Assembly (NCBI RefSeq): GCF_020687685.1
Contig: NZ_JAJEWM010000001.1
Span: 1,054,001-1,118,000 of the forward strand
Direction: 5' to 3'
Length of the DNA: 64,000 bases
Source of the DNA: Tessaracoccus sp. OS52
GTDB lineage: Bacteria; Actinomycetota; Actinomycetes; Propionibacteriales; Propionibacteriaceae
Position numbers and translations under genes: made by a program. Of the stretch, positions 1 through 64,000 are shown piece by piece; position 1 is the stretch's first letter; each line of letters begins with the position of its first letter. The notes beneath the pieces are model-generated. The model was given only the letters and a program-made list of their open reading frames with translations. It ran no database searches and was not told where the DNA came from.

Positions 1-53
1 TTCCCATCTGGCAGGCTTGGGCTCGTGGTAAGCATCTTTGAAGGGAATGAACG

Positions 54-467
54 GTGAGCGTGGCTGAGGGTCACGATGGGGCTGACCTCCTGGGGCTGGT
101 ACCCGGGCAGATCGTCCAGGAGATCGGCTGGGACGACGACGTCGACGCGGATCTGCGGGACGACATCATGGACATCATCGACGGCGACATGGTCGAGGAA
201 GCCGTCGAGGCAGTCGACGTGGTCCTCCTGTGGTGGCGAGAGGACGACGGTGACGTGGTCGACGGGCTGGTCGATGCCCGAACGGACCTGGCTCGTGATG
301 GCTACATCTGGCTGCTGACGCCCAAGGTGGGGCGTCCGCAGTTCATCGAGCCGGCCGCCATCGCCGAGGCCACCACCACTGCCGGGCTGCAACTGACCCG
401 CACCGCCAACGTCAGTCCTGACTGGCAGGCGCACAAGGTGGTTCCGCCGAAGACAGCGCGTCGTTGA
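54..467 (+). CDS. DUF3052 family protein
   Basis: This 137-residue acidic protein matches what I remember of the actinobacterial DUF3052 family, whose members open with a Gly-Leu-x-Pro-Gly-Gln-x-Val-Gln-Glu-Ile-Gly-Trp-Asp stretch; here it is at about residues 13-26. No catalytic motif, signal peptide or membrane segment is visible, so it is probably cytoplasmic. The function of the family is not established. The start is GTG at 54, and the family motif lies close enough to the N terminus to support it. The gene ends 37 bases before the phosphofructokinase gene on the same strand, so the two may be co-transcribed. Confidence 0.85.
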   Translation: MSVAEGHDGADLLGLVPGQIVQEIGWDDDVDADLRDDIMDIIDGDMVEEAVEAVDVVLLWWREDDGDVVDGLVDARTDLARDGYIWLLTPKVGRPQFIEPAAIAEATTTAGLQLTRTANVSPDWQAHKVVPPKTARR

Positions 468-504
468 CCAGTCCCATCCACAGCTGAACAGCCAGGAGCG
501 TCAC

Positions 505-2712
505 TTGCCTCGTATCGGAGTGCTCACTTCAGGAGGTGACGCACCCGGTATGAACGCCGCCGTGCGCGCCATCACCCGGGCGGCCATCCACGATGACGCC
601 GAGGTCTACGCCATTCGCGAGGGCTGGCAGGGTGCCGTCTCCGGTGGCGACCACATCGTCCGGCTGGGCTGGAGTGACGTGTCCGGGATCCTGAGCAAGG
701 GCGGCACGGTCATCGGGACCGCCCGGTCGTCGGAGTTCCGCAACCGGGACGGTCAGCGAACGGCTGTCAAGCATCTGGTGGAGAGCGGCATCGACCGGCT
801 CATCGTGATCGGCGGCGACGGCTCCCTCACCGGCACCCGTGAACTCAGCCTGGGTTGGACGGACCTGCTCGCAGAGTTGGTGGCCTCCGGGGAGTTGACC
901 CAGTCGCAGGCGGAAGCGTACCCGGCCCTGCGTGTGGTCGGCCTCGTCGGCAGCATCGACAACGACATGGTCGGAACCGACATGACCATCGGAACCGATT
1001 CCGCCCTCCACCGGATAACCGAGGCGCTGGACGCCATCAGCTCCACCGCCGAGTCCCATCAGCGCACGTTCATCGTCGAGGTGATGGGACGGCGTTGCGG
1101 TTACCTGGCGCTGATGAGTGCCATCGCCGGCGGCGCCGACTACACCTTCCTGCCCGAGTCCCCGCCCCGCGAGGGTTGGGAGGACCGGATGGTGGAGGTC
1201 CTCCGCCACGGACGAGAGGCCGGGCGGCGCGACTCCATCCTCATCGTCGCCGAGGGAGCTGCGGACAGGGAGGGCCATCCCATCACCGCGGAGCGGATCA
1301 AGCAGATCCTCGCCGAGCGCGCGGGCGAGGACGCCCGCATCACCATTCTGGGACATGTGCAGCGCGGCGGGGTGCCGAGCGCCTACGACCGCTGGATGGC
1401 GACGGTCTGCGGGGTGGAGGCGGTACGACAGGTGCTGGCCGCCCAGCCCGGAGATGAGCCCGTGCTCGTGGGCATGCACCGCGACGCCGTGCGCGCCGTC
1501 CCGCTCATCGAGGCGGTTGCAGCCACCCGCGCGGTCGCCGACCACATCGAGGACGGGGACTACGACGCCGCCGTCGGGGCCCGGGGCCATGGCTTCCAGA
1601 CGATGATCCAGATCTACCGCACCATCACCGAGGCCCGGCCAACAGTGGTGGATCCGCAGGTCTCGCGCCGGATCGCCGTGATGAACGCAGGAGCGCTGGC
1701 GCCCGGCATGAATCCGCTCGCACGTGTCGCCGTGCGCACCGGCATCGACCTGGGCTACCACATGATGGCCGTGCACGGAGGCGTGCCCGGGCTCATCGCG
1801 GGGAACGTGTCCGACCTGGCCTGGGCCGACGTCGAGGGAATGGCACACACCGGAGGAGCCGATCTGGGAACCCGCCGCTACGTCCCCGACGAGAAGGACC
1901 TGTACGCCATCGCTCGGCAGATCGAGGAGCACCGGATCGACGCGATGCTCGTCGTGGGCGGGTTCCACGCCTACGCGACCGTGGACATGCTCGAGCGCGA
2001 GAAGCGGCGCTACCCCGCCTTCGACATCCCCATCGTCGTGGTCCCGGCGAGCATAGACAACAATCTCCCCGGGTGGACCATGGCGGTCGGTGCGGACACA
2101 GCACTCAACACCGTCGTGCGCTCGATCGACATGGTGCGGATGTCGGCGTCGGCGTCCCTGCGGGCCTTCATCGTCGAGACCATGGGCCGCGGCTGCGGAT
2201 TCCTGCCGTTGCTCGGCGGCATCGCGGGGGGTGCGGAGAAGGCCTACCTGCCCGAACTGGGCATCACCCTGAGCGAATTGGAGCAGGACATCGCGGCACT
2301 CGTCGACGCCTTCGACACCGGCCGCAGCTTCTACCTCGCGGTAGTGGGGGAGGGCGCCAGCGAGTACTACACCACTGACGTGCTGCGCCGCCTTTTCGAG
2401 GCCGAGGGCAAAGGCAAGTTCACCGTCCGGGACAGCGTGGTGGGCCACGTGCAGCAGGGTGGGGCCCCGTCCCCCTTCGACCGGATCAACGCGACCCGGC
2501 TGGCGTGGAGTGCGATCCAGCACCTCGACAAGCAGTTCAAGGCCGGCCGCGCCGGGTACTTTGCGGCCTCGGTGGACGCCGAGGGCTACTTCGCTCCGTT
2601 GCGTGACATCACCGACGGCATGGACTGGGAAAGGCAGCGCCCCTACGAGCAGTGGTGGCTGGGGCTGCGCCCCGTGTTCGAGCAGTTGAGCCGCCGCCCC
2701 GGCCAGGACTGA
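505..2712 (+). CDS. 6-phosphofructokinase, tandem eukaryotic-type (PFK-1-like)
   Basis: It phosphorylates fructose 6-phosphate in glycolysis. At 735 residues it is twice the usual bacterial length and holds two PFK domains in tandem (about 1-390 and 391-735). The N half keeps the catalytic motifs: TSGGD near residue 8, GGDGS at 103-107 (Gly at the position typical of ATP-using enzymes) and SIDND at 150-154. The C half is degenerate: GGFHA at 485-489 replaces GGDGS, and SIDNN at 516-520 replaces SIDND. It keeps QQGG.PSPFDR and ends with EQWWLGLRP. From memory, both halves follow animal muscle PFK-1 in order and wording, including the N-half insertion before GLVGSIDND. By analogy the C half may be regulatory. 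The start is TTG at 505, after CAGGAG at 492-497. The stop abuts the stop of the convergent lactonase gene with no gap. Confidence 0.93.
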   Translation: MPRIGVLTSGGDAPGMNAAVRAITRAAIHDDAEVYAIREGWQGAVSGGDHIVRLGWSDVSGILSKGGTVIGTARSSEFRNRDGQRTAVKHLVESGIDRLIVIGGDGSLTGTRELSLGWTDLLAELVASGELTQSQAEAYPALRVVGLVGSIDNDMVGTDMTIGTDSALHRITEALDAISSTAESHQRTFIVEVMGRRCGYLALMSAIAGGADYTFLPESPPREGWEDRMVEVLRHGREAGRRDSILIVAEGAADREGHPITAERIKQILAERAGEDARITILGHVQRGGVPSAYDRWMATVCGVEAVRQVLAAQPGDEPVLVGMHRDAVRAVPLIEAVAATRAVADHIEDGDYDAAVGARGHGFQTMIQIYRTITEARPTVVDPQVSRRIAVMNAGALAPGMNPLARVAVRTGIDLGYHMMAVHGGVPGLIAGNVSDLAWADVEGMAHTGGADLGTRRYVPDEKDLYAIARQIEEHRIDAMLVVGGFHAYATVDMLEREKRRYPAFDIPIVVVPASIDNNLPGWTMAVGADTALNTVVRSIDMVRMSASASLRAFIVETMGRGCGFLPLLGGIAGGAEKAYLPELGITLSELEQDIAALVDAFDTGRSFYLAVVGEGASEYYTTDVLRRLFEAEGKGKFTVRDSVVGHVQQGGAPSPFDRINATRLAWSAIQHLDKQFKAGRAGYFAASVDAEGYFAPLRDITDGMDWERQRPYEQWWLGLRPVFEQLSRRPGQD

Positions 2713-3705
2713 TCAGACGAAACGCGCCCAGCGGGCCTTGGCTCCCACGGTGGTCCGGTCCAGTTCCACCAGCGAACCGTCCTCAGAAACTCGGTAGAGC
2801 ACCGCATCTGGCGAGCGTTCGCCGACGGCGACCACCAGGGCCTGGTCCGGGGAGACGCCGAAACCGCGGGGCTGCTCGGGCACCTTGGTGATGGCGCCGA
2901 CCTCGCCGAGCCGACCGTCGCGCCCGATGCGCACCGACGCGATCGTGGAGGCCGTCCGCTCGGAGCACAGCAGCCAGTTGCCCGCGACGTGCACGTCGGC
3001 TCCCCAGCGGAGGTGTTCTGCCCGAGGGTCGGCGCCATAGCGGCTGTGGGCCAGGTTCGCGTCCGGGTCGTCGAAGCGGACCGCCTCGGCGCGGCTAAGG
3101 GTGGCGTCGGCGGCGACGTCGAAGCGGATGGCCTCCGCGGAGAACTCGGTCACCAGGTAGGCGCCATGCTCGGACAGCACGAGGTGGCGGGGCCCACTGC
3201 CGTCGGGTGCGGCGACGCTGGGAGGGTCCAGCGGGGTAAGCGTGGCTTCCGGACCGAGCCGGAACTGCGCGACGACGTCTTGGCCAAGGGATGCGACGTA
3301 GGCCACGTCGCCCTCAGCCACGACGCAGTGCGCGTTGGCGAGTTCGTGTCGGCTCGGCGCGTCGCCGAGCACGCCGTCGATGACCGGCCACGCCGTGGCG
3401 TAACCCTCGTGGTACGACGCGCCGGCCAGGACCGTGCCGCCATGGGCGAGAGCAAGGTAGACCATGGCGCCCGCGTCATGCCGACGGGAGACCTCTGAGA
3501 GTCTCCCTGTCTCCCGGTCGAGGCTGAGGGTCACGACGGCGTCCTCGGTGGCGACGTGGACCAGGTTCCGGTCGGCGTCGAACGCGAAGGCGTTGCAACC
3601 GTTGCCGACGGGGGAGTCAGTCAGCCGCTCCAGCGTCTCGCCGTCCTGGCGGAGCGTCGAGATGGATCCATCACCTGCATTGGCAACGAGTACGAGGTAG
3701 CTCAT
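2713..3705 (-). CDS. lactonase-family seven-bladed beta-propeller protein
   Basis: About 330 residues. The N terminus (SYLVLVANAGDGSIST) and repeated blades with short V-Y/H-V-A-S/T strands resemble the 6-phosphogluconolactonase-like Lactonase family (PF10282 type). No signal peptide is seen, so it is probably cytoplasmic. Members hydrolyse 6-phosphogluconolactone or are uncharacterised, so the pentose-phosphate role is an inference. An upstream in-frame ATG at 3735 exists. I prefer ATG 3705, because a TAGGCT -10-like hexamer sits seven bases before it and the conserved fold begins there. It is convergent with the phosphofructokinase, stop against stop. Confidence 0.8.
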   Translation of the reverse strand: MSYLVLVANAGDGSISTLRQDGETLERLTDSPVGNGCNAFAFDADRNLVHVATEDAVVTLSLDRETGRLSEVSRRHDAGAMVYLALAHGGTVLAGASYHEGYATAWPVIDGVLGDAPSRHELANAHCVVAEGDVAYVASLGQDVVAQFRLGPEATLTPLDPPSVAAPDGSGPRHLVLSEHGAYLVTEFSAEAIRFDVAADATLSRAEAVRFDDPDANLAHSRYGADPRAEHLRWGADVHVAGNWLLCSERTASTIASVRIGRDGRLGEVGAITKVPEQPRGFGVSPDQALVVAVGERSPDAVLYRVSEDGSLVELDRTTVGAKARWARFV

Positions 3706-3712
3706 GCGACTG

Positions 3713-3718
3713 AGCCTA
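3713..3718 (-). promoter_or_regulatory. -10-like hexamer for a leaderless lactonase transcript
   Basis: On the minus strand TAGGCT is followed by seven bases and then ATG at 3705, with no Shine-Dalgarno sequence. This is the arrangement expected for leaderless actinobacterial mRNAs. A convincing -35 box is not visible. Confidence 0.5.
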
Positions 3719-3762
3719 GCCGCCGTCGCTGACAAGTGCGGGTGCCGCGTGGCCAGGGGAGC

Positions 3763-4629
3763 TCAGCACAGGGGCAGAGCCACCCCGAACCCGACGCTGG
3801 CCTGGCACATCATGCCGGAGAGGTCGCTCCGGGCGCGGTCGCCAACGGGTACGGACTCCGGAATCGTGGTCCGCAGCACCAGCACATGGGCGTCGGCAGC
3901 CCGCCTCAGCAGGGTGAAGGAGACGGCGTTGGCGACACCATCGCTGGTCCGGACTCCGGCGAAGCCGCATGTGACGCCCTCGCCTGACTCTGGAGCGACG
4001 CCGACCGGGCGGGCCAACTGCTCGCTCGTGACGGCGAACTGCACCTTCTGTGCCGCGATGAGCGCGGCGCAGGATGCGGTCAGGTCCTGGTCCTGCAGCA
4101 GGGTAAGTGCCTGCAGCCTGGCATCGGTTCGCGTGTCGCTGAGCCGGACAACGCGTCGATCCTCCTCGATGAACTCGTCTCCGTATAGAACCCAGCCCTC
4201 CGGGGCCGTGAACTGGGTGTCGTTGAGGACGACGGAACCCGCGGGCGGCGCGGTGGAAGCGGGCGGGGACTCGGCGCCTGCGGAAGAGGGGGTGGCGCTC
4301 GCATTTGACGTCGTGCCTGGCGTGGGTGATTCAGCCGGTGCGCTGGGGTCCGGAGCGGGAAGCGGAGGGTTCGACGTCGCCGGGATTGGAGACTGGGACA
4401 CAGCCGGGGAAGGCGTGGGACTCGTCTGGCTCGGGCTGGACGTCGTCTGCTGTGGCGGTAGCGGGCTCGGCTGCGTGGTCGTGCTCGGCCGTGGCCCGAA
4501 CACCAGGTACGCGACCATCACGGTCAGCAGCGCGACGACGGAAGTTGCCAGCAGGAAGGCTCGCGGCCTGCCGCGCTGATCGCGCTCGTCGGGTTCGGGT
4601 GGGAGTGCCCGGCGCGGCTTGGTGCCCAT
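3763..4629 (-). CDS. membrane-anchored protein with Ser/Thr/Pro-rich linker
   Basis: Not recognised as a named family. With the start at ATG 4629 the protein is about 288 residues: a short basic cytoplasmic N terminus, one hydrophobic segment at about residues 25-46 (ending AYLVFG), a long Pro/Ser/Thr/Gln-rich stretch to about residue 130, and a folded C-terminal region presumably outside the cell. Several Cys residues in the C-terminal region could form disulfides. Actinobacterial proteins with this layout are often anchored surface or sensor domains, but the role here is unknown. An ATG at 4644 is an alternative start. It diverges from the ferredoxin-reductase gene with about 100 bases between the starts. 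Confidence 0.7.
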   Translation of the reverse strand: MGTKPRRALPPEPDERDQRGRPRAFLLATSVVALLTVMVAYLVFGPRPSTTTQPSPLPPQQTTSSPSQTSPTPSPAVSQSPIPATSNPPLPAPDPSAPAESPTPGTTSNASATPSSAGAESPPASTAPPAGSVVLNDTQFTAPEGWVLYGDEFIEEDRRVVRLSDTRTDARLQALTLLQDQDLTASCAALIAAQKVQFAVTSEQLARPVGVAPESGEGVTCGFAGVRTSDGVANAVSFTLLRRAADAHVLVLRTTIPESVPVGDRARSDLSGMMCQASVGFGVALPLC

Positions 4630-4735
4630 GACGCGCTCCTCCACTCACCGACTGCTACTTCCGATGACCGAGCCTACCCGCAGCCATCCGGCACTACGGT
4701 TGTGCCACGAGGACCTGATCAGCCGAGGAGGACCG

Positions 4736-5911
4736 ATGGACGAGGTGGAGCGCATCGTCATTGTGGGAGGCGGGCTGGCAGCGGCCAACGCCGTCGAGGA
4801 GTTGCGTGAACGTGGGTTCACAGGGTCCGTGACGCTCGTGGGTTCCGAGCAGCACGTGCCCTACGAGCGGCCGCCCCTGTCGAAGTCGGTCCTCCTGGGA
4901 AACGATCCGCCCGAGAGTGTGTTCGTCCACACGGCAGAGTGGTACGAGGAGCACGACGTGGAGCTCGTCCTGGGAACTGCGGCGTCCGCGATCGACACCG
5001 TGGACCAGACGGTGACCGTCGGGGCGAGGACGCTTGGGTACGACCGGCTCCTGCTGGCCACGGGGGCGATCCCGAGGAAGCTCCGGATGGCCGACGACTC
5101 GGGCGCCCCCGTCGCCTACATGCGGACGTTCGAGGACTCCCTGTCGCTGCGCGAACGGCTCTCGGGACATGTGCTGATCATCGGGGCCGGCTGGATCGGG
5201 TTGGAGGTGGCCTCGGCAGCTCGTCAGGCCGGGGCCGAGGTCACCGTCGTGGACCCCGCGGACGTGCCGCTGCAGAAGGTCCTGGGTGATGAACTGGGCG
5301 AGGTGTTCGCCGGGCTCCACCGCGACCACGGCGTCGACCTGAGGCTCGGCAGCGGCGTGGAGGGCATCACTCACGACGACGGTGTGACCCGGGTTCGCCT
5401 GTCCGATGGGCAGACCCTCGAGGTGGACCTGGTCGTGGTCGGGGTGGGTGTGGTTCCCGACGTCAGTCTCGCCGAGGCCGCAGGGCTTGAGGTGGACAAC
5501 GGCGTACTCGTGGATGCGACGTTGCGCACGAGCGATCCGCACGTGTGGGCGGCCGGTGACATCGCAAACCATGACCACCCGCTGCTCGGCAGGATCAGGG
5601 TGGAGCACTGGGACGTGGCCATCAACCAAGGCAAGCACGCGGCCCGCGCGATGCTTGGTTCGCAGCAACCGTACGAGGTGCAGCCCTACTTCTTCACCGA
5701 CCAGTACGACTGGGGGATGGAGTACGTCGGCCACGTCGGCGGCGAAGGTTATGACGAGGTGGTGCTCAAGGGCGAACCGGCCGATGGTCTGACCGCGTAC
5801 TGGATCCGGGACCAGAAGGTGCTGGCGGGGATGCACCTCAACGACTGGGACGCCATCGACAGGATCAGGGAACTGGTGGGCGGACCGGTCCCTGCTGGAG
5901 GGCTCGGCTGA
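4736..5911 (+). CDS. FAD-dependent ferredoxin reductase-type oxidoreductase
   Basis: A 391-residue flavoprotein that uses NAD(P)H to reduce a ferredoxin-like partner, as in rhodocoxin or putidaredoxin reductases. An FAD-binding GGGLAAANA motif is at residues 8-16, with the family segment VPYERPPLSK shortly after. A second Rossmann motif, GAGWIGLEVA, binds NAD(P) in the middle. AAGDIA precedes the C-terminal reductase domain, which carries the EHWDVAINQG segment. ATG 4736 follows AGGAGG by a normal spacing, so the longer reading from 4619 is rejected. No ferredoxin or P450 gene is nearby, so the partner is unknown. Its 3' end overlaps the convergent nucleotidyltransferase gene by 47 bases. Confidence 0.9.
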   Translation: MDEVERIVIVGGGLAAANAVEELRERGFTGSVTLVGSEQHVPYERPPLSKSVLLGNDPPESVFVHTAEWYEEHDVELVLGTAASAIDTVDQTVTVGARTLGYDRLLLATGAIPRKLRMADDSGAPVAYMRTFEDSLSLRERLSGHVLIIGAGWIGLEVASAARQAGAEVTVVDPADVPLQKVLGDELGEVFAGLHRDHGVDLRLGSGVEGITHDDGVTRVRLSDGQTLEVDLVVVGVGVVPDVSLAEAAGLEVDNGVLVDATLRTSDPHVWAAGDIANHDHPLLGRIRVEHWDVAINQGKHAARAMLGSQQPYEVQPYFFTDQYDWGMEYVGHVGGEGYDEVVLKGEPADGLTAYWIRDQKVLAGMHLNDWDAIDRIRELVGGPVPAGGLG

Positions 5912-6671
5912 CGTAGCGGTGCCCGTAGCCGTCGCGGATCTCCCCGATGCAGGTGCTGCCGGGCTCCGTGCTCGCTTCCCGCAGCAACACCGACCGGATC
6001 ACCGGCCCGCCGGGCCGGGCCGTCGGGTGGATGACCGCGGGCTTCCCGCTGACGCTCAGGTTGGCCGCCAGGAACTCCTCGGGCGTGCCGCAGTCGAAGG
6101 CCGGCGTATTCGTAGCGACGAGGTCCAAGGAGGGGGCTGACCTCCAGACCTCCTCGTACAGGCCCGATTCGCGTTCCTCCAGCCTTCTTGCCGCCCCATT
6201 TGGCAGCAGGCTGGCGCCGATGAAGCGGCCGGTTCCGAAGTCGGCCTCGCGGCCGGTGTCCTGGACGAGGAGTCGCGGGCGTTCGCGGTCCCAGTCCTGG
6301 ACGAAGGAATGGCCGATCTCTCCGATCCACGTGTCACCGTTGAGGATCAGGAGGTCGTCATCGCCGAGCCAGTCACGGATCCGCCCTACCGCCCCGGCGG
6401 TCCCCAGCACCCCAGGCTCCCTCGACACCTCGACGTCCAGCGGAGGCACGAACTCCTCGATCTGGCGCGCCAGATAATGGGCGTTGACGATGCTCCTGCT
6501 CGCCAGCCGACCCCCGTGATGGAGCGCCCGCGCAAGGATTTCCTCGTTGTCGACGGTGAGCAGCGGCTTGGGCACTTTGTCCGTGAACGGGCGCATCCGG
6601 GTACCGAATCCCGCGGCCAGCACCAGACACGCCAGACCTCGTCCTCGCCCTGGGGATGGTTCGTCAGTCAC
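5865..6671 (-). CDS. sugar-1-phosphate nucleotidyltransferase (MurU/HddC-like)
   Basis: A GT-A fold nucleotidyltransferase of 268 residues. The nucleotide-binding loop LAAGFGTRMRPFT and PKPLL motif lie in the first 40 residues, and the metal-binding Asp is in LILNGDTW at about residues 112-119. It probably activates a sugar 1-phosphate (MurNAc-, mannose- or heptose-1-phosphate are possibilities) for cell-wall or glycan synthesis. The substrate cannot be read from sequence. No left-handed beta-helix domain follows. The start is GTG 6671, six bases after a TACCAT hexamer, which suggests a leaderless transcript. Its 3' end overlaps the convergent reductase gene. Confidence 0.82.
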   Translation of the reverse strand: MTDEPSPGRGRGLACLVLAAGFGTRMRPFTDKVPKPLLTVDNEEILARALHHGGRLASRSIVNAHYLARQIEEFVPPLDVEVSREPGVLGTAGAVGRIRDWLGDDDLLILNGDTWIGEIGHSFVQDWDRERPRLLVQDTGREADFGTGRFIGASLLPNGAARRLEERESGLYEEVWRSAPSLDLVATNTPAFDCGTPEEFLAANLSVSGKPAVIHPTARPGGPVIRSVLLREASTEPGSTCIGEIRDGYGHRYVSRALQQGPVRPPVP

Positions 6672-6677
6672 GGGCGC

Positions 6678-6683
6678 ATGGTA
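6678..6683 (-). promoter_or_regulatory. -10-like hexamer for the nucleotidyltransferase gene
   Basis: On the minus strand TACCAT lies six bases before the GTG start at 6671, with no ribosome-binding site between them, which fits leaderless transcription. Confidence 0.45.
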
Positions 6684-6689
6684 CCGGGC

Positions 6690-7985
6690 TCAGGATGGGC
6701 TTCGCTGCGACAGTCGCCGCAGGACCGGAGTGGATGCCATCCCGTGGACCAGAACCGACAGCAGGATGGTGAATGCAACCGTCGACCACAGCCAGGACTC
6801 GTCGGGGAGGGTGGCAAGGCCGCCTGCATAGGCGAGGTAGTACAGCGATCCGACGCCTCGAACGCCGAAGAAGGCTGTGACAGCGCGTTCAGCAGGCGTC
6901 AGGCCGCCGGGCAGCGTCTGGTCCCGGGCCGCAACCGTGAGCGAGACCCAAGCCGCTGCCGGTCGGATCACGAACACGAGAACAACGGCTATGACTCCGG
7001 CGCGCCAGTCGAGTCCCGCAAGCAGTGTGCGGGTCAGCGCCATCCCGAGGAACAACAGGATGACGAGGATGAGCAGCCGTTCCAGGTAACCGATCACTTG
7101 GTGCATGGCCCGATGGTGGTCATGATGGCGCTCGACGCTGCGGAGCGCCACCCCGCAGGCGAACACTCCGAGGAACCCGTAGCCACCGACGACCTCCGTG
7201 GCGCCGTAGGACAGCACCAGCGCGGCGACCGCGAGGAGAGGCTCGCCACGCTCTGCCAGACGGAGCCGGTGGTCCGCCGCTCGAAAGGAAAAGCGTCCCA
7301 GACCCCACCCCACGAGGGCTCCTACCAGGACACCGACTGCGATCTTCCCCAGCAGGTCCCAGGCGATCCACGCTCCGCCCCATTGCGCCACCGGACCTCG
7401 AGAAGCGAGGTAGACGGCGGCGTAGACGAACGGGAAGGCCAAGCCGTCGTTGAGACCTGCCTCCGACGTGAGCGAGAACCTCACCTCGTCGCGTTCCTCG
7501 GGTTCGGCCTCCTCCGGCGAGCCGGCCGTCTTCGGCCCGTCCACCTGCACATCGCCTGCGAGCACCGGATCGGTTGGGGCCAGACAGGCACCCAGCAACA
7601 GGGCGACCGGCGCGGCGAGGCCAAGGGCGCTCCAGCCGAGAAGGAAAACGGCCGCGATCGTGAGCGGCATCGCCACAATCAGCAGCCGCCAGGTGGGTGA
7701 CCATGACCGCCAGGTGCTCCGGTTCAGCGGGCGGTCCAGGGCCAGGCCGACGCCCATGAGCGCCACCAGCACGGCTACCTCCGTGACGTGCTCGATCACC
7801 TTACGGCCGCCGACCGGGTCCAGTGACCACCCCTCGGGCATCGGAAACAGGCCGATCAGCAGGCCTAGCACCAGCAATATGAGCGGCGCCGAGAGTGCCA
7901 CCGATCTGACCAGAACCGGCGCGACGACGGCGATGAAGAGCGCAATCCCGGCCACGAGGTACACCGCGTCAGCCGTCATGCGCAT
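6690..7985 (-). CDS. cation:proton antiporter, CPA1 (NhaP-like) family
   Basis: An integral membrane protein of 431 residues with about 12 hydrophobic segments, exchanging Na+ (or another cation) for H+. It has the CPA1 signature ACLAPTDPVLAGDV in the first third and the acidic motif SEAGLNDGLAFPF shortly after, where the Asn-Asp pair is the expected ion-binding site. There is no long cytoplasmic regulatory tail, so it is a short bacterial-type exchanger for pH or sodium homeostasis. The start may be ATG 7985 or the in-frame ATG two codons later. It stands alone, ending 18 bases before the start region of the nucleotidyltransferase gene on the same strand, so read-through into that gene is possible. 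Confidence 0.88.
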   Translation of the reverse strand: MRMTADAVYLVAGIALFIAVVAPVLVRSVALSAPLILLVLGLLIGLFPMPEGWSLDPVGGRKVIEHVTEVAVLVALMGVGLALDRPLNRSTWRSWSPTWRLLIVAMPLTIAAVFLLGWSALGLAAPVALLLGACLAPTDPVLAGDVQVDGPKTAGSPEEAEPEERDEVRFSLTSEAGLNDGLAFPFVYAAVYLASRGPVAQWGGAWIAWDLLGKIAVGVLVGALVGWGLGRFSFRAADHRLRLAERGEPLLAVAALVLSYGATEVVGGYGFLGVFACGVALRSVERHHDHHRAMHQVIGYLERLLILVILLFLGMALTRTLLAGLDWRAGVIAVVLVFVIRPAAAWVSLTVAARDQTLPGGLTPAERAVTAFFGVRGVGSLYYLAYAGGLATLPDESWLWSTVAFTILLSVLVHGMASTPVLRRLSQRSPS

Positions 7986-8040
7986 CCTCTATCCCACTCT
8001 TCGGAAACCTGAGCGAAACCCGTCGTCGCTCGGTGTTGGT

Positions 8041-9045
8041 TCAGTGTCCGTCGTCGCCAGATCCGGGCCGGATGATGATGGTCTCGGTGAACTCCACGGC
8101 AAGGCACTCGGCGGTCCCGCTGCGGCTATCCGTGGTGGAGACGGATATGTCGGCCACGAAACTGGTCCTGGCCATCCGGACCGTGACGCCATCGAAGGAC
8201 TCGGTCTCGATCTCCCGGGTGCCGTCCCTGGCAAGGTCGACCGAGATCGTCAGGTCGCCTACTGGGTCGCCGGTGACGAGGTCGATCAACTGCGCCGTCG
8301 CCTCACCCGAGCTGCCCCGCATCCGAATGGTGCCCTCGGCCATCTGTGGGTTGGCGCCGTCGTCGATGACCACTTCGAACACCGGCTCCTTGAGCGTGCC
8401 GCTCAACCTCACAGCCCCGAAGTCCAGACCCTCCAGTGGGCAGATGTCGGACTCGAATCCGGTGTCGCGGAAGACCGCTCCCTCCGGGTTGGTGGTCCTG
8501 ACGTCGAAGGCCAGGTCCTGTGAGGTGCAGTCGTCCTGCCCGATCAGCACGTCGTAGCCCGGGACGGTGACCGAGATCACGTCCACCTGGTATTCGGTGG
8601 TGGTGACGGTGCCCTTCTCCTCCCAGCTGTTGCCGGGGCGGTCTCGCACCTCATCCACGACCGGTTCACCTACTACGGTGCGCACGGCTTCCACGGTGGC
8701 GGTGCCCACCGGTTCGCCGGTGCTGACGTCGACCAGCTCCACCTCGGCCGACAGAGTGCCGTCCACGCCGAAGACGGCTGTCCCGTCGAGGCTGTCCAGG
8801 ACCATCTGATAATCAAGGGTTTCGACGAACATGAACGATCCCGATTCGCCTGTATCGGAGGACGTCGAAGCGCCGAAGTAGACCAGGTCCGTCTCGGCCG
8901 TCTCGAAGACGCACGAGACGTCACTGATGGTGTTCACGATGTGTTCGCTACGAGCCGCGGACGCGGTCGGCGCGCCTGCGACTCCTGCCAGCAGCACGCC
9001 AGCCGACAGGGCGACGCCGAGACGTCGCGAAAGATTGGTGCCCAT
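8041..9045 (-). CDS. secreted protein with an internal duplication
   Basis: Not recognised as a named family. The start is ATG 9045, after a GAAGGGGG Shine-Dalgarno-like run, giving 334 residues. A Sec signal peptide (basic start, hydrophobic core, PTASAA cleavage region near residue 31) is followed by two related halves of about 140 residues. Each holds a stretch of the type x-LVDVSTGEPVG or x-LIDLVTGDPVG, and Cys residues fall at similar places (around DDCTSQDLAF and AECLAVEF). The protein is acidic and rich in beta-forming residues, so two beta-sandwich domains with disulfides are likely. It diverges from the secreted protease gene across 220 bases, so the two may share regulation. Confidence 0.75.
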   Translation of the reverse strand: MGTNLSRRLGVALSAGVLLAGVAGAPTASAARSEHIVNTISDVSCVFETAETDLVYFGASTSSDTGESGSFMFVETLDYQMVLDSLDGTAVFGVDGTLSAEVELVDVSTGEPVGTATVEAVRTVVGEPVVDEVRDRPGNSWEEKGTVTTTEYQVDVISVTVPGYDVLIGQDDCTSQDLAFDVRTTNPEGAVFRDTGFESDICPLEGLDFGAVRLSGTLKEPVFEVVIDDGANPQMAEGTIRMRGSSGEATAQLIDLVTGDPVGDLTISVDLARDGTREIETESFDGVTVRMARTSFVADISVSTTDSRSGTAECLAVEFTETIIIRPGSGDDGH

Positions 9046-9265
9046 GGTTCCCCCTTCTACGATGAGTGGACACACACTAAGCGTCGAAGGATTCGGCGGG
9101 GCCAGATCTGCCGAAGTCGTGCAGAAGTTCAGTAACGCACATCACCCGTCTGCGTAGGCGTGCGGACCGACTTCGCGATTCGGCAGCCGATGGCGGGGCG
9201 ACCGCCTACCCTCACTCCATACCACCGGGAGCCCTCCAAAGCGCTCCCCACAGGAGAGGCGAAGA

Positions 9266-10153
9266 ATGCGAAGAATACTGACGAGCCTGGTCGGGGCCCT
9301 TGCCCTGCTCGCCGCCACGATCACGCCCAGCCATGCCATCACCGGCAACTACGTCGCCGACGACGAGCACCCTTTCGTTGGACTCGTTGCGTTCTATGAC
9401 GAAAACGGGGAGTTCGCGGGGCGCTGCTCTGGCTCGCTGCTGTCACCCAGCGTCTTCCTGACAGCCGGCCACTGCACCGACGGGGCAGCCACCGCGGTGG
9501 TGTGGTTCCAGCAGGACGCCGGTGCCGACTACGACCCGGAGACTGGCGCCCCTGCGAGCAGCGGGTACCCCGACGGCTGCGCCCAGGGGACGTTGGGAAT
9601 CATGTGTGCGACGTCGGACGAGCTCTACAACTGGGGGTTCGACGACTTCGCCACGTTCCCCGACACCAAGGACCTGGGTCTGGTGATCCTCGACCAGCCG
9701 ATCACAGTGAGCGAGTACGGTCAGCTGGCGGAAGCAGGAACTCTGGACCCCCTTGCCACCGCCAGGGGAGGCCAGGATCTCACCGTGACCGCCAGCGGGT
9801 ACGGGCTGTCCTACAGCAGCCCCGTCGCGGTCGAGTCGTTCCGCAGCCGCCTGATGGCGGAGGGCAAGATCGTCAACCTTGAAAGCCAGAACAATGCCGG
9901 GTTCAACGTCCAGACGGTCGGCAAGGGCAAGGGCCGGGGCGGCACCTGCTCGGGTGACTCCGGTGGTCCGATCTTCCTCGGCGGTTACGAGTCCAACCTG
10001 ATCGTGGCTGTGACGTCGTTCGGGCTGAACTCCTACTGTCGTGGAGTCGACTTCGCCTACCGCGTCGACACTGTGGCGGCCCAGCAGTGGATCCTGGACA
10101 CGGTGGCAGCCTCCTCGGCAGCCGACGAGGCAGAGCTCATCGTCATCGTCTGA
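9266..10153 (+). CDS. secreted trypsin-like serine protease (S1 family)
   Basis: A 295-residue exported endopeptidase. A signal peptide covers about residues 1-24 (ITPSHA cleavage region). The catalytic triad is complete: His69 in TAGHC, Asp136 in KDLGLVIL and Ser232 in GDSGGP. The mature chain starts with ITGNYV close to the signal-cleavage site, a position resembling the I-V/I-x-G-G activation end of trypsins, so it may need little or no propeptide removal. Cys residues are placed for disulfides. The start ATG 9266 follows AGGAGAGGCG. A strong hairpin follows the stop. The target is unknown; extracellular protein degradation or processing of its own surface proteins are both possible. Confidence 0.9.
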   Translation: MRRILTSLVGALALLAATITPSHAITGNYVADDEHPFVGLVAFYDENGEFAGRCSGSLLSPSVFLTAGHCTDGAATAVVWFQQDAGADYDPETGAPASSGYPDGCAQGTLGIMCATSDELYNWGFDDFATFPDTKDLGLVILDQPITVSEYGQLAEAGTLDPLATARGGQDLTVTASGYGLSYSSPVAVESFRSRLMAEGKIVNLESQNNAGFNVQTVGKGKGRGGTCSGDSGGPIFLGGYESNLIVAVTSFGLNSYCRGVDFAYRVDTVAAQQWILDTVAASSAADEAELIVIV

Positions 10154-10164
10154 GTCCAGTCCAG

Positions 10165-10222
10165 GAGCGGAAGACGGAGGCCTGGAGTCCCCTCCAAAGG
10201 AGGAGAGGTCCGTCTTCCGCTC
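10165..10222. terminator. perfect 14-bp hairpin between protease and transporter genes
   Basis: GAGCGGAAGACGGA (10165-10178) pairs perfectly with TCCGTCTTCCGCTC (10209-10222). The 30-base loop holds a second hairpin (CCTCC-AAA-GGAGG, 10191-10203). It sits directly after the protease stop and reaches the stop codon of the convergent MmpL gene, so it probably terminates both transcripts. There is no clear U tract on either side. Confidence 0.7.
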
Positions 10223-12464
10223 AGGGATTCACCCGCGCTTTCCTGACGCGGGTGCGCCTCTCCCGCTGCAGGATGCCCGACGGCCAACTGCTCAGCGGAC
10301 CCACCAGCGTGATCAGTGATGGCACGAGCAGCGCTCGAACGATGAACACGTCGATCAGGATGCCGACCCCGAGCAGGAAGCCAAGTTCGTGAAACGGCCC
10401 AAGCGGGACCAGGGCGAGGAGCCCGAAGCTGGCGGCCAGCGCCAGGCCAGCCGAGGTGATCGCTCGGGTCGATTCCGGGGTGGCGACGAGGAGGGCATCC
10501 CGCATCGAGAGGTTGCGGGCCTTCTGCCAGACGTGGCCGACGGCGAAGATGTTGTAGTCGGACCCGAGGGACAAAAGGAGCACCGACCCCGCAAACGGGA
10601 CGTAGAACGTGAGCCCGTCGTGCCCGAGGTAGCCCTGGAAGAACAGCACTGACAGACCCAGAGTGGCGCCGAGCGCGAGCACGCTCGACGCGAGGAGGTA
10701 CAAGGGGGCGACCAGCGCCCGGAGGAAGATGACGAGTAGAAGTAGGTTCACGGCCAGCGCGACGAGCCCGATCCGCAGGAGGTCGTTGGTGGTGTCCGCG
10801 ATGATGCCCGCGGCGAGTGCGGTGTCGCCGGCGACGTAGGCGGTGACCTCGCCCAGACCCGCGTCTGCGGCGAACTGCGGAAGTGCCCCTTCGACGCGCC
10901 CGAGCGAAGCGATCGCCGTCGACTCGAGGGGTGTGTTGCTGAGGACGACAAGGAAGCGGACGGCGTCGCCCGATTTCGCGGTGAAGGCGCCGACGTCGTC
11001 TGCCGCGCGGAGGTCGCCCGGACCAATCAGGCCCGCCACTCCCGGTTGGGCTTTGAGGACCTCGCCGAACTTGGCGAGCTCATCGGTCCTTTCCCCGATT
11101 CCCGGTGCTTCGAGCACGATCTCAGTGGGGGAGACGATGCCCGGGGCGAAGCCCTTCCCGGCGGCGTCTGCGGCGCGCTGCACGCCCGTGTTTTCGGGCA
11201 GGGACTGGACGAATCCAAGGCCGAGGTCGAGGTTGCGTGCCTGGTAGGCCGCCGTCCCCAAGCCGGCCACGCACAGCAGTACCAGGACGAAGGCGGAGCC
11301 GCGGTGCGCGACGGCTCGGGTGAGGAGGGAAGGCCGCTGGCGCGCCTTCGCGGGTTGCGCCACGAGATTCCGAGGCCAGAACACGGCTCGGCCGAAGATG
11401 GCGAGCAAGGCTGGCACGAGCGTGACTGCCACCACGAGTCCGGTCAGGACCGTGAGCGCGAGGGCGGGCCCGAACCCGCTGAAGAGCGGGGACTCGGCGA
11501 CGAGGAGCGAGGCCGTTCCCGCTGCGACCGTTACGCCCGCGACAGTGACGATCGGTGTGACGGAAGCGGTGGCGAGACGGGCCGCCTCGAGGCGTTCGTG
11601 GCCCTCCCTGAGCCGGGCGCGCAGACCGGAGATGTAGAAGATGCAGTAGTCGGTGACGATGCCGAGGAGGAGTGCGACGATCAGGGGCCGCAGGTCGGCC
11701 GGGATCGACACATCCATCATCGTCGCGGCCCAGCCGGACACGCCGAGGGTGACGAACACTGCAGCCCCCACGGAGATCAGCGTCAGGGCCGGCGCCACCA
11801 GCGAGCCGAACGTGAGGGCCACGATGGTGAGCACCGCAAGGACGGTCACCACCTCGACGATGTGGACGTAGGAGGTCAGGACCCTGCCCTGGGCGGCGCG
11901 CGCCGGGATGGAGCCGGTGACGCCCACATAGCCGTCGGAAGCGTCCGTGAGCTGTTCGGCTGCGAAGTCCTCGGCGATCTGGCTCTGCTCGAAGAAGTTC
12001 AGCGTGGGGTCCGCGAAAAGGAAGGTGACCACTGTCGTGTTCGTCTCGGCGGCGCCGGGGAACGCTCCCTCGGCATTTGGCACCGGAATTGCACCGAGTA
12101 GCTCAGTGTCGTACTGACCCTGGTTGATGGCGATGCCACGCATGACCGCTTCGGCCTGAACCAGTGGGGGCAGGCCATCAGGATTGCGCTGCACGATCGC
12201 CGCCCGGCTCAGGAGGGGAAATCCAAAAAGCTCCAACGACCGCTGCTCGGCCGCGAAGCTGGAATCGTCGGCCCCGAGCGCCTCGATGTCATTGGCAGAA
12301 CCCTGCATAGGGGGCAGGAACAACGTCGCTGCGACAGCCGCGGCCACCCATCCGAGGACGATGAACCAGCGCAACGCGACCATCGCCCGGGCGTAGCCGT
12401 ACCAGAGTTTGGCCATCAGGCCGCGGCGGGGCTCCGCCTCCACCGACGCAGGCGCTGCACTCAT
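10221..12464 (-). CDS. MMPL-family RND transporter
   Basis: A 747-residue membrane protein with two halves, each with one hydrophobic segment, an extracytoplasmic domain and a bundle of about five helices. The Asp-Tyr pairs typical of MmpL proton relays are present in both halves (VTDYCIF and GSDYNIF). Such proteins use the proton gradient to export lipids, siderophores or small molecules; the cargo here is unknown. The start ATG 12464 overlaps the stop of the upstream 149-residue membrane protein gene (ATGA overlap), so the two are translationally coupled and may work together. The stop codon lies within the terminator hairpin shared with the protease gene. Confidence 0.88.
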   Translation of the reverse strand: MSAAPASVEAEPRRGLMAKLWYGYARAMVALRWFIVLGWVAAAVAATLFLPPMQGSANDIEALGADDSSFAAEQRSLELFGFPLLSRAAIVQRNPDGLPPLVQAEAVMRGIAINQGQYDTELLGAIPVPNAEGAFPGAAETNTTVVTFLFADPTLNFFEQSQIAEDFAAEQLTDASDGYVGVTGSIPARAAQGRVLTSYVHIVEVVTVLAVLTIVALTFGSLVAPALTLISVGAAVFVTLGVSGWAATMMDVSIPADLRPLIVALLLGIVTDYCIFYISGLRARLREGHERLEAARLATASVTPIVTVAGVTVAAGTASLLVAESPLFSGFGPALALTVLTGLVVAVTLVPALLAIFGRAVFWPRNLVAQPAKARQRPSLLTRAVAHRGSAFVLVLLCVAGLGTAAYQARNLDLGLGFVQSLPENTGVQRAADAAGKGFAPGIVSPTEIVLEAPGIGERTDELAKFGEVLKAQPGVAGLIGPGDLRAADDVGAFTAKSGDAVRFLVVLSNTPLESTAIASLGRVEGALPQFAADAGLGEVTAYVAGDTALAAGIIADTTNDLLRIGLVALAVNLLLLVIFLRALVAPLYLLASSVLALGATLGLSVLFFQGYLGHDGLTFYVPFAGSVLLLSLGSDYNIFAVGHVWQKARNLSMRDALLVATPESTRAITSAGLALAASFGLLALVPLGPFHELGFLLGVGILIDVFIVRALLVPSLITLVGPLSSWPSGILQRERRTRVRKARVNP

Positions 12465-12910
12465 GGCGTGCCGCTGGGGCTGGGCTCCGCAGAGGCGGAC
12501 TCAGTGGTCTCGGGGGCCTTCCCGGCTTGGGCAAGGCATTCCTCGGACGCCCCGTCTGCCGTCTCACGGGCGTCCTGGAGACGGTCGAGGGTCTCCTGCA
12601 GGGCACGCGCATCCTGTGCCTCCGCGCCCTTGGCCAGGTCATCGATGCCCTGGTCGACGACGAGGTTGTACTCGGCCGCCCGCACGCACGCATCTGAAAC
12701 GTCTCCCGTCTCCGTGGTCGTGCGCTCCGGCGTCGGCGACGGGCTCGCGCTGGCGCTGATCACGGACTGCGCCTCCATCGGGGTGGCCCACCCGACGCCG
12801 AGGAGGAAGACTCCGGCAGCCACGGCCAACGCAATGCCGACCAGGAGCCCGATCAGAAGCATCAGCCAACCACTGAAAGTTCCGCCGCTCCGGTGCTCGC
12901 CGACTGTCAT
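12461..12910 (-). CDS. small membrane-anchored protein coupled to the MMPL gene
   Basis: Not recognised. With ATG 12910, placed after AGGAGG, it is 149 residues: a short N terminus, one hydrophobic segment (about residues 14-40, rich in Leu/Gly/Val/Ala), a Ser/Pro/Thr linker, an extracytoplasmic helical region with two Cys residues (DACVRAAEY and EECLAQAG), and a Ser/Pro-rich end. The helical part between the cysteines may fold as a disulfide-linked hairpin. A four-base overlap with the MMPL gene points to a stoichiometric accessory role, perhaps as a periplasmic-side partner. That role is inferred from gene order only. Confidence 0.75.
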   Translation of the reverse strand: MTVGEHRSGGTFSGWLMLLIGLLVGIALAVAAGVFLLGVGWATPMEAQSVISASASPSPTPERTTTETGDVSDACVRAAEYNLVVDQGIDDLAKGAEAQDARALQETLDRLQDARETADGASEECLAQAGKAPETTESASAEPSPSGTP

Positions 12911-13157
12911 CGAACCTCCTCGTGGAGTGGCCTCCCTTGGCCACGTGGGGCACAGCAGTACTGAGATGGTATTGGTCAGGGGCGAGTCGCGCCGATATTC
13001 GCTACAGGATCGGTCGATGTCCCGCCACGCAGGGCCTGCTGCCATCTCGGCATCACTCATGAGCGGACGCCAGCATGCAGGGGCGGGGACCAGCAGCAAA
13101 GGGCTCACAGGGATCTGTGCAGAGACTTCGCCTCAAGAACCCCCGGAAGACGGCAGA
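12911..13157. other. longest ordinary intergenic region, no gene supported
   Basis: This 247-base stretch lies upstream of the MMPL operon and downstream of the small gene ending at 13158. It presumably carries the operon promoter, but I see no convincing -35/-10 pair, no RNA structure and no conserved small protein in it. Confidence 0.5.
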
Positions 13158-13418
13158 TCAGGAGGTTGGGGTCCGGTCATCTGTGAGGGGTTCAGGCGTT
13201 TCGCCGTTGGCGACCGCTTCAATCCAGTCGACCGCCTCGTCCGACAGGAAGAGGCCAGCCGGTCCGCTCTTGCCGACCCACCGGGGATCAATGCCGATGG
13301 TGCCGCCGGCTTCGGCTATTTCTTCGACGAGGTCGGGCGGGACCTCATCACCGTTGTTGGCTATCAGGTAGTCACGGGACTGCTGGCGCAGCTTCGGCCA
13401 CCACGCGTCGATGCTCAT
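13158..13418 (-). CDS. small acidic hypothetical protein
   Basis: Not recognised. From ATG 13418 it encodes 86 residues, acidic and soluble, beginning SIDAWWPKLRQQSRDYLIAN and ending in a Pro/Thr/Asp-rich tail. There is no signal peptide, membrane segment or known motif. An in-frame ATG at 13436 is an alternative start. The codon pattern (G/C at third positions) and amino-acid composition look like a real gene. It diverges from the DUF1697 gene with 86 bases between starts, so the two may share a promoter region. Confidence 0.6.
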   Translation of the reverse strand: MSIDAWWPKLRQQSRDYLIANNGDEVPPDLVEEIAEAGGTIGIDPRWVGKSGPAGLFLSDEAVDWIEAVANGETPEPLTDDRTPTS

Positions 13419-13504
13419 CCGGCAATTGTCAGTCATACCGACGCGAGGCGCCAGACTCCGCAGAAGCGGATATTCGACGGGTGCTGCCATGGGACGATCG
13501 GAAC

Positions 13505-14044
13505 GTGAGTTACCAGGTGGCGTTCTTCCGGAACATGAACCTCGGCCAGGCGCGGAGCCGATCCCCGCGCAGCTCCGAGCTTCTCGATGCCTTCGCAGCC
13601 GCCGGGGCGAGCAGTGCAGTGAACTTCCAGACCAACGGCACCGTGATCTTCACCGGCGAGCAACCAGCTGCACTCGCGGAATCCGTCGTGAACCGCCTCA
13701 CAGCAGCCACGGGCTACACCGACCTTGTCGTGGTCCGCTCCGCCGACTGGCTCATCGACACACTCGGACACCTTGACCCTGAAGTACCCGCGGGGGAAGT
13801 TGCCCTCTTCGACGCCATCCTGCTCCCGGAACTCGTGCTGCCTCACGTCGAACGCGCTGCTACCGGCGAACTCGTGGTGCACGCACTCACCTGCGCCCAC
13901 GCGGTCACGAGTGCCACCGGCGCTGGGATCTCCGCCGGACCGGTACTGACACGGCTGGTCGGCGTCCCGGTCACCTGCCGGGGGATCCGCACGATGCTGC
14001 GACTCGTCGCGCGGCTGACCATCCTCATCGGGACAGCGAAGTAG
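13505..14044 (+). CDS. DUF1697 family protein
   Basis: A 179-residue protein. The opening, x-Y-Q-V-A-F-F-R-N-M-N-L-G-Q, followed by a helix and FQTNGTVIF, matches the DUF1697 pattern (normally a-FLRGINVGG then Y-x-x-SGNVVF), with the usual Gly-rich loop altered here. The family has a ferredoxin-like alpha+beta fold and no established function. GTG 13505 is chosen because the conserved strand begins immediately after it and a GACGAT hexamer lies six bases upstream. The reading from 13481 lacks both features. Confidence 0.75.
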   Translation: MSYQVAFFRNMNLGQARSRSPRSSELLDAFAAAGASSAVNFQTNGTVIFTGEQPAALAESVVNRLTAATGYTDLVVVRSADWLIDTLGHLDPEVPAGEVALFDAILLPELVLPHVERAATGELVVHALTCAHAVTSATGAGISAGPVLTRLVGVPVTCRGIRTMLRLVARLTILIGTAK

Positions 14045-14173
14045 GGGCGGCAGGGCCAGGATTGCCGGGCAGGACCCCTCAATCCCAAGCGAGGGCACCT
14101 GACGAGCGCGGCGAGCCGGCGCGGCTAGACCCACGGGTCGCAGGTGGCAACGTCAAGAAATGACCAGCAGTCG

Positions 14174-14250
14174 TGGTGGGCGCAGAGGGACTCGAACCCC
14201 CGACATCTTGCTTGTAAGGCAAGCGCTCTAACCAACTGAGCTATGCGCCC
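14174..14250 (-). tRNA. tRNA-Val (anticodon TAC)
   Basis: The minus strand folds as a full cloverleaf. The acceptor arm GGGCGCA pairs with TGCGCCC, the D arm contains AGCTCAGTTGGTTAGAGC, and the T arm contains GGTTCGAGTCC. The anticodon stem CTTGC/GCAAG encloses the loop CTTACAA, so the anticodon is TAC (14214-14216), which reads GUA-type valine codons. The 3' CCA is encoded at 14174-14176. It starts 21 bases after the stop of the secreted repeat-protein gene on the same strand, so it may be transcribed by read-through as well as from its own promoter. Confidence 0.97.
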
Positions 14251-14271
14251 CGCGCCCACCATTGTGGCAGA

Positions 14272-15096
14272 TCAGCCGTTGGGGAAGCAGTAGCTGACCG
14301 TGTCGGCAAGGTCGTGCGGCACGCCCGCGTCCTCGTAATAGGTGCAGATGGAGGCCGCATGGAGGCCGCCGCGGCCACCGAAGCCCCAGCCGGCGGGCTT
14401 CTTGTTGAAGAAGGCCGTCTCCATGAACAGGTCCTTGTTCCCATCCCTGTCCTTGGCGGTGACGACGTACTGCACGGCCAACCAGTTCGGGTCGACCTTC
14501 GACTGGAGGCAGGAGTCGGTCACGATGCTCTGGTCGGCGATGATGTCGCGGATGGTGTCCTGTCTGACGGGGCAGGAGACGGGGGTCACGTGGACGATGT
14601 TGTTGAAGACCCACTGGTTGAGGTTCTGGAACTTCCCGTCCTTCACGCCCGCGATGGTCGCCCAGATCTCGGAGCGGCAGCCGTTGCGGCCAGTCCAAGG
14701 GGTGTCGCACTGCGTGCGCCACTTGCGGCCATTGATGGTGTGCTCGCCCGGCGTCACCAGCGGATTCCACGTCTCCCAGGTGGAGCGAGGGCTGGTGAGG
14801 TAGGTGAGGTTGTTGAAGACCCACTGGCTCTTCTGCGTGAACTTTCCGTTGGCGTAGGTGACCTGCGTTCCCCAGATCTTGGTCTCGCACCGGTCCACGG
14901 TGGTCGAGTACTTGGTGCAGTTCGTCACCCAGGTACGGCCGTTGTAGGCCCAGGTGCCGGTCTCGGTGTAGACCTGCTGGGCGGACTTGGCCACCTTGGT
15001 TTCAGCGGCGGCCTGCTGTGGGGTCAGGGACAGCGTCCAGGCGAGGCCAACGGCCAGAACCAGGAGAATGCGGATGAATCGGGAAGAGCCGCGCAC
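14272..15096 (-). CDS. secreted protein with two WVFNN-type tandem repeats
   Basis: Not recognised as a named family. From GTG 15096, seven bases after GGAG, it is 274 residues with a Sec signal peptide (hydrophobic core about residues 10-25, PQQAAAET cleavage region). Two homologous repeats of about 55 residues follow (roughly 44-98 and 113-166). Each has N-G-R-x-W, two Cys, an x-IW segment, G-K-F and then QWVFNN, followed by a Cys-rich C-terminal domain of about 100 residues. The aromatic, two-cysteine repeats look like small disulfide-stabilised extracellular modules, perhaps for binding. No catalytic signature is visible. ATGs further upstream (15147, 15165) are possible but would precede the signal peptide by many residues. 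Confidence 0.72.
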   Translation of the reverse strand: MRGSSRFIRILLVLAVGLAWTLSLTPQQAAAETKVAKSAQQVYTETGTWAYNGRTWVTNCTKYSTTVDRCETKIWGTQVTYANGKFTQKSQWVFNNLTYLTSPRSTWETWNPLVTPGEHTINGRKWRTQCDTPWTGRNGCRSEIWATIAGVKDGKFQNLNQWVFNNIVHVTPVSCPVRQDTIRDIIADQSIVTDSCLQSKVDPNWLAVQYVVTAKDRDGNKDLFMETAFFNKKPAGWGFGGRGGLHAASICTYYEDAGVPHDLADTVSYCFPNG

Positions 15097-15202
15097 GTTT
15101 TCACTCCGGGGGGTTGAGACTTCGGGGGTGCTCTGCACTCTAGGCATCACCAGCGCTGCTGGCACACAGAACGAAACCTCAGCTTTAGGGTTCCCGCGCT
15201 GG

Positions 15203-15670
15203 TCAGGCGCCTAGTGCCGCCCTCACGAGTCTGGCGACGGTGGCGCCGTCGGCCCGGCCCGCCGCCCTCACATTGACCGCCTTCACGATGCTGCCCATCT
15301 GCTTCATGGTGGGGGAGTCACCCCCATCCCGTAGAGCTTGGACCTCCTCATCGACCAGCGCCTGGAGTTCAGCGTCGGTCAGGGGCTGGGGGAGGTAGCG
15401 CGCGATGAACTCGGCCTCCGCCGTCTCGTTGTCCGCGAGGTCCTTGCGGCCGGCATCGGCGTAGGTCTGGGCGGAGTCGCGGCGCTTGCGCTGCTCGCGG
15501 GTGATGACAGCCAACTCCTCCTCGTCGCTCAGTTCGCGGGCCACGTCCCCGGCCACTTCCTCGTGGCCGATCGCCGCAAGAAGTGCGCGGATGTTGGTCT
15601 TGGCCAGTTCATCCTTGGCGCGCAGTGCGGCGGCCAGGTCAGTCCTGAGTCGTTCCTTGGAAGCTCCCAT
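15203..15670 (-). CDS. GatB/YqeY domain-containing protein
   Basis: About 155 residues, matching the stand-alone YqeY family that resembles the C-terminal tail domain of the GatB amidotransferase subunit. Typical family features are an early helix with KERLRTDL, the RKRRDSA..Y segment near the middle, E-x-x-x-x-x-x-YLPQPLT, and the end with MGSIVKAVN. The family is linked to tRNA-dependent amidation, but its function alone is not established. The start is either ATG 15670 (used here, seven bases after a CATGCT hexamer) or ATG 15682. It diverges from prfB, with the two starts about 20 bases apart. Confidence 0.88.
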
Positions 15671-15676
15671 GGTTGG

Positions 15677-15683
15677 TAGCATG
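15677..15683. promoter_or_regulatory. overlapping divergent -10 hexamers of prfB and the YqeY gene
   Basis: TAGCAT on the plus strand (15677-15682) lies eight bases before the prfB GTG. CATGCT on the minus strand (15678-15683) lies seven bases before the YqeY ATG. The two hexamers overlap by five bases, so transcription in one direction should exclude the other. Both transcripts would be leaderless. Confidence 0.45.
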
Positions 15684-15690
15684 TCACATT

Positions 15691-16809
15691 GTGGCTGCTG
15701 AAGATCTCTCCCAAACCATCGCCGACCTCGACCGGTCCCTGACCTCGATCGAGGCTGTTGCCGACCTGCCGAAACTGCGTTCGGAGATCTCCGTCCTTGA
15801 GCAGGAGGTCGCGGCACCGGATCTTTGGGACGACCAGGACAACGCCCAGCGCGTCACGTCGCAACTGTCTGTCAAGCAGGCCGAGGTGGAGCGGCTCGAG
15901 AAGCTGCGCTCACGCCTGGACGACGCCGCTCTGATGCTCGAGATGGCAGACGAGGAGGGCGACAAGTCGGTGCACGACGAGGTCGCGAACGAGTTGCGCG
16001 GCCTCGGCAAGGAGATCGCGGCCCTCGAGGTGCGCACCCTGCTGTCCGGCGACTACGACCCCCGTGACGCACTGATCACCATTCGCGCGGAGGCGGGCGG
16101 CGTCGACGCGGCCGACTTCACCGAGAAGCTGATGCGCATGTACCTGCGCTGGGCGGAGCGTCACGGCTACGGCGTCGAGGTCTACGACACCTCCTTCGCC
16201 GAAGAGGCGGGACTCAAGTCCGTCACCTTCGCGGTCAAGGCTCCGTACGCCTACGGCACCCTCTCGGTCGAGCAGGGCACCCACCGGCTGGTCAGGATCT
16301 CGCCGTTCGACAACCAGGGCCGCCGTCAGACCTCGTTCGCCGGTGTGGAGGTGCTGCCCGTCACTGAGGAGACCGACCACGTCGACATCCCCGAGTCCGA
16401 CATCAGGGTGGACGTTTTCCGCTCCTCGGGTCCGGGTGGCCAGTCGGTCAACACCACGGACTCCGCGGTGCGCATCACGCACCTGCCCTCCGGCATCGTC
16501 GTCAGCTGCCAGAACGAGAAGTCGCAGATCCAGAACAAGGCCGCCGCGCTCCGGGTGCTGCAGTCGAGGCTGCTGGAGCGTGCTCGCCAGGACCGCGAGA
16601 AGGAAATGAACGCGCTCAAGGGCGACGGCGGCAACTCCTGGGGTGCCCAGATGCGCTCCTACGTCATGAACCCGTACCAGATGGTCAAGGATCTGCGCAC
16701 CGATTACGAGGTGGGTAATCCGGAGGCGGTCTTCGACGGGGAGATCGACGGCTTCATCGATGCCGGCATCCGCTGGCGCAAGCAGTCGGAGACCGCCGCC
16801 TCCCAGTGA
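15691..16809 (+). CDS. prfB: peptide chain release factor 2
   Basis: RF2 ends translation at UGA and UAA codons in the ribosomal A site. The 372-residue protein has the N-terminal helical domain, the SPF tripeptide (in VRISPFDNQ) that recognises the stop codon, and the GGQ loop at residues 249-251 ([10 protein letters not shown]) that triggers peptidyl-tRNA hydrolysis. There is no in-frame TGA near the start, so the autoregulatory frameshift seen in enterobacterial prfB is absent. GTG 15691 is preferred over the TTG/ATG-type reading from 15673 because it sits eight bases after a TAGCAT hexamer. ftsE follows on the same strand. Confidence 0.96.
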
Positions 16810-16916
16810 GCCCGTCGCGGCGTGTTGAAACGGTGACCAGTTGAGTTCTGACCTAGACTCGCGAGTGACCAACTGAGAATTCCTCAGAAACTTCCCCGTA
16901 CGGTCGGAGTCTGGCA

Positions 16917-17603
16917 TTGATCACGTTCGAAGACGTCACGAAGTTCTATCCCGGTCAGGACCGGGCTGCGCTTCGTAACATCAACCTGGAGATCGCCAAG
17001 GGAGAATTCGTCTTCCTCGTCGGTCAGTCAGGCTCGGGCAAGTCCACCTTCCTCCGCCTGATCCTGCGGGAGTACCGGCCAACCAAGGGCACGCTCTACG
17101 TCGCAGGCAAGAACCTGACCACGATGAACCAGTGGAAGGTGCCGGCCCTGCGTCGCCAGATCGGAACCGTGTTCCAGGACTTCCGCCTGCTGCCCGGCAA
17201 GACTGTCTTCGAGAACGTGGCCTTCGCGCTGCAGGTGATCGGCAAGCCGCAGAAGGAGATCCGCAGGCTGGTTCCGGAGACGTTGGAGATGGTGGGCCTG
17301 GCTGGAAAGGAGAACCGGCAGAACGAGGAGCTCTCCGGGGGAGAGCAGCAGCGGGTCGCGATCGCCCGTGCCTTCGTGAACCGGCCCAAGATCCTCATAG
17401 CGGACGAGCCCACCGGCAACCTGGATCCGGAGACTTCGGTGGGAATCATGAAACTGCTTGACCGGATCAACCGGACTGACACCACCGTCATCATGGCAAC
17501 CCACGACTCCTCGATCGTGGATCAGATGCGCCGTCGCGTTCTGGAGTTGCGCCAAGGAGAACTTGTGCGCGACCAGACCAAGGGCGTCTACGGCACCGCC
17601 TGA
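16917..17603 (+). CDS. ftsE: cell division ATP-binding protein FtsE
   Basis: The ATPase of the FtsEX complex, which couples ATP hydrolysis to control of a peptidoglycan hydrolase at the septum. The 228 residues carry Walker [10 protein letters not shown] (near residue 36), the signature [14 protein letters not shown] and Walker [13 protein letters not shown]. The start is TTG 16917, after CGGTCGGAG; the family N terminus [11 protein letters not shown] confirms it. ftsX begins 15 bases after the stop. The order ftsE-ftsX-M23 peptidase indicates that the third gene encodes the hydrolase controlled by this complex. Confidence 0.96.
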
Positions 17604-17618
17604 GATCGAGAGGAACGA

Positions 17619-18521
17619 ATGCGACACACACTCCGGGAAACCTGGTCCGGCCTCCGGCGGAACCTTGCGATGACGATTGCCGTCATCGTGACCATGGGCG
17701 TCTCCCTTTCCCTGTTCGGGGCTGGGCTGCTCACCTCGATGGAGGTGGACCTGGTCAAGGGTCGCTGGTACGACAGGATCGAGATCTCGGTCTTCCTCTG
17801 CACCGAGCACACGCAGGGCGGCATGTGCGAGGAGGGCAAGGCGACCACCGCGGCCCAGCGGGAGAGCATCCGCCAGACCTTGGAGGCAAACCCCGAGGTC
17901 GCGGAAGTGTTCTACGAGTCCAAGGAGGCTGCCTTCGAGGAGTTCCAGCGCGTCTTCGCCGACTCGCCCATCCTTGGTTCCCGCACGGTGGACCAGATGC
18001 AGGACTCATTCCGCCTGAAGCTCGAGAACCCGGAGAACTATTCCGGCGTCGTGAGCGAGGCCCAAGGATTGCAGGGCGTCCAGAACGTCCAGGATCTCCA
18101 CCGGGTCCTTGACCCGATGTTCAGCTGGCTCAACGCCCTGCAGTGGGCAACCATAGGGATGAGCGTCCTGCTGCTGCTCGCTGCGTCCCTCCAGATCGCC
18201 AACACCATCCGCATGGCCGCATTCACCCGCCGCCGCGAAATCGGCATCATGCGACTCGTCGGCGCATCCAACTTCTACATCGTCCTGCCGTTCCTGCTCG
18301 AGAGCCTCATTGCAGGTCTGATAGGTGTGCTGGCCGCCAGCGTCACGCTCGCCACCGGGTACTACCTGGTCATCGAGCGCAACGCCAAGACCTCAATCCA
18401 GGCTTTACCCTGGATTGACTGGTCCCACGTCACAACTGCCATTCTTGCCATGACAGCGGTGGGCATCGCACTCGCGATCATCCCGACGTTGCTGGCAACC
18501 AGGAAGTACCTCCGCATCTAG
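17619..18521 (+). CDS. ftsX: cell division permease-like protein FtsX
   Basis: A 300-residue membrane partner of FtsE. A cytoplasmic N terminus leads to TM1 (about 20-42), then a large extracellular loop (about 43-165), then three more membrane helices beginning around residue 170 in the usual FtsX order. The loop has two Cys residues (FLCTEH and GMCEEG), possibly a disulfide in the first lobe. In this family the loop contacts and activates a murein hydrolase, here most likely the product of the next gene, which starts 21 bases downstream. ATG 17619 follows GAGAGGAACGA. Confidence 0.95.
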   Translation: MRHTLRETWSGLRRNLAMTIAVIVTMGVSLSLFGAGLLTSMEVDLVKGRWYDRIEISVFLCTEHTQGGMCEEGKATTAAQRESIRQTLEANPEVAEVFYESKEAAFEEFQRVFADSPILGSRTVDQMQDSFRLKLENPENYSGVVSEAQGLQGVQNVQDLHRVLDPMFSWLNALQWATIGMSVLLLLAASLQIANTIRMAAFTRRREIGIMRLVGASNFYIVLPFLLESLIAGLIGVLAASVTLATGYYLVIERNAKTSIQALPWIDWSHVTTAILAMTAVGIALAIIPTLLATRKYLRI

Positions 18522-18542
18522 GAAGCCACTAGGAGAACAAAC

Positions 18543-20012
18543 GTGAATCGGGACCTTCCCCCTCTGCCCGAGAACTCCAGCCGACACACCGTCCGTGGCA
18601 TCGTCGCCGCAGTGGTGCTGGCGCTGGCTGTCTCCATGGGTGCCGCCGGCGCCCGCGCTGATGATCTGGACGAGCGCCGGGACGAACTGAAGACGGAGAT
18701 CGCGCAGGCCAAGGCCGCCGTCGACGGCGCCTCGACCGACGTCCAGGCCGCAGTCGCTGCCTATGAGGCCGCTCAGTCCGAGCTCGAATCGGCCGAAAGT
18801 GCGCTGAAGGCAGCAGAGGAGGCCACCGATAAAGCGCGTGCCCTCGACAAGCAGCGTGCTGATGAACTGGCCGACGCTGAACACAAGGTGAAGCAGGCCG
18901 AAGCCGACGTCGCTGCGGCGCAGGCCGCCTACGACTCCGTCGACGCCCGCACCACGGAGGAGATCACGGTCATCACGCAGCAGAGCGGGCCGCTGGTGGA
19001 CCTGGCACTGCTGTTCACCGACGTCAGCATGTCCGACCTGAACCAGCGGGCACAGCTCGGCGAGACGCTGTTCGACGCGTCAGCCCTGGAACTCGACGAA
19101 CTGCTGGAGCGCCGGTTCAAGCTTGACGCCGCCAAGGCAGCGGCTGACGAGGCGCGCAACGCAGCGCAGAGCGCACGCGAGGCAGCGGCCAAGCAGTTGG
19201 AGGAGACCGTGGCGCGCGAGGCTGAAGCCGAGGCGCTGCGCACCGACGTCGCGGCAAAGGTCGCGGCGCGCGACCAGGCCCGCGCTGCCGCTGAGGAGCA
19301 ACTCAAGGCAGAGACCGCACGGCAGGCAGCGCTCGAGCAGGAGGCCGTCGACGTGGATCGCCGTATTGCCGAGCGAATCGCGCGCGAGGAAGCGGCGAGG
19401 AAGGCCGCAGCGGAGAAGGCCGCCCGTGAGGCGGCCGCCCGTAAGGCTGCGGAAAAGGCAGCTGCGGACAGGGCGGCAGCCCAGGCCGCGGCGAACCGGG
19501 CAGCGGCAGCCAAGAAGGCAGCAGCCAAGCCGGCGCCGGCAGCGAAGCCGCAGGCAGCCGCACCCAAGCCCGCGGCCAAGCCGAAGGCCGCTGCGAAGCC
19601 GGCGGCCAGTTCGACCGGCTTCATCCGACCCGTCAACGGCCGTCTCAGCTCTCGCTACGGAATGCGGCTGCACCCCGTGCTCGGTTACCGCAAGCTGCAC
19701 GACGGCACTGACTTCGCGGCCGCATGTGGCACGCCGATCAAGGCCGCCTACTCCGGCCGAGTGGCGGAGCGCTATTACAACGCCGGGTACGGCAACCGCC
19801 TCATGATCGACCACGGTCGCGTCAACGGCACCTACGTGACCACCGGCTACAACCACGCCTCGAAGTACGTCGTCGGCGTCGGGCAATGGGTGAGCGCCGG
19901 ACAGGTCATCGGGTACGTCGGCACCACCGGCTACTCCACCGGCTGCCACCTCCACCTGATGGTGTGGCAGAACGGCTCGGTCACCAACCCCATGGCGAAG
20001 TGGTTCAAGTGA
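18543..20012 (+). CDS. FtsEX-associated M23 (LytM) peptidoglycan endopeptidase with coiled coil
   Basis: A 489-residue exported hydrolase. A short basic N terminus and one hydrophobic segment (about 18-40, ending GARADD) act as signal or anchor. A long Ala/Glu/Lys/Arg-rich coiled coil follows (about 40-330), then an Ala/Lys/Pro-rich linker and a C-terminal M23 domain (about 355-489). Zinc ligands are visible: His386 and Asp390 in KLHDGTD, and His469/His471 in CHLHL, so the domain should be active. The layout matches EnvC-type FtsEX effectors, except that EnvC itself lacks activity. The long Ala-rich repeat could expand or contract. The start is GTG 18543, after AGGAG. It presumably cleaves peptide cross-links at the division site. 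Confidence 0.92.
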   Translation: MNRDLPPLPENSSRHTVRGIVAAVVLALAVSMGAAGARADDLDERRDELKTEIAQAKAAVDGASTDVQAAVAAYEAAQSELESAESALKAAEEATDKARALDKQRADELADAEHKVKQAEADVAAAQAAYDSVDARTTEEITVITQQSGPLVDLALLFTDVSMSDLNQRAQLGETLFDASALELDELLERRFKLDAAKAAADEARNAAQSAREAAAKQLEETVAREAEAEALRTDVAAKVAARDQARAAAEEQLKAETARQAALEQEAVDVDRRIAERIAREEAARKAAAEKAAREAAARKAAEKAAADRAAAQAAANRAAAAKKAAAKPAPAAKPQAAAPKPAAKPKAAAKPAASSTGFIRPVNGRLSSRYGMRLHPVLGYRKLHDGTDFAAACGTPIKAAYSGRVAERYYNAGYGNRLMIDHGRVNGTYVTTGYNHASKYVVGVGQWVSAGQVIGYVGTTGYSTGCHLHLMVWQNGSVTNPMAKWFK

Positions 20013-20020
20013 GCCTGTGG

Positions 20021-20026
20021 CATCAT
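20021..20026 (+). promoter_or_regulatory. -10-like hexamer before smpB
   Basis: CATCAT lies six bases upstream of the smpB ATG with no ribosome-binding site between, so smpB may have a leaderless transcript of its own in addition to read-through from the ftsEX operon. Confidence 0.35.
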
Positions 20027-20032
20027 TGACGG

Positions 20033-20509
20033 ATGCCCAGGGAGACCGGACGAAAGCTCGTCGCTCAGAACAAGAAGGCCCGGCACGATTACCACATCGG
20101 TGACGTGTTCGAGGCCGGTCTGGTGCTGACCGGCACGGAGGTCAAGAGCCTGCGGCTGGGCCGTGCCAGCCTTGCGGAGGCCTACGCCACCATCGAGGCC
20201 GGGGAGGTGTGGCTGCTCAACGCCCACATCCCGGAGTATGCGTTCGGCACCTGGAAGAACCACGCGACGCGGCGCACCCGGAAGCTCCTGCTGAACCGCA
20301 AGGAGATCGACAAGCTCGCCAAGGAAGTTGGCGACTCGGGCAAGACCATCGTCCCGTTGTCCCTGTACTTCTCCGACGGCTACGCCAAGGTGGAGATCGC
20401 CGTCGCCACCGGCAAGAAGGACTGGGACAAGAGGCAGACCATCGCACAGCGCGACGCTGATCGCGAGGCCCAGCGGGCGCTGGCGACGAGAAACCGCCTG
20501 CGCCGCTGA
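20033..20509 (+). CDS. smpB: SsrA-binding protein SmpB
   Basis: Binds the tRNA-like part of tmRNA and delivers it to stalled ribosomes for trans-translation. The 158-residue protein has the family core: [35 protein letters not shown], and a basic C-terminal tail ([18 protein letters not shown]) that acts as a decoding mimic. The length is normal. ATG 20033 agrees with the family N terminus. The tmRNA gene is 1.1 kb downstream, separated by an FKBP gene and a DUF1707 gene. Confidence 0.97.
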
Positions 20510-20541
20510 GATCAGCGGGCAGGCGGTCAGTTGGTTTCGGG

Positions 20542-20907
20542 TCAGTTGACGGCGACGAGGTCGCACACGAAGATCAGCGTCTCGCCGGGAGCGATCACGC
20601 CACCGGCGCCCCTGTCGCCGTAGGCCAGGTGCGGGGGAATGGTGAGCTTGCGACGGCCGCCCACCTTCATGCCGATCAGGCCCTCGTCCCAGCCGCGGAT
20701 GACCTGGCCGGTTCCGGGCCGGAACTGCAGCGGACCGCGTCCCCAGGAGCTGTCGAACTCCTTGCCCGTGCTGTAGGCGACTCCTACGTAGTGGACGTCG
20801 GCGAGGTCACCAGGAGTGACCTCGGCGCCGTCGCCGACGGTGAGGTCCTCGATCACGAGTTCGGTCGGCGCGTCGCCGGCGGGTACATCAATGTTTGGCT
20901 TTTCCAT
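20542..20907 (-). CDS. FKBP-type peptidyl-prolyl cis-trans isomerase
   Basis: A 121-residue single-domain FKBP that catalyses proline isomerisation during protein folding. Conserved segments are visible: VHYVGVAYSTGKEFDSSW, QVIRGWDEGLIGMKVGG with the pocket tryptophan, RRKLTIPPHLAYGDRGAG, and the final strand ETLIFVCDLV. There is no signal peptide or lipobox, so it is cytoplasmic. The start is ATG 20907, seven bases after a TAGGGT hexamer, consistent with a leaderless transcript. It is convergent with smpB and divergent from the DUF1707 gene. Confidence 0.95.
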   Translation of the reverse strand: MEKPNIDVPAGDAPTELVIEDLTVGDGAEVTPGDLADVHYVGVAYSTGKEFDSSWGRGPLQFRPGTGQVIRGWDEGLIGMKVGGRRKLTIPPHLAYGDRGAGGVIAPGETLIFVCDLVAVN

Positions 20908-20914
20908 GCCCGCA

Positions 20915-20920
20915 ACCCTA
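20915..20920 (-). promoter_or_regulatory. -10-like hexamer for the FKBP gene
   Basis: On the minus strand TAGGGT is followed by seven bases and the ATG at 20907, with no Shine-Dalgarno sequence, which is a leaderless arrangement. Confidence 0.5.
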
Positions 20921-21016
20921 GCCGGTCTGCTCGGTCCAGCGTCCAGCCTCGATCTGGGGAAAGCTCAGGGCTAACCCCAATTTCGTAGGCGCCCGGCGGG
21001 GGGCACACTTGGCTCC

Positions 21017-21601
21017 ATGATGAGTGAGTCGATGCGCCCCAACCTCGTGACTGACGCCCAGCGCGACCGAGCCGTCGACTACCTCCAGCGTGCCTACGCC
21101 AACGGAGCCCTCGAGGCCGAGGAGTTTGACGAAAGGCTCTCCCAAGCCCTGACAGCCAGCACCCGGAGCGAACTCAACTCCTCATTGCGGGGTATCGCCC
21201 GGATTGCGGAGACCCCCTCGATGGCCATGGCACCCGCTCCCGTAGCCATGCCGCCGGTGCCGGTGGGTGTTCAGAACGTCGGCTCCGGCCTGGTCCATCT
21301 CGCCGGACTTCCCACCGGCTTCATCGGACCCGCCATCGTGAAGGCTGCCGCCACCCCTGGTTCGCGCCTGTGGTGGGAGGCCAGCAGAGCCATGAGTTGG
21401 CAGATCTCGTCCCTGCTCGGCTTCATCGCCGTCGTGATCGGATCGATCGTGCTCGACATGGCGGCCCCGATCTTCCTCGCCGGTCTCGCCTGGTTCGTCG
21501 GCACGGTGGTGTTCTCCGTCCGAGCGTTCAACGGCGAGGACAGCACCGGCAGGCTGGGCCACCTCATGCTCTTCGGGCCCAAGGCGCCACCGCGACGCTG
21601 A
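21017..21601 (+). CDS. DUF1707 domain membrane protein
   Basis: 194 residues. The N terminus (about 7-60) is the DUF1707 module: R.....D....RA..YL..AYA.G.L...EFDERL..AL.A.T...L, as in many actinobacterial membrane proteins. A Met/Pro/Val-rich linker leads to two hydrophobic segments near the C terminus (about 135-180), so the domain is probably tethered to the membrane from the cytoplasmic side. The function of the module is unknown. The start is uncertain among ATG 21017, 21020 and 21032. The gene lies directly before the tmRNA gene on the same strand. Confidence 0.82.
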   Translation: MMSESMRPNLVTDAQRDRAVDYLQRAYANGALEAEEFDERLSQALTASTRSELNSSLRGIARIAETPSMAMAPAPVAMPPVPVGVQNVGSGLVHLAGLPTGFIGPAIVKAAATPGSRLWWEASRAMSWQISSLLGFIAVVIGSIVLDMAAPIFLAGLAWFVGTVVFSVRAFNGEDSTGRLGHLMLFGPKAPPRR

Positions 21602-21624
21602 CCAGTCGGTCCGTTCGCGGGTGA

Positions 21625-21630
21625 TACGAT
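21625..21630 (+). promoter_or_regulatory. extended -10 region of the tmRNA gene
   Basis: TGATACGAT contains a TACGAT hexamer with an upstream TG, 20 bases before the mature 5' end of tmRNA. This leaves room for a short leader removed by RNase P. No good -35 box is seen at the usual distance, as is common with extended -10 promoters. Confidence 0.5.
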
Positions 21631-21650
21631 GGATGCTGAACAACTCAACA

Positions 21651-22016
21651 GGGGGTGACTGGTTTCGACTTGGGACGGTAGTCCCAGGAGAAGCGGGCCG
21701 AGGATCCATGCTCATCTCGTCAAACGCTGCATGGAAACCAATAAGTGCCAACAACAACCGCACTGACTTCGCTCTCGCTGCCTGATCAGCGACCGAAGGG
21801 TCAGCACGGGCGCGCCTTCCGCCCGTTCCCTGGCCTCATTTAGAAGGCTTGCTGAGTAGCTTTGGTTTCTGGGGCTGCTCGGGACTCAACAGGAACTGGG
21901 CTCGTCTGCGACATGCCGACGTGAGTGCAGGAGCCAAGTAGAACGCCTAGTCGGCTGCGCCCGGAGAAGACCTGGTTCGCCTTTCAAGGACGCGGGTTCA
22001 ATTCCCGCCACCTCCA
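21651..22016 (+). ncRNA. ssrA: transfer-messenger RNA (tmRNA)
   Basis: Rescues stalled ribosomes together with SmpB. The 5' end GGGGGTGACTGGTTTCGAC and the 3' end GGTTCAATTCCCGCCACCTCC-A form the tRNA-like acceptor and T arms (GGGGGTG pairs with CACCTCC, including one G-U). The tag reading frame starts at GCC 21747 and ends at TGA 21783-21785, encoding ANNNRTDFALAA, whose ALAA end marks proteins for ClpXP-type degradation. The discriminator A at 22016 is followed by CCC, so a CCA end is not encoded and must be added. The single-chain form (not a two-piece permuted tmRNA) is intact. Confidence 0.97.
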
Positions 22017-22049
22017 CCCCTGCCAAACCTGTTCAGGTTGTCGCACATC

Positions 22050-22082
22050 GACCCCCAGATTCCGCTCGCGGATCTGGGGGTC
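22050..22082 (+). terminator. intrinsic terminator downstream of tmRNA
   Basis: GACCCCCAGAT (22050-22060) pairs perfectly with ATCTGGGGGTC (22072-22082) around an 11-base loop that can itself pair. It is followed by TTGTG. It lies 34 bases after the mature 3' end of ssrA and is the only strong hairpin before the next gene. Confidence 0.75.
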
Positions 22083-22217
22083 TTGTGCGTCCGGGCACAA
22101 CTGGGTCCCTAGGGACTACGGATCACAGACCCACTTTCGGGGTTCGGCCCTGCCAGTTGGCTGGGGGAAATTCTTCAGGCGCTCCGCTGAGTCCCGGGCT
22201 CGGCGACGGCCCCGTGC

Positions 22218-22223
22218 CAGAAT
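22218..22223 (+). promoter_or_regulatory. -10-like hexamer for the YqgE gene
   Basis: CAGAAT lies six bases before the ATG at 22230 with no ribosome-binding site, consistent with a leaderless transcript. Confidence 0.4.
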
Positions 22224-22229
22224 GGGTTC

Positions 22230-22793
22230 ATGCGCAGCGGTAGCCCACCAGCGGCAGGTCAGGTCCTGATTGCCACCGAACCAGGCAAGGGTGGCTACTT
22301 CGACCGCAGCGTCGTGCTGCTGCTGGACCACAACGAGTCTGGTTCTCTAGGCGTCTGCCTTCACAAGGTTGCCGAACTGGAGATGGTGGAGCCGCTGGCG
22401 CACTTCACGCAGTACCTCTCGCCGCCTGCGATTCTGTTCGAGGGTGGGCCGGTGTCCCAGCAGGCTGCGGTTTCGCTCGCCAAGGTTGCGAACCCATGGG
22501 AGGAGCCTCCCGGTTGGCGACGGGTCTACGACGACATCGGGATCCTGGACCTGGAAACGCCCATCGAACTGGTGTCGGGGGCCTTCTCCCACCTGCGGAT
22601 CTTCGTGGGGTTGTCGGGCTGGGAGGCCGGGCAGCTCGAGGGTGAGCTGATCCGTGGTTCCTGGTTCCGTGCACCCGCGCGGGCCGAGGAAATCTTCGGC
22701 ACTCCGGAAGACCTTTGGCGCAGGACCCTGCGGCGGGTCGGAGGCGCCGTGGGGAGATGGTCAACCTGGACCGAGACGCCAGAACTGAACTGA
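22230..22793 (+). CDS. YqgE/AlgH family protein
   Basis: 187 residues matching the YqgE/AlgH (DUF179) family: G-Q-V-L-I-A-T near the start, FDRSVVLLLDHN, GSLGVCLHK (usually G-x-x-G-x-x-x-NR), FEGGPVSQQA, and the later RIFVGLSGWEAGQLEGEL with SWF shortly after. The fold is known from structures of relatives, but no enzymatic activity is established. It is probably cytoplasmic. ATG 22230 fits both the family start and the upstream hexamer. It is convergent with the ABC exporter operon, with only 11 bases between the stops. Confidence 0.92.
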   Translation: MRSGSPPAAGQVLIATEPGKGGYFDRSVVLLLDHNESGSLGVCLHKVAELEMVEPLAHFTQYLSPPAILFEGGPVSQQAAVSLAKVANPWEEPPGWRRVYDDIGILDLETPIELVSGAFSHLRIFVGLSGWEAGQLEGELIRGSWFRAPARAEEIFGTPEDLWRRTLRRVGGAVGRWSTWTETPELN

Positions 22794-22804
22794 GACGGTG
22801 GCGC

Positions 22805-23494
22805 TCAGGCAGTGGCCACCGCGCCGTCGAGCAGAGCGACGCGGCGGTCTGCCAGCGACAGCATCACTGGGTCGTGTGTGGACACAACCGCAGCCAGCCC
22901 ACGCTCGTGGGTGAGCTCGACGATCAACTGCATCACCGCGGTCGCAGTGTCGGAGTCGAGCTGCCCGGTTGGTTCATCGGCGACAAGGACGTCGGGGTCG
23001 GTCACGAGCGCCCGGGCAATTCCGACGCGTTGCTGCTGACCGCCGGACAGTTCACCCGGACGTTGCTTCGCATGACGGGCGAGACCGACGCGCTCCAGGT
23101 GCGCACTGACGCGGCGGCCCCGCTCGGCCGGGGAGATCCTCTGCAGGCGCAGCGGTACCTCGACGTTCTCGGCCGCCGAAAGGACCGGGATCAGCCCGAA
23201 CGACTGGAACACGTAGCCGAACCGCTGCCTGCGCAGGGCGAGTCGGTCCGCCTCCGGCATGGCCGAGAGGCTCTGTCCGTCGGCGAGGGTGACCTCTCCG
23301 ACGTCGGGCAGGTCCAGACCGCACAACAGATTGAGCAGAGTGGTCTTGCCCGCCCCGGAAGGGCCGGTGACGACTGTCAACTGGCCGTGGGTGACGTCGA
23401 TTTCGACTCCCCTCAGGGCCCGGACCGCAGTCTGGCCGCTGCCGAAGGTGCGGTGGAGGTTCCTGCCACGCAGCGCGATCGCTCCTCGGTTCAC
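22805..23494 (-). CDS. ABC transporter ATP-binding protein (LolD/MacB-type)
   Basis: 229 residues. Walker A GPSGAGKTT (about residue 44), Q-loop YVFQSFGLIPVLSAAENV, signature LSGGQQQRVGIARAL, Walker B VLVADEPTGQLD and switch His in STHD are all present, so the ATPase is complete. The sequence is of the MacB/LolD/FtsE type that partners with FtsX-like mechanotransmission permeases. The start GTG 23494 overlaps the stop of the upstream ATPase gene by four bases. It is the last gene of a four-gene operon with two large permeases. Confidence 0.93.
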   Translation of the reverse strand: MNRGAIALRGRNLHRTFGSGQTAVRALRGVEIDVTHGQLTVVTGPSGAGKTTLLNLLCGLDLPDVGEVTLADGQSLSAMPEADRLALRRQRFGYVFQSFGLIPVLSAAENVEVPLRLQRISPAERGRRVSAHLERVGLARHAKQRPGELSGGQQQRVGIARALVTDPDVLVADEPTGQLDSDTATAVMQLIVELTHERGLAAVVSTHDPVMLSLADRRVALLDGAVATA

Positions 23495-24441
23495 CTGGGT
23501 TCTCCTTCTGCTGAAGTCGCGCGACGCGCGGCCGCGTCGTCAGGCCAGACGGAGACGTGGTTGCTGTGCCTGGAGATGCGTACCCGGTTCTCCAGACCCA
23601 GTTCCTCGACGTGTGCACGCGGCAGTTGGAGTCGGCCGTTGCTGTCCAACACTGTGTACTCCGTGGACTCGACCCTGACATTGCCTTCTGCGTCGACGTA
23701 GCGGTTGCGCAGCACCTCGGTGGAGGTGCGGCCGTCGCGGATCTGGATCGTGCGCTGGACGTGCTCGCCCACCATCGGGTTGTGCGTGACCACGAGCATG
23801 GTGGCGCCGAGCTCAGTGGCCGCGCTGCGCATCGCATCGAGAACCTGTATGGAGCTGTCCTCATCCAGTTCACCGGTGGGCTCGTCCGCGAGCAGAACCA
23901 CGGGGTTGTTGGCGAGCGCGATCGCGATCGCCACCCGCTGCTGTTGCCCGCCGGAGAGTTCATGTGGTCGGCGTCCTGCGCAGTCGGCCACCCCGAGCAG
24001 CTCCAGCAGCTCTCGGGGCCTGGAGTTCCTGTCCGGCCGGTTCGTCACGAGCATCGGCAGGGCGACGTTCTCCTCGGCGGTGAGGAATCCCACCAGATTC
24101 CTGGACGTCTGCTGCCAGACGAATCCCACGGTGTGGCGGCGGTAGTCGACGCGCTGGCGGCTGTTCATCGTAGCCAGGTCGTGCCCAGCGACACGTGCCC
24201 GACCTCCCGTGGGACGGTCGAGCCCCGAGAGGATGTTCAGCAGGGTTGACTTCCCAGAGCCGGAGGCTCCGACGATCGCCACGATCTCGCCGGGATCGAC
24301 GACCAGGCCGAGCCCTTGCAGAGCCTGAACCTCAACGCCCTCGGTCGAGTAGATCCGCACCAGGTCCTCGCACCAGATGTCGGGCCCTGAGTGCTCGCGG
24401 GCGAATAGTGCTCGCCCCCGACGCGGCGATGATTGCGTCAT
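23491..24441 (-). CDS. ABC transporter ATP-binding protein with C-terminal AbrB-like domain
   Basis: 316 residues from ATG 24441, which overlaps the upstream permease stop by four bases. The ATPase core is complete: Walker A GASGSGKST, Q-loop FVWQQTSRN, signature LSGGQQQRVAIAIA, Walker B VLLADEPTGELD and VTHNP for the switch His. About 60 extra residues follow. Within them, YTVLDSNGRLQLPRAHVEE followed by LGLENRVRISR has the pattern of a swapped-hairpin AbrB/SpoVT domain (strand, Gly-Arg-x-x-x-Pro, helix, L-G-L, strand). That domain usually dimerises and binds DNA, so here it may dimerise the ATPase or link transport to regulation. The longer upstream reading to 24702 only covers permease coding sequence. 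Confidence 0.9.
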   Translation of the reverse strand: MTQSSPRRGRALFAREHSGPDIWCEDLVRIYSTEGVEVQALQGLGLVVDPGEIVAIVGASGSGKSTLLNILSGLDRPTGGRARVAGHDLATMNSRQRVDYRRHTVGFVWQQTSRNLVGFLTAEENVALPMLVTNRPDRNSRPRELLELLGVADCAGRRPHELSGGQQQRVAIAIALANNPVVLLADEPTGELDEDSSIQVLDAMRSAATELGATMLVVTHNPMVGEHVQRTIQIRDGRTSTEVLRNRYVDAEGNVRVESTEYTVLDSNGRLQLPRAHVEELGLENRVRISRHSNHVSVWPDDAAARRATSAEGEPR

Positions 24442-27113
24442 TTGTCCTCCCCGGTCCTCGTTACCACCGCGAGGCCGGCGCGTGCCGCCGACCAAGAAGT
24501 CACGCCCACCGCTGCTGTGGTCACTGCTGCCACGACGGCTGCCACCAGACCCAGCCAGGGCCCGTTCAACACCATCACCGGATTGCCCAGGCCCCCGGTC
24601 AGGCTGCTGAAGTCCAAGGACGTCAGCAAGATGGCCGCGATGGCGATGCCGAACGTGAGCCCGGTGACCAAGGACACTGCGACGACGGGGATGAGTTCCC
24701 ACGCGGCCATCGCACCCGTGGCCCGGGGCGGCGCCCCAAGCACTCCCAGAATCCGCGCCAGCTGCGCCCGTTCACGATTGCCCATGCCGTGTGAAACCAC
24801 TACCGCTCCTGCCAACGCCGCCACCGCGAGCCCCGAGACCACCGTCACAACTCGGCCCAGGTTGACCACCACCGGCTGGCTGCGGGCAGCATCCAGCTGG
24901 TCCTTCGCGGTGGTCACCAGTCCGCCACCCGCCGTGACCGTGACGGCCTCGGCGACCGCCGTCGGATCGGCCCCGTCGCTGACGTCCACCAGTGCCAGTC
25001 GGGAGAGCCCGACGTCGCCGCCGAGCGCGAGCCAGTGTCCGGCGTCGATCAGTATCCAGTCGCCCCGGGCCGGAGAACCCGGCAGGGACCCCCAGTGGGC
25101 GCCCACTTCCACCGTGCCGACCCCTGCCAGCACCGCCGTTGCGGCATGGGGGAGCGACCCTCCGGCCACGACCACGGGCGGCTTGGAGTCGTTGAAGAAG
25201 CCCTCCGGGAGCACCGGCAACCCCGCCGTCGCCGAGCCGTAGACATCGGTGAGGCTGGGCTCGGCCACCCACACGGTCACGGCGGTTTCACCGTCGGCGC
25301 TTGTGAGCCGGCGCCGCTCCCTCGTGTCGAAGAGCCGGGAAACGCTGGCAACGCCGTCGAGGGACCGCAGATCGGTGAGCAGGTCGTCAGTGACGGCGGG
25401 TCCGCTCAGGTTCACGTCGGCGCCGTTGCGGTCCCAGGCGGCCTCCTCCAGCCCCACGGTCACGGTGCTGAGAAGAACGGTTCCCAGAGAAGCCACCGTC
25501 GTGCCCAGCACAACCGCAAATACTGGCACCAAGCCTCCGGCGGGTCCGCGAAGTGCGCGTGCCGTGCCGAGGAAGCCGACGAGTCCGCGGCCGCGTCGGA
25601 ACGCGGCGAGCAGCGCTCGCAGGGGCAACGGGTAGAGCCGCATGGCAAACGCGCACCCAGCGATGGCGACGAGCAGGGGCGCCGCGAGGGCAAGGAGGTC
25701 TGGGCCGGCTGAGGCATCCCATGCGATGTCGCGTTGTCCCAGTGAGAGTCGCCAGAGCGCCGCGACCCCAACCGCGAGCAGCACGGCCTCAGCTGCGATC
25801 CGCAACCGGCCGCCTCCGGGACCCAGGTCGGCCCGGGAGCCGTCGGGCGGACGGGCACCGGCCCCCAGCGCCAGCAGTCCACTCGCGAGTCCTGCGAGAA
25901 GGAGTGTGGGCAGCCATTCCCACCAGCGCTCGGTTCCAGCAACCAGCGTCGAGCCCATGGCGTGGCCGAACGCTGCTGCTGGCAGCGTGAGTACGAGTCC
26001 CTCCAGTCCTGCGAGCAGCCGCAGTTGTGGCAGCGAGGCGCCCCGCGCGTGCGCCAATCGAAGAGTGGGGACCCTACGGTGCGTCACGAACCGGGCGGAC
26101 AGCCCCAGCAGCACCAGCCCGGTCGCGGACGGACCAGCCGCCATGACCAAGAACAACGAGCTGGTGGTGCGCTGCTGGACGGCCACCTCCGCCAGAGCGC
26201 CGCCCAGCTCAGACTGCAGGTCGATCTCAACGACGCCAGCCTCGCCCGAAGGTTGTGGCGAAGGCACGGGGTACTGCCGCGCCAACAGGCCAGTCAGCTG
26301 GCTGCCCAGGACACTGACATCAACCGCCGACGCGAGACCAAGGTCGACACCGAACCACAGGTCCACCTGCTGGGACTCGGGCTGGCCGGGGAAGAAGTGC
26401 CCGCTGCTCTCGGGGCTCAGGAAGACGCTCCCGAGCAACGCGACCCCGCGGTCGGAACTGACCAGTTCGGTGTAGCCGACACCGCCCGGGATGTGCTGCC
26501 AGCGTGAGTCCTCCACGTCGATCGGGCGGTGGATCCCGGTCACCGTTGGTCCTGCCGGAATCTGTTGTCCGACCTCCCACGAGAGCGCGCGGGCCACGTC
26601 TTCCACGACGGTGACCTCGACGTTCTCAAGGCCCTCGCCGGGTGCCAGCCGGGCCGGCTGCGGCCACTCGCCCGCCACGAGCTCGGCGTGCTCGCGCAAC
26701 TGCGGGTCGATCTCGGCCTCGAGAGTCACCTCGAAATACCCGGTCTGCAGAGGGGGAGTGAACCTGCTCACCTGTGAGGTGGTGGCTCGAAACTGTGCCG
26801 GCTGGAGAATCGAGCGGAGCGGTTCGGGCTGGGACTGCCGGATGGCCTCCGCCGCGAGCCGGTAAGGCTCCCAAGGGTTCTCGTAGGCCTCGATGGTCGA
26901 AGACGACACGGTGGACTGCCACGACGAGGCAACGTCCCCCTGCTCCGCCGACAGCGCTTGCAGACGATGCCCCAACTGCGCATCCGCGAGGTTGGCCGCG
27001 TAACGGGGCCCGGCAACGAGGAGGCCTGCCATCAATGTGACCATCAGGGACACCAGGACCAGCCCAGTGGAGTTCGACCTGAACTGGCGCCACAGCAGCC
27101 GTGCGGGGCTCAT
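24438..27113 (-). CDS. large FtsX-like ABC permease (second of pair)
   Basis: 891 residues. An N-terminal membrane helix (about 17-36) is followed by a large extracytoplasmic domain (to about 310), then a block of membrane helices (about 315-560), a second extracytoplasmic domain (about 575-760) and three C-terminal helices including VVTVVSGLAVAALAGAVVVS. This is the duplicated FtsX-like layout with two external domains, suited to extracting or sensing substrates outside the membrane rather than forming a classical channel. It starts at ATG 27113, overlapping the stop of the upstream permease, and its stop overlaps the next ATPase start. The substrate is unknown. Confidence 0.88.
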   Translation of the reverse strand: MSPARLLWRQFRSNSTGLVLVSLMVTLMAGLLVAGPRYAANLADAQLGHRLQALSAEQGDVASSWQSTVSSSTIEAYENPWEPYRLAAEAIRQSQPEPLRSILQPAQFRATTSQVSRFTPPLQTGYFEVTLEAEIDPQLREHAELVAGEWPQPARLAPGEGLENVEVTVVEDVARALSWEVGQQIPAGPTVTGIHRPIDVEDSRWQHIPGGVGYTELVSSDRGVALLGSVFLSPESSGHFFPGQPESQQVDLWFGVDLGLASAVDVSVLGSQLTGLLARQYPVPSPQPSGEAGVVEIDLQSELGGALAEVAVQQRTTSSLFLVMAAGPSATGLVLLGLSARFVTHRRVPTLRLAHARGASLPQLRLLAGLEGLVLTLPAAAFGHAMGSTLVAGTERWWEWLPTLLLAGLASGLLALGAGARPPDGSRADLGPGGGRLRIAAEAVLLAVGVAALWRLSLGQRDIAWDASAGPDLLALAAPLLVAIAGCAFAMRLYPLPLRALLAAFRRGRGLVGFLGTARALRGPAGGLVPVFAVVLGTTVASLGTVLLSTVTVGLEEAAWDRNGADVNLSGPAVTDDLLTDLRSLDGVASVSRLFDTRERRRLTSADGETAVTVWVAEPSLTDVYGSATAGLPVLPEGFFNDSKPPVVVAGGSLPHAATAVLAGVGTVEVGAHWGSLPGSPARGDWILIDAGHWLALGGDVGLSRLALVDVSDGADPTAVAEAVTVTAGGGLVTTAKDQLDAARSQPVVVNLGRVVTVVSGLAVAALAGAVVVSHGMGNRERAQLARILGVLGAPPRATGAMAAWELIPVVAVSLVTGLTFGIAIAAILLTSLDFSSLTGGLGNPVMVLNGPWLGLVAAVVAAVTTAAVGVTSWSAARAGLAVVTRTGEDK

Positions 27114-30100
27114 CGCACCTCCTCCCGGTAGGTCTTGTCCCGCGCCTGGCGCGCGACGAGCGCGCCCACCGCGAAGTTGACCAGACCCAGACCAATGACG
27201 ACGGCAGTGAGCAAGAGCGCCAGGGGCGTCCAGGACAGCTCAAGACTGGGAACCAGCGCCCCGGCTTCCGGAACGGCCGAGGATGCCAGCTCAACGACCA
27301 CAAGACGGCCGACGAGCCAGCCGCCGACCATCCCGAACAGCGCAGCGGGCCATAGGGCGAGGGCCACTTCCAGGGACCGACTGAGCGCCTGGGCGTCCGT
27401 CCCCATGCCAAGGGCACGCAGGACGGCAACCTCGGGGCGGCGGTGCTCCAGCGCCGTGGAGGCTGCACCGCCCACCCCGACGAGCATGAGCAACACTGCA
27501 CCACCAGCGGCCACCCAGAACGTGGTGGCGGTGTCCGTCGCCGCACTCCCATCGGGGGCGTCGTCGGTGAAGCTCACGTGCTCCACGCCGTCCAGTTTCT
27601 CCAGCGCGCGGGCAGCGGCGACCGGATCGGGGGCACTGGCCCAGACCTCCTGGGGCCACGGCAACGTGCCGGAGCTGAGGGAGCGGTGCGCTGCGAGCAA
27701 GGAGGAGTCCAGGATCGCCGCTCTGGGGCTGTCCACCCCGGGCACCACCTCCACCAGCTGCTGCAGGACCGCCGGCACGGCACGCTCCAGCACCTGCAGC
27801 TGGAAGGTGTCCCCGACGTCGAGCTGTGCGGCATCGGCGGCTGCCCTGGTCAGTCCGACAGGTACCGGGGTTGGCACCGGTACCTCGCGCTCGGCCGTCA
27901 CCGCGAGCGGATCCCGACCGAGGAGTGGCTGGCCCGCTGCAAGGCGCAGCTGCTCGGTGCCGAGGGTGTCGCCGCGCCATGCGAACCCGGTGTCCGTGAC
28001 CTCAAGGACGGCGGGAAGGTCCGGTTTGTTCGACTTCAGGTCCACTCTGGCGAACCCGTGGAAGTCCCAGGTATCCACGGTGACGCTCGCGGGCAGTGCG
28101 GCGGACCGCTGGTCCTCATAGGGACGGGCGAGGTCGGCTGGGACGGCGTAGTTGGAACTCCACCCGGCATCGGCATCCAGGGGATCGCCGCTGTCGACGC
28201 TCAGCCCGATGTTGAACCCAAGCGTCCTGGACCCCGGGTCACCCCCGTCAGCGAGCGTGACGTGGACCGCGTCGACGGCGATTCTTCTCGTCGGGTCCAG
28301 TGGCACCTCCAGGACGGCCGTTCCTGAGTCCGCAACCGGTTTGGGATTGCGCAGGTCTGCCTCGTCGACCTCCAAACCCGGCTGCAGGGTGAGCGTGTCG
28401 CCCCTCACCAGTTCTGCCTGCCCGGATTCCAGATCGCGCACCAGCAGGGCGGGTTCGAGTTCGAGCGGCGCGGCCGCGGCATCCCAGAGGTGGCTGGCGA
28501 ACTGGACGGCCATGACGCGGAGCTCATCTTCCGAGGGCTCCTGGCCCTCGGCCTCGGCAAGGGCCTGGGCTTCGCCGTATTCGTAGCCCAGGCGGATGGC
28601 CTCCGACTGCCACTCGTCGAACGAAACGGTGGCCTTCAGCTCCAGCCTCAGCGTCGACGTCCTCGCCGGTACCTCGATCGGGCCGGGGGCGCCGACGGTG
28701 GGCGCTTCGGGTGACAGGGACGGTACGGCGTAGTCCTGGGGAAGGGTGGCCACCTGCGCCAGGGCTGCGAGAGGTGCGGCTACGGCTTTCAGGGTCATGT
28801 CTCCGATCCCCGCCGTCTCATCGAGCCATACGGGGACCGACGCCGTCACGCCGCCGTGGCCGACGATCTGCGGAACCGACCTGGGCGCGACGGGAGCTTT
28901 GGGCGGCGGTGAGATCGACGCCCGCACGTCGGTGGCGGCGAGGAGTGTGCGGTGGTCCTGCTCCAGCTCCGATGCGCTGCCGGCGAAGAGGGAGGCCAGC
29001 GTGATGGTGCCCACGGCCAGAATCGTGAGCACCACCGAGACGGCCTGGTGGGCGAGCTGACGACTCAATTGGGAGGCAGCCAGCGGAAACGCGGCCGAGC
29101 CGACGGAGTGCGCCAGGCGTTCGACGAGGCGCGTCAGGGGACCCAGCAGCACCATCCCGAGTACCGCGGCCGCAAGGAGGAGGAGGGCGGGGGCCATCGC
29201 GGCCACCAGGTCGGGTGAGCGTTCGCCGTCGGGTCCCGCGACCACGACGGAGCCGGTGCTGTTGAGTTGCCACAGGGACACCGCCGCACCGGTGGCCACC
29301 GCGAGCGCTGACGCTGCACCGGCGATCGCGGGGACCCGGTCGGGACGGGTGGCCGGGTTGGTGGTGCGCCGGATCTGGAGTTCGGTGCTGATCGCCAGGG
29401 TGATGACGATGAGCGCACCGGTGCCGAGGGCTCCCGCGATGATCGGTGTGACGTCATTGACGGCGCCGCTGACGACCCGCACCACCGCCAACGCGGCGAG
29501 GAGCCCCACCAGGGTGCCCGCCCCGGTCACGGCCGTGGACTCTGCCGCCTCCGCCCACAGCAGCTGGGCAGGGCGGGCGCCGCGGGCAAGCAGGAGGTGG
29601 ACCTCCCGCTCCCGCGCCGCCGCCAACAGGGCAGCCACTTGGGCCACCGCGATCACCGTTATTACGAAGAGCACGCCGAGCGGCACCCAGGCCAAGGCGC
29701 GTGCCGACGCCCATCTGGCGGCCGCCGCGCGAGCGATGGGCGCCAGGTCCCCTTCGACCGTGACCCCCCGGCCAGTCAGGTCCGCGGCCACGGCCACGCG
29801 GGTGGCCTCGGCGGCGCCGTCGGCAAGGGCGCCGAGGTGGCCGGGGAGGATCGATCCCACGTCGGGCGCCACGACCCACACGACGAAACCCGTGCCACCC
29901 CTCGGGTCAGGTTCCTCGCGCGTGAAGATCGACACAGGTGCCGGCGCGAAGCCTTGGGCAAGGCGTTCCCGGGCGAGGTGGTCCTGGGCCCGGGGATCAT
30001 CCCCGCGTCGCATCCTGACCTGGACGACCGTGGCCTCGGAGTCACTTCCGGCGGCCAGGGCGGAGCGAGCCGCCGTGGTAGCCGTCGCATCAGACCAGCC

Positions 30101-30211
30101 CATGGCTCCGGCCACGAGGGCGGTCGTGACCACCACGAGCACCAGCTGGGTGAGGATCAGTACTCCGGAGGCGCGCGCACGACGTGTCAACCACCGGGAC
30201 CACGTCGTCAT
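27110..30211 (-). CDS. large FtsX-like ABC permease (first of operon)
   Basis: 1033 residues from ATG 30211. One N-terminal helix (about 17-38, ending TTALVAGAMGW) leads to an external domain, helices (about 175-450), a long second external region (about 450-890) and C-terminal helices (from about 895). The C-terminal membrane region includes the FtsX-type sequence VLRALGMGTDAQALSRSLE. It is longer than most family members because of the second external domain. The gene opens a four-gene operon with four-base overlaps throughout, indicating one exporter complex. It diverges from mtrA with 82 bases between the starts, so the MtrAB system could influence it. The in-frame extension upstream to 30319 runs into the mtrA start region and is rejected. 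Confidence 0.87.
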   Translation of the reverse strand: MTTWSRWLTRRARASGVLILTQLVLVVVTTALVAGAMGWSDATATTAARSALAAGSDSEATVVQVRMRRGDDPRAQDHLARERLAQGFAPAPVSIFTREEPDPRGGTGFVVWVVAPDVGSILPGHLGALADGAAEATRVAVAADLTGRGVTVEGDLAPIARAAAARWASARALAWVPLGVLFVITVIAVAQVAALLAAAREREVHLLLARGARPAQLLWAEAAESTAVTGAGTLVGLLAALAVVRVVSGAVNDVTPIIAGALGTGALIVITLAISTELQIRRTTNPATRPDRVPAIAGAASALAVATGAAVSLWQLNSTGSVVVAGPDGERSPDLVAAMAPALLLLAAAVLGMVLLGPLTRLVERLAHSVGSAAFPLAASQLSRQLAHQAVSVVLTILAVGTITLASLFAGSASELEQDHRTLLAATDVRASISPPPKAPVAPRSVPQIVGHGGVTASVPVWLDETAGIGDMTLKAVAAPLAALAQVATLPQDYAVPSLSPEAPTVGAPGPIEVPARTSTLRLELKATVSFDEWQSEAIRLGYEYGEAQALAEAEGQEPSEDELRVMAVQFASHLWDAAAAPLELEPALLVRDLESGQAELVRGDTLTLQPGLEVDEADLRNPKPVADSGTAVLEVPLDPTRRIAVDAVHVTLADGGDPGSRTLGFNIGLSVDSGDPLDADAGWSSNYAVPADLARPYEDQRSAALPASVTVDTWDFHGFARVDLKSNKPDLPAVLEVTDTGFAWRGDTLGTEQLRLAAGQPLLGRDPLAVTAEREVPVPTPVPVGLTRAAADAAQLDVGDTFQLQVLERAVPAVLQQLVEVVPGVDSPRAAILDSSLLAAHRSLSSGTLPWPQEVWASAPDPVAAARALEKLDGVEHVSFTDDAPDGSAATDTATTFWVAAGGAVLLMLVGVGGAASTALEHRRPEVAVLRALGMGTDAQALSRSLEVALALWPAALFGMVGGWLVGRLVVVELASSAVPEAGALVPSLELSWTPLALLLTAVVIGLGLVNFAVGALVARQARDKTYREEVR

Positions 30212-30293
30212 GGCCCGTGAGCCTATCCCAGCTGGATACGTCCTGTTCGGGCGAGGGGCTAGAGTGTGGCCACAGGTGAACCAGGGAGGGACT

Positions 30294-30998
30294 GTGACGG
30301 AAAGGACCCGCGGCCGCATCCTGATCGTCGACGACGATGCGGCGCTGTCTGAAATGCTGCAGATAGTGCTGGGTCAGGAGGGCTTCGAGACCGTGCACTG
30401 CGCCTCAGGCAGCAGCGCGCTGGGTGTCCTCAGGGAGAGCAGGCCCGACCTCGTCCTACTGGACCTCATGCTCCCGGGCCGCGACGGCGTCTCCGTGTGC
30501 AAGGACATCCGGGCCGAGTCCGACGTACCAATCGTGATGCTGACCGCCAAGTCGGACACCTCCGACGTGGTGGCCGGACTCGAAGCGGGGGCCGACGACT
30601 ACATCGCCAAGCCGTTCAAGTCCAAGGAACTGGTGGCCAGGATCCGGACCCGACTGCGGCGCATCAGTGCGGACCCGGGCGCCGACGAACTGAGCATCGG
30701 GGACCTGAGCATCTCGGTCGCGGCCCACACCGTCAAGCGGGGCACCACCCAGTTGCAGTTGACGCCACTTGAGTTCGACCTCCTACTGGCGCTGGCCAAG
30801 CGCCCGACCACCGTTTTCAGCAGGGAAGCTCTCCTCGACGAGGTGTGGGGCTACCGGAATGCGGCCGACACCAGACTGGTGAACGTGCACGTCCAACGGC
30901 TCCGCTCCAAGGTGGAGAAGGACCCCGAACATCCGGAGATCATCGTGACAGTCCGGGGGATCGGGTATCGAGCCGGTGAAGCGACACAGGCGTCCTGA
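30294..30998 (+). CDS. mtrA: response regulator MtrA
   Basis: An OmpR/PhoB-type regulator of 234 residues that controls division, cell-wall and replication genes in actinobacteria together with MtrB. The receiver domain (about 8-120) has the acidic pair Asp13-Asp15, the phospho-acceptor Asp57 in LLDLMLPG, the conserved Thr in MLTAKSD and Lys in AKPFK. A winged-helix DNA-binding domain follows (about 135-230), with TPLEFDLL and VHVQRLRSKVE. GTG 30294 is preferred because it lies just after GGGAGGG and gives the standard N terminus. A long in-frame open stretch extends back to 29256 but is antisense to the permease. mtrB overlaps by 23 bases. Confidence 0.95.
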   Translation: MTERTRGRILIVDDDAALSEMLQIVLGQEGFETVHCASGSSALGVLRESRPDLVLLDLMLPGRDGVSVCKDIRAESDVPIVMLTAKSDTSDVVAGLEAGADDYIAKPFKSKELVARIRTRLRRISADPGADELSIGDLSISVAAHTVKRGTTQLQLTPLEFDLLLALAKRPTTVFSREALLDEVWGYRNAADTRLVNVHVQRLRSKVEKDPEHPEIIVTVRGIGYRAGEATQAS

Positions 30999-32538
30999 AC
31001 GCAGCCACTCAGGTATCCGAAACCTGTGGGGCAGTTCCCTCCCGCTGCGGGTCCTGTTCCTCACTCTCGGGTCCTCCTTCATCGTGCTCGTCCTGGCCGG
31101 CCTGCTACTGCTGAACCAGGCCACGGCGGGCATCGTGGAGACGAAGAAGGACGCATCGGTCGCGGAGGCCACCGGCATCCACGCCTTCATGCAGCAGCAA
31201 CTCCGGCTCCCTGAGTCCCGCAATGTCGCCGTCTACGAGCAACTGAGCCGGCTCGCGGATCTCGCCGGCGCACAATCAGGCCGCTACAAGGTGGTCATCC
31301 AGGGACCTGCGTCGGTGCTCGTGTCGGCCGACATCCGCTCGGAATCGGTGCCGCCCTCGCTGGTGTCCGCTGTGGAGGCTGGAACCGGCATGTTCGTCAC
31401 ACCCACCCGGGTGGTCTTCACCGATGAGGCAAGGCCCTCCGAGCCGGGCTGGGCCGTCGGCACCGTCCTGGTGGACAGCAGCGGGGAACGGTTCCCGGTC
31501 TACTACATCTTCCCGATGACCAGCGAGGTCTCCACGATCCAGGCGCTGCAGGGGGCGGTGGTCAGCACTGGACTGGCGCTCCTCGGGGCGCTCGCGGGCA
31601 TCGCGTACCTGGTGACGGTCACCGTCGTGAGGCCGGTGCGCAAGGCCAGTCAGACGGCCCTGCGGCTGGCATCGGGGAATCTGGACGAACGCATGGTGGT
31701 CCGGGGCACCGACGACATCGCTTCCCTGGCCGAGTCGATGAACGAGATGGCCGACGACCTGCAGCAGCGCATCCGCGAACTGGAGACCCTCTCCGCAGTG
31801 CAGCGCCGGTTCGTCAGCGACGTCTCCCACGAGCTCCGAACACCGCTGACCACCATGCGGATGGCCGCCGAGGTGATTCACGACGCCAGGGGGGCGTTCC
31901 CGCCGCAGCCGGCACGTGCTGCCGAACTGATGTACTCCGAGATCGAGCGCTTCGACTCCATGCTGCAGGACCTGCTCGAGATATCTCGCTTCGATGCCGG
32001 CGCGGCGGTGCTCACCCTGGACGAAGTGAACTTCTCAGAACTGGTCAGGTCAGAGGTGGAGGCACACAAGGCACTGGCCGAGAGGGAGGGCACCACCATC
32101 CGGTTCAGCACCGCCGGTGATGAAACAGCCATGATGGACTCCCGCAGGATCCGGCGCATCCTGCGTAACCTGCTCGTGAATGCCATCGAGCACGGCGAGG
32201 GCAGGCCCGTCGACGTCACAGTGGCCGCCGACGACGACGCCGTGGCTGTGACCGTCCGTGACCGGGGGGTCGGATTCCCCGCTGCGCACGCCTCACACGT
32301 GTTCGAGCGGTTCTGGCGGGCGGATCCTTCAAGGACTCGCGTGGTGGGCGGGACCGGTCTTGGGCTGGCGATCTCCATGGAGGACGCCCGCCTGCACAAG
32401 GGCTGGCTGAGCGCTTGGGGCCGCCCGGGACGCGGCGCCCAGTTCCGTCTGACCCTGCCCAGGGAACCGGACCACCAGTTGACCAGCTCGCCGCTGCCCG
32501 TGATCCCGACCGACATCACCGCGAGGAGGACCCAGTGA
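30976..32538 (+). CDS. mtrB: sensor histidine kinase MtrB
   Basis: A 520-residue membrane kinase that phosphorylates MtrA. TM1 (about 28-50), an extracytoplasmic sensor region (about 51-190), TM2 (about 195-217), a HAMP linker (about 218-270), the H box with His285 in SDVSHELRTP, and the N, G1 and G2 boxes (RNLLVNAIEH, VRDRGVGFP, GGTGLGLAI) are all in order. GTG 30976 lies within mtrA, so translation is coupled. The stop overlaps the lpqB start. The stimulus is not established; in related bacteria LpqB modulates MtrB. Confidence 0.95.
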   Translation: MKRHRRPERSHSGIRNLWGSSLPLRVLFLTLGSSFIVLVLAGLLLLNQATAGIVETKKDASVAEATGIHAFMQQQLRLPESRNVAVYEQLSRLADLAGAQSGRYKVVIQGPASVLVSADIRSESVPPSLVSAVEAGTGMFVTPTRVVFTDEARPSEPGWAVGTVLVDSSGERFPVYYIFPMTSEVSTIQALQGAVVSTGLALLGALAGIAYLVTVTVVRPVRKASQTALRLASGNLDERMVVRGTDDIASLAESMNEMADDLQQRIRELETLSAVQRRFVSDVSHELRTPLTTMRMAAEVIHDARGAFPPQPARAAELMYSEIERFDSMLQDLLEISRFDAGAAVLTLDEVNFSELVRSEVEAHKALAEREGTTIRFSTAGDETAMMDSRRIRRILRNLLVNAIEHGEGRPVDVTVAADDDAVAVTVRDRGVGFPAAHASHVFERFWRADPSRTRVVGGTGLGLAISMEDARLHKGWLSAWGRPGRGAQFRLTLPREPDHQLTSSPLPVIPTDITARRTQ

Positions 32539-34232
32539 GTTCTCGACTCCGCCTAGCCGTGATCGGCCTCATTCTGTTGTGCGTCGGCTGCACGACGGTT
32601 CCCACGGCTGGTCCGGTGGAGAGCGTCCCGGTCAGCGCGCCACCACGCGGCGTCGAGATCGCACCGGAACCGCCACAGCCGGGTGTCAGCCGAGCCAGAC
32701 TCATCGACGGCTTCCTGCAAGCTATGGCGGACCCTGAGGCGGACTACGAGGTGGCCCGCCAGTACCTGTCGGTGGACGCGGCAGAGTCCTGGCAGCCGGA
32801 GTCCGGGGCCGTGGTCTACGACGGATTCGTCAGCGAGGCCGATGGCGCCTTTGCTGCGGTGGGCACCGCAACGGGGACCCTCGACGAGCTGGGACGATTC
32901 ACCCCGACCAGGACTCCGCTGAGCTTCCCGTTCCAGTTGGTCCAGGAAGGCGGCGAATGGCGAATCAGCCGCCCCCCTCAGGGGCTGCTGATCTCAAGGT
33001 TCATCTTCGAGCGCTACTACGCACACGTGACCACCTACTTCATGGCCCGCTCCGGAAACCACGTGGTGCCCGACGTGATCCACCTGCCCGAGGCCCAGCT
33101 CACGCCCAGCCGTGTGGTGGAGGCGCAGCTGGCCGGCCCGAGCCCCGCAGTGGCGAGGGTGGTCCGCAACGCGATCCCGGCCGGTACCCGTCTTGGCCCC
33201 GAGGGAGCGAGTCTGGACGCCGATGGTACCGCGCGGGTCTCGCTCGTCGGGCTGCCGCAGGAGCTCAGCGAACACCGAAGGCGCGAGCTGGGGGCGCAAC
33301 TGGTCTGGTCGCTGACGGCGATCCCGCGTATGAGCGGCCTCCAGGTCTTGAACGGCTCGACACCGCTGGCTCTTCCGGGACAGGGGGCCGACGGTGTGCT
33401 GGAGCTGGCATCCCAGCAGGGCTACCAGGTGCTCTCGCGGGCAACCACTCCTGACCTGTTCGGGGTGCGCAGGGGAGTGGCGGGGCGATTGTCCACCACG
33501 GGCGCCTTCGTGGCCATGGAGTCCGCCAGCGAGCGGGTGGCGGAGGTGGCGGTCTCCATCGACGCCTCTCTCGTGGCGTTCGTCGACGAGTCCCGCAGCC
33601 TGGTGCTGATAGGCCCCATGGGGGGTCAACTGACCGCAGTCGTCCCGGAGTCCGGCAACATCCGTTCGGCCCAGTTCGTCCTCGGAAGCCTCTGGGTGCT
33701 TGCCGACTCGCCGCAGGGCGCAACCCAGTTGATGCAGATCGACTCCCAGGGGCGTATCACGATCGTCGACACCTCGGGCGCAGGCGGACCCATCGTCGAG
33801 TTCTCGATCTCGCAGGTCGGTGCCCGGATCGCGCTCGTCACAACTCGTGGTGGCGGTCGGACCTTCGGGATGGCGGCGCTGGCCACCGGTCCCCAGCCCA
33901 GGATCGAGAGCTACTCCGAACTGCTGCTGGCCGACGAGTCGAACGTCGTCCTGAGCGGGTTCGAGGATCTGAGCTGGAGCGGTGAGACGGAGATCGCCCT
34001 GATTGCCAGGGCGGAGGAGAACCCTTCGGTCTACCTCGTACACGTCGACGGCTCGCTCGTGGAGCATCTGGGTCCCGTGGGCGAGGTTCCGGTACAGATC
34101 ACCGCGCTGCCGCGCATCGGAGGTGACGCCGTCACCATCCGCAGTGAGGCCGACGCCGTCCGGCGCTACGAGGTCCGTACGCGGTGGTCCCCGCTGGGGA
34201 TCGAGTTGTCGTCGGTGAGCTATCCCGGCTGA
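32535..34232 (+). CDS. lpqB: lipoprotein LpqB
   Basis: A 565-residue lipoprotein that acts with MtrB at the outer face of the membrane. The signal peptide ends in LILLCVGC, so Cys19 would carry the lipid; Cys rather than Leu/Val at position -3 is slightly unusual. A GerMN-like domain (about residues 40-270) is followed by a beta-propeller-like region with repeated hydrophobic strands (about 290-560). The start is GTG 32535, sharing four bases (GTGA) with the mtrB stop, and the signal peptide begins there. The longer reading from 32415 is within mtrB. The synteny mtrA-mtrB-lpqB supports the name. Confidence 0.93.
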   Translation: MSSRLRLAVIGLILLCVGCTTVPTAGPVESVPVSAPPRGVEIAPEPPQPGVSRARLIDGFLQAMADPEADYEVARQYLSVDAAESWQPESGAVVYDGFVSEADGAFAAVGTATGTLDELGRFTPTRTPLSFPFQLVQEGGEWRISRPPQGLLISRFIFERYYAHVTTYFMARSGNHVVPDVIHLPEAQLTPSRVVEAQLAGPSPAVARVVRNAIPAGTRLGPEGASLDADGTARVSLVGLPQELSEHRRRELGAQLVWSLTAIPRMSGLQVLNGSTPLALPGQGADGVLELASQQGYQVLSRATTPDLFGVRRGVAGRLSTTGAFVAMESASERVAEVAVSIDASLVAFVDESRSLVLIGPMGGQLTAVVPESGNIRSAQFVLGSLWVLADSPQGATQLMQIDSQGRITIVDTSGAGGPIVEFSISQVGARIALVTTRGGGRTFGMAALATGPQPRIESYSELLLADESNVVLSGFEDLSWSGETEIALIARAEENPSVYLVHVDGSLVEHLGPVGEVPVQITALPRIGGDAVTIRSEADAVRRYEVRTRWSPLGIELSSVSYPG

Positions 34233-34281
34233 CCTGTGGAATCTGGTGGTCGAGCCTGGCAGGCGACCAGAGTGGAGGTGC

Positions 34282-34947
34282 GTGAAGAACCTCATCGACG
34301 CGGCGGCACACCTGTTCCTGGGGGCCGCGTGTCCGGGCTGTCACTCGCCAGCCCTGGCATTGTGCACGTCCTGCAGGCTGGCGCTGTCCCAGGAAGCCCC
34401 ACACATCGCGTCGCGCCCGATGCTCGACGTGCCGCTCGTGGCCGCGAACGATTACCGTCCGCTGCTGGAGCGGCTGGTGCCGGCGATGAAGGATGACGGG
34501 GCCCTGCACCTCGTGGACGATCTCGCTGCAAGACTTGCGGTCTCCGTCGCCGAACTGCTCCCGGAGCCGGATGTGGTGCTGGTGCCAGTGCCGTCGCTCC
34601 GGTCGGCGGTCAGGGCCCGTGGGTATGACCATGGGCGTCGTCTGGCTGCAGCCACGGCACGACGGCTGGGGCTGGGTTGGCGGCCAATTCTGACGAGGAC
34701 TGGACCGGGCGGTGACCAGCGAGTGCTGTCTCGGGGCGACAGGCGCCGCAACGTAGCAGGCTCGATGCGGGCCCGTTCATTGGCAGGTCCCGTGGTGGTG
34801 TGCGACGACGTGGTGACAACCGGTTCGTCGCTTGCGGAGGCAGTGCGGGCGCTCCGCGCTGCAGGCAATGAGGTGCTGGGTGCAGCCGTGGTGGGGGACG
34901 CGGACCGGCCACGAAAATCGGCTGGTACCAAATCCCCCAATGGTTGA
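34282..34947 (+). CDS. ComF family phosphoribosyltransferase-like protein
   Basis: 221 residues from GTG 34282, which follows GGAGG. The N terminus carries a zinc-ribbon pair, CPGC and CTSC, with the C-terminal domain of the PRTase fold: VLVPVPSLRSAVRARGYDH, RRNVAGSM, and the PRPP-binding loop VVVCDDVVTTGSSL. ComF proteins are linked to DNA uptake in competent bacteria, but ComF in actinobacteria has no proven role. No other competence genes are nearby. Placement between lpqB and hpf is conserved across actinobacteria. Confidence 0.88.
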   Translation: MKNLIDAAAHLFLGAACPGCHSPALALCTSCRLALSQEAPHIASRPMLDVPLVAANDYRPLLERLVPAMKDDGALHLVDDLAARLAVSVAELLPEPDVVLVPVPSLRSAVRARGYDHGRRLAAATARRLGLGWRPILTRTGPGGDQRVLSRGDRRRNVAGSMRARSLAGPVVVCDDVVTTGSSLAEAVRALRAAGNEVLGAAVVGDADRPRKSAGTKSPNG

Positions 34948-35064
34948 CTGGAGTGGGTAACGTTGGGGAATGGAGACGCCTTCGAACGCAGGCCCTGGAT
35001 TCCAGGCCGGTTCGGGGGCGCTTGTGTTTCTGGACAAAGCGCTTCGGCGCCGATAGGAGGAACG

Positions 35065-35670
35065 ATGGACATCGTCGTCACCGGCAGGCACTGCACGGTC
35101 GGACCCGAGCTGAAGGGCTTGGTGAATGACCGTCTGACGTCTGTGGAGAAGCTGAAGGATCGTGTCATTCGTGGTGAGGTGGAGTTCTCCGCCACCGACG
35201 GCACCAAGAACCCCTCAGACGCCATCGCCGTGCAGATCACCTTGCGGAGCAAAGGTCCCGTGATCCGTGCCGAGGCCAGGGCCAACGACAAGACGCTCGC
35301 CTTCGAATCCGCCTTCGACCGGTTGAAGGCACAACTGCGAAAGGCGGCTGATCGACGCAAGACCCATCGTGGACTCAGGTCCTCGAACACGAGCCAGGAC
35401 GCCGGACTCATGCCGCCGGTGGAACAGGAGACCTCCGACGACCAGACCCACGAGGTGGCCGGTCTGGTTGTCACCGGGGACGGTCCTCTCGTAGTGCGCG
35501 AGAAGGTCTTCCAAGCCGCACCGCTGACCCTCGCACAGGCCCTTGACGAGATGGAACTCGTCGGCCATGACTTCTTCCTGTACCAGGACGCGGCCACCGG
35601 CAGACCGTCGGTGGTCTACCGGCGAAAGGCCTACAACTACGGTGTGATCCATCTGGACGTCGAAGACTGA
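35065..35670 (+). CDS. hpf: ribosome hibernation promoting factor, long form
   Basis: 201 residues. The N-terminal S30AE/YfiA domain (about 1-100, beginning MDIVVTGRHCTVG) binds the 30S decoding region. The C-terminal domain (about 145-201, with PLTLAQALDEMELVGHDFF and VVYRRK) mediates dimerisation of ribosomes into 100S particles. The presence of both domains defines the long form, which needs no separate RMF. ATG 35065 follows AGGAGG and the domain starts at once, so the longer reading from 34963 is rejected. The leader region may carry stress-linked promoters, but none is certain. secA is next. Confidence 0.93.
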   Translation: MDIVVTGRHCTVGPELKGLVNDRLTSVEKLKDRVIRGEVEFSATDGTKNPSDAIAVQITLRSKGPVIRAEARANDKTLAFESAFDRLKAQLRKAADRRKTHRGLRSSNTSQDAGLMPPVEQETSDDQTHEVAGLVVTGDGPLVVREKVFQAAPLTLAQALDEMELVGHDFFLYQDAATGRPSVVYRRKAYNYGVIHLDVED

Positions 35671-35691
35671 CGCGCAACCTCGACACGCACC

Positions 35692-35720
35692 TTGGGTGGT
35701 TCGCCGCTGCTGGCTAGGAT
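35692..35720 (+). promoter_or_regulatory. secA promoter (-35 TTGGGT, 17-bp spacer, -10 TAGGAT)
   Basis: TTGGGT at 35692-35697 and TAGGAT at 35715-35720 are separated by exactly 17 bases, close to the housekeeping sigma-factor consensus. The secA start is 70 bases downstream. This is the clearest two-box promoter in the window. Confidence 0.65.
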
Positions 35721-35789
35721 GGTCAGCGGCGCGCGGCCACCCTTGGTGCTTTCATGCGCTGAGATGACGTCAACCAAAGGACCGACGAC

Positions 35790-38588
<2,799 letters not shown>

Positions 38589-38948
38589 TCAACTCAGGCC
38601 AACGACGGCAACCTCTGAGCACGTCCAATGTCCCGACCGGGTGCCGTCGACGCGCAAGGCGCAGGCCAGCCAGCGGCCGCGGACGTGGATACTGACGGTG
38701 GCCTCCACGGCGTAGGGCGTGGGCATCTGGGTGGTGATGCGCCCGACTGACGCGATTGCGAGTCGAGCGTCGTCCAGTGCCGCCACGAGCGATTCAAAGG
38801 CCGGACGGGTCATCCGGGGGCGAACCTGGTGGAGCGCCCGGCGCCCGCGAAGGGCTTCCATGGTGGCGATCACTATCCCGAGCGCTTGCTGGGGGACTCG
38901 CTGGGTTGGCGCGTTGCTGCGAGAGAATCTGATCTGCGTGGCGGTCAT
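38589..38948 (-). CDS. Rv3235-like (DUF6459) family protein
   Basis: 119 residues from ATG 38948. The pattern matches the actinobacterial Rv3235 family found beside secA: a helix with QQALGIVIATMEALRGRRAL, H-Q-V-x-P-R-M-T, then a beta-rich half with ATVSIHVRGRWLACALRVD and a final W. The function is unknown. It contains no signal peptide. An in-frame ATG at 39032 would add 28 residues rich in Cys/His/Arg and lies in the phased repeat array, so I reject it. It is convergent with secA, with the stop codons adjacent. Confidence 0.78.
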   Translation of the reverse strand: MTATQIRFSRSNAPTQRVPQQALGIVIATMEALRGRRALHQVRPRMTRPAFESLVAALDDARLAIASVGRITTQMPTPYAVEATVSIHVRGRWLACALRVDGTRSGHWTCSEVAVVGLS

Positions 38949-39003
38949 GACGTGGACGCTATGGTCTTCACGGCGCACAACCGGCCAAAGCCTCGGTTCG
39001 CGG

Positions 39004-39087
39004 CAACACCGATCAGGGGAGTGACAACACATTCGGTTCGGGTGACAACACCGCCCCCGGCCCGGACAACAAGTCGGGATCGGCTCA
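39004..39087. repeat. four phased CAACAC repeats with exact 21-bp period
   Basis: CAACAC occurs at 39004-39009, 39025-39030 and 39046-39051, and CAACAA at 39067-39072. The spacing is exactly 21 bases each time, that is two helical turns. The last bases of the 21-base unit are also related (GTGA, GTGA, CGGA, CTCA), so GTGACAACAC occurs twice in full. On the minus strand each unit reads GTGTTG. It lies upstream of the Rv3235-like gene and ends at the stop codon of the membrane-protein gene, so it could be an operator array. Confidence 0.6.
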
Positions 39088-40371
39088 CTGCCCGAACATC
39101 AGCAGCATGCCCGCAATGGTTAGCCCCACCATGAAGACCAACATCGGGGTCTGCCGAAGCACGGCGCTGGCCGCGTGGGCTCCCCTCAGCGCGATGTCGT
39201 GGCACACCAGCGCCGCTGCCACGTGACCACCGACGATCAGGAGCACCTGCACCACGGCGACCAGCATCGGGTAGGCCAGCAGCGTCGTGTCGGGGCCAGA
39301 CTCGGCCAGACCGAACAGGTCCCATCCCAGACCGAGCGGGTCCGCGAACCTGATGGCAGTGCGCTGCCCCTCCAGGTAGAGCATCGTGGCGTAGTGGGCC
39401 AGGAAGTAACCAGCGATCAGCGGCACCAGGCTGGGTGCCAGCCTGTCCGCCGTCGGCAGCAGGCCACGCTCCGGCGGGCGCAGGGGGAGAGCGCAGAGGA
39501 GGAACAGCCCTCCGATCACCGCCACCGTCCCCAAGAGCCCGAGGCTGCCGAGGACGCGCGGTGAGATGTCACTTGCCTGGGTCAACTTCACCCACCACGC
39601 AGAGGCGGCCACGGCGTCGAACAGGGTTCCAGACAGCAGGACCACCGCCAAGGCCGTCTGATGCTTCGGGGCCTGCCAGGCGGCCAGATTGCGCAACGGA
39701 TTGATGATCATGAGGGTGCCCGAGGCCGACCGACTCCACGGTGACAGCTGCGCCACGGTGGTGGCGAAGCTCTCGAAGGGATCCGCCCGCTCGATCCATT
39801 CACGTGAGGTGGCCATTGTGCCCAGGAGCGCCCACGCGAGCCACAATGCGGCAAAGCCGCGCAGCACCGGCAGGGTCAGGGAGAGGGGCTCCACAAGTTC
39901 CGCGTAGAGGAACACGAGCAATGCCAGAGCAGCCGGGAGCCTTGAATCTAGGTTCTGCCTTGCTGGGGCGTCGGTGGTGCCCGTGAGCCTCAGGAGGAGT
40001 CGCGCGGGGTTCGTGCGCCGGTAGACGGCGCCGAACAGCAAGGCGACGGGCACCAGCCCCACCCAAAGCCATACGAAGACGAAACCGAACACGGGATTGT
40101 CGATCCTGTCCGCTCCGAGCGCCAGCGCGACGGCGGCCACGAGCCAGACCGCTCCGGCCGCCATCCGCAGCGGCCGGGAGAACGCGGGGGAGTCGATGAA
40201 CTTCCCGAGCCGAGGCAGTTCCCGACCGGTTCTCCTCCGGTAGCGGGGCTCCCGCCAGGCGAACAGGAGGATCCAGAACGTGACGACCAGAACTGCGGCG
40301 GCCGCGGCGACCACGAGGGGGAATGGAAGGGGCAGGTCTTCCCGGGTGGCGATCCCGTGCAGCGGGATCAT
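39085..40371 (-). CDS. polytopic membrane protein (family often labelled fenitrothion hydrolase)
   Basis: 428 residues with about 11-12 hydrophobic segments and almost no soluble domain. The N terminus, IPLHGIATREDLPLPFPL, resembles my memory of actinobacterial membrane proteins annotated as fenitrothion hydrolase (HGIGGRxDLPxP opening). That label comes from one reported activity, and the physiological role is unknown. The conserved His near the start and acidic residues in later helices could bind a metal or substrate. It begins at ATG 40371, overlapping by four bases the stop of the upstream cupredoxin-like lipoprotein gene, so the two probably form a unit. Confidence 0.72.
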   Translation of the reverse strand: MIPLHGIATREDLPLPFPLVVAAAAAVLVVTFWILLFAWREPRYRRRTGRELPRLGKFIDSPAFSRPLRMAAGAVWLVAAVALALGADRIDNPVFGFVFVWLWVGLVPVALLFGAVYRRTNPARLLLRLTGTTDAPARQNLDSRLPAALALLVFLYAELVEPLSLTLPVLRGFAALWLAWALLGTMATSREWIERADPFESFATTVAQLSPWSRSASGTLMIINPLRNLAAWQAPKHQTALAVVLLSGTLFDAVAASAWWVKLTQASDISPRVLGSLGLLGTVAVIGGLFLLCALPLRPPERGLLPTADRLAPSLVPLIAGYFLAHYATMLYLEGQRTAIRFADPLGLGWDLFGLAESGPDTTLLAYPMLVAVVQVLLIVGGHVAAALVCHDIALRGAHAASAVLRQTPMLVFMVGLTIAGMLLMFGQ

Positions 40372-40709
40372 TGCACCACCAGCTTCGCCCAGATGACCTG
40401 GTCGCCATGGGTTTCGATCTCGAACGCGCCCGTCATGTCCGTGGTGAACTCCATGGTCGTGGTGCTGCCAGGCTGCAGGTCGGCGGTCAGTTCGTAGCCG
40501 TGCAGGTGCAGTTCCTCACTGACCTCGGATGAGATCTCGATCGTCACCTCCGACCCCAAGGGCACCTCCCACCTGAGGACGTCGTCGGGGACGGCAGAGG
40601 TGACGACCAGTCGCAGGCTCACTGGTTCGGCTTCGGCGGCCGTGCCGCAACCGACCAGGGCCATCAGGGCGAACACGGCCAGTGCCAGGCATCGGGCGGC
40701 GGTGTACAT
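40368..40709 (-). CDS. cupredoxin-like lipoprotein
   Basis: 113 residues. A lipoprotein signal peptide ends in LMALVGC, giving lipidated Cys21. The rest (about 25-113) looks like a single cupredoxin-fold beta sandwich: strands VSLRLVVTS, SEVTIEISSE, EELHLHGYEL, TTTMEFTTDMTGAFEIETHG and WAKLVVQ. Histidines in LHLHGY and ETHGD are present, but the Cys and Met ligands of classical type-1 copper sites are not in the expected loop. It may therefore bind copper differently or not at all. It is translationally coupled (ATGA overlap) to the following membrane protein. Confidence 0.75.
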   Translation of the reverse strand: MYTAARCLALAVFALMALVGCGTAAEAEPVSLRLVVTSAVPDDVLRWEVPLGSEVTIEISSEVSEELHLHGYELTADLQPGSTTTMEFTTDMTGAFEIETHGDQVIWAKLVVQ

Positions 40710-40783
40710 CGCGGTATCTGTTCCTTCCGGTTGGCCTGTGGGACTCCCCAGTCAACCTACCGCCAACGGCCGGGCCGCAGCCC

Positions 40784-40789
40784 TAGGCT
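40784..40789 (+). promoter_or_regulatory. -10-like hexamer for the DUF6912 gene
   Basis: TAGGCT is followed by six bases and the GTG at 40796, with no Shine-Dalgarno sequence, which is a leaderless arrangement. Confidence 0.5.
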
Positions 40790-40795
40790 GGGGGC

Positions 40796-41278
40796 GTGGA
40801 ACGCCAACTCGTATTCATCCCCGTGCCCAGCAACGAACTCGACGCCATCGAAGGCGGGACGAGCCTGGCAGGGCGGGAAGCGCACACGGTCACCCCTGAG
40901 CTGCTCGCGGCCCTCGGGTACACGTCGGAGCAGCTGGAGGACGCGGAGTACGCGGCACTGGTCATCGCCTCGGTTGCGGCGCTGGCGCGATACGGCCGAA
41001 GGCTCGTACTGGTGGCCGAGCTGGACGCCTCATCCATCCTGCCGGGTGAGGATCCGGCCAACGGGGGCTGCGTCGTGGCCGAGGTGCCGCCCACCTCCAT
41101 GACCTGCTGGTTCTCGGAGGCCGACGGCGTTGACGTCGCTGATGCGGCCGCGGCAGCCTCTGGCCTCGACATCGACACCGCCTGGGACTTCACTGAGGTT
41201 CAGGACCTGCTGCACGACCACGATCTGCTCTGGAACGACGTCGAGGAGTACCGCAGACAAGCGGCCTCCGGCCACTAG
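40796..41278 (+). CDS. DUF6912 family protein
   Basis: 160 residues, acidic and soluble. The N-terminal strand FIPVPSNELDAIE, the AHTVTPEL segment, the EDAEYAALVIASVAALARY helix and the strand RRLVLVAELD match what I recall of the actinobacterial DUF6912 family. No function is established. The start is GTG 40796, six bases after TAGGCT. The family strand begins three residues later, which supports the choice. It stands alone between the cupredoxin-like lipoprotein (divergent) and ku (same strand). Confidence 0.7.
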   Translation: MERQLVFIPVPSNELDAIEGGTSLAGREAHTVTPELLAALGYTSEQLEDAEYAALVIASVAALARYGRRLVLVAELDASSILPGEDPANGGCVVAEVPPTSMTCWFSEADGVDVADAAAAASGLDIDTAWDFTEVQDLLHDHDLLWNDVEEYRRQAASGH

Positions 41279-41371
41279 GAACTTCATCGATGGACGTCCC
41301 GGTCGGCTCCCGGGTGTAATCATTGTCTGGTGCGGCTGTCGCCCACGTCGTGGTGAGCAAGGAGGAACGCC

Positions 41372-42178
41372 ATGCCCAGAGCGATCTGGAACGGCTCGAT
41401 CTCATTCGGGCTGGTGACCATCCCGGTGAAGCTGTACGGGGCCACCGAGGACAAGGACGTGAGCTTCCGCCAGGTCCATGCAGCAGATGGTGGCCGCGTG
41501 CGTTACCAGCGCGTGTGCGAGAAGTGCGGCGAGGTGCTGCAATGGGGCGACATCGCCAAGGGCTTCGAGTCGTCCGACGGCCGCATGGCCATCCTGACCG
41601 ACGAGGACTTCAACGCCCTGCCGCTGAGCACGCTCAAGACCGTCGACGTGGTGCAGTTCGTCGACGAGTCCGAGATCGACGAGTCCTACCTGCAGAAGTC
41701 CTACTTCCTTGAGCCCCAGAACATGGGGCAGAAGCCATACGTCCTGCTCCGGGACGCGCTGGCCAAGCAGGACAAGGTGGCGGTGGTGAAGGTGGCGCTG
41801 CGCAATCGGGAGTCGCTGGCCCTGATCCGGCCCAAGGACGACCTGCTGGTGATGCACACGATGTTCTGGCCGGACGAACTGCGCGACGGAGAGTTCGCGC
41901 GCCCCTCCGAGGAAGTGAAGGTCTCCACGGCGGAACTGGAGATGGCGAACCTCCTGATCGCGCAACTCGAGGGAAGCTTCGACCCGGAGGCCTTCACGGA
42001 CTCCTATCGGGAAGCGGTCACCGAGGTTGTGGAGGCGAAACTGGCGGGCACGCCCCTTCCGGAGCCGTCCGGGGACCAGGAGCCCAGCGGTGAGGTGGTG
42101 GACCTCATGGCAACGCTCAAGGCGTCGGTCGAGGCCGCGAAGAAGCGACGTGCGGAGGGCAAGAAGAAGGCCTCCTGA
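41372..42178 (+). CDS. ku: non-homologous end-joining protein Ku
   Basis: Homodimeric ring protein that binds DNA double-strand-break ends and recruits the ligase LigD. The 268-residue length is typical. The opening PRAIWNGSISFGLVTIPVKLY is diagnostic, followed by RYQRVCEKCGEVL, the KTVDVVQFVDESEID segment and KPYVLLRDAL. A short Lys-rich tail (AAKKRRAEGKKKAS) fits the DNA-end-binding extension of bacterial Ku. ATG 41372 follows AAGGAGG. No ligD gene lies in this window, so its partner must be elsewhere. Confidence 0.97.
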   Translation: MPRAIWNGSISFGLVTIPVKLYGATEDKDVSFRQVHAADGGRVRYQRVCEKCGEVLQWGDIAKGFESSDGRMAILTDEDFNALPLSTLKTVDVVQFVDESEIDESYLQKSYFLEPQNMGQKPYVLLRDALAKQDKVAVVKVALRNRESLALIRPKDDLLVMHTMFWPDELRDGEFARPSEEVKVSTAELEMANLLIAQLEGSFDPEAFTDSYREAVTEVVEAKLAGTPLPEPSGDQEPSGEVVDLMATLKASVEAAKKRRAEGKKKAS

Positions 42179-42225
42179 CCCTTCCGATCCGGAAGCCGTC
42201 AGGAGGCGCTCTGGGTACTGGCCGG

Positions 42226-42708
42226 TCAGCCCTGCTGGTCGCGCGCGAGCCACTCCTGGGCGCGCCGCTCGATGCCTGCGAAGGCCTTCTCGATGAAGGG
42301 AGCCACCATCTTCTCGACCTTGCCTCCGACGAGCGGGAGCTTGACATTGAGGTCCCCGGAGTAGTCCCCGGCCGTGGCCTCGCCCAGCGGCTTGAGCACC
42401 GCCACGGCTGCGACGTTGATGGGCATCCCCTTGACGTCGACGTCCACGTTCCCGCGGCTCGTCCCGTCGGCCTGGGGCGAACCCCACTCGAACCGCTGCA
42501 CCATGTTGACGTCCTTGCCGACGAACCGGGCTACTTCTCCCGGGACCGGAAGCGACATCCGCAAGGTCACCACAGTGCCCTCGACTGTGACCTCGTGGCT
42601 GGTCGCCCCGGCGTGCTTGGCCACATCCGCGATGAAGTCCTTGTTGCGCATCAGGGCGACGACCTGCTCGGGCGTGCCGTTGTAAGTGTGGTGGTAGGTC
42701 AGCTGCAT
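42226..42708 (-). CDS. DUF2505 family protein
   Basis: 160 residues from ATG 42708. The YHHTYNGTPEQVVALMRNKDF start, EGTVVTLRMSLP, KDVNMVQRFEW and the end VEKMVAPFIEKAFAGIERRAQEWL fit the actinobacterial DUF2505 family, which has a START/Bet v1-like helix-grip fold for hydrophobic ligands. The ligand is unknown. The start lies seven bases after a TACATT hexamer and only 28 bases from the start of the divergent PHP gene. The long reading back to 43128 is antisense to that gene and rejected. Confidence 0.85.
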   Translation of the reverse strand: MQLTYHHTYNGTPEQVVALMRNKDFIADVAKHAGATSHEVTVEGTVVTLRMSLPVPGEVARFVGKDVNMVQRFEWGSPQADGTSRGNVDVDVKGMPINVAAVAVLKPLGEATAGDYSGDLNVKLPLVGGKVEKMVAPFIEKAFAGIERRAQEWLARDQQG

Positions 42709-42715
42709 GTCCCCC

Positions 42716-42729
42716 AATGTACCTAGGAT
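42716..42729. promoter_or_regulatory. back-to-back -10 hexamers for DUF2505 and PHP genes
   Basis: The 28-base intergenic region holds TACATT on the minus strand (42716-42721) seven bases before ATG 42708, and TAGGAT on the plus strand (42724-42729) seven bases before ATG 42737. Each -35 region must therefore lie inside the other gene. Both transcripts would be leaderless. Confidence 0.55.
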
Positions 42730-42736
42730 TGCGGCC

Positions 42737-43591
42737 ATGAGGATTGATCTCCACACCCACTCCAGGGTGAGCGACGGAACCGACACCCCGACGGGTCTGG
42801 TGATGAAGGCGGCGGAGGCAGGACTCGACGTCATCGCGCTGACCGACCATGACACCTTCGACGGCGTCGCCGAGGCGCAGGAGGCGGGACGCAGGCTCGG
42901 GATCCGCGTCGTGGCGGGAATCGAGATCTCCACCGAACTGAACGGGAGGTCGGTCCATCTGCTGGGGTACGGGTGCGACACCCATGACCACGACCTGCTG
43001 GCCGAACTGACCCGGGTTCGCGTGGGACGCACGGAACGGTTGCCGCAGATGTGCGCCCGGCTGGAGGCGGCCGGGGTGGGCGTGACGATGGACGAGGTAC
43101 TCGCTGCCGCGAAGGGCGCGCCGTCCATCGGTAGACCGCATTTCGCCGATGCGATGGTGGCGAAGGGTTACGTGAAGGACCGCGACGAGGCGTTCAGCCG
43201 CTACCTCGCCGAGGATCGTCCGGGGTACGTCGGGCGGTACGCAACTGAGGTCGGAAGGGCAATCGACCTGGTGCACGGCGCCCGGGGGGTGGCGGTCCTG
43301 GCCCACCCGTGGGGTCGCGGCAACGCGCGGGTCGCCACCGCGGAGGTGATCGAGTCACTGGTGCGCGAGCACGGGCTCGACGGCATCGAGGTCCTGCACC
43401 CCGACCACGACCAGCACACCAGGGGACTCCTCTCGGAACTCGGAGCGCGGCTCGGCCTGGTACGCACGGGGTCGAGCGATTACCACGGCTCGGGGAAGAA
43501 GGACAATCCCTTGGCCGCCAACCTGACCCGGGAATCGGCGTTCAACGAGCTGGTGAGGCGCATGGGTGCCCGTCGGAGCGCCGGACGATAG
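42737..43591 (+). CDS. PHP domain phosphoesterase
   Basis: 284 residues of the PHP fold, a trinuclear-metal phosphoesterase. The four metal motifs are visible: DLHTHS near residue 4, LTDHDT (about 34-39), the conserved Glu in VVAGIEIST, and the later AHPWG (about 193-197) and SSDYHG (about 247-252). Close relatives hydrolyse 3',5'-nucleoside bisphosphates or 5'-RNA ends (RNase AM/TrpH type); the substrate here is inferred from family only. The start ATG 42737 follows a TAGGAT hexamer by seven bases. trpS begins 32 bases after the stop on the same strand, which matches the known TrpH-Trp neighbourhood loosely. Confidence 0.88.
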   Translation: MRIDLHTHSRVSDGTDTPTGLVMKAAEAGLDVIALTDHDTFDGVAEAQEAGRRLGIRVVAGIEISTELNGRSVHLLGYGCDTHDHDLLAELTRVRVGRTERLPQMCARLEAAGVGVTMDEVLAAAKGAPSIGRPHFADAMVAKGYVKDRDEAFSRYLAEDRPGYVGRYATEVGRAIDLVHGARGVAVLAHPWGRGNARVATAEVIESLVREHGLDGIEVLHPDHDQHTRGLLSELGARLGLVRTGSSDYHGSGKKDNPLAANLTRESAFNELVRRMGARRSAGR

Positions 43592-43623
43592 GGTTGGTGG
43601 CGCACGAGATCAGGAGCAACCGC

Positions 43624-44703
43624 ATGGAACCCACCACAGACACCGACGCTTCACTGCGCGCCGCCACGGCCCGCAGCCAGGAGATCGAGAGCCAGCTGGC
43701 GAAGGACCCGACCCAATTCCGGATGCTGACGGGGGACCGGCCCACGGGGCGTCTCCACATCGGCCATCACTTCGGGTCGCTTGCCAACCGCGTGCGTTTG
43801 CAGAACCTGGGGATCGAGACGTTCCTGCTGATCGCCGACTACCAGGTCATCTACGACCGTGACGGGCTCGACGACCTGGCCGACAACGTCCGCAACGCGC
43901 TGGCCGACTACGTGGCGGCCGGCATTGATCCCGAGCGCACCGTCATCTTCACCCACTCGACGGTGACCGCCTTGAACCAGCTGATGCTCCCGTTCCTGGC
44001 GCTGGTCACTGACGCCGAGTTGCGCAGGAACCCGACGGTCAAGGACGAACTCGCCGGTTCCAGCCGCCCCATGTCGGGACTGATGCTGACCTTCCCCGTC
44101 CACCAGGCCGCCGACATCCTGTTCTGCAAGGCCAACCTCGTGCCCGTCGGCAAGGACCAGCTGCCCCACATCGAACAGGCCCGCGTGATCGCGCGTCGCT
44201 TCGACGAGCGCTACGGACGTGCCGACGCTGAGCGGCCGGTGTTTCCCGAGCCCGACGCGCTGTTGAGCCGCAGCGGCATCATCCTGGGCCTGGACGGGAC
44301 GAAGATGAGCAAGTCGAAGAACAACACGATCGAACTTGGCATGACCGCGGACGAGACCGCGAAACTGCTGAAGCGCGCGGTGACGGACTCGGAGCGCCAC
44401 ATCACCTATGACCCGGTGAACCGGCCCGAGGTTTCCAACCTGGTCAACATCGCCGCCTTGTGCCTTGACCGGGACCCGGTCGACGTCGCCGACGAACTGG
44501 GCGACGCCGGCGGCGGCGGCTTGAAGAAGCTGGTCACTGAGGCCGTCAACGATCACTTCGCCGGACACCGCGCACGCAGGGCGGAGCTGATGTCGGACCC
44601 GGGCGCGCTCAGCCAGATCCTCGCCGACGGAAACCGCCGCGCCAGCGAGGTGGCCGAGGCCACCCTGGACGAGGTGCGTCGGGCCATGAACATGGCCTAC
44701 TGA
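43624..44703 (+). CDS. trpS: tryptophanyl-tRNA synthetase
   Basis: Class I synthetase of 359 residues that charges tRNA-Trp. The HIGH-type motif is GRLHIGHHFG (about residues 42-51) and the KMSKS loop is at 227-231 (GTKMSKSKNN). FLLIADYQVI and PVHQAADIL are typical TrpRS segments that shape the tryptophan pocket. ATG 43624 lies after CAGGAG, and the conserved RMLTGDRPTG follows after an N-terminal helix of about 30 residues. The in-frame opening further upstream is inside the PHP gene. There is no sign of a second, antibiotic-resistant TrpRS type. Confidence 0.96.
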   Translation: MEPTTDTDASLRAATARSQEIESQLAKDPTQFRMLTGDRPTGRLHIGHHFGSLANRVRLQNLGIETFLLIADYQVIYDRDGLDDLADNVRNALADYVAAGIDPERTVIFTHSTVTALNQLMLPFLALVTDAELRRNPTVKDELAGSSRPMSGLMLTFPVHQAADILFCKANLVPVGKDQLPHIEQARVIARRFDERYGRADAERPVFPEPDALLSRSGIILGLDGTKMSKSKNNTIELGMTADETAKLLKRAVTDSERHITYDPVNRPEVSNLVNIAALCLDRDPVDVADELGDAGGGGLKKLVTEAVNDHFAGHRARRAELMSDPGALSQILADGNRRASEVAEATLDEVRRAMNMAY

Positions 44704-44734
44704 GAGCTCGCCCCGGGCGCCGGGGTGTGGAAGC

Positions 44735-46198
44735 CTACTCCGACGCCGGCTCCGCGGCCGTCTGGGAACCGCCGCCGGTCAGCTCGACACCACCGCGGCG
44801 CCGCGTCCTGCGCCTGCGCGGCTTGGAGGCGACGGCCTCGTCCTTCGGGGGCCGGTCTCCCGCGGGTTCGGTCGTGCGACGACGGCGACGGTGTGAGGCG
44901 TCTCCGGAGTCGCGTTCGCGATGGGATTCGGTTCGCTTCGGACGCTCCCGCTCCACCGGCTTCGCCCCGGGGAGCCGTCCCTTGGTGCCCGCCGGGATGT
45001 TCAGCTCTTCATAGAAGTGGGGGGACGACGAGTAGGTCTCGGCCGGGACGCCCAGCTCAAGCTCGAGTTCCTTGTCGATGACCTTCCAGCGGGTGACGTC
45101 GGCCCAGTCCACGAGGGTCACCGACACGCCGGCGTTGCCGGCACGACCGGTGCGTCCGATGCGGTGGACGTAGGTGGCGTCGGTGTCGGGGCACTCGTAG
45201 TTGATGACGTGGCTGATACCGGAGATGTCGATGCCGCGGGCGGCGACGTCGGTGGCCACGAGGGTGTTGATCGTGCCGGCCCGGAACTTCTTGAGGGCAC
45301 GCTCGCGGGCCGCCTGGTTCAGGTCGCCGTGGATGGGGGCGGCAGCGAAGCCACGATCCACCAGCTCGTCGGCCAGCCGTTGCGCCGCTCGCTTGGTGCG
45401 GCAGAAGATCATGACCTTCGTGGCGTCGGTGGACTGGAGGATGCGTGCGACCATCTCCGGCTTGTCCAGGTCGTGCGCCTGGTAGACGAACTGGTCGATG
45501 TCAGGAACCGTCGCCTTGGCGTCGTGACCCTCGGCCCGGATGTTGATCGGGCGGTTCAGCGTCGCCCGCGCCAGTGCCAGGATGGGGGCCGGCATCGTGG
45601 CTGAGAACAGCAGTGTCTGCCGACCCTTGGGGACCTTGGCCAGGATTCGCTCGATGTCAGGCAGGAACCCGAGGTCGAGCATCTCGTCGGCCTCGTCGAG
45701 TACGAGAACCTGGACCTCGGAGAGGTCCAGGGCGCGGCGGTTCGCCAGGTCGAGCAGACGGCCCGGGGTGCCGACGGCGACGTCGATGCCCTCCTCCAGG
45801 GACGAGAGTTGCTCGTCGTAGCTGGTTCCGCCGTAGATGGTGAGGACCCGGGTCTTGAGGTTGGTCCCGGCCAGCGCAAGGTCCCGGGCCACCTGCAGTG
45901 CGAGTTCGCGGGTGGGGGCGATGACCAGGGCGCGGGGTTTGCCGTGGGTCGGTTGCTGTCCTTCGGCTTCTGCCAGGATCTCCAGGCGGTGCAGGAGGCT
46001 GACGCCGAAAGCCAGCGTCTTGCCGGTGCCGGTGCGGGCCTGACCGATGAGGTCAGCACCGCCGATGGCCAGCGGGACCGCCAGCGTTTGGATGGGGAAC
46101 GGGTGCACGATGCCGGAGGCGGCGAGTGCGGAGGTGATTTCTTCCTTGATGCCCAGATCGGCGAACGTCTGTTCGCCCGGCTGCTCTTGTTCGCTCAG
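44735..46198 (-). CDS. DEAD-box RNA helicase, apparent CTG start
   Basis: An ATP-dependent RNA helicase. Motifs in order: Q motif TFADLGI then HPFPIQ, I ARTGTGKT, Ia PTRELA, II VLDEADEMLDLGF, III SATMP, IV IFCRTKRAA, V TDVAARGID and VI HRIGRTGRAG. A basic/acidic low-complexity tail of about 110 residues (RRRRR..., Glu/Arg/Ser-rich) follows. The first ATG/GTG/TTG codon is GTG 46108, which lies inside the Q motif. The conserved Phe and the natural N terminus SEQEQPGEQTFADLG lie upstream. The only plausible start is CTG 46198, nine bases after AAGG and following an in-frame TAA. That gives 487 residues. Confidence 0.9.
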   Translation of the reverse strand: MSEQEQPGEQTFADLGIKEEITSALAASGIVHPFPIQTLAVPLAIGGADLIGQARTGTGKTLAFGVSLLHRLEILAEAEGQQPTHGKPRALVIAPTRELALQVARDLALAGTNLKTRVLTIYGGTSYDEQLSSLEEGIDVAVGTPGRLLDLANRRALDLSEVQVLVLDEADEMLDLGFLPDIERILAKVPKGRQTLLFSATMPAPILALARATLNRPINIRAEGHDAKATVPDIDQFVYQAHDLDKPEMVARILQSTDATKVMIFCRTKRAAQRLADELVDRGFAAAPIHGDLNQAARERALKKFRAGTINTLVATDVAARGIDISGISHVINYECPDTDATYVHRIGRTGRAGNAGVSVTLVDWADVTRWKVIDKELELELGVPAETYSSSPHFYEELNIPAGTKGRLPGAKPVERERPKRTESHRERDSGDASHRRRRRTTEPAGDRPPKDEAVASKPRRRRTRRRGGVELTGGGSQTAAEPASE

Positions 46199-46315
46199 CG
46201 TAAGACCTTACATTCGGGCCGGCCCGGGGCGGAGGCCTCGCAGGCGGCGGGGAGCGGCGCGCAAGCGCCGTGGGGGATTTACCAGCCCCACTCTACTGCA
46301 CCGCCACCCGCGCGC

Positions 46316-46540
46316 TCAGACGGCGCCGAAACCGACGGGGCGCTCCTCGACGGCACCGAGATCGAGGTAGGCGACCTTCGCCGCGGGTACCACCACGCGA
46401 CGGCCCTTGGTGTCGGTCAGCTCGAACAGTCCGCTGTCGGCCACGGCGCTGCTCAGCGCGGCGACGAGTTCGTCCGCCCCCGATTCGGTCCGGACGGTGA
46501 GTTCGCGGGGTACGTCGGCGATGCCGATCTTCACTTCCAT
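46316..46540 (-). CDS. DUF3107 family protein
   Basis: 74 residues matching the actinobacterial DUF3107 family: VKIGIADVPREL at the start, a central helix DELVAALSSAVADSGLFEL and a strand RRVVVPAAKVAYLDLG. It is a small soluble alpha/beta protein of unknown function. ATG 46540 follows GGAG with normal spacing. It lies upstream of the DEAD-box helicase on the same strand with a GC-rich gap that contains a small CGGCGC-GCAA-GCGCCG hairpin (46255-46270). Confidence 0.88.
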   Translation of the reverse strand: MEVKIGIADVPRELTVRTESGADELVAALSSAVADSGLFELTDTKGRRVVVPAAKVAYLDLGAVEERPVGFGAV

Positions 46541-46594
46541 TTGATCTCCAGATTCGTTGGTTGTTTCCCACCCTACCCGGGCAGGAGAACCGGA

Positions 46595-47398
46595 TCAGGC
46601 CTCGTAACGGGCGACCGCTACCGTGATGTTGTCCCGGCCGCCCTTGCTGTTTGCCCAGTCAACGAGTCCTTCGGCGATCGCCCCGGGGGAAGCGGTACGC
46701 TCCACGAATCCCTTCACCAGGTGGTGCATCTCCTCGGGAGAACTGGCGTAGTTCCACAATCCGTCGGTGCACAGCAGGAGCCAGCCGTTCGTCGTGGGCT
46801 GGTGGGTGATGACCGATGGGGTGACGTTCGCGGCGTCCCGACCGAGCCACTTCGTGATCGAGTGGGCCTGGTTCGACTGTTCCGCCTCCGCGCGCGACAT
46901 CCCGAGCATGATCCGGGCCTGTGCCATGGAGTCATCCGTGCTGAGCAGGAGGCAGAGGCCGTCGTCTCCCAGCCAGTAGGCCCGCGAGTCACCGACGTTG
47001 CCCACCGCGATGCTGTCGGGCGTCATGATTCCGGCCACCAGCGTGCAGGCCGCGGCGTCGTCACCCTGCCTGGCGGAAAGCACGGCATCCTGCGCCTCCG
47101 CGAAGGCCTGTACGAACGCGAGGTTGGGTGCGGTGCCCTCCTCGATGCGATTGGCCAGGTGCATGCAAGCAGCTTCAGAAGCCACCAGGGAGGCCAGCTC
47201 GGATCCGGCGGCGGTGCTCACGCCGTCGGCCACGGCGAGTACGGCGGTGCGCTCATCGCCCGGCCGCGCGGCGAGGCAGAACGCGTCCTGGTTGCTCCTG
47301 TGCTTCAACCCGACGTCGCTGCATCCCGCGATCCAAGGTGCAGGGACGCGCACGTAGTGACTGCGCTCACCCTTCGTGGGCTGAGTGGGCTGGGTCAT
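46595..47398 (-). CDS. PP2C-family serine/threonine protein phosphatase
   Basis: 267 residues. PPM/PP2C motifs are present: HRSNQDAF (metal-binding Asp), VLAVADGVST, VGNVGDSRAYW, LLCTDGLWNYAS and GGRDNITVAV. Metal-binding aspartates are retained, so it should be an active Mn/Mg-dependent phosphatase. The soluble single-domain form has no membrane segment, unlike PstP. The target kinases are unknown, and no kinase gene lies in the window. The start ATG 47398 follows GAGGAG. It is followed by the DUF3107 gene 54 bases downstream on the same strand. Confidence 0.93.
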   Translation of the reverse strand: MTQPTQPTKGERSHYVRVPAPWIAGCSDVGLKHRSNQDAFCLAARPGDERTAVLAVADGVSTAAGSELASLVASEAACMHLANRIEEGTAPNLAFVQAFAEAQDAVLSARQGDDAAACTLVAGIMTPDSIAVGNVGDSRAYWLGDDGLCLLLSTDDSMAQARIMLGMSRAEAEQSNQAHSITKWLGRDAANVTPSVITHQPTTNGWLLLCTDGLWNYASSPEEMHHLVKGFVERTASPGAIAEGLVDWANSKGGRDNITVAVARYEA

Positions 47399-47449
47399 GT
47401 TCTCCTCGTCTGTACGGGTTGTGACTCATATTAAGCACCCCCGGACAAG

Positions 47450-47487
47450 CCACAGGGGCAGCCAGATGGTCTCTGGTGCCCCTGTGG
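47450..47487 (-). terminator. long hairpin between cspA-like and PP2C genes
   Basis: CCACAGGGGCA (47450-47460) pairs perfectly with TGCCCCTGTGG (47477-47487). The 16-base loop holds an inner CCAGA/TCTGG pair, and flanking AAGCAC (47435 region) can extend pairing with GTGCTT. It follows the cold-shock gene stop at 47515 on the minus strand. There is no U tract after it, so it may work as a stabilising 3' structure as well as a terminator. Confidence 0.6.
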
Positions 47488-47514
47488 TGCTTGAAGTTTG
47501 GTCTGGTTACTTGG

Positions 47515-47721
47515 TCAGATCACCTGAACGTGATCCGCCTGCATGCCCTTCTGACCCTGGACAATGTCGAACTCCACGCGCTGGTTCTCTTCCAGCGAGC
47601 GGAAGCCGCTTGCCTCAATGGACTTCCAGTGCACGAATACGTCTTCGCTCTCGCCACCATCGACGGCGATGAAGCCGTAGCCCTTCTCGGCGTTGAACCA
47701 CTTGACGGTTCCCTGTGCCAT
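47515..47721 (-). CDS. cold-shock protein, CspA family
   Basis: 68 residues from ATG 47721, a single cold-shock domain. The RNP1 motif KGYGFIAV and RNP2 VFVHW are present, with the start [14 protein letters not shown] typical of the family. It binds single-stranded RNA/DNA as a chaperone. The in-frame upstream codons to 47754 do not fit the family and are rejected. It is followed by a strong hairpin, and its upstream region (47722-47883) is shared with the divergent adnA-like gene. Confidence 0.95.
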
Positions 47722-47883
47722 TACTGCCTTCTCCTTTTGAAACTCCCGTTGCACACCTCGTGCCCCAGGCCCTCAGCCTGTTCTCCACCGGCTGGGTGGG
47801 TCCACTCTTTCACAGCATCGGGTTCAGGTCTAATGAAACGCGAGAAATCCTCCCGCTGAGATGAACTTGTCGGAGGCACCTGC

Positions 47884-50800
47884 TTGCATGGTGACGTGAC
47901 CTCCCGACCCGAGACTGGCTGGCGCCTCGTGCGCCAGAGCCCGCCCCCTGTGCCTCCGCTGACCCCTGCCCAAGAGTTGGCGGCGAGTCCCGGGCCCGGC
48001 ATCCGGGTGGTCGTCGGGGGGCCGGGAACGGGCAAGACGCTGGCGCTGGTCTCGAGCGTGGCGGCGCGGATCGAGACCGGCGGATCGCTGGAGCGGATGG
48101 CGGTCCTGGCCTCCTCCCGTGCGGACGCACAGCGCCTCCGCCGGGAGATCGTCCGGCGCACCGGCGGTGCCCAGGTGTCCGCCCGTGTCACGACGGTGCA
48201 TGGCCTCGCGTTGGGCTGGTTGCGGGAGCTGGGGGACAGCGACGTGCCGTGGCGGCTCCTGCGGGCACCGGAGCAGGAACTGCGGATCCGGGAGCTGCTG
48301 GACCAGCTGGGCCCAGCCTTCTGGCCCGAGGACCTTCGGGAGGCCGTCCCCACGCGGGCGTTCGCACGGCAGGTGCGCGAGGTCCTGGCGCGCGCGAGGC
48401 AACTCTCGTTGGACCCTTCCGACGTGGCACGGATCGCCGGGGACGGTCAGGACCGGCTGTTCGAGCGGGTGGCCGAGTTCTTCGAGGAGTACCTGACCAT
48501 CTGTGACTTCGACGGCTCCCTCGACTACGCGGAGCTGGTCTATCGGGCAAGGCTGCTGTTGACTGACACCGCGGTCGCGGCCAGTCTGTCGTCCCGGATT
48601 GACGCGATCATCGTCGACGATGTGCAGTCCCTCGACGCCGCACAGCTCGCGCTTCTGGTTGACTGCGCCCGCTCGGGCATCGCCCTGCACGCCTTCGGAG
48701 ATCCGCAGCAACGCATCCACGGTTTCAGGGGCGCCACGGCCCAGGCAGTTCCCACGTTGCTGGCCGAGCAGAACGCGCTCCGGTTCGACCTGACGGAAGG
48801 CTTCCGCAACTCGGCCGCGGTCGCCTCCTCCCTTGACAGCCTGCGGCGGCGGCTATCGCCGCTGGGAGCCGCACCCTCCCCGTCGCCGGCCCCGGGGCCC
48901 GTGGGCAGGGTGAGCGTGCGCGTCTACGACGACGAGGCAGCCGAGCAGGCCCACCTGGCACAGCTTCTGCGACAGGCTGTCCTGCGTGACGGGCTGCAGT
49001 GGTCGGACCTGGCAGTGGTGGTGCGCGCGGGCAGGTCACAGCTGGGGCCACTGGCGCGCGAGCTCAGCCGCTACGGGGTTCCCGTTGAGGTGGCCGGCGA
49101 CGAGATCGCGCTGGCAGGTCAGTTGGCGGTCCAGGTGCTCCTCCTGGCTCTGGGCGTGGCGGCCAGGGGCGGTCGCCCCGACGCGGACGAGACCAACAGG
49201 CTGTTCACGTCGCCGCTCAGCGGACTCGACAGCATCGGACAACGCAGGCTCGGTCGCAAGTTGCTCGAGTCCCACCCGGGGGCGGGCAACTCAGTACAGC
49301 TGCTGGGTCGCTGTCTGGTGGAGCCGGACCTCCTGGAGGGGGTGGTCGGCGAGGAGGCTGACCTGGCAAGACGGCTGGCCCTGCTGCTCCACGACGCCGC
49401 GGACGCGCTGGCCAAGGGGCGCAGCGTGCGGGAGGCTCTCTGGCAGGTGTGGGACGCAACCAACTGGCCGCGGAGCCTCAGGCAGGCGGCGCTGGCCGGG
49501 TCGCGGCGCGCCAACCATGATCTCGACGCCATCGTGGAGCTCTTCGAGCTCGCCGCACGTCGTGAGGACCTCGTCGGGGTCGCTGGGGCGCGGACGTTCA
49601 TCACCGAGGTCTCTGGCCAGGAGATCCCGGCCGACACCGGACGCGAACTGGAACTCGTGGGACGCGGGGTCAGGCTGCTGACGGCGCACCGGGCAGCCAG
49701 CGACCAGTGGCGGCGCATCTGGGTGGTGGGGGTGCAGGAGGGCCGGTGGCCGCAGCTCGCCCGACGCAGTCTCCTGCTGGATCCTGACCGGCTCGCGCCG
49801 GACCACCTCGACGCCGTCAGCCCTGCCACGGTGCTGGGGGACGAGCGACGGCTCTTCCACGTCGCCATCGGGCGGGCGGCTGAGGAACTGCACGTCTCTG
49901 CCTCCCAGGGTGTCGAAGGTGAGGCCGGAAGACCCTCCCGGTTCCTCGACGAGCTGGGGGTCCCGGCTGAGCGGGTGCACGGCAGGCCGGCCCAGCGGCT
50001 GACCGCCGCTGCTCTGGTGGCTGAGCTGCGCACGGTCGCCGGTGATCCCGGTGTGGGTGCGGGTCTGCGCCGCGCCGCGGCTCTCCGCCTGGCGCAGTTC
50101 GCCGCGGTCACCGACGCGGACGGGCACCAGCCGTTCTCCGCCGCGGACCCGCGAACCTGGTGGGGGGTGCGTGAGGACTCCTCCGGGCCGCCTGAGGCTC
50201 CCCGGACCGTCCGGATCAGCGGCTCGCAACTGGAAACGCTGCTGAGCTGTCCGCGACGGTGGTTCCTCTCCCGCCGGGCAGGGGCGGAAGCCGGCCGGAG
50301 GTCGCGGGCCTCGGTGGGCGACGTCGTCCACCTGCTCGCCCAGCGGGCAGTGACCGACGGGCTGGACGCCGAGCGACTCAAGGAAGAGCTGGCGCGGGTC
50401 TGGGATCGGATCCCGTTCGAGGCGGAATGGCTGTCGGTCTCCGAGCGCGCCGAGATCGAGGCCGCCGTCGAGCGTTTCTCGGCCTGGCACGACGCCTCCG
50501 TCGACGACGTGGTGGCGGTCGAGGTGCCCTTCAGGGTGACGCTGGACGTCGCGGGCCGCAGCGTGGAGCTCTCCGGCACCGTGGACCGCCTGCAACTGAG
50601 TGGAGGGCGGTTGAAAGTGGTTGATCTCAAGACCGGCAGGAGCCTGCTGCGGCAACGAGACGTTGCCGACCACGCGCAACTCGGCGTGTACCAGCTCGCA
50701 GCCACGCTGGGAGCGTTCGAGGAGTTCGCACCCGGAGTGCGCCAGGTGGCTGCCCCGGCTCTGCTGTTCCTGCGCCACGGTGAGGTCTGGCCGGAACTGG

Positions 50801-51009
50801 TGGAACAACCATCCATCCAGGACCAGGCCGCACTCGAGGGCGAGGAGCTTCAGGTCGGACCGACGTGGGTGCACGACAGGCTGGCGCGGGCCGTCACGAT
50901 CATCGACTCGGGGGAGTTTCCCGCCACCCAGTGCAGCGCCTGCAACTACTGCCAGTTCGCGGCCTCGTGTCCCGCCCTCCACACAAGCGGAAAGGAGATC
51001 GGCGCATGA
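47884..51009 (+). CDS. adnA: helicase-nuclease subunit, AdnA-like, with Fe-S cluster nuclease
   Basis: First subunit of a heterodimeric motor that resects DNA double-strand breaks in actinobacteria. 1041 residues. The UvrD-like motor starts with Walker A GGPGTGKT at 45-52; motif II is VDDVQSLD instead of the usual DExQ, and motif III is FGDPQQRIHGF. The C-terminal RecB-type nuclease (about 770-1040) has GTVDRLQ, VVDLKTG and QLGVYQL, with an Fe-S set at Cys789, Cys1020, Cys1023 and Cys1029. TTG 47884 lies seven bases after CGGAGG; GTG 47896 is an alternative. The size matches mycobacterial AdnA as I remember it. The next gene overlaps by four bases. Confidence 0.9.
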   Translation: MHGDVTSRPETGWRLVRQSPPPVPPLTPAQELAASPGPGIRVVVGGPGTGKTLALVSSVAARIETGGSLERMAVLASSRADAQRLRREIVRRTGGAQVSARVTTVHGLALGWLRELGDSDVPWRLLRAPEQELRIRELLDQLGPAFWPEDLREAVPTRAFARQVREVLARARQLSLDPSDVARIAGDGQDRLFERVAEFFEEYLTICDFDGSLDYAELVYRARLLLTDTAVAASLSSRIDAIIVDDVQSLDAAQLALLVDCARSGIALHAFGDPQQRIHGFRGATAQAVPTLLAEQNALRFDLTEGFRNSAAVASSLDSLRRRLSPLGAAPSPSPAPGPVGRVSVRVYDDEAAEQAHLAQLLRQAVLRDGLQWSDLAVVVRAGRSQLGPLARELSRYGVPVEVAGDEIALAGQLAVQVLLLALGVAARGGRPDADETNRLFTSPLSGLDSIGQRRLGRKLLESHPGAGNSVQLLGRCLVEPDLLEGVVGEEADLARRLALLLHDAADALAKGRSVREALWQVWDATNWPRSLRQAALAGSRRANHDLDAIVELFELAARREDLVGVAGARTFITEVSGQEIPADTGRELELVGRGVRLLTAHRAASDQWRRIWVVGVQEGRWPQLARRSLLLDPDRLAPDHLDAVSPATVLGDERRLFHVAIGRAAEELHVSASQGVEGEAGRPSRFLDELGVPAERVHGRPAQRLTAAALVAELRTVAGDPGVGAGLRRAAALRLAQFAAVTDADGHQPFSAADPRTWWGVREDSSGPPEAPRTVRISGSQLETLLSCPRRWFLSRRAGAEAGRRSRASVGDVVHLLAQRAVTDGLDAERLKEELARVWDRIPFEAEWLSVSERAEIEAAVERFSAWHDASVDDVVAVEVPFRVTLDVAGRSVELSGTVDRLQLSGGRLKVVDLKTGRSLLRQRDVADHAQLGVYQLAATLGAFEEFAPGVRQVAAPALLFLRHGEVWPELVEQPSIQDQAALEGEELQVGPTWVHDRLARAVTIIDSGEFPATQCSACNYCQFAASCPALHTSGKEIGA

Positions 51010-54000
51010 GTCCCGCGCTGCGTACTCGCCAGGACCTGTGTGACGCGCTGGGCGTCCCGTTCTCGGAGGAGCAACTGGAGGCCATCACAGCTCCGCTGGC
51101 TCCCGCCGTGATCATCGCCGGGGCGGGCACCGGCAAGACGACCGTCATGGCTGCGCGAGTGGTCTGGCTCGTAGGCACCGGCCAGGTGCGTCCCGAGGAA
51201 GTGCTGGGCCTCACCTTCACACGGAAAGCCGCGCAGGAACTCGCCGGGCGGGTCGCTACGGCCCTCGAGAGGGCGGGAGTCCTCACGGGTGACGATTCCG
51301 AGGGCGCCGAAGTCATCCAGACCTACGATTCCTTCGCGGCCCGGCTGGTCGCCGAGTTCGGCCTGCTGCTCGGCCTCGACTCGGACCCGGTCATGCTGAC
51401 GGGAGCGTCGCGATTCAGGCTCGCCGCGCGAGCCGTCGCCGCGGCACCGGGCCCTTTCACCAGCATCAGCCGGTTGTCTCACCAGACCATTCCCGAACGG
51501 GTGCTGGAACTGGACTCCCAGTTGCAGAGCCATCTTGTGGATCCGGAACAGGTGGTCGAACTGACGCACACCGCGCGGGAGCGGTTCGAGAACGCGCCCT
51601 TGTACCGTGGCGGGCCGACGAAGGACGTGGCCGCCGCACTGGCGGCCCTCGACGAACGGCTGGAGCTGCTGCAGCTCGTCGGGGACTACCAGCGGCTCAA
51701 GGCCGGTCTAGGACTGGTTGAGTACGCAGACCAGTTGCGTCGCGCGGTGCAACTGGCCTGCGCCGTCCCCGACGTGGCGGCCGCGCTGCGCCGTCGCTTC
51801 CGGGTGGTCCTGCTCGACGAGTACCAGGACACCTCCGCAGCGCAGGCAGTCCTCCTGCGGACCCTGTTCGGGGAGGGGTTTCCCGTGACCGCCGTCGGCG
51901 ACCCGAACCAGGCGATCTACGGATGGCGTGGCGCCGCGGCCAACAACATCCTTGACTTCCCCCGGCTGTTTCCGGGCCCCGACGGCGCGGACTCGCCCCA
52001 GCTCACGTTGCGTATCAACCGTCGCAGCGGGCAGCGCATCCTGGACGTGGGAAACAGGCTGGCCGAATCGCTGACCACTCCCCGGCAGGTGGAGGGGGTG
52101 CGTCTGGTCGCCCCGGAAGGGACTCCGCCCGGCACGGTGGATGCCGCCCTGTTCGACACCTTGGCCGAGGAACTGGACGCGCTGGCGGAGCGGGTGGTGG
52201 CGGAGCATGAGGGGGGAACCCCCTGGCCGGAGATCGCCGTGCTGGTGCGCCGCAACGCGACCCTTGCCCAGGTCTACGAGGTGCTGCGCGACCGTGACGT
52301 CCCGACCGAGATCGTCGGGCTCGGGGGGCTGATCCATCTGCCGGAAGTGGTGCCGGTGGTGGCCACCCTGCGGGTTCTGGACGACATCTCGGCCAACCCG
52401 GACGTCGCCACGTTGCTCACCAGCAGCAGGTGGCGCGTCGGGCTGCGGGACCTCGAGGTGCTCGGACGTCGGGCTCGAGAACTCAGTGCCGCGTCGGACC
52501 CCCGCGGGGCCCCCCCGACGTTGTCGGAGCAGCTCGAGGACGTAGTGACGGATGCGGACCCGGGCGAGGTGGTCTCCCTCCTGGATGCGGTCACGGATCC
52601 GGGGGACGCACCGTTGAGCGACGAGGGCAGGTCCAGGGTGGCGCAGTTCGCGGCCGAACTTGCCGACCTACGACGTCATGTGGCCGAACCGGTGGTCGAC
52701 CTGGTGCGGCGGGTGATCAGCAGGCTGGGCCTGGAGGTCGAGCTGTTGGCCAGGCCGGGCGGAGACTCGTCCCAGCTTTCCAGGTTCCTCGCAGCGGTCA
52801 GCGAGTACGTGGACGTCGACGGCGACGGCAGCCTCGGTGGTTTCCTCGCCTACCTGGACGCAGAGGACAGACATGGGGTGGGCCTTGAGCAGGCCGTCCC
52901 CAGCGAGGCGGACTCGGTCAAGCTCCTGACGATGCACCGGGCCAAGGGGTTGGAATGGCACACGGTGTTCATCCCGGCTCTGGCAGATCGCACGTTCCCC
53001 TCCGAGGACCGCGGCGGCATCTGGCCGACGAGGGCCGCCAGCCTGCCCTCGCCGCTGCGGGGCGACGCGTCCGGCATTCCGCAACTGCGCGACTACTCGA
53101 AGAAGGGGATGGAAGCCTTCAAGGCCGAGACGAAGGCGGAACACCGCAAATCCGAGGACCGCCTGGCCTACGTCGCCGCCACGCGGGCAAAGCAGTTGCT
53201 GGTGGCCAGCGGCCACGTGTGGACCCCTGGCTTGAAACGCCCACGAGGGGTGTCCGACTACTTCGAACAGATCGCCGAGGCCGCAGGCGCCGACGCGGCA
53301 GGGATGGTGGCCTCCGCCGAGAACCCACACCCGCACGACGACGTAGTGGCCGCTTGGCCGGCAGCGCAGGACGAAACGGAGCTCTCCGCGCGCCGGGACG
53401 CGGCCCGTCTCGTCGCAGACGCTGCCCGGCTGGTCGCGGCGGGCGCGGACGACGCGACGCTCGAGGAGTGGGTGTGGGCCTCCGGGACCATGGAGGTCGG
53501 AGCTGCCGAGCGTCTTGCGGGTTGGGACTCGGATGCCCGGCTGCTGGTGGAGCAGCATCGAAGGCGCCGGGCGCGCGACGTCGCCATCCCGGAGGGACTC
53601 TCGGCAACCGCCGTGATGGCGATGGCCACCGATCCCGAGGAATTCGCGGAGAGGCTGCTGCGGCCCATGCCCCGGCCACCATCGGCTGCCGCCACTCTGG
53701 GAACGCGGTTCCACGACTGGATCCAGCGGCGGTTCGCCACCTCCGCACCGACCTTCGAGGAATTGGAGGCCCCCCGGGGGGCCGAGCCGCCGGGGTTCGA
53801 CGCGCTCGTCGCAGCCTTCGAGCGGGGGCAGTTCGCCCACCGCCAGCCCCTGGAGGTGGAGGTGCCGTTCCTGCTGCGATGGGGTGGGCATGTGCTGCGT
53901 GGCCGGATCGACGCCGTGCACCAGTGGGACGGGGACGCCTACGACCACCTCGTCGTGGACTGGAAGACCTCCAACAGTCCCGCCGACCCACTCCAACTCG

Positions 54001-54152
54001 CCATCTACCGGCAGGCCTGGGCCCGCTCCAAGGGGCTGGATCCCGAGCGCGTCGGGGCGGCGTTCTACCATGTGCTCTCCGACACCCTGGTTGTCTCCGA
54101 TGCCCCCGCGAAGCTGATCGACGACGCGCTCGCGACGGCGGGGGACAGCTGA
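51006..54152 (+). CDS. adnB: helicase-nuclease subunit, AdnB-like
   Basis: Second subunit of the AdnAB complex, 1048 residues from ATG 51006, coupled to adnA by an ATGA overlap. The UvrD/REP motor is canonical: Walker A GAGTGKTT, TFTRKAAQEL, motif II LLDEYQDTS, GDPNQAIYGWRGA, LRINRRS and TMHRAKGLEW. The C-terminal nuclease has Asp969 in GRIDAV and Asp985/Lys987 in VVDWKTS, plus QLAIYRQAW. In mycobacteria AdnB is the leading motor, and the intact motor here agrees. Unlike AdnA there is no Fe-S cysteine set. It should work in recombination repair, complementary to Ku. Confidence 0.92.
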   Translation: MSPALRTRQDLCDALGVPFSEEQLEAITAPLAPAVIIAGAGTGKTTVMAARVVWLVGTGQVRPEEVLGLTFTRKAAQELAGRVATALERAGVLTGDDSEGAEVIQTYDSFAARLVAEFGLLLGLDSDPVMLTGASRFRLAARAVAAAPGPFTSISRLSHQTIPERVLELDSQLQSHLVDPEQVVELTHTARERFENAPLYRGGPTKDVAAALAALDERLELLQLVGDYQRLKAGLGLVEYADQLRRAVQLACAVPDVAAALRRRFRVVLLDEYQDTSAAQAVLLRTLFGEGFPVTAVGDPNQAIYGWRGAAANNILDFPRLFPGPDGADSPQLTLRINRRSGQRILDVGNRLAESLTTPRQVEGVRLVAPEGTPPGTVDAALFDTLAEELDALAERVVAEHEGGTPWPEIAVLVRRNATLAQVYEVLRDRDVPTEIVGLGGLIHLPEVVPVVATLRVLDDISANPDVATLLTSSRWRVGLRDLEVLGRRARELSAASDPRGAPPTLSEQLEDVVTDADPGEVVSLLDAVTDPGDAPLSDEGRSRVAQFAAELADLRRHVAEPVVDLVRRVISRLGLEVELLARPGGDSSQLSRFLAAVSEYVDVDGDGSLGGFLAYLDAEDRHGVGLEQAVPSEADSVKLLTMHRAKGLEWHTVFIPALADRTFPSEDRGGIWPTRAASLPSPLRGDASGIPQLRDYSKKGMEAFKAETKAEHRKSEDRLAYVAATRAKQLLVASGHVWTPGLKRPRGVSDYFEQIAEAAGADAAGMVASAENPHPHDDVVAAWPAAQDETELSARRDAARLVADAARLVAAGADDATLEEWVWASGTMEVGAAERLAGWDSDARLLVEQHRRRRARDVAIPEGLSATAVMAMATDPEEFAERLLRPMPRPPSAAATLGTRFHDWIQRRFATSAPTFEELEAPRGAEPPGFDALVAAFERGQFAHRQPLEVEVPFLLRWGGHVLRGRIDAVHQWDGDAYDHLVVDWKTSNSPADPLQLAIYRQAWARSKGLDPERVGAAFYHVLSDTLVVSDAPAKLIDDALATAGDS

Positions 54153-54174
54153 TCGGGCGGCTGGTTGTTCCCCG

Positions 54175-54180
54175 TAGGGT
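54175..54180 (+). promoter_or_regulatory. -10-like hexamer before the esterase cassette
   Basis: TAGGGT lies six bases before ATG 54187 with no ribosome-binding site, consistent with a leaderless transcript of the three-gene cassette. Confidence 0.5.
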
Positions 54181-54186
54181 GGGACC

Positions 54187-55194
54187 ATGACGGGAAGCCA
54201 GGCCTCCGAGGGTCCGCCGATAGGGCGGCTGGCCCAGGCCGTCCTCAGCCTGTTCGCCGCCCCTCGCATCAACATGCGCGACGACTACCAGCTGGTTCGT
54301 CGCGCGCAGCGGGCGCTGGCCTGGACTCCGCACGACCCCAGCAGGCTCCTGGACCAGACCGTACTCGGAGAGGACGGCACGCGGATTCCGGTCCGGCTCT
54401 TCCTGCCACGCTCCGGTGAGCGTCCCGGTGTGCTGCTGTTCTTCCACGGGGGCGGCTGGGTGACAGGAGACATCGACACCTACACCAGCACCTGCCTGAC
54501 GATGGCTGACGTCACGGGGCGGGTGGTGTGCTCGGTGGACTACCGGCTCGCCCCCGAGAACCCGTACCCAGCGGGACTGAGGGACTGCCTACGGGTGGCG
54601 CAGCTCGTGCTCGAGCAACCGTCGCTCGTAGGACTCGAGACCGCGGCGGACATCCACCTGATCGGGGACTCCGCGGGTGCCAACCTCGCGGCGGCGGTGT
54701 GTCTGGTGCTGCGTGAGGAGGGCGGGCCTCTCCCACGGACACAAACACTTCTTTATCCGGTTACCCAATGGGACCACGACCCGGAAACCTCACCGTTCGC
54801 CTCGGTCGCGCAGTACGGCACCGGTCTGCGCCTGACGGCGCGCGAGGTCCGCGATTACCTTTCCATGTACCAGCCGGACCCCGCCCAGCGGGACTCCCCG
54901 CTGGTGTCGCCACTGGCCGCAGACGATCTGTCCGGGCTTCCCCGGACCCTCGTCGTCACGGCCGAGTACGACCTCTTGCGCGACGAGGGCGAGGCCTTCG
55001 CCCATGCCCTGCGCGCCGCTGGCACCCCCACCCGGCTTGAGCGCGTGGACGGGGCCCTGCACGGCTTCATCGCCCTGCCACGGTTCCTGAGGGCACCCAC
55101 CAGGGGCTATGAGCACATCTGTTCCTTCCTCGACGGCGACCTCACAGACAGCCGTGACCTGACCGCGGGACCCGCCATGGAGGGCCCGTCGTGA
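54187..55194 (+). CDS. alpha/beta hydrolase (hormone-sensitive-lipase-like esterase)
   Basis: 335 residues. The oxyanion motif HGGGW (His87), the nucleophile Ser162 in GDSAGANL, Asp262 in AEYDLLRDEG and His292 in LHGF form a complete HSL-type catalytic machinery. It has no signal peptide, so it should act in the cytoplasm or at the membrane face on an ester substrate. The start ATG 54187 has a TAGGGT hexamer six bases upstream. The stop overlaps the next gene, for a condensation-like acyltransferase, by four bases. Three genes in a row are coupled, so the hydrolase may remove or edit acyl groups placed by its neighbour. Confidence 0.88.
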   Translation: MTGSQASEGPPIGRLAQAVLSLFAAPRINMRDDYQLVRRAQRALAWTPHDPSRLLDQTVLGEDGTRIPVRLFLPRSGERPGVLLFFHGGGWVTGDIDTYTSTCLTMADVTGRVVCSVDYRLAPENPYPAGLRDCLRVAQLVLEQPSLVGLETAADIHLIGDSAGANLAAAVCLVLREEGGPLPRTQTLLYPVTQWDHDPETSPFASVAQYGTGLRLTAREVRDYLSMYQPDPAQRDSPLVSPLAADDLSGLPRTLVVTAEYDLLRDEGEAFAHALRAAGTPTRLERVDGALHGFIALPRFLRAPTRGYEHICSFLDGDLTDSRDLTAGPAMEGPS

Positions 55195-56576
55195 AGCTCG
55201 CGAACCCGCAACCGACGACGGGGCGCAGTTGGGTGCGGCTGGACAATTCGGCGAGCATCTTCCTGGCCGCCCGCAACGAGGTGGACAGCAAGGTGTTCAG
55301 GCTTTCGGCCGACCTGGACGAGACGATCGATCCGGCGGTGCTGCAGGAGGCACTGGACCGCGTCTACGCCCAGTACCCGCTGTTCAGCGCGGTCCTGCGG
55401 CGGGGGGTGTTCTGGTACTACCTGCAGCAGTCGGCGCTGCACCCATCCGTCACCACCGACGATGCGCCCTCGGTGACGCACCTCTACCGCGACGACAGCC
55501 GGGAACTGCTGTTCCGGGTTCTGCACCGGGGTCGTCGCATCTCGCTGGAGATCTTCCATGCACTCACCGACGGCACCGGCGCCCTCTGGTTCTTCCAGGA
55601 CCTCCTCACCGAGTACGTCGGGCTCCGGCACCCCGAGGACTTCAGCGCCCCGGCGCCCGCCACGGGCGGAGTGAAGCAGGCACTTGACATCGACGCGTTC
55701 ACCCACTGGTTCCGGGCGGGCACGCGCCGTGTGCCGTTCGAGGACGAGGCCGCTTCCGCAGTCGAGTCCACCGCGCTGCCGGCCTCCGTCGGAAGCGATG
55801 ACCGCCCCGAGATCCGTCCGCGTCGCATCGCCGGCCGCGACGTCGTGCAGATCTCTGGCACCCCCACTCCCGACCTGCGCACCCGGGTGGTGGAACTCTC
55901 GATGCCCGTGGGCCCAGCGCTGGCCCTGGCGCGTGCCGCCGGCGTGTCCTTGACGATCTTCATGACCGCGTTGTTCTTCCAGTCGGTCAGGACCGTGCGG
56001 CCCACCCCGCACCGGGCCAGGATCATGACAGTCTCCGTGCCGGTCAACCTCCGGCAGTTCTTCCCGACTGGGTCGGGCCGCAACTTCTTCGCCACCACCC
56101 GCCTGGCACACCGCTATGGGGACAACCCGGAGGGCGACACCCTGGAGGCCGTCTGCCTCGACCTCGCAGCGCAGTTCGGCGCCCAGATCACCCGCGAGCG
56201 CCTCGCTCGCAAGATCCACAGGCTGGTCCGCTTCGAGCGGAACCCGCTGCTGCGGGTGTTCCCGCGCCCGTTGAAGGACCGGGTACTGGCCGTCGTGAAC
56301 TGGGTCAACAACCGCGGCCTGACGGCGGCGATCTCGAACCTGGGTCGGGTGGACCTGCCGGGCGCCGTCGCGGCCCACGTGCGGGAACTGCTGTTCCACG
56401 TCTCTGCGGCCCGGCCCCAGTTCTGCATGATGAGCCACGACGGCGTACTCACGATCTCCTTCACCAGCCCGTTCGTGGAGACCGACTACCACGCCGCGTT
56501 CGTCCGCCACCTCACCGAGCGGGGCGTGCCGGTGACCCTCAACGTCAGCAGGGTGACGCCAGAGGAACTCGCGTGA
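55191..56576 (+). CDS. condensation/acyltransferase-fold protein (AATase-like)
   Basis: 461 residues. HALTDG (His123-Gly128) is the HxxxDG motif of the CoA-dependent acyltransferase/condensation superfamily, and the later NLGRVDLP and MTVSVPVNLRQFFP stretches resemble alcohol acetyltransferase-like proteins. No adenylation or carrier domains are attached, so it is a stand-alone transferase or a relative with another task. No membrane segment. GTG 55191 overlaps the esterase stop (GTGA). The next gene overlaps its stop. The acyl donor and acceptor are unknown. Confidence 0.78.
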   Translation: MKLANPQPTTGRSWVRLDNSASIFLAARNEVDSKVFRLSADLDETIDPAVLQEALDRVYAQYPLFSAVLRRGVFWYYLQQSALHPSVTTDDAPSVTHLYRDDSRELLFRVLHRGRRISLEIFHALTDGTGALWFFQDLLTEYVGLRHPEDFSAPAPATGGVKQALDIDAFTHWFRAGTRRVPFEDEAASAVESTALPASVGSDDRPEIRPRRIAGRDVVQISGTPTPDLRTRVVELSMPVGPALALARAAGVSLTIFMTALFFQSVRTVRPTPHRARIMTVSVPVNLRQFFPTGSGRNFFATTRLAHRYGDNPEGDTLEAVCLDLAAQFGAQITRERLARKIHRLVRFERNPLLRVFPRPLKDRVLAVVNWVNNRGLTAAISNLGRVDLPGAVAAHVRELLFHVSAARPQFCMMSHDGVLTISFTSPFVETDYHAAFVRHLTERGVPVTLNVSRVTPEELA

Positions 56577-57271
56577 CCGCGCCGTCGGGCCCGACGGACC
56601 ACATCGGCCGCTGCCCCTCTTGCGGGGCCCAGGTGCTGGGTCGATGGGAGGACTGCCCGCTCTGCCGGGTCCCACTGCAGCGAGCCGAAGCAGCCTCCGG
56701 GGAGGCGGAGCTCTACCCGGCGCCACCGTTGCGGTTCGACAGGCGTCAGGTCAGGAGGGTCCTGGTCGCGCTGTCAGTGGTGGCTGTCGTGCTCTCGTTC
56801 GCCGCGCAGCTGCTGGTGCCGAACTTGATGGCCCCTGTGCGCACCGTGTGGCTCTCTGTAGCCACCCTCTGGCTGGTGGTGCTGGCCGCCGCGTATCGCA
56901 GACGCAACGTGGGGAGCCTTGTCATCTGGCTCGTGGTGCTGCTGTCCGCCGCGGCTGCCGCGTGGGCGCAGGTCTCCGGTGGCGGGTCCTGGGCCACCAC
57001 CTGGGCCATCCCTGCCATCTGCACCTTCGCCAACGTCGCGCTCGGGATCGTGGTCTGGGTGGTGCGCCTCGAGCCGCTGGAGCACCTCGGCAAGGCGTTG
57101 CTGGTGCTGGTGTTCGGGCTGGTGCCGGGCCTCTTCGTGGCGCTGGGGTGGGTCACCACCGTCCTGCCGTCCGTGGTCTGCGTTGGCTTCAGCCTGGTGC
57201 TGCTGAGCCTGATGGTGGGGCTCAAGCGACGCGAACTGGGCGAGGCCCTCCACCGTCGGCTGCACGTCTGA
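56573..57271 (+). CDS. DUF6320-like zinc-ribbon membrane protein
   Basis: 232 residues. An N-terminal zinc ribbon (CPSCG at about 14-18 and CPLC at about 30-33) is followed by a Pro-rich linker and six hydrophobic segments (from about 63 to 215) with short loops and a basic end. This order matches a small family (DUF6320) that I recall next to an esterase and an AATase-like protein in several bacteria. The function is unknown; it may present substrate at the membrane. GTG 56573 overlaps the acyltransferase stop by four bases, so translation is coupled. Confidence 0.72.
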   Translation: MTAPSGPTDHIGRCPSCGAQVLGRWEDCPLCRVPLQRAEAASGEAELYPAPPLRFDRRQVRRVLVALSVVAVVLSFAAQLLVPNLMAPVRTVWLSVATLWLVVLAAAYRRRNVGSLVIWLVVLLSAAAAAWAQVSGGGSWATTWAIPAICTFANVALGIVVWVVRLEPLEHLGKALLVLVFGLVPGLFVALGWVTTVLPSVVCVGFSLVLLSLMVGLKRRELGEALHRRLHV

Positions 57272-57350
57272 GCGGGCGGGAGAGCGTGTAGCGTCAGGAC
57301 GGGCACCTCGCTCCAGGCGTCCTCGGGCGGGCTGTCACGGGAGGAAGAAC

Positions 57351-58205
57351 TTGAACCATTGGTCGGCACCCTCAACGCTGGACCGTGTCGCGCTGTCCCG
57401 GTCCGGGGAAGCAGTGGCTACCAGCTGGCAGCAGGCGCTCGTCCTCGAGGTGGACCGCGACGGGCGGTTCTCCGGCGACCAGGGAGCACCCGTGCCTCTC
57501 CGGGAACCCGGCGAGCTGCAGCCCGACGACATCCTGCTCGGCAACCACGGTGGGCGGACGTGGTTCGCCCGGCCGACGACGGAGCTGACGGCAGGCGATC
57601 CGACGCCGTGGCGTGAGACCCGGCCCGGGTACTGGGACCTGACGGCGGCCGCCGTCGCCCTCGTCCGCTGGCACGGCACCCGGCCGCGTTGCGACCGCTG
57701 CGGCGAGCCGACGATCCCGGACTCGGGAGGCGCCAGACGGCGGTGCCCGGAGTGTGGGGCGCTGGCCTTCGCCCGGCAGGATCCCGCCGTCATCGTCGCC
57801 ATCCTCGACCCCTCCGACCGGCTGCTCCTCGCCCGCCAGTCGATCTGGCCCGAAAGCCGGGTCTCGGTGATCGCGGGGTTCGTGGAGGCGGGGGAGTCGC
57901 TCGAACAGGCGGTGTGGCGTGAGGTGGCTGAGGAGGTGGGCGTCGCACTGTCCGCGGTGCGTTACGTGTCATCCCAGCCGTGGCCGATGCCGCGCTCGCT
58001 CATGCTGGGCTTCGTCGCGGCAGCTTCCGACGCCCGGCTCCAGCCGGACGGCGACGAGATCGTGGAGGCACGTTACTGGGAGCGGGACGAGCTCACCCGA
58101 GCCGTCGCAGCCGGGGAGCTGACCCTGCCCGGCGGGGCTTCGATAGCCAGGCAGCTTGTGGACGCTTGGCTCTCAGGCGAACTCCAGCGGCCAGAGGCCG
58201 GCTGA
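57351..58205 (+). CDS. nudC: NAD(+) diphosphatase NudC
   Basis: A Nudix hydrolase that cuts NAD(H) and removes NAD caps from RNA. 284 residues. A zinc ribbon (CDRCG and CPEC, about 113-131), the Nudix box GFVEAGESLEQAVWREVAEE followed by VGV (about 177-199) with the catalytic glutamates, and the subfamily tag SQPWPMPRSLMLGF (about 204-217, where most relatives have Phe instead of the first Met) identify it. The start is TTG 57351, after GGGAGGA. It is followed by the molybdopterin gene on the same strand with 52 bases between. Confidence 0.92.
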   Translation: MNHWSAPSTLDRVALSRSGEAVATSWQQALVLEVDRDGRFSGDQGAPVPLREPGELQPDDILLGNHGGRTWFARPTTELTAGDPTPWRETRPGYWDLTAAAVALVRWHGTRPRCDRCGEPTIPDSGGARRRCPECGALAFARQDPAVIVAILDPSDRLLLARQSIWPESRVSVIAGFVEAGESLEQAVWREVAEEVGVALSAVRYVSSQPWPMPRSLMLGFVAAASDARLQPDGDEIVEARYWERDELTRAVAAGELTLPGGASIARQLVDAWLSGELQRPEAG

Positions 58206-58245
58206 AAGCACTGACACGCCGAACGGGTGGCTCGGCATCAGGTGG

Positions 58246-58251
58246 CAGACT
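58246..58251 (+). promoter_or_regulatory. -10-like hexamer for the molybdopterin oxidoreductase gene
   Basis: CAGACT lies six bases before ATG 58258 without a strong ribosome-binding site, consistent with a leaderless start. Confidence 0.35.
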
Positions 58252-58257
58252 TGGTGG

Positions 58258-59790
58258 ATGACGAGCCGCCTGCCCGGAGCGCTCACCGGCGTCGCAGCCG
58301 GGGCCGTGACCCTGGGCGTCGCAGAACTGGGAGCAGCGCTCCTCGCCCGAGCGGGGCTCGTCTCCACGAGCGCTTCCCCTCTGGTTGCGGTGGCGAGCGC
58401 CTTCATCGACCTGACCCCGCCTTGGCTGAAGGACTTCGCGGTGGCAGCGTTCGGCACGGCCGACAAGCTGGCGCTCGGCGTCGGGATGGCCGTGGTGCTG
58501 GTCCTCGGCTGCGCACTGGTGGGGACGCTGTACCACCAGTCGCGGCCAATGGGGATCGGACTCTTCCTCCTGGGTGGTCTGGTGGGGACGGCGGCCGTCC
58601 TGACCCGCCCTGACACCGGTTGGGGTGCAGCGGTCCCGACCGCGGCCGGTCTGCTGGCCGGCCTCTGGGCCCTGGCTCGCCTGGGCGGCGTCGCGGCAAT
58701 GGCCGTCCGGGACCAGGCCGACGGGGTGAGCCGCCGCTCGGCACTGCTCTGGGCCGGCGGGGTGACCGTTGCCGGGCTGGCCGCCGTCCTTGCCGGCCGG
58801 GCGCTCAGCCAGGCTCGGGAAGTGGTCGAGGCCGCCCGGGATCGACTGACGGGACTGCGGGTGCTCAAGCCTGTGGTCGTTCCCGCTGCGGCCATTCAAG
58901 GGGTCCCGGGACAGGCGGACTTCATCACGCCGAACGACTCGTTCTACCGCATCGACACCGCGGTCGTGGTGCCCCAAGTGGATCCGGACTCCTGGCGCCT
59001 GAGGGTGACCGGGATGGTGGAGCGTGAGATCGAGTTCACGTTCGACGAACTGCTGGGCGAGGAACTCGTGGAAGCGCTCGTGACGCTCGCCTGCGTCTCC
59101 AACTACGTCGGAGGGGACCTTGTTGGCAACGCCGTCTGGACTGGGCTACCCGTTCGCGAACTGCTGGCCCGGGCGGGGGTGGAGGACGGGGCAGACATGG
59201 TGCTTTCCACCAGCGTCGACGGATTCACCGCCGGCACGCCTCTGGTGGCGATGACGGATGACCGCAACGCGCTGCTGGCCGTCGCCATGAACGGCGAGGC
59301 ACTCCCTGCCCAGCACGGCTTCCCGGTACGGCTCGTGGTGCCCGGACTCTATGGGTATGTCTCGGCCACCAAGTGGGTCACCGAGCTGAAGGTGACCACC
59401 TTTGCTGCAGACGAGGGCTACTGGACACCGCGCGGCTGGTCGGCGCTGGGGCCGGTGAAGACGGCAGCCAGGATCGACGTTCCCAAGTCCGGCAACGTGA
59501 GCGCCGGTTCCGTGGTGCTGGCAGGAGTGGCGTGGGCGCAGCACCGAGGCATCAGCCGCGTGGAGGTGCGCATCGGCGAGGGCCAGTGGCAGGAGACGAC
59601 GCTGGCGGCGGAGCCGTCCATCGACTCGTGGCGGCAGTGGATGTTCACCTGGCAGGCCGACCCTGGCGAGTACGAGATCGCGGTCCGTGCCACCGACGGT
59701 TTCGGCGAGGTGCAGACCGAGGCCCTTGCCGACCCCGCCCCGGACGGCGCCACCGGCTGGCACACCATCAGGGTGACCGTCACGGATTGA
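58258..59790 (+). CDS. membrane-anchored molybdopterin-dependent oxidoreductase (sulfite-oxidase fold)
   Basis: 510 residues. Four hydrophobic segments occupy about residues 1-190, followed by the Oxidored_molyb domain (about 215-400). Its molybdenum ligand should be Cys279 in LACVSNYVGG, with GDLVGNAVWTGLPV and HGFPVRLVVPGLYGY as family segments. A C-terminal Mo-co dimerisation/Ig-like domain (about 405-505) ends in IRVTVTD. There is no twin-arginine motif, so the domain orientation depends on the membrane helices. The substrate is unknown, and no heme partner gene is adjacent. ATG 58258 precedes the first helix; the reading from 58156 overlaps nudC and is rejected. Confidence 0.88.
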   Translation: MTSRLPGALTGVAAGAVTLGVAELGAALLARAGLVSTSASPLVAVASAFIDLTPPWLKDFAVAAFGTADKLALGVGMAVVLVLGCALVGTLYHQSRPMGIGLFLLGGLVGTAAVLTRPDTGWGAAVPTAAGLLAGLWALARLGGVAAMAVRDQADGVSRRSALLWAGGVTVAGLAAVLAGRALSQAREVVEAARDRLTGLRVLKPVVVPAAAIQGVPGQADFITPNDSFYRIDTAVVVPQVDPDSWRLRVTGMVEREIEFTFDELLGEELVEALVTLACVSNYVGGDLVGNAVWTGLPVRELLARAGVEDGADMVLSTSVDGFTAGTPLVAMTDDRNALLAVAMNGEALPAQHGFPVRLVVPGLYGYVSATKWVTELKVTTFAADEGYWTPRGWSALGPVKTAARIDVPKSGNVSAGSVVLAGVAWAQHRGISRVEVRIGEGQWQETTLAAEPSIDSWRQWMFTWQADPGEYEIAVRATDGFGEVQTEALADPAPDGATGWHTIRVTVTD

Positions 59791-59802
59791 GCCGGGGCAC
59801 GA

Positions 59803-59829
59803 CAGGGCCCCGGGTTTCCCCGGGGCCTG
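59803..59829 (+). terminator. terminator after the molybdopterin oxidoreductase gene
   Basis: CAGGGCCCCGGG (59803-59814) pairs with CCCGGGGCCTG (with one bulged G) across a TTT loop. It starts 13 bases after the stop. The downstream side is TTGCGCTGTTTATT, with a short U-rich run. It separates the gene from the convergent zinc-protein gene. Confidence 0.75.
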
Positions 59830-59851
59830 TTGCGCTGTTTATTACTGGCCC

Positions 59852-60049
59852 TCAGGCCTGCAGCTTGTTGGTCTCGTCCTGGATCCGTGCCGCGACCTGG
59901 GTCAGCTTGTCCCGGTGCGCGTTGGCGTGGTGAGCGCAGAACATGAGCTCGCCACCGCTGGGAAGGATTACTCGCAGGTACGCCTGGGCGCCGCACCGGT
60001 CACAACGGTCCAGGGCGGTCAGGGCGGGGTCAATTGCGGTCTCGGTCAT
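59852..60049 (-). CDS. small zinc-binding protein (DUF7455-like)
   Basis: 65 residues. The pattern LDRCDRCGAQAYLRV, then LPSGGELMFCAHHANAH, has the Cys-x2-Cys and Cys-x-His-His set of small actinobacterial zinc proteins (DUF7455 as I recall), followed by a short helix. The function is unknown. ATG 60049 follows GGCGAG. It diverges from the topoisomerase gene, with 174 bases between the starts. Confidence 0.85.
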   Translation of the reverse strand: MTETAIDPALTALDRCDRCGAQAYLRVILPSGGELMFCAHHANAHRDKLTQVAARIQDETNKLQA

Positions 60050-60210
60050 GCTCGCCTCGCTCTCTTGGATGCTTCTTGATAGTTAACAACGTACCGGGTT
60101 CCCGGATTGTTCCAAGCCTTGGATGACAGGTGTGTTATTCGCGGGCGGCGAACGCGCTCAGGTTGCGCTCCGGACCCGCGCCGCTGCACGGTTGCGGGGG
60201 CGGCTGCGGG

Positions 60211-60216
60211 TAACGT
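60211..60216 (+). promoter_or_regulatory. -10-like hexamer for the topoisomerase B-subunit gene
   Basis: TAACGT is followed by seven bases and GTG 60224, with no Shine-Dalgarno sequence, which is a leaderless arrangement. Confidence 0.5.
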
Positions 60217-60223
60217 GGGGCGG

Positions 60224-62305
60224 GTGCAGTCCCAGAAGAACATCTCCCACACCCCACGCGACTACGAGGCCAAGAACCTGCTGGTGCTCGAAGGCCTCGA
60301 GGCGGTTCGCAAGCGCCCCGCGATGTACATCGGTTCCACGGACACCCGGGGACTCATGCACTGCCTCTGGGAGATCATCGACAACTCCGTCGACGAGGCC
60401 CTCTCCGGCTTCGGTGAGGAGATCGAGATCACTCTGGGCCGCGACGGCTCGGTGCTGGTGGTGGACAAGGCCCGTGGCATTCCCGTCGACAAGGAACCAC
60501 GCACCGGGCTGAGCGGCGTCGAGGTGGTCTACACCAAGCTGCACGCCGGCGGGAAGTTCGGGAACTCCTCCTACAACGCCACCGGTGGCCTCCATGGCGT
60601 CGGCGCTTCGGTGGTGAACGCCCTCTCGGTCCGGCTCGACGTCGAGGTGGACCGCAACGGCGCGACTTGGGCGATGAGCTTCAAGCGCGGCGTGCCCGGA
60701 GTGTTCGACGGCGACGGCCCCGCAGCGACCTTCACACCGACCAGTGGCCTGCGCAAGGTTGCCAAGGTCCCCAAGGGGCGGACGGGCACGCGCGTCCGCT
60801 ACTGGACCGATGACCAGATCTTCCTGAAGGACGCCGAGCTCTCCCTCACCCACCTGCTCGACCGGGCGCGGCAGACCTCGTTCCTCGTCCCGGGTCTGAA
60901 GATCGTCGTCCATGACCGCCGCACAGCGCAGGAGACCTCGGAGGAGTTCCTCCACATCGGCGGCATCACCGAGTTCGCCGACTACCTGGCACCTGACGCC
61001 CCCCTGACCGACGTCATCCGGCTGCAGGGGCGCGACAAGTTCACCGAGACGGTCCCGATGCTCGACTCATCCGGGTCCATGACGGCAACCGACGTCGAGC
61101 GCGAGCTCGAGGTGGACATCGCCGTACGGTGGGGCACCGGGTACGACACTGTCCTGAAGTCGTTCGTCAACATCATCGCCACCCCGAAGGGTGGCACCCA
61201 CGTCTCTGGCTTCGAGCGTGGCCTGACCAAGGCCTTCATCAAGTCGCTGGAGGGCACGCGGGGCATCCTGAAGAACGGCGACGAGGTCATCCGCGACGAC
61301 TGCATGGAGGGCCTGACCGCCGTCGTGACGGTTCGGCTCGCGGAACCGCAGTTCGAGGGCCAGACCAAGGAGGTCCTCGGCACCCCGCCGGTGCAGCGAC
61401 TCGTCACGCGCATCGTCGAGGAGGAACTGGGTGCCTGGCTGACCAGTTCCAAGGCCGCCATCAAGCCGGTGGCCCGCACGCTGATGGAGAAGGTCGTCGC
61501 CGCGGGCCGCACCCGTATGCAGGCCCGCGCCCACAAGGAGAACCAGCGTCGCAAGAACGCCCTGGAGTCCTCGACGCTGCCTGCCAAGCTGAAGGACTGC
61601 CGTTCCACCGACGGTGAGCTCACCGAACTGTTCATCGTCGAGGGCGACTCCGCACTCGGCACCGCCAACGTGGCACGCAACTCCGAGTTCCAGGCGCTGC
61701 TGCCCATCCGCGGCAAGATCCTCAACGTGCAGAAAGCCTCCGTCGGGGACATGCTCAAGAACGTCGAATGCGCGAACATCATCCAGGTGCTTGGGGCGGG
61801 GTCCGGCCGCACGTTCGACGTCGACAACGCCCGCTACGGCAAGATCATCTTCATGGCCGACGCGGACTCAGACGGCGCCCACATCCGTTGCCTGCTGGCC
61901 ACCCTCTTCTTCCGCTACATGCGGCCGATGGTGGAGGCGGGCCGGGTCTTCTCCGCCGTGCCGCCGCTGCACCGCTTCGAGCTCACCAACCCGAAGCGCG
62001 GCATGGAGAAGTACATCTACACCTACACCGATGCCGAGTACCAGCGGAAGGCGGCCGAGCTCACCAAGAAGGGCATCAACTTCAAGGAACCCCAGCGCTA
62101 CAAGGGCCTGGGTGAGATGGACGCCCACCAGTTGGCTGAGACGACGATGGACCCGCGGCACCGTACCTTGCGCAGGCTCACCGTCGACGACGCCGCGGAG
62201 GCCGAGGGCGTCTTCGAGATGCTGATGGGCAACGACGTGGCCCCGCGCAAGGAGTTCATCGTGCGCGGTGCCTACTCGCTGGAAGCCGACCGGATCGACG
62301 CGTAG
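60224..62305 (+). CDS. parE: type IIA topoisomerase B subunit (ParE-like)
   Basis: ATPase subunit of an enzyme that passes one DNA duplex through another. 693 residues. The GHKL ATPase has EIIDNSVDEAL, VVDKARGIPVD and GGLHGVGASVVNALS; the TOPRIM domain has FIVEGDSALG and FMADADSDGAHI, with the QRYKGLGEMDAHQL motif near the C terminus. The length is shorter than most GyrB and typical of ParE. The start is GTG 60224, seven bases after TAACGT; the residues encoded upstream do not fit the family. A matching A subunit starts further on (minus strand, leaving the window). The symbol is a judgement against gyrB. Confidence 0.88.
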   Translation: MQSQKNISHTPRDYEAKNLLVLEGLEAVRKRPAMYIGSTDTRGLMHCLWEIIDNSVDEALSGFGEEIEITLGRDGSVLVVDKARGIPVDKEPRTGLSGVEVVYTKLHAGGKFGNSSYNATGGLHGVGASVVNALSVRLDVEVDRNGATWAMSFKRGVPGVFDGDGPAATFTPTSGLRKVAKVPKGRTGTRVRYWTDDQIFLKDAELSLTHLLDRARQTSFLVPGLKIVVHDRRTAQETSEEFLHIGGITEFADYLAPDAPLTDVIRLQGRDKFTETVPMLDSSGSMTATDVERELEVDIAVRWGTGYDTVLKSFVNIIATPKGGTHVSGFERGLTKAFIKSLEGTRGILKNGDEVIRDDCMEGLTAVVTVRLAEPQFEGQTKEVLGTPPVQRLVTRIVEEELGAWLTSSKAAIKPVARTLMEKVVAAGRTRMQARAHKENQRRKNALESSTLPAKLKDCRSTDGELTELFIVEGDSALGTANVARNSEFQALLPIRGKILNVQKASVGDMLKNVECANIIQVLGAGSGRTFDVDNARYGKIIFMADADSDGAHIRCLLATLFFRYMRPMVEAGRVFSAVPPLHRFELTNPKRGMEKYIYTYTDAEYQRKAAELTKKGINFKEPQRYKGLGEMDAHQLAETTMDPRHRTLRRLTVDDAAEAEGVFEMLMGNDVAPRKEFIVRGAYSLEADRIDA

Positions 62306-62324
62306 CAGTCCGGGACGGGAGCGC

Positions 62325-62816
62325 TCAGATGAGCTGCTCCAGCATGCCGGTGTCCACGTCGTACATGAATCCGCCCACTTCCGCGCGGTCCTTGATCAGC
62401 GGATGGTTGGTGACCATCTCGTAGTCCCGCCTGAGGCGCTGCAGCTGGTCAGGGGACGCACCGAAGTTGACCCAGCTGGTGTCCAGGCCGCTGCGTTCGT
62501 TGATGACCTGGCGGATGTCCGCGTCGGTTCCCGACGCCATCGCACACTTGGTGTGCGGCACGATCATGATTCGCTTGACGTTCAGCAGCTGAACGCTCAG
62601 CACGCACCCGGTGAGGGTGGTGCTGGAGACCGCGCCTCCGGGTGTCCGCAGGATCTTCGCGTCCCCGTGTCCCAGCCCTACCATGTCCAGCGGGTCGATC
62701 CGGGAGTCCATGCAGGTGATGATCAGCACCCCTGCGTGGGCGATGCCGTCGAAGCCCCCGTGTGGGAAGTTCTCGGCGTAGGCGCGGTTGGCTGCAATCA
62801 GGTCGTCGAAGCTCAT
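62325..62816 (-). CDS. beta-class carbonic anhydrase
   Basis: Interconverts CO2 and bicarbonate. The 163 residues match the length and motif spacing of mycobacterial Rv1284-type enzymes as I remember: Cys35-x-Asp37-x-Arg39, then His88 and Cys91 (HTKC). Cys35, His88 and Cys91 are the zinc ligands, and Asp37-Arg39 is the catalytic dyad. No signal peptide. The ATG start at 62816 follows GGAG. It lies 52 bases after the stop of the A-subunit gene on the same strand and is convergent with parE, separated by 19 bases. Confidence 0.92.
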   Translation of the reverse strand: MSFDDLIAANRAYAENFPHGGFDGIAHAGVLIITCMDSRIDPLDMVGLGHGDAKILRTPGGAVSSTTLTGCVLSVQLLNVKRIMIVPHTKCAMASGTDADIRQVINERSGLDTSWVNFGASPDQLQRLRRDYEMVTNHPLIKDRAEVGGFMYDVDTGMLEQLI

Positions 62817-62868
62817 GTATCACTCTCCTTCGAGGCGTGATGCTACAGCAGTGTTCCGAGCCCCCACC

Positions 62869-64000
62869 TCAGCTGCCCGCCGCCGCCCCACCGTCATGGC
62901 GTCCCGCGAGGGAGGTGACCGGCTGGGGGAGTGCGGCCCCCGAGCCGTCCCGCCGTCCGGTGGGCTCAGGGAGCGCGACGGGCGAACCACTGGCAGCCGA
63001 GGCCACGACCGGGGCCCTGCCGATGGCCGCCAGCAGCAGGGTGTCCTCGCCCTTCAGGAAGCGGTGGCAGCGCACGCCGCCGGTGGCCCTGCCCTTGGCG
63101 GGGTACTCGCTCATCGGCGTGACCTTCACCGAGCCGGGCTCGGTCCCGGGCAGGGCCGAGGAGCTGCCGGAGATGGTGACCACCTCGTCGTGGGCCGGCG
63201 TGGCGGTGCCGAACCAGACCACCTTCGCGCCTGGTGCCAGCTTGACGCCGGCGACACCACCGCCCGTGCGTCCCTGCGGCCTGACCGCGGCGGCGGGGAA
63301 GTGGAGGAGCTGGGCGTCGGAGGTGATGAAGGCAAGGTGGCTGGCCTCGTCGAACAACTCCACGGCGCCGACGAGCTCGTCCCCGTCGTCGAGCCGGATG
63401 ACGTCCCAGGAGTCCTTGGAGATGATCTCGGCCTTCACCCGCTTGACGATGCCGTCCCTGGTCCCCACCGCCAGGCCGGGTGAGGACGGGTCCAGGGTGG
63501 TGACGCAAAGGGGACGCTCGCCGGGTTCCAGCGGCCACAGCTCGCTGGCCAGCGAGCCGCCCTGCAGCGAGGGGGCACTGGCGGTCAGCGGCACCGTCGG
63601 CAATTCGATGGCGCGAGCCTTGACCACCCGGCCACGGTTGGTGATGATGCCGAACTCCGAGTGGGCCGTGGTGCGGGTGGCCGAGACGATGACGTCGTGC
63701 GCGGCCCGGCCGCCCGTGGGGAGCGGGGTGGCGACGTCGGTGCGGGCCACGAGGCCGGTGCCGGACAACAGCACCCAGCAGGGTTCGTCAGGCACCTCGA
63801 GCGGGGCCGACACGGCGCTGACCTGGCCACTCGAGGCCAGCAGGACTGTCCGCCGGGGAGTGCCGAACTCCTTGGCCACGGCGTCGAGTTCGGAGCCGAC
63901 GACCCGGTGCAGGACGGCCGGGTCCTCGATGATCTCCTTCAGCCCCGCGATGGTCTGGGCCAGCTCGTCGGACTCCTTCTCCAGCTCGATGGTGGAGTAC
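62869..64000 (-). CDS. parC: type IIA topoisomerase A subunit (ParC-like), C-terminal part
   Basis: Partial: the gene enters from beyond 64000, and only about 377 C-terminal residues are present. The first part is the end of the coiled coil (ELEKESDELAQTIAGLKEII). The rest is a beta-propeller DNA-wrapping domain with repeated blades: TSDAQLLHFPAAAVRPQGR, GTRDGIVKR and ITNRGRVVKARAIELP. No canonical GyrA box (QxRGGKG) is visible in this part, which favours ParC over GyrA. A Gly/Ala-rich tail ends the protein. It pairs with the ParE-like gene, from which it is separated and opposed by the carbonic anhydrase gene. Confidence 0.85.
   Translation of the reverse strand, partial: YSTIELEKESDELAQTIAGLKEIIEDPAVLHRVVGSELDAVAKEFGTPRRTVLLASSGQVSAVSAPLEVPDEPCWVLLSGTGLVARTDVATPLPTGGRAAHDVIVSATRTTAHSEFGIITNRGRVVKARAIELPTVPLTASAPSLQGGSLASELWPLEPGERPLCVTTLDPSSPGLAVGTRDGIVKRVKAEIISKDSWDVIRLDDGDELVGAVELFDEASHLAFITSDAQLLHFPAAAVRPQGRTGGGVAGVKLAPGAKVVWFGTATPAHDEVVTISGSSSALPGTEPGSVKVTPMSEYPAKGRATGGVRCHRFLKGEDTLLLAAIGRAPVVASAASGSPVALPEPTGRRDGSGAALPQPVTSLAGRHDGGAAAGS

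Follow-up and report, generated by a model that had tools for sequence, protein, structure and literature searches.

The window analysed here, a stretch of 64,000 nucleotides from Tessaracoccus sp. OS52, carries near its start the gene of a tandem, putatively ATP-dependent 6-phosphofructokinase (PFK), whose frame and translation were read from the window itself (Table 1). The gene sits on a contig of 2.02 Mb, in a genome with ratings of 100% for completeness and 0.3% for contamination. Upstream of it lies a gene resembling aceE (345 bits for the 294 residues in the window; the whole-protein cut-off is 860), and the 137-aa open frame between the two has no NCBIfam match at E 0.001. According to tblastn, this small frame is kept in all five closest loci (L096, L100, L111, L117, and L135), and aceE is kept in four of them, being absent from L100, whose flank is short. 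For the lactonase-like neighbour downstream, no match was found in the 124 loci tested, most of which have flanks of 1.5-3 kb. Contamination of the window by eukaryotic DNA was rejected because of the long contig, the genome quality ratings, the adjoining aceE-like gene, and the gene order common to close relatives. Two further PFKs are encoded in the same genome, namely L002 (420 aa), with the motifs GGGGT and PKTIDKD, and L004 (406 aa), which matches the pyrophosphate-dependent family PRK06555 at 731 bits.

Table 1. Features of the tandem PFK gene and its neighbours (positions in the window; PfkA numbers are those of Geobacillus PfkA, and counts are over 150 bacterial tandem PFKs)
Feature	Position	Strand	Remarks
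137-aa open frame between aceE and pfk	54..467	+	Neighbour outside the enzyme; tblastn matches in five closest relatives
AGGAG, likely ribosome-binding site	494..498	+	Six bases ahead of TTG; sequence reading
Tandem, putatively ATP-dependent 6-phosphofructokinase	505..2712	+	Named by motif; 735 aa, TTG start
N half, catalytic half, residues 1-387	505..1665	+	PfkA F6P-site residues kept; clusters with other N halves
GGDGSLTG donor motif, ATP type, residues 103-110	811..834	+	GGDG, not GGDD; Gly at PfkA 104 and 108
GSIDND, residues 149-154, catalytic Asp152 and Asp154	949..966	+	PfkA Asp127/Asp129 columns, 150/150 bacterial tandem N halves
C half, presumed regulatory half, residues 388-735	1666..2709	+	ATP-site residues lost, sugar-phosphate site largely kept; clusters with C halves
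GGFHAY, decayed C-half donor motif, residues 485-490	1957..1974	+	Asp103 column substituted in C halves
SIDNN, changed C-half catalytic loop, residues 516-520	2050..2064	+	Asp127 kept; Asp129 to Asn
RAFIVETMGR, sugar-phosphate contacts kept, residues 553-562	2161..2190	+	Arg162 148/150, Met169 148/150, Gly170 150/150
Glu616 (PfkA Glu222), sugar-phosphate contact kept	2350..2352	+	150/150
RDSVVGHVQQGG, residues 642-653, with Arg642, His648, and Gln651 of the presumed effector site	2428..2463	+	Arg243 column 150/150
6-phosphogluconolactonase-like protein	2713-3735	-	109 bits, cut-off 370; downstream of pfk
Ferredoxin reductase-like protein	4619-5911	+	329 bits, cut-off 450; downstream of pfk

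The sequence-only reading had described the product as a tandem PFK carrying eukaryotic PFK-1 motifs and as animal-like, closer to human PFK than to bacterial PfkA, and both descriptions held. The protein contains GLVGSIDND, GTDMTIGTDSALHRI, SHQRTF, EVMGRRCGYLAL, GADTALNT, YYTTD, GKGKF, QQGGAPSPFDR, and QWWLGLRP, and PF00365 matches it in two stretches, i.e., two PFK domains in tandem. TIGR02478 (6PF1K_euk), the NCBIfam model of 'eukaryotic' PFK-1 with a cut-off of 708.4 bits, matches the whole protein at 916.8 bits over residues 3-731 and profile positions 2-742 of 744. The N half alone scores 544 bits with TIGR02478 versus 302 bits with TIGR02482 (PFKA_ATP), and the C half 356 versus 188 bits. 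On the whole protein, the single-domain PfkA model TIGR02482 also exceeds its cut-off (482 versus 371 bits), but these matches come from both halves, and a protein of 735 aa with two domains falls outside the one-domain PfkA class of about 300-320 aa. It is likewise outside the PPi-dependent PFKs, since it carries GGDG and GSIDND without GGDD or PKTIDxD and reaches only 60.6 bits with TIGR02477 (cut-off 588). A sequence search of the PDB gave 685 bits over 727 residues for human PFKP versus 223 bits for the best single-domain bacterial PFK, a gap which is partly due to the difference in length. The N half is 50.9% identical to the human N half and 43.0% to Geobacillus PfkA, and the corresponding values for the C half are 39.2% (human C half) and 33.4%. 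When superimposed on human platelet PFK, the predicted fold matches over 725 residues at 1.4 Å. The score, the two domains, the catalytic residues of the N half, the mammalian/yeast PFK-1 fold, and a C half that by its residues has a sugar-phosphate site without an ATP site all place the window protein in the TIGR02478 family.

The PfkA positions compared here include catalytic, ATP, and sugar-phosphate contacts. In all 150 bacterial tandem PFKs, the N half retains Asp127, Asp129, Arg162, Met169, Gly170, Glu222, Arg243, His249, and Arg252, and the window N half keeps Asp127, Asp129, Arg162, Met169, Arg171, Glu222, Arg243, His249, and Arg252. In the N-half donor motif, Asp103 is present in 148/150 and Gly104 in 150/150, and the window protein has Gly at 124. 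In the C halves, the Asp103 column is occupied by Trp (88), Phe (26), Leu (16), Tyr (14), and others (six), and Arg252 is replaced by Gln in 134 of the 150, as in all six eukaryotic C halves. The His249 column holds His in 126/150 and Pro in 21. All 21 C halves of Lentisphaeria have Pro at this position, which is mostly His in the remaining bacteria and in the six eukaryotic sequences, and the effector site of Lentisphaeria may thus be different.

In parts of a 2025 superfamily review, GGDG is described as marking ATP-dependent enzymes, Gly at 124 being among the donor signatures, whereas GGDD and PKTIDxD mark PPi-dependent ones, the latter with an exception (PMC12203962). The window enzyme is predicted from its motifs to use ATP as phosphoryl donor. 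In the C half of the yeast and mammalian enzymes, the ATP pocket was lost and the sugar pocket became the fructose-2,6-bisphosphate site (PMC12203962). No 6-phosphofructo-2-kinase over the cut-off was found in 48 genomes bearing the tandem gene, by a search that had no positive control and in which the 14 control genomes also gave none; two of the 48 have matches below the cut-off, of 20-22 bits over about 30 residues. The window protein's own genome also yielded no fructose-2,6-bisphosphate synthase. Because of the result for the 48 genomes, we infer F6P or fructose 1,6-bisphosphate as the ligand, which would bind the candidate effector site of the C half and activate the enzyme. The N half would then carry out catalysis, and the C half would be a decayed active site turned into a sugar-phosphate effector site.

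We collected 150 distinct bacterial tandem PFKs, mostly from Actinomycetota, Chloroflexota, and Lentisphaeria. In the genome surveys, a TIGR02478 score over the cut-off was taken as the mark of a tandem PFK; the draws partly overlap and include their seeds. In the family of the window, taken as Propionibacteriaceae because three proteins are identical to those of named members, 64 of 97 genomes exceed the cut-off. The draw from its phylum gave 25/396, that from the phylum of a Chloroflexi bin 19/201, and that from the class of a Lentisphaerae bin (here called Lentisphaeria) 20/148. Wider draws for sequences near the eukaryotes added nothing new: the phylum of the Lentisphaerae bin gave 15 of 288 genomes, which the class draw had already yielded, and the phyla of a Spirochaetia bin and a Cyclobacteriaceae bin gave 1/247 and 1/296, each being the seed itself. 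These two singletons are metagenome bins and could result from misbinning. None of 14 well-known prokaryote genomes used as a control reaches the cut-off. A scan over the genomes of 84,980 species returned at least 591 relatives, and the best 80 loci, whose choice leans toward yeast-like sequences as a yeast sequence stood first in the query, come from Actinomycetota (37), Chloroflexota (24), Pseudomonadota (4), Lentisphaerota (3), Cyanobacteriota, Bacteroidota, and Acidobacteriota (2 each), Myxococcota and Spirochaetota (1 each), and genomes without a phylum (4), the rarer phyla resting on few metagenome bins. The nearest relative of the window protein (77% identity) is from an uncultured Arachnia.

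Within the family sample, the remaining 33 of the 97 genomes lack a match above the cut-off. In four of them (G010, G042, G076, and G077), the tandem gene is present as long fragments or as split frames, and the others listed have distant matches only, so much of the family seems to have lost the gene or never had it. In G076 (C1:3401697-3403885), the tandem PFK is present as two frames, which cover model positions 2-344 and 347-742 and part at the junction of the halves; this is either a frameshift or a true split.

To place the two halves, 51 tandem proteins (45 bacterial and 6 eukaryotic) were cut at window residue 388 and combined with 12 single-domain PFKs in a tree of 346 columns under LG+C20+F+G4. 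The 51 N halves group together (100/97), as do the 51 C halves (100/100), bacteria with eukaryotes in both cases, and the 12 single-domain PFKs make up a group of their own, apart from the tandem proteins (97/88). The five group labels need four changes, which is the minimum possible. Since N halves group with N and C with C, the fusion is older than the split between the bacterial and eukaryotic enzymes. One duplication-fusion made all bacterial and eukaryotic tandem PFKs, with no sign of repetition. The sequence-only reading had rightly seen a bearing on the eukaryotic duplication. Of the outcomes that it had named as speaking against itself, an independent fusion within ordinary PfkA was not seen in the phylogeny of either half, and the other held in part: relatives are common in the family, but the duplication is old and common to all. 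A local duplication in Propionibacteriaceae was rejected, as the halves cluster with all other N or C halves.

In 11 loci, nearly all of them from Chloroflexota (L059, L060, L076, L077, L088, L089, L131, L195, L199, L201, and L205), the tandem gene has a further PFK of about 360-380 aa close by, and L076 has two. This neighbour was considered as a single-half progenitor of the tandem gene in Chloroflexota and judged an unlikely one, as it reaches no more than 93-115 bits with the tandem profile.

The eukaryotic sample consists of six sequences, two mammalian and four yeast. In the concatenated tree, which was rooted on single-domain PFKs (outgroup rows carry one domain repeated twice), the Chloroflexota sequences L125 and L128 leave first, with the other 49 rows held together at 100/99, and L134 leaves next. 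The eukaryotic sequences form one clade (100/99) and group with Lentisphaeria at 95/91; the half trees give this group 57/65 (N) and 98/61 (C). The window protein is found among ten actinobacterial rows (99/90), not in the eukaryotic clade. The Accumulibacter tandem PFK stands beside Actinomycetota and Chloroflexota, which fits loosely with an earlier paper, part of which describes indications that Betaproteobacteria received PFK from Chloroflexi (PMC4502571). The sequence-only reading had proposed that the window's lineage is either the source of the eukaryotic enzyme or an offshoot of the eukaryotic duplication, and neither is favoured. A group of eukaryotes with the ten actinobacteria was rejected by the AU test (p 0.029), Lentisphaeria being nearer, and the rooted trees nest the eukaryotes in bacteria, partly through the three deep Chloroflexota.

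In a rival reading, eukaryotes and bacteria are sisters descended from one ancient tandem gene, with no transfer after the split. None of 200 bootstrap trees (0%) shows the bacterial N halves as a clade, and the same holds for the bacterial C halves; the 45 bacterial tandem rows as a clade were rejected on the full concatenated set (AU test, p 0.023). The sister reading draws support from the bacterial N halves alone, for which p was 0.071, and from the removal of three deep Chloroflexota and three other rows (L125, L128, L134, L123, L114, and L075), after which bacterial monophyly was not rejected (p 0.18, gap 5.4). The nesting of eukaryotes thus leans on the deep Chloroflexota rows; the group of eukaryotes and Lentisphaeria stays at 98/91 without the same six rows. 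Under LG+G4, the likelihood gap for bacterial monophyly was 51.1 in the real data and at most 0.93 in 40 null sets simulated with bacteria as a clade. Such a simulated likelihood-gap test trusts its model and is reputed to be liberal. Quick trees of the 40 null sets broke the bacterial clade in 12 and placed L125/L128 basally in 5, which makes topology by itself weak evidence. None of them placed eukaryotes with Lentisphaeria alone, and the real data under LG+G4 also lack this exact group: there the eukaryotes lie inside bacteria, with a Spirochaetia sequence nearest, and then Lentisphaeria with a Cyclobacteriaceae (Bacteroidota) sequence. With the rejection on the full set and the simulations against it, the sister reading is considered unlikely.

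A search for near-private substitutions tying the eukaryotes to one bacterial group gave no column for six of the seven groups compared, among them Lentisphaeria, and one weak column for the window clade. The eukaryotes probably lie inside the bacterial tandem PFKs, with Lentisphaeria as the candidate sister group.

The C-half residues were also compared with ancestral columns, defined as those at least 80% conserved in single-domain PFKs, over 156 tandem proteins in groups named after the trees had been inspected. Asp12, Thr156, and Arg252 are kept in the C halves of all four deep Chloroflexota proteins (L125, L128, L132, and L207) but are missing from the 152 others, including the six eukaryotic ones. 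At looser limits, the same four keep five ancestral columns in each half. For the eukaryotes, the count is one in the N half and zero in the C half, for Lentisphaeria one in the C half, for L121 and L158 four in the N half and one in the C half, and for the other actinobacterial groups none or one. The retention of the three residues is a sign, independent of any model, in favour of eukaryotes nested in bacteria, and the four proteins may be the least altered version of the fused enzyme.

In the published account, duplication and tandem fusion are tied to eukaryotic genes (PMC12203962; part of PMC2990764). If the duplication occurred in eukaryotes, the fused gene would have passed to bacteria, perhaps several times, which agrees with the patchy bacterial spread in the phylum, Chloroflexota, and Lentisphaeria draws and with an AU test left undecided without the six selected rows. 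However, the earliest branches in the rooted trees are bacterial, Chloroflexota alone among the 156 proteins keep the three ancestral C-half residues, and the eukaryotes form one clade beside the bacteria, not around them, which makes a eukaryotic invention quite improbable. Independent fusions of ordinary PfkA in bacteria and eukaryotes that later converged have nothing in their favour beyond the common two-domain layout and are hardly credible, given the grouping of N with N and C with C across both and an N-half insertion between GGDGS and SIDND that is common to the window protein, L125, L128, and human PFK and absent from Geobacillus PfkA.

Considering the above, the likely explanation is a tandem enzyme that arose by a single bacterial duplication, with animal and fungal PFK-1 as a branch acquired already fused. 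The bacterial family would have originated when a single-domain PfkA-like gene was duplicated and fused, the window protein would represent a separate actinobacterial branch of it, and animal and fungal PFK-1 would have been taken from bacteria ready fused. On balance, we also lean toward the view that PFK-1 was received duplicated, fused, and with an emptied second site that bound sugar phosphates, and that fructose-2,6-bisphosphate control then took over this bacterial site. Animal and fungal PFK-1 is the textbook case of a eukaryotic gene duplication creating new regulation. If the duplication was bacterial, bacteria had already fused the gene and lost the second active site before the fructose-2,6-bisphosphate signal arose, which would change the order of events for one of the best-known allosteric enzymes. 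Bacterial tandem PFKs could also serve as simple models for the control of the N half by the C half.

Previous studies have treated the fused PFK as eukaryotic (PMC12203962; part of PMC2990764). The 2025 review presents duplication and tandem fusion as a eukaryotic feature, and its sections 5 and 7 name no bacterial tandem PFK (PMC12203962), while the relevant passages of another paper cite frequent PFK transfer and contain nothing on the fused gene (PMC1665464). Among the titles and abstract openings listed by searches of open-licence PMC text, none states a bacterial origin of the fused gene. The family and its presence in Chloroflexota are already known: as described in part of PMC8004040, Chloroflexus aggregans encodes a PFK of 747 aa, Cagg_2702, that belongs to the eukaryotic superfamily (6PF1K_euk), with homologues in many Chloroflexota and not generally in many other bacteria, and its transcription was about 9 TPM versus 1312 for the single-length PFK of C. 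aggregans. The common single duplication and the rooted position of the eukaryotes are added here.

By this description, Cagg_2702 belongs to the same family as the window protein, in another phylum. Compared with eukaryotic PFK-1 (human PFKP/PFKL/PFKM and yeast Pfk1/Pfk2), the window protein is 46% identical to human PFKP, its genome gave no fructose-2,6-bisphosphate synthase, and its C half has Asp127 and Arg171, positions occupied by Ser and Gly in the six eukaryotic sequences. Single-domain PfkA of Geobacillus and E. coli has the same domain and the same active-site residues as the window N half, but consists of one domain of about 320 aa. The PPi-dependent L004, from the same genome and superfamily, differs from the window protein in having GGDDT and PKTIDND instead of GGDG and GSIDND.
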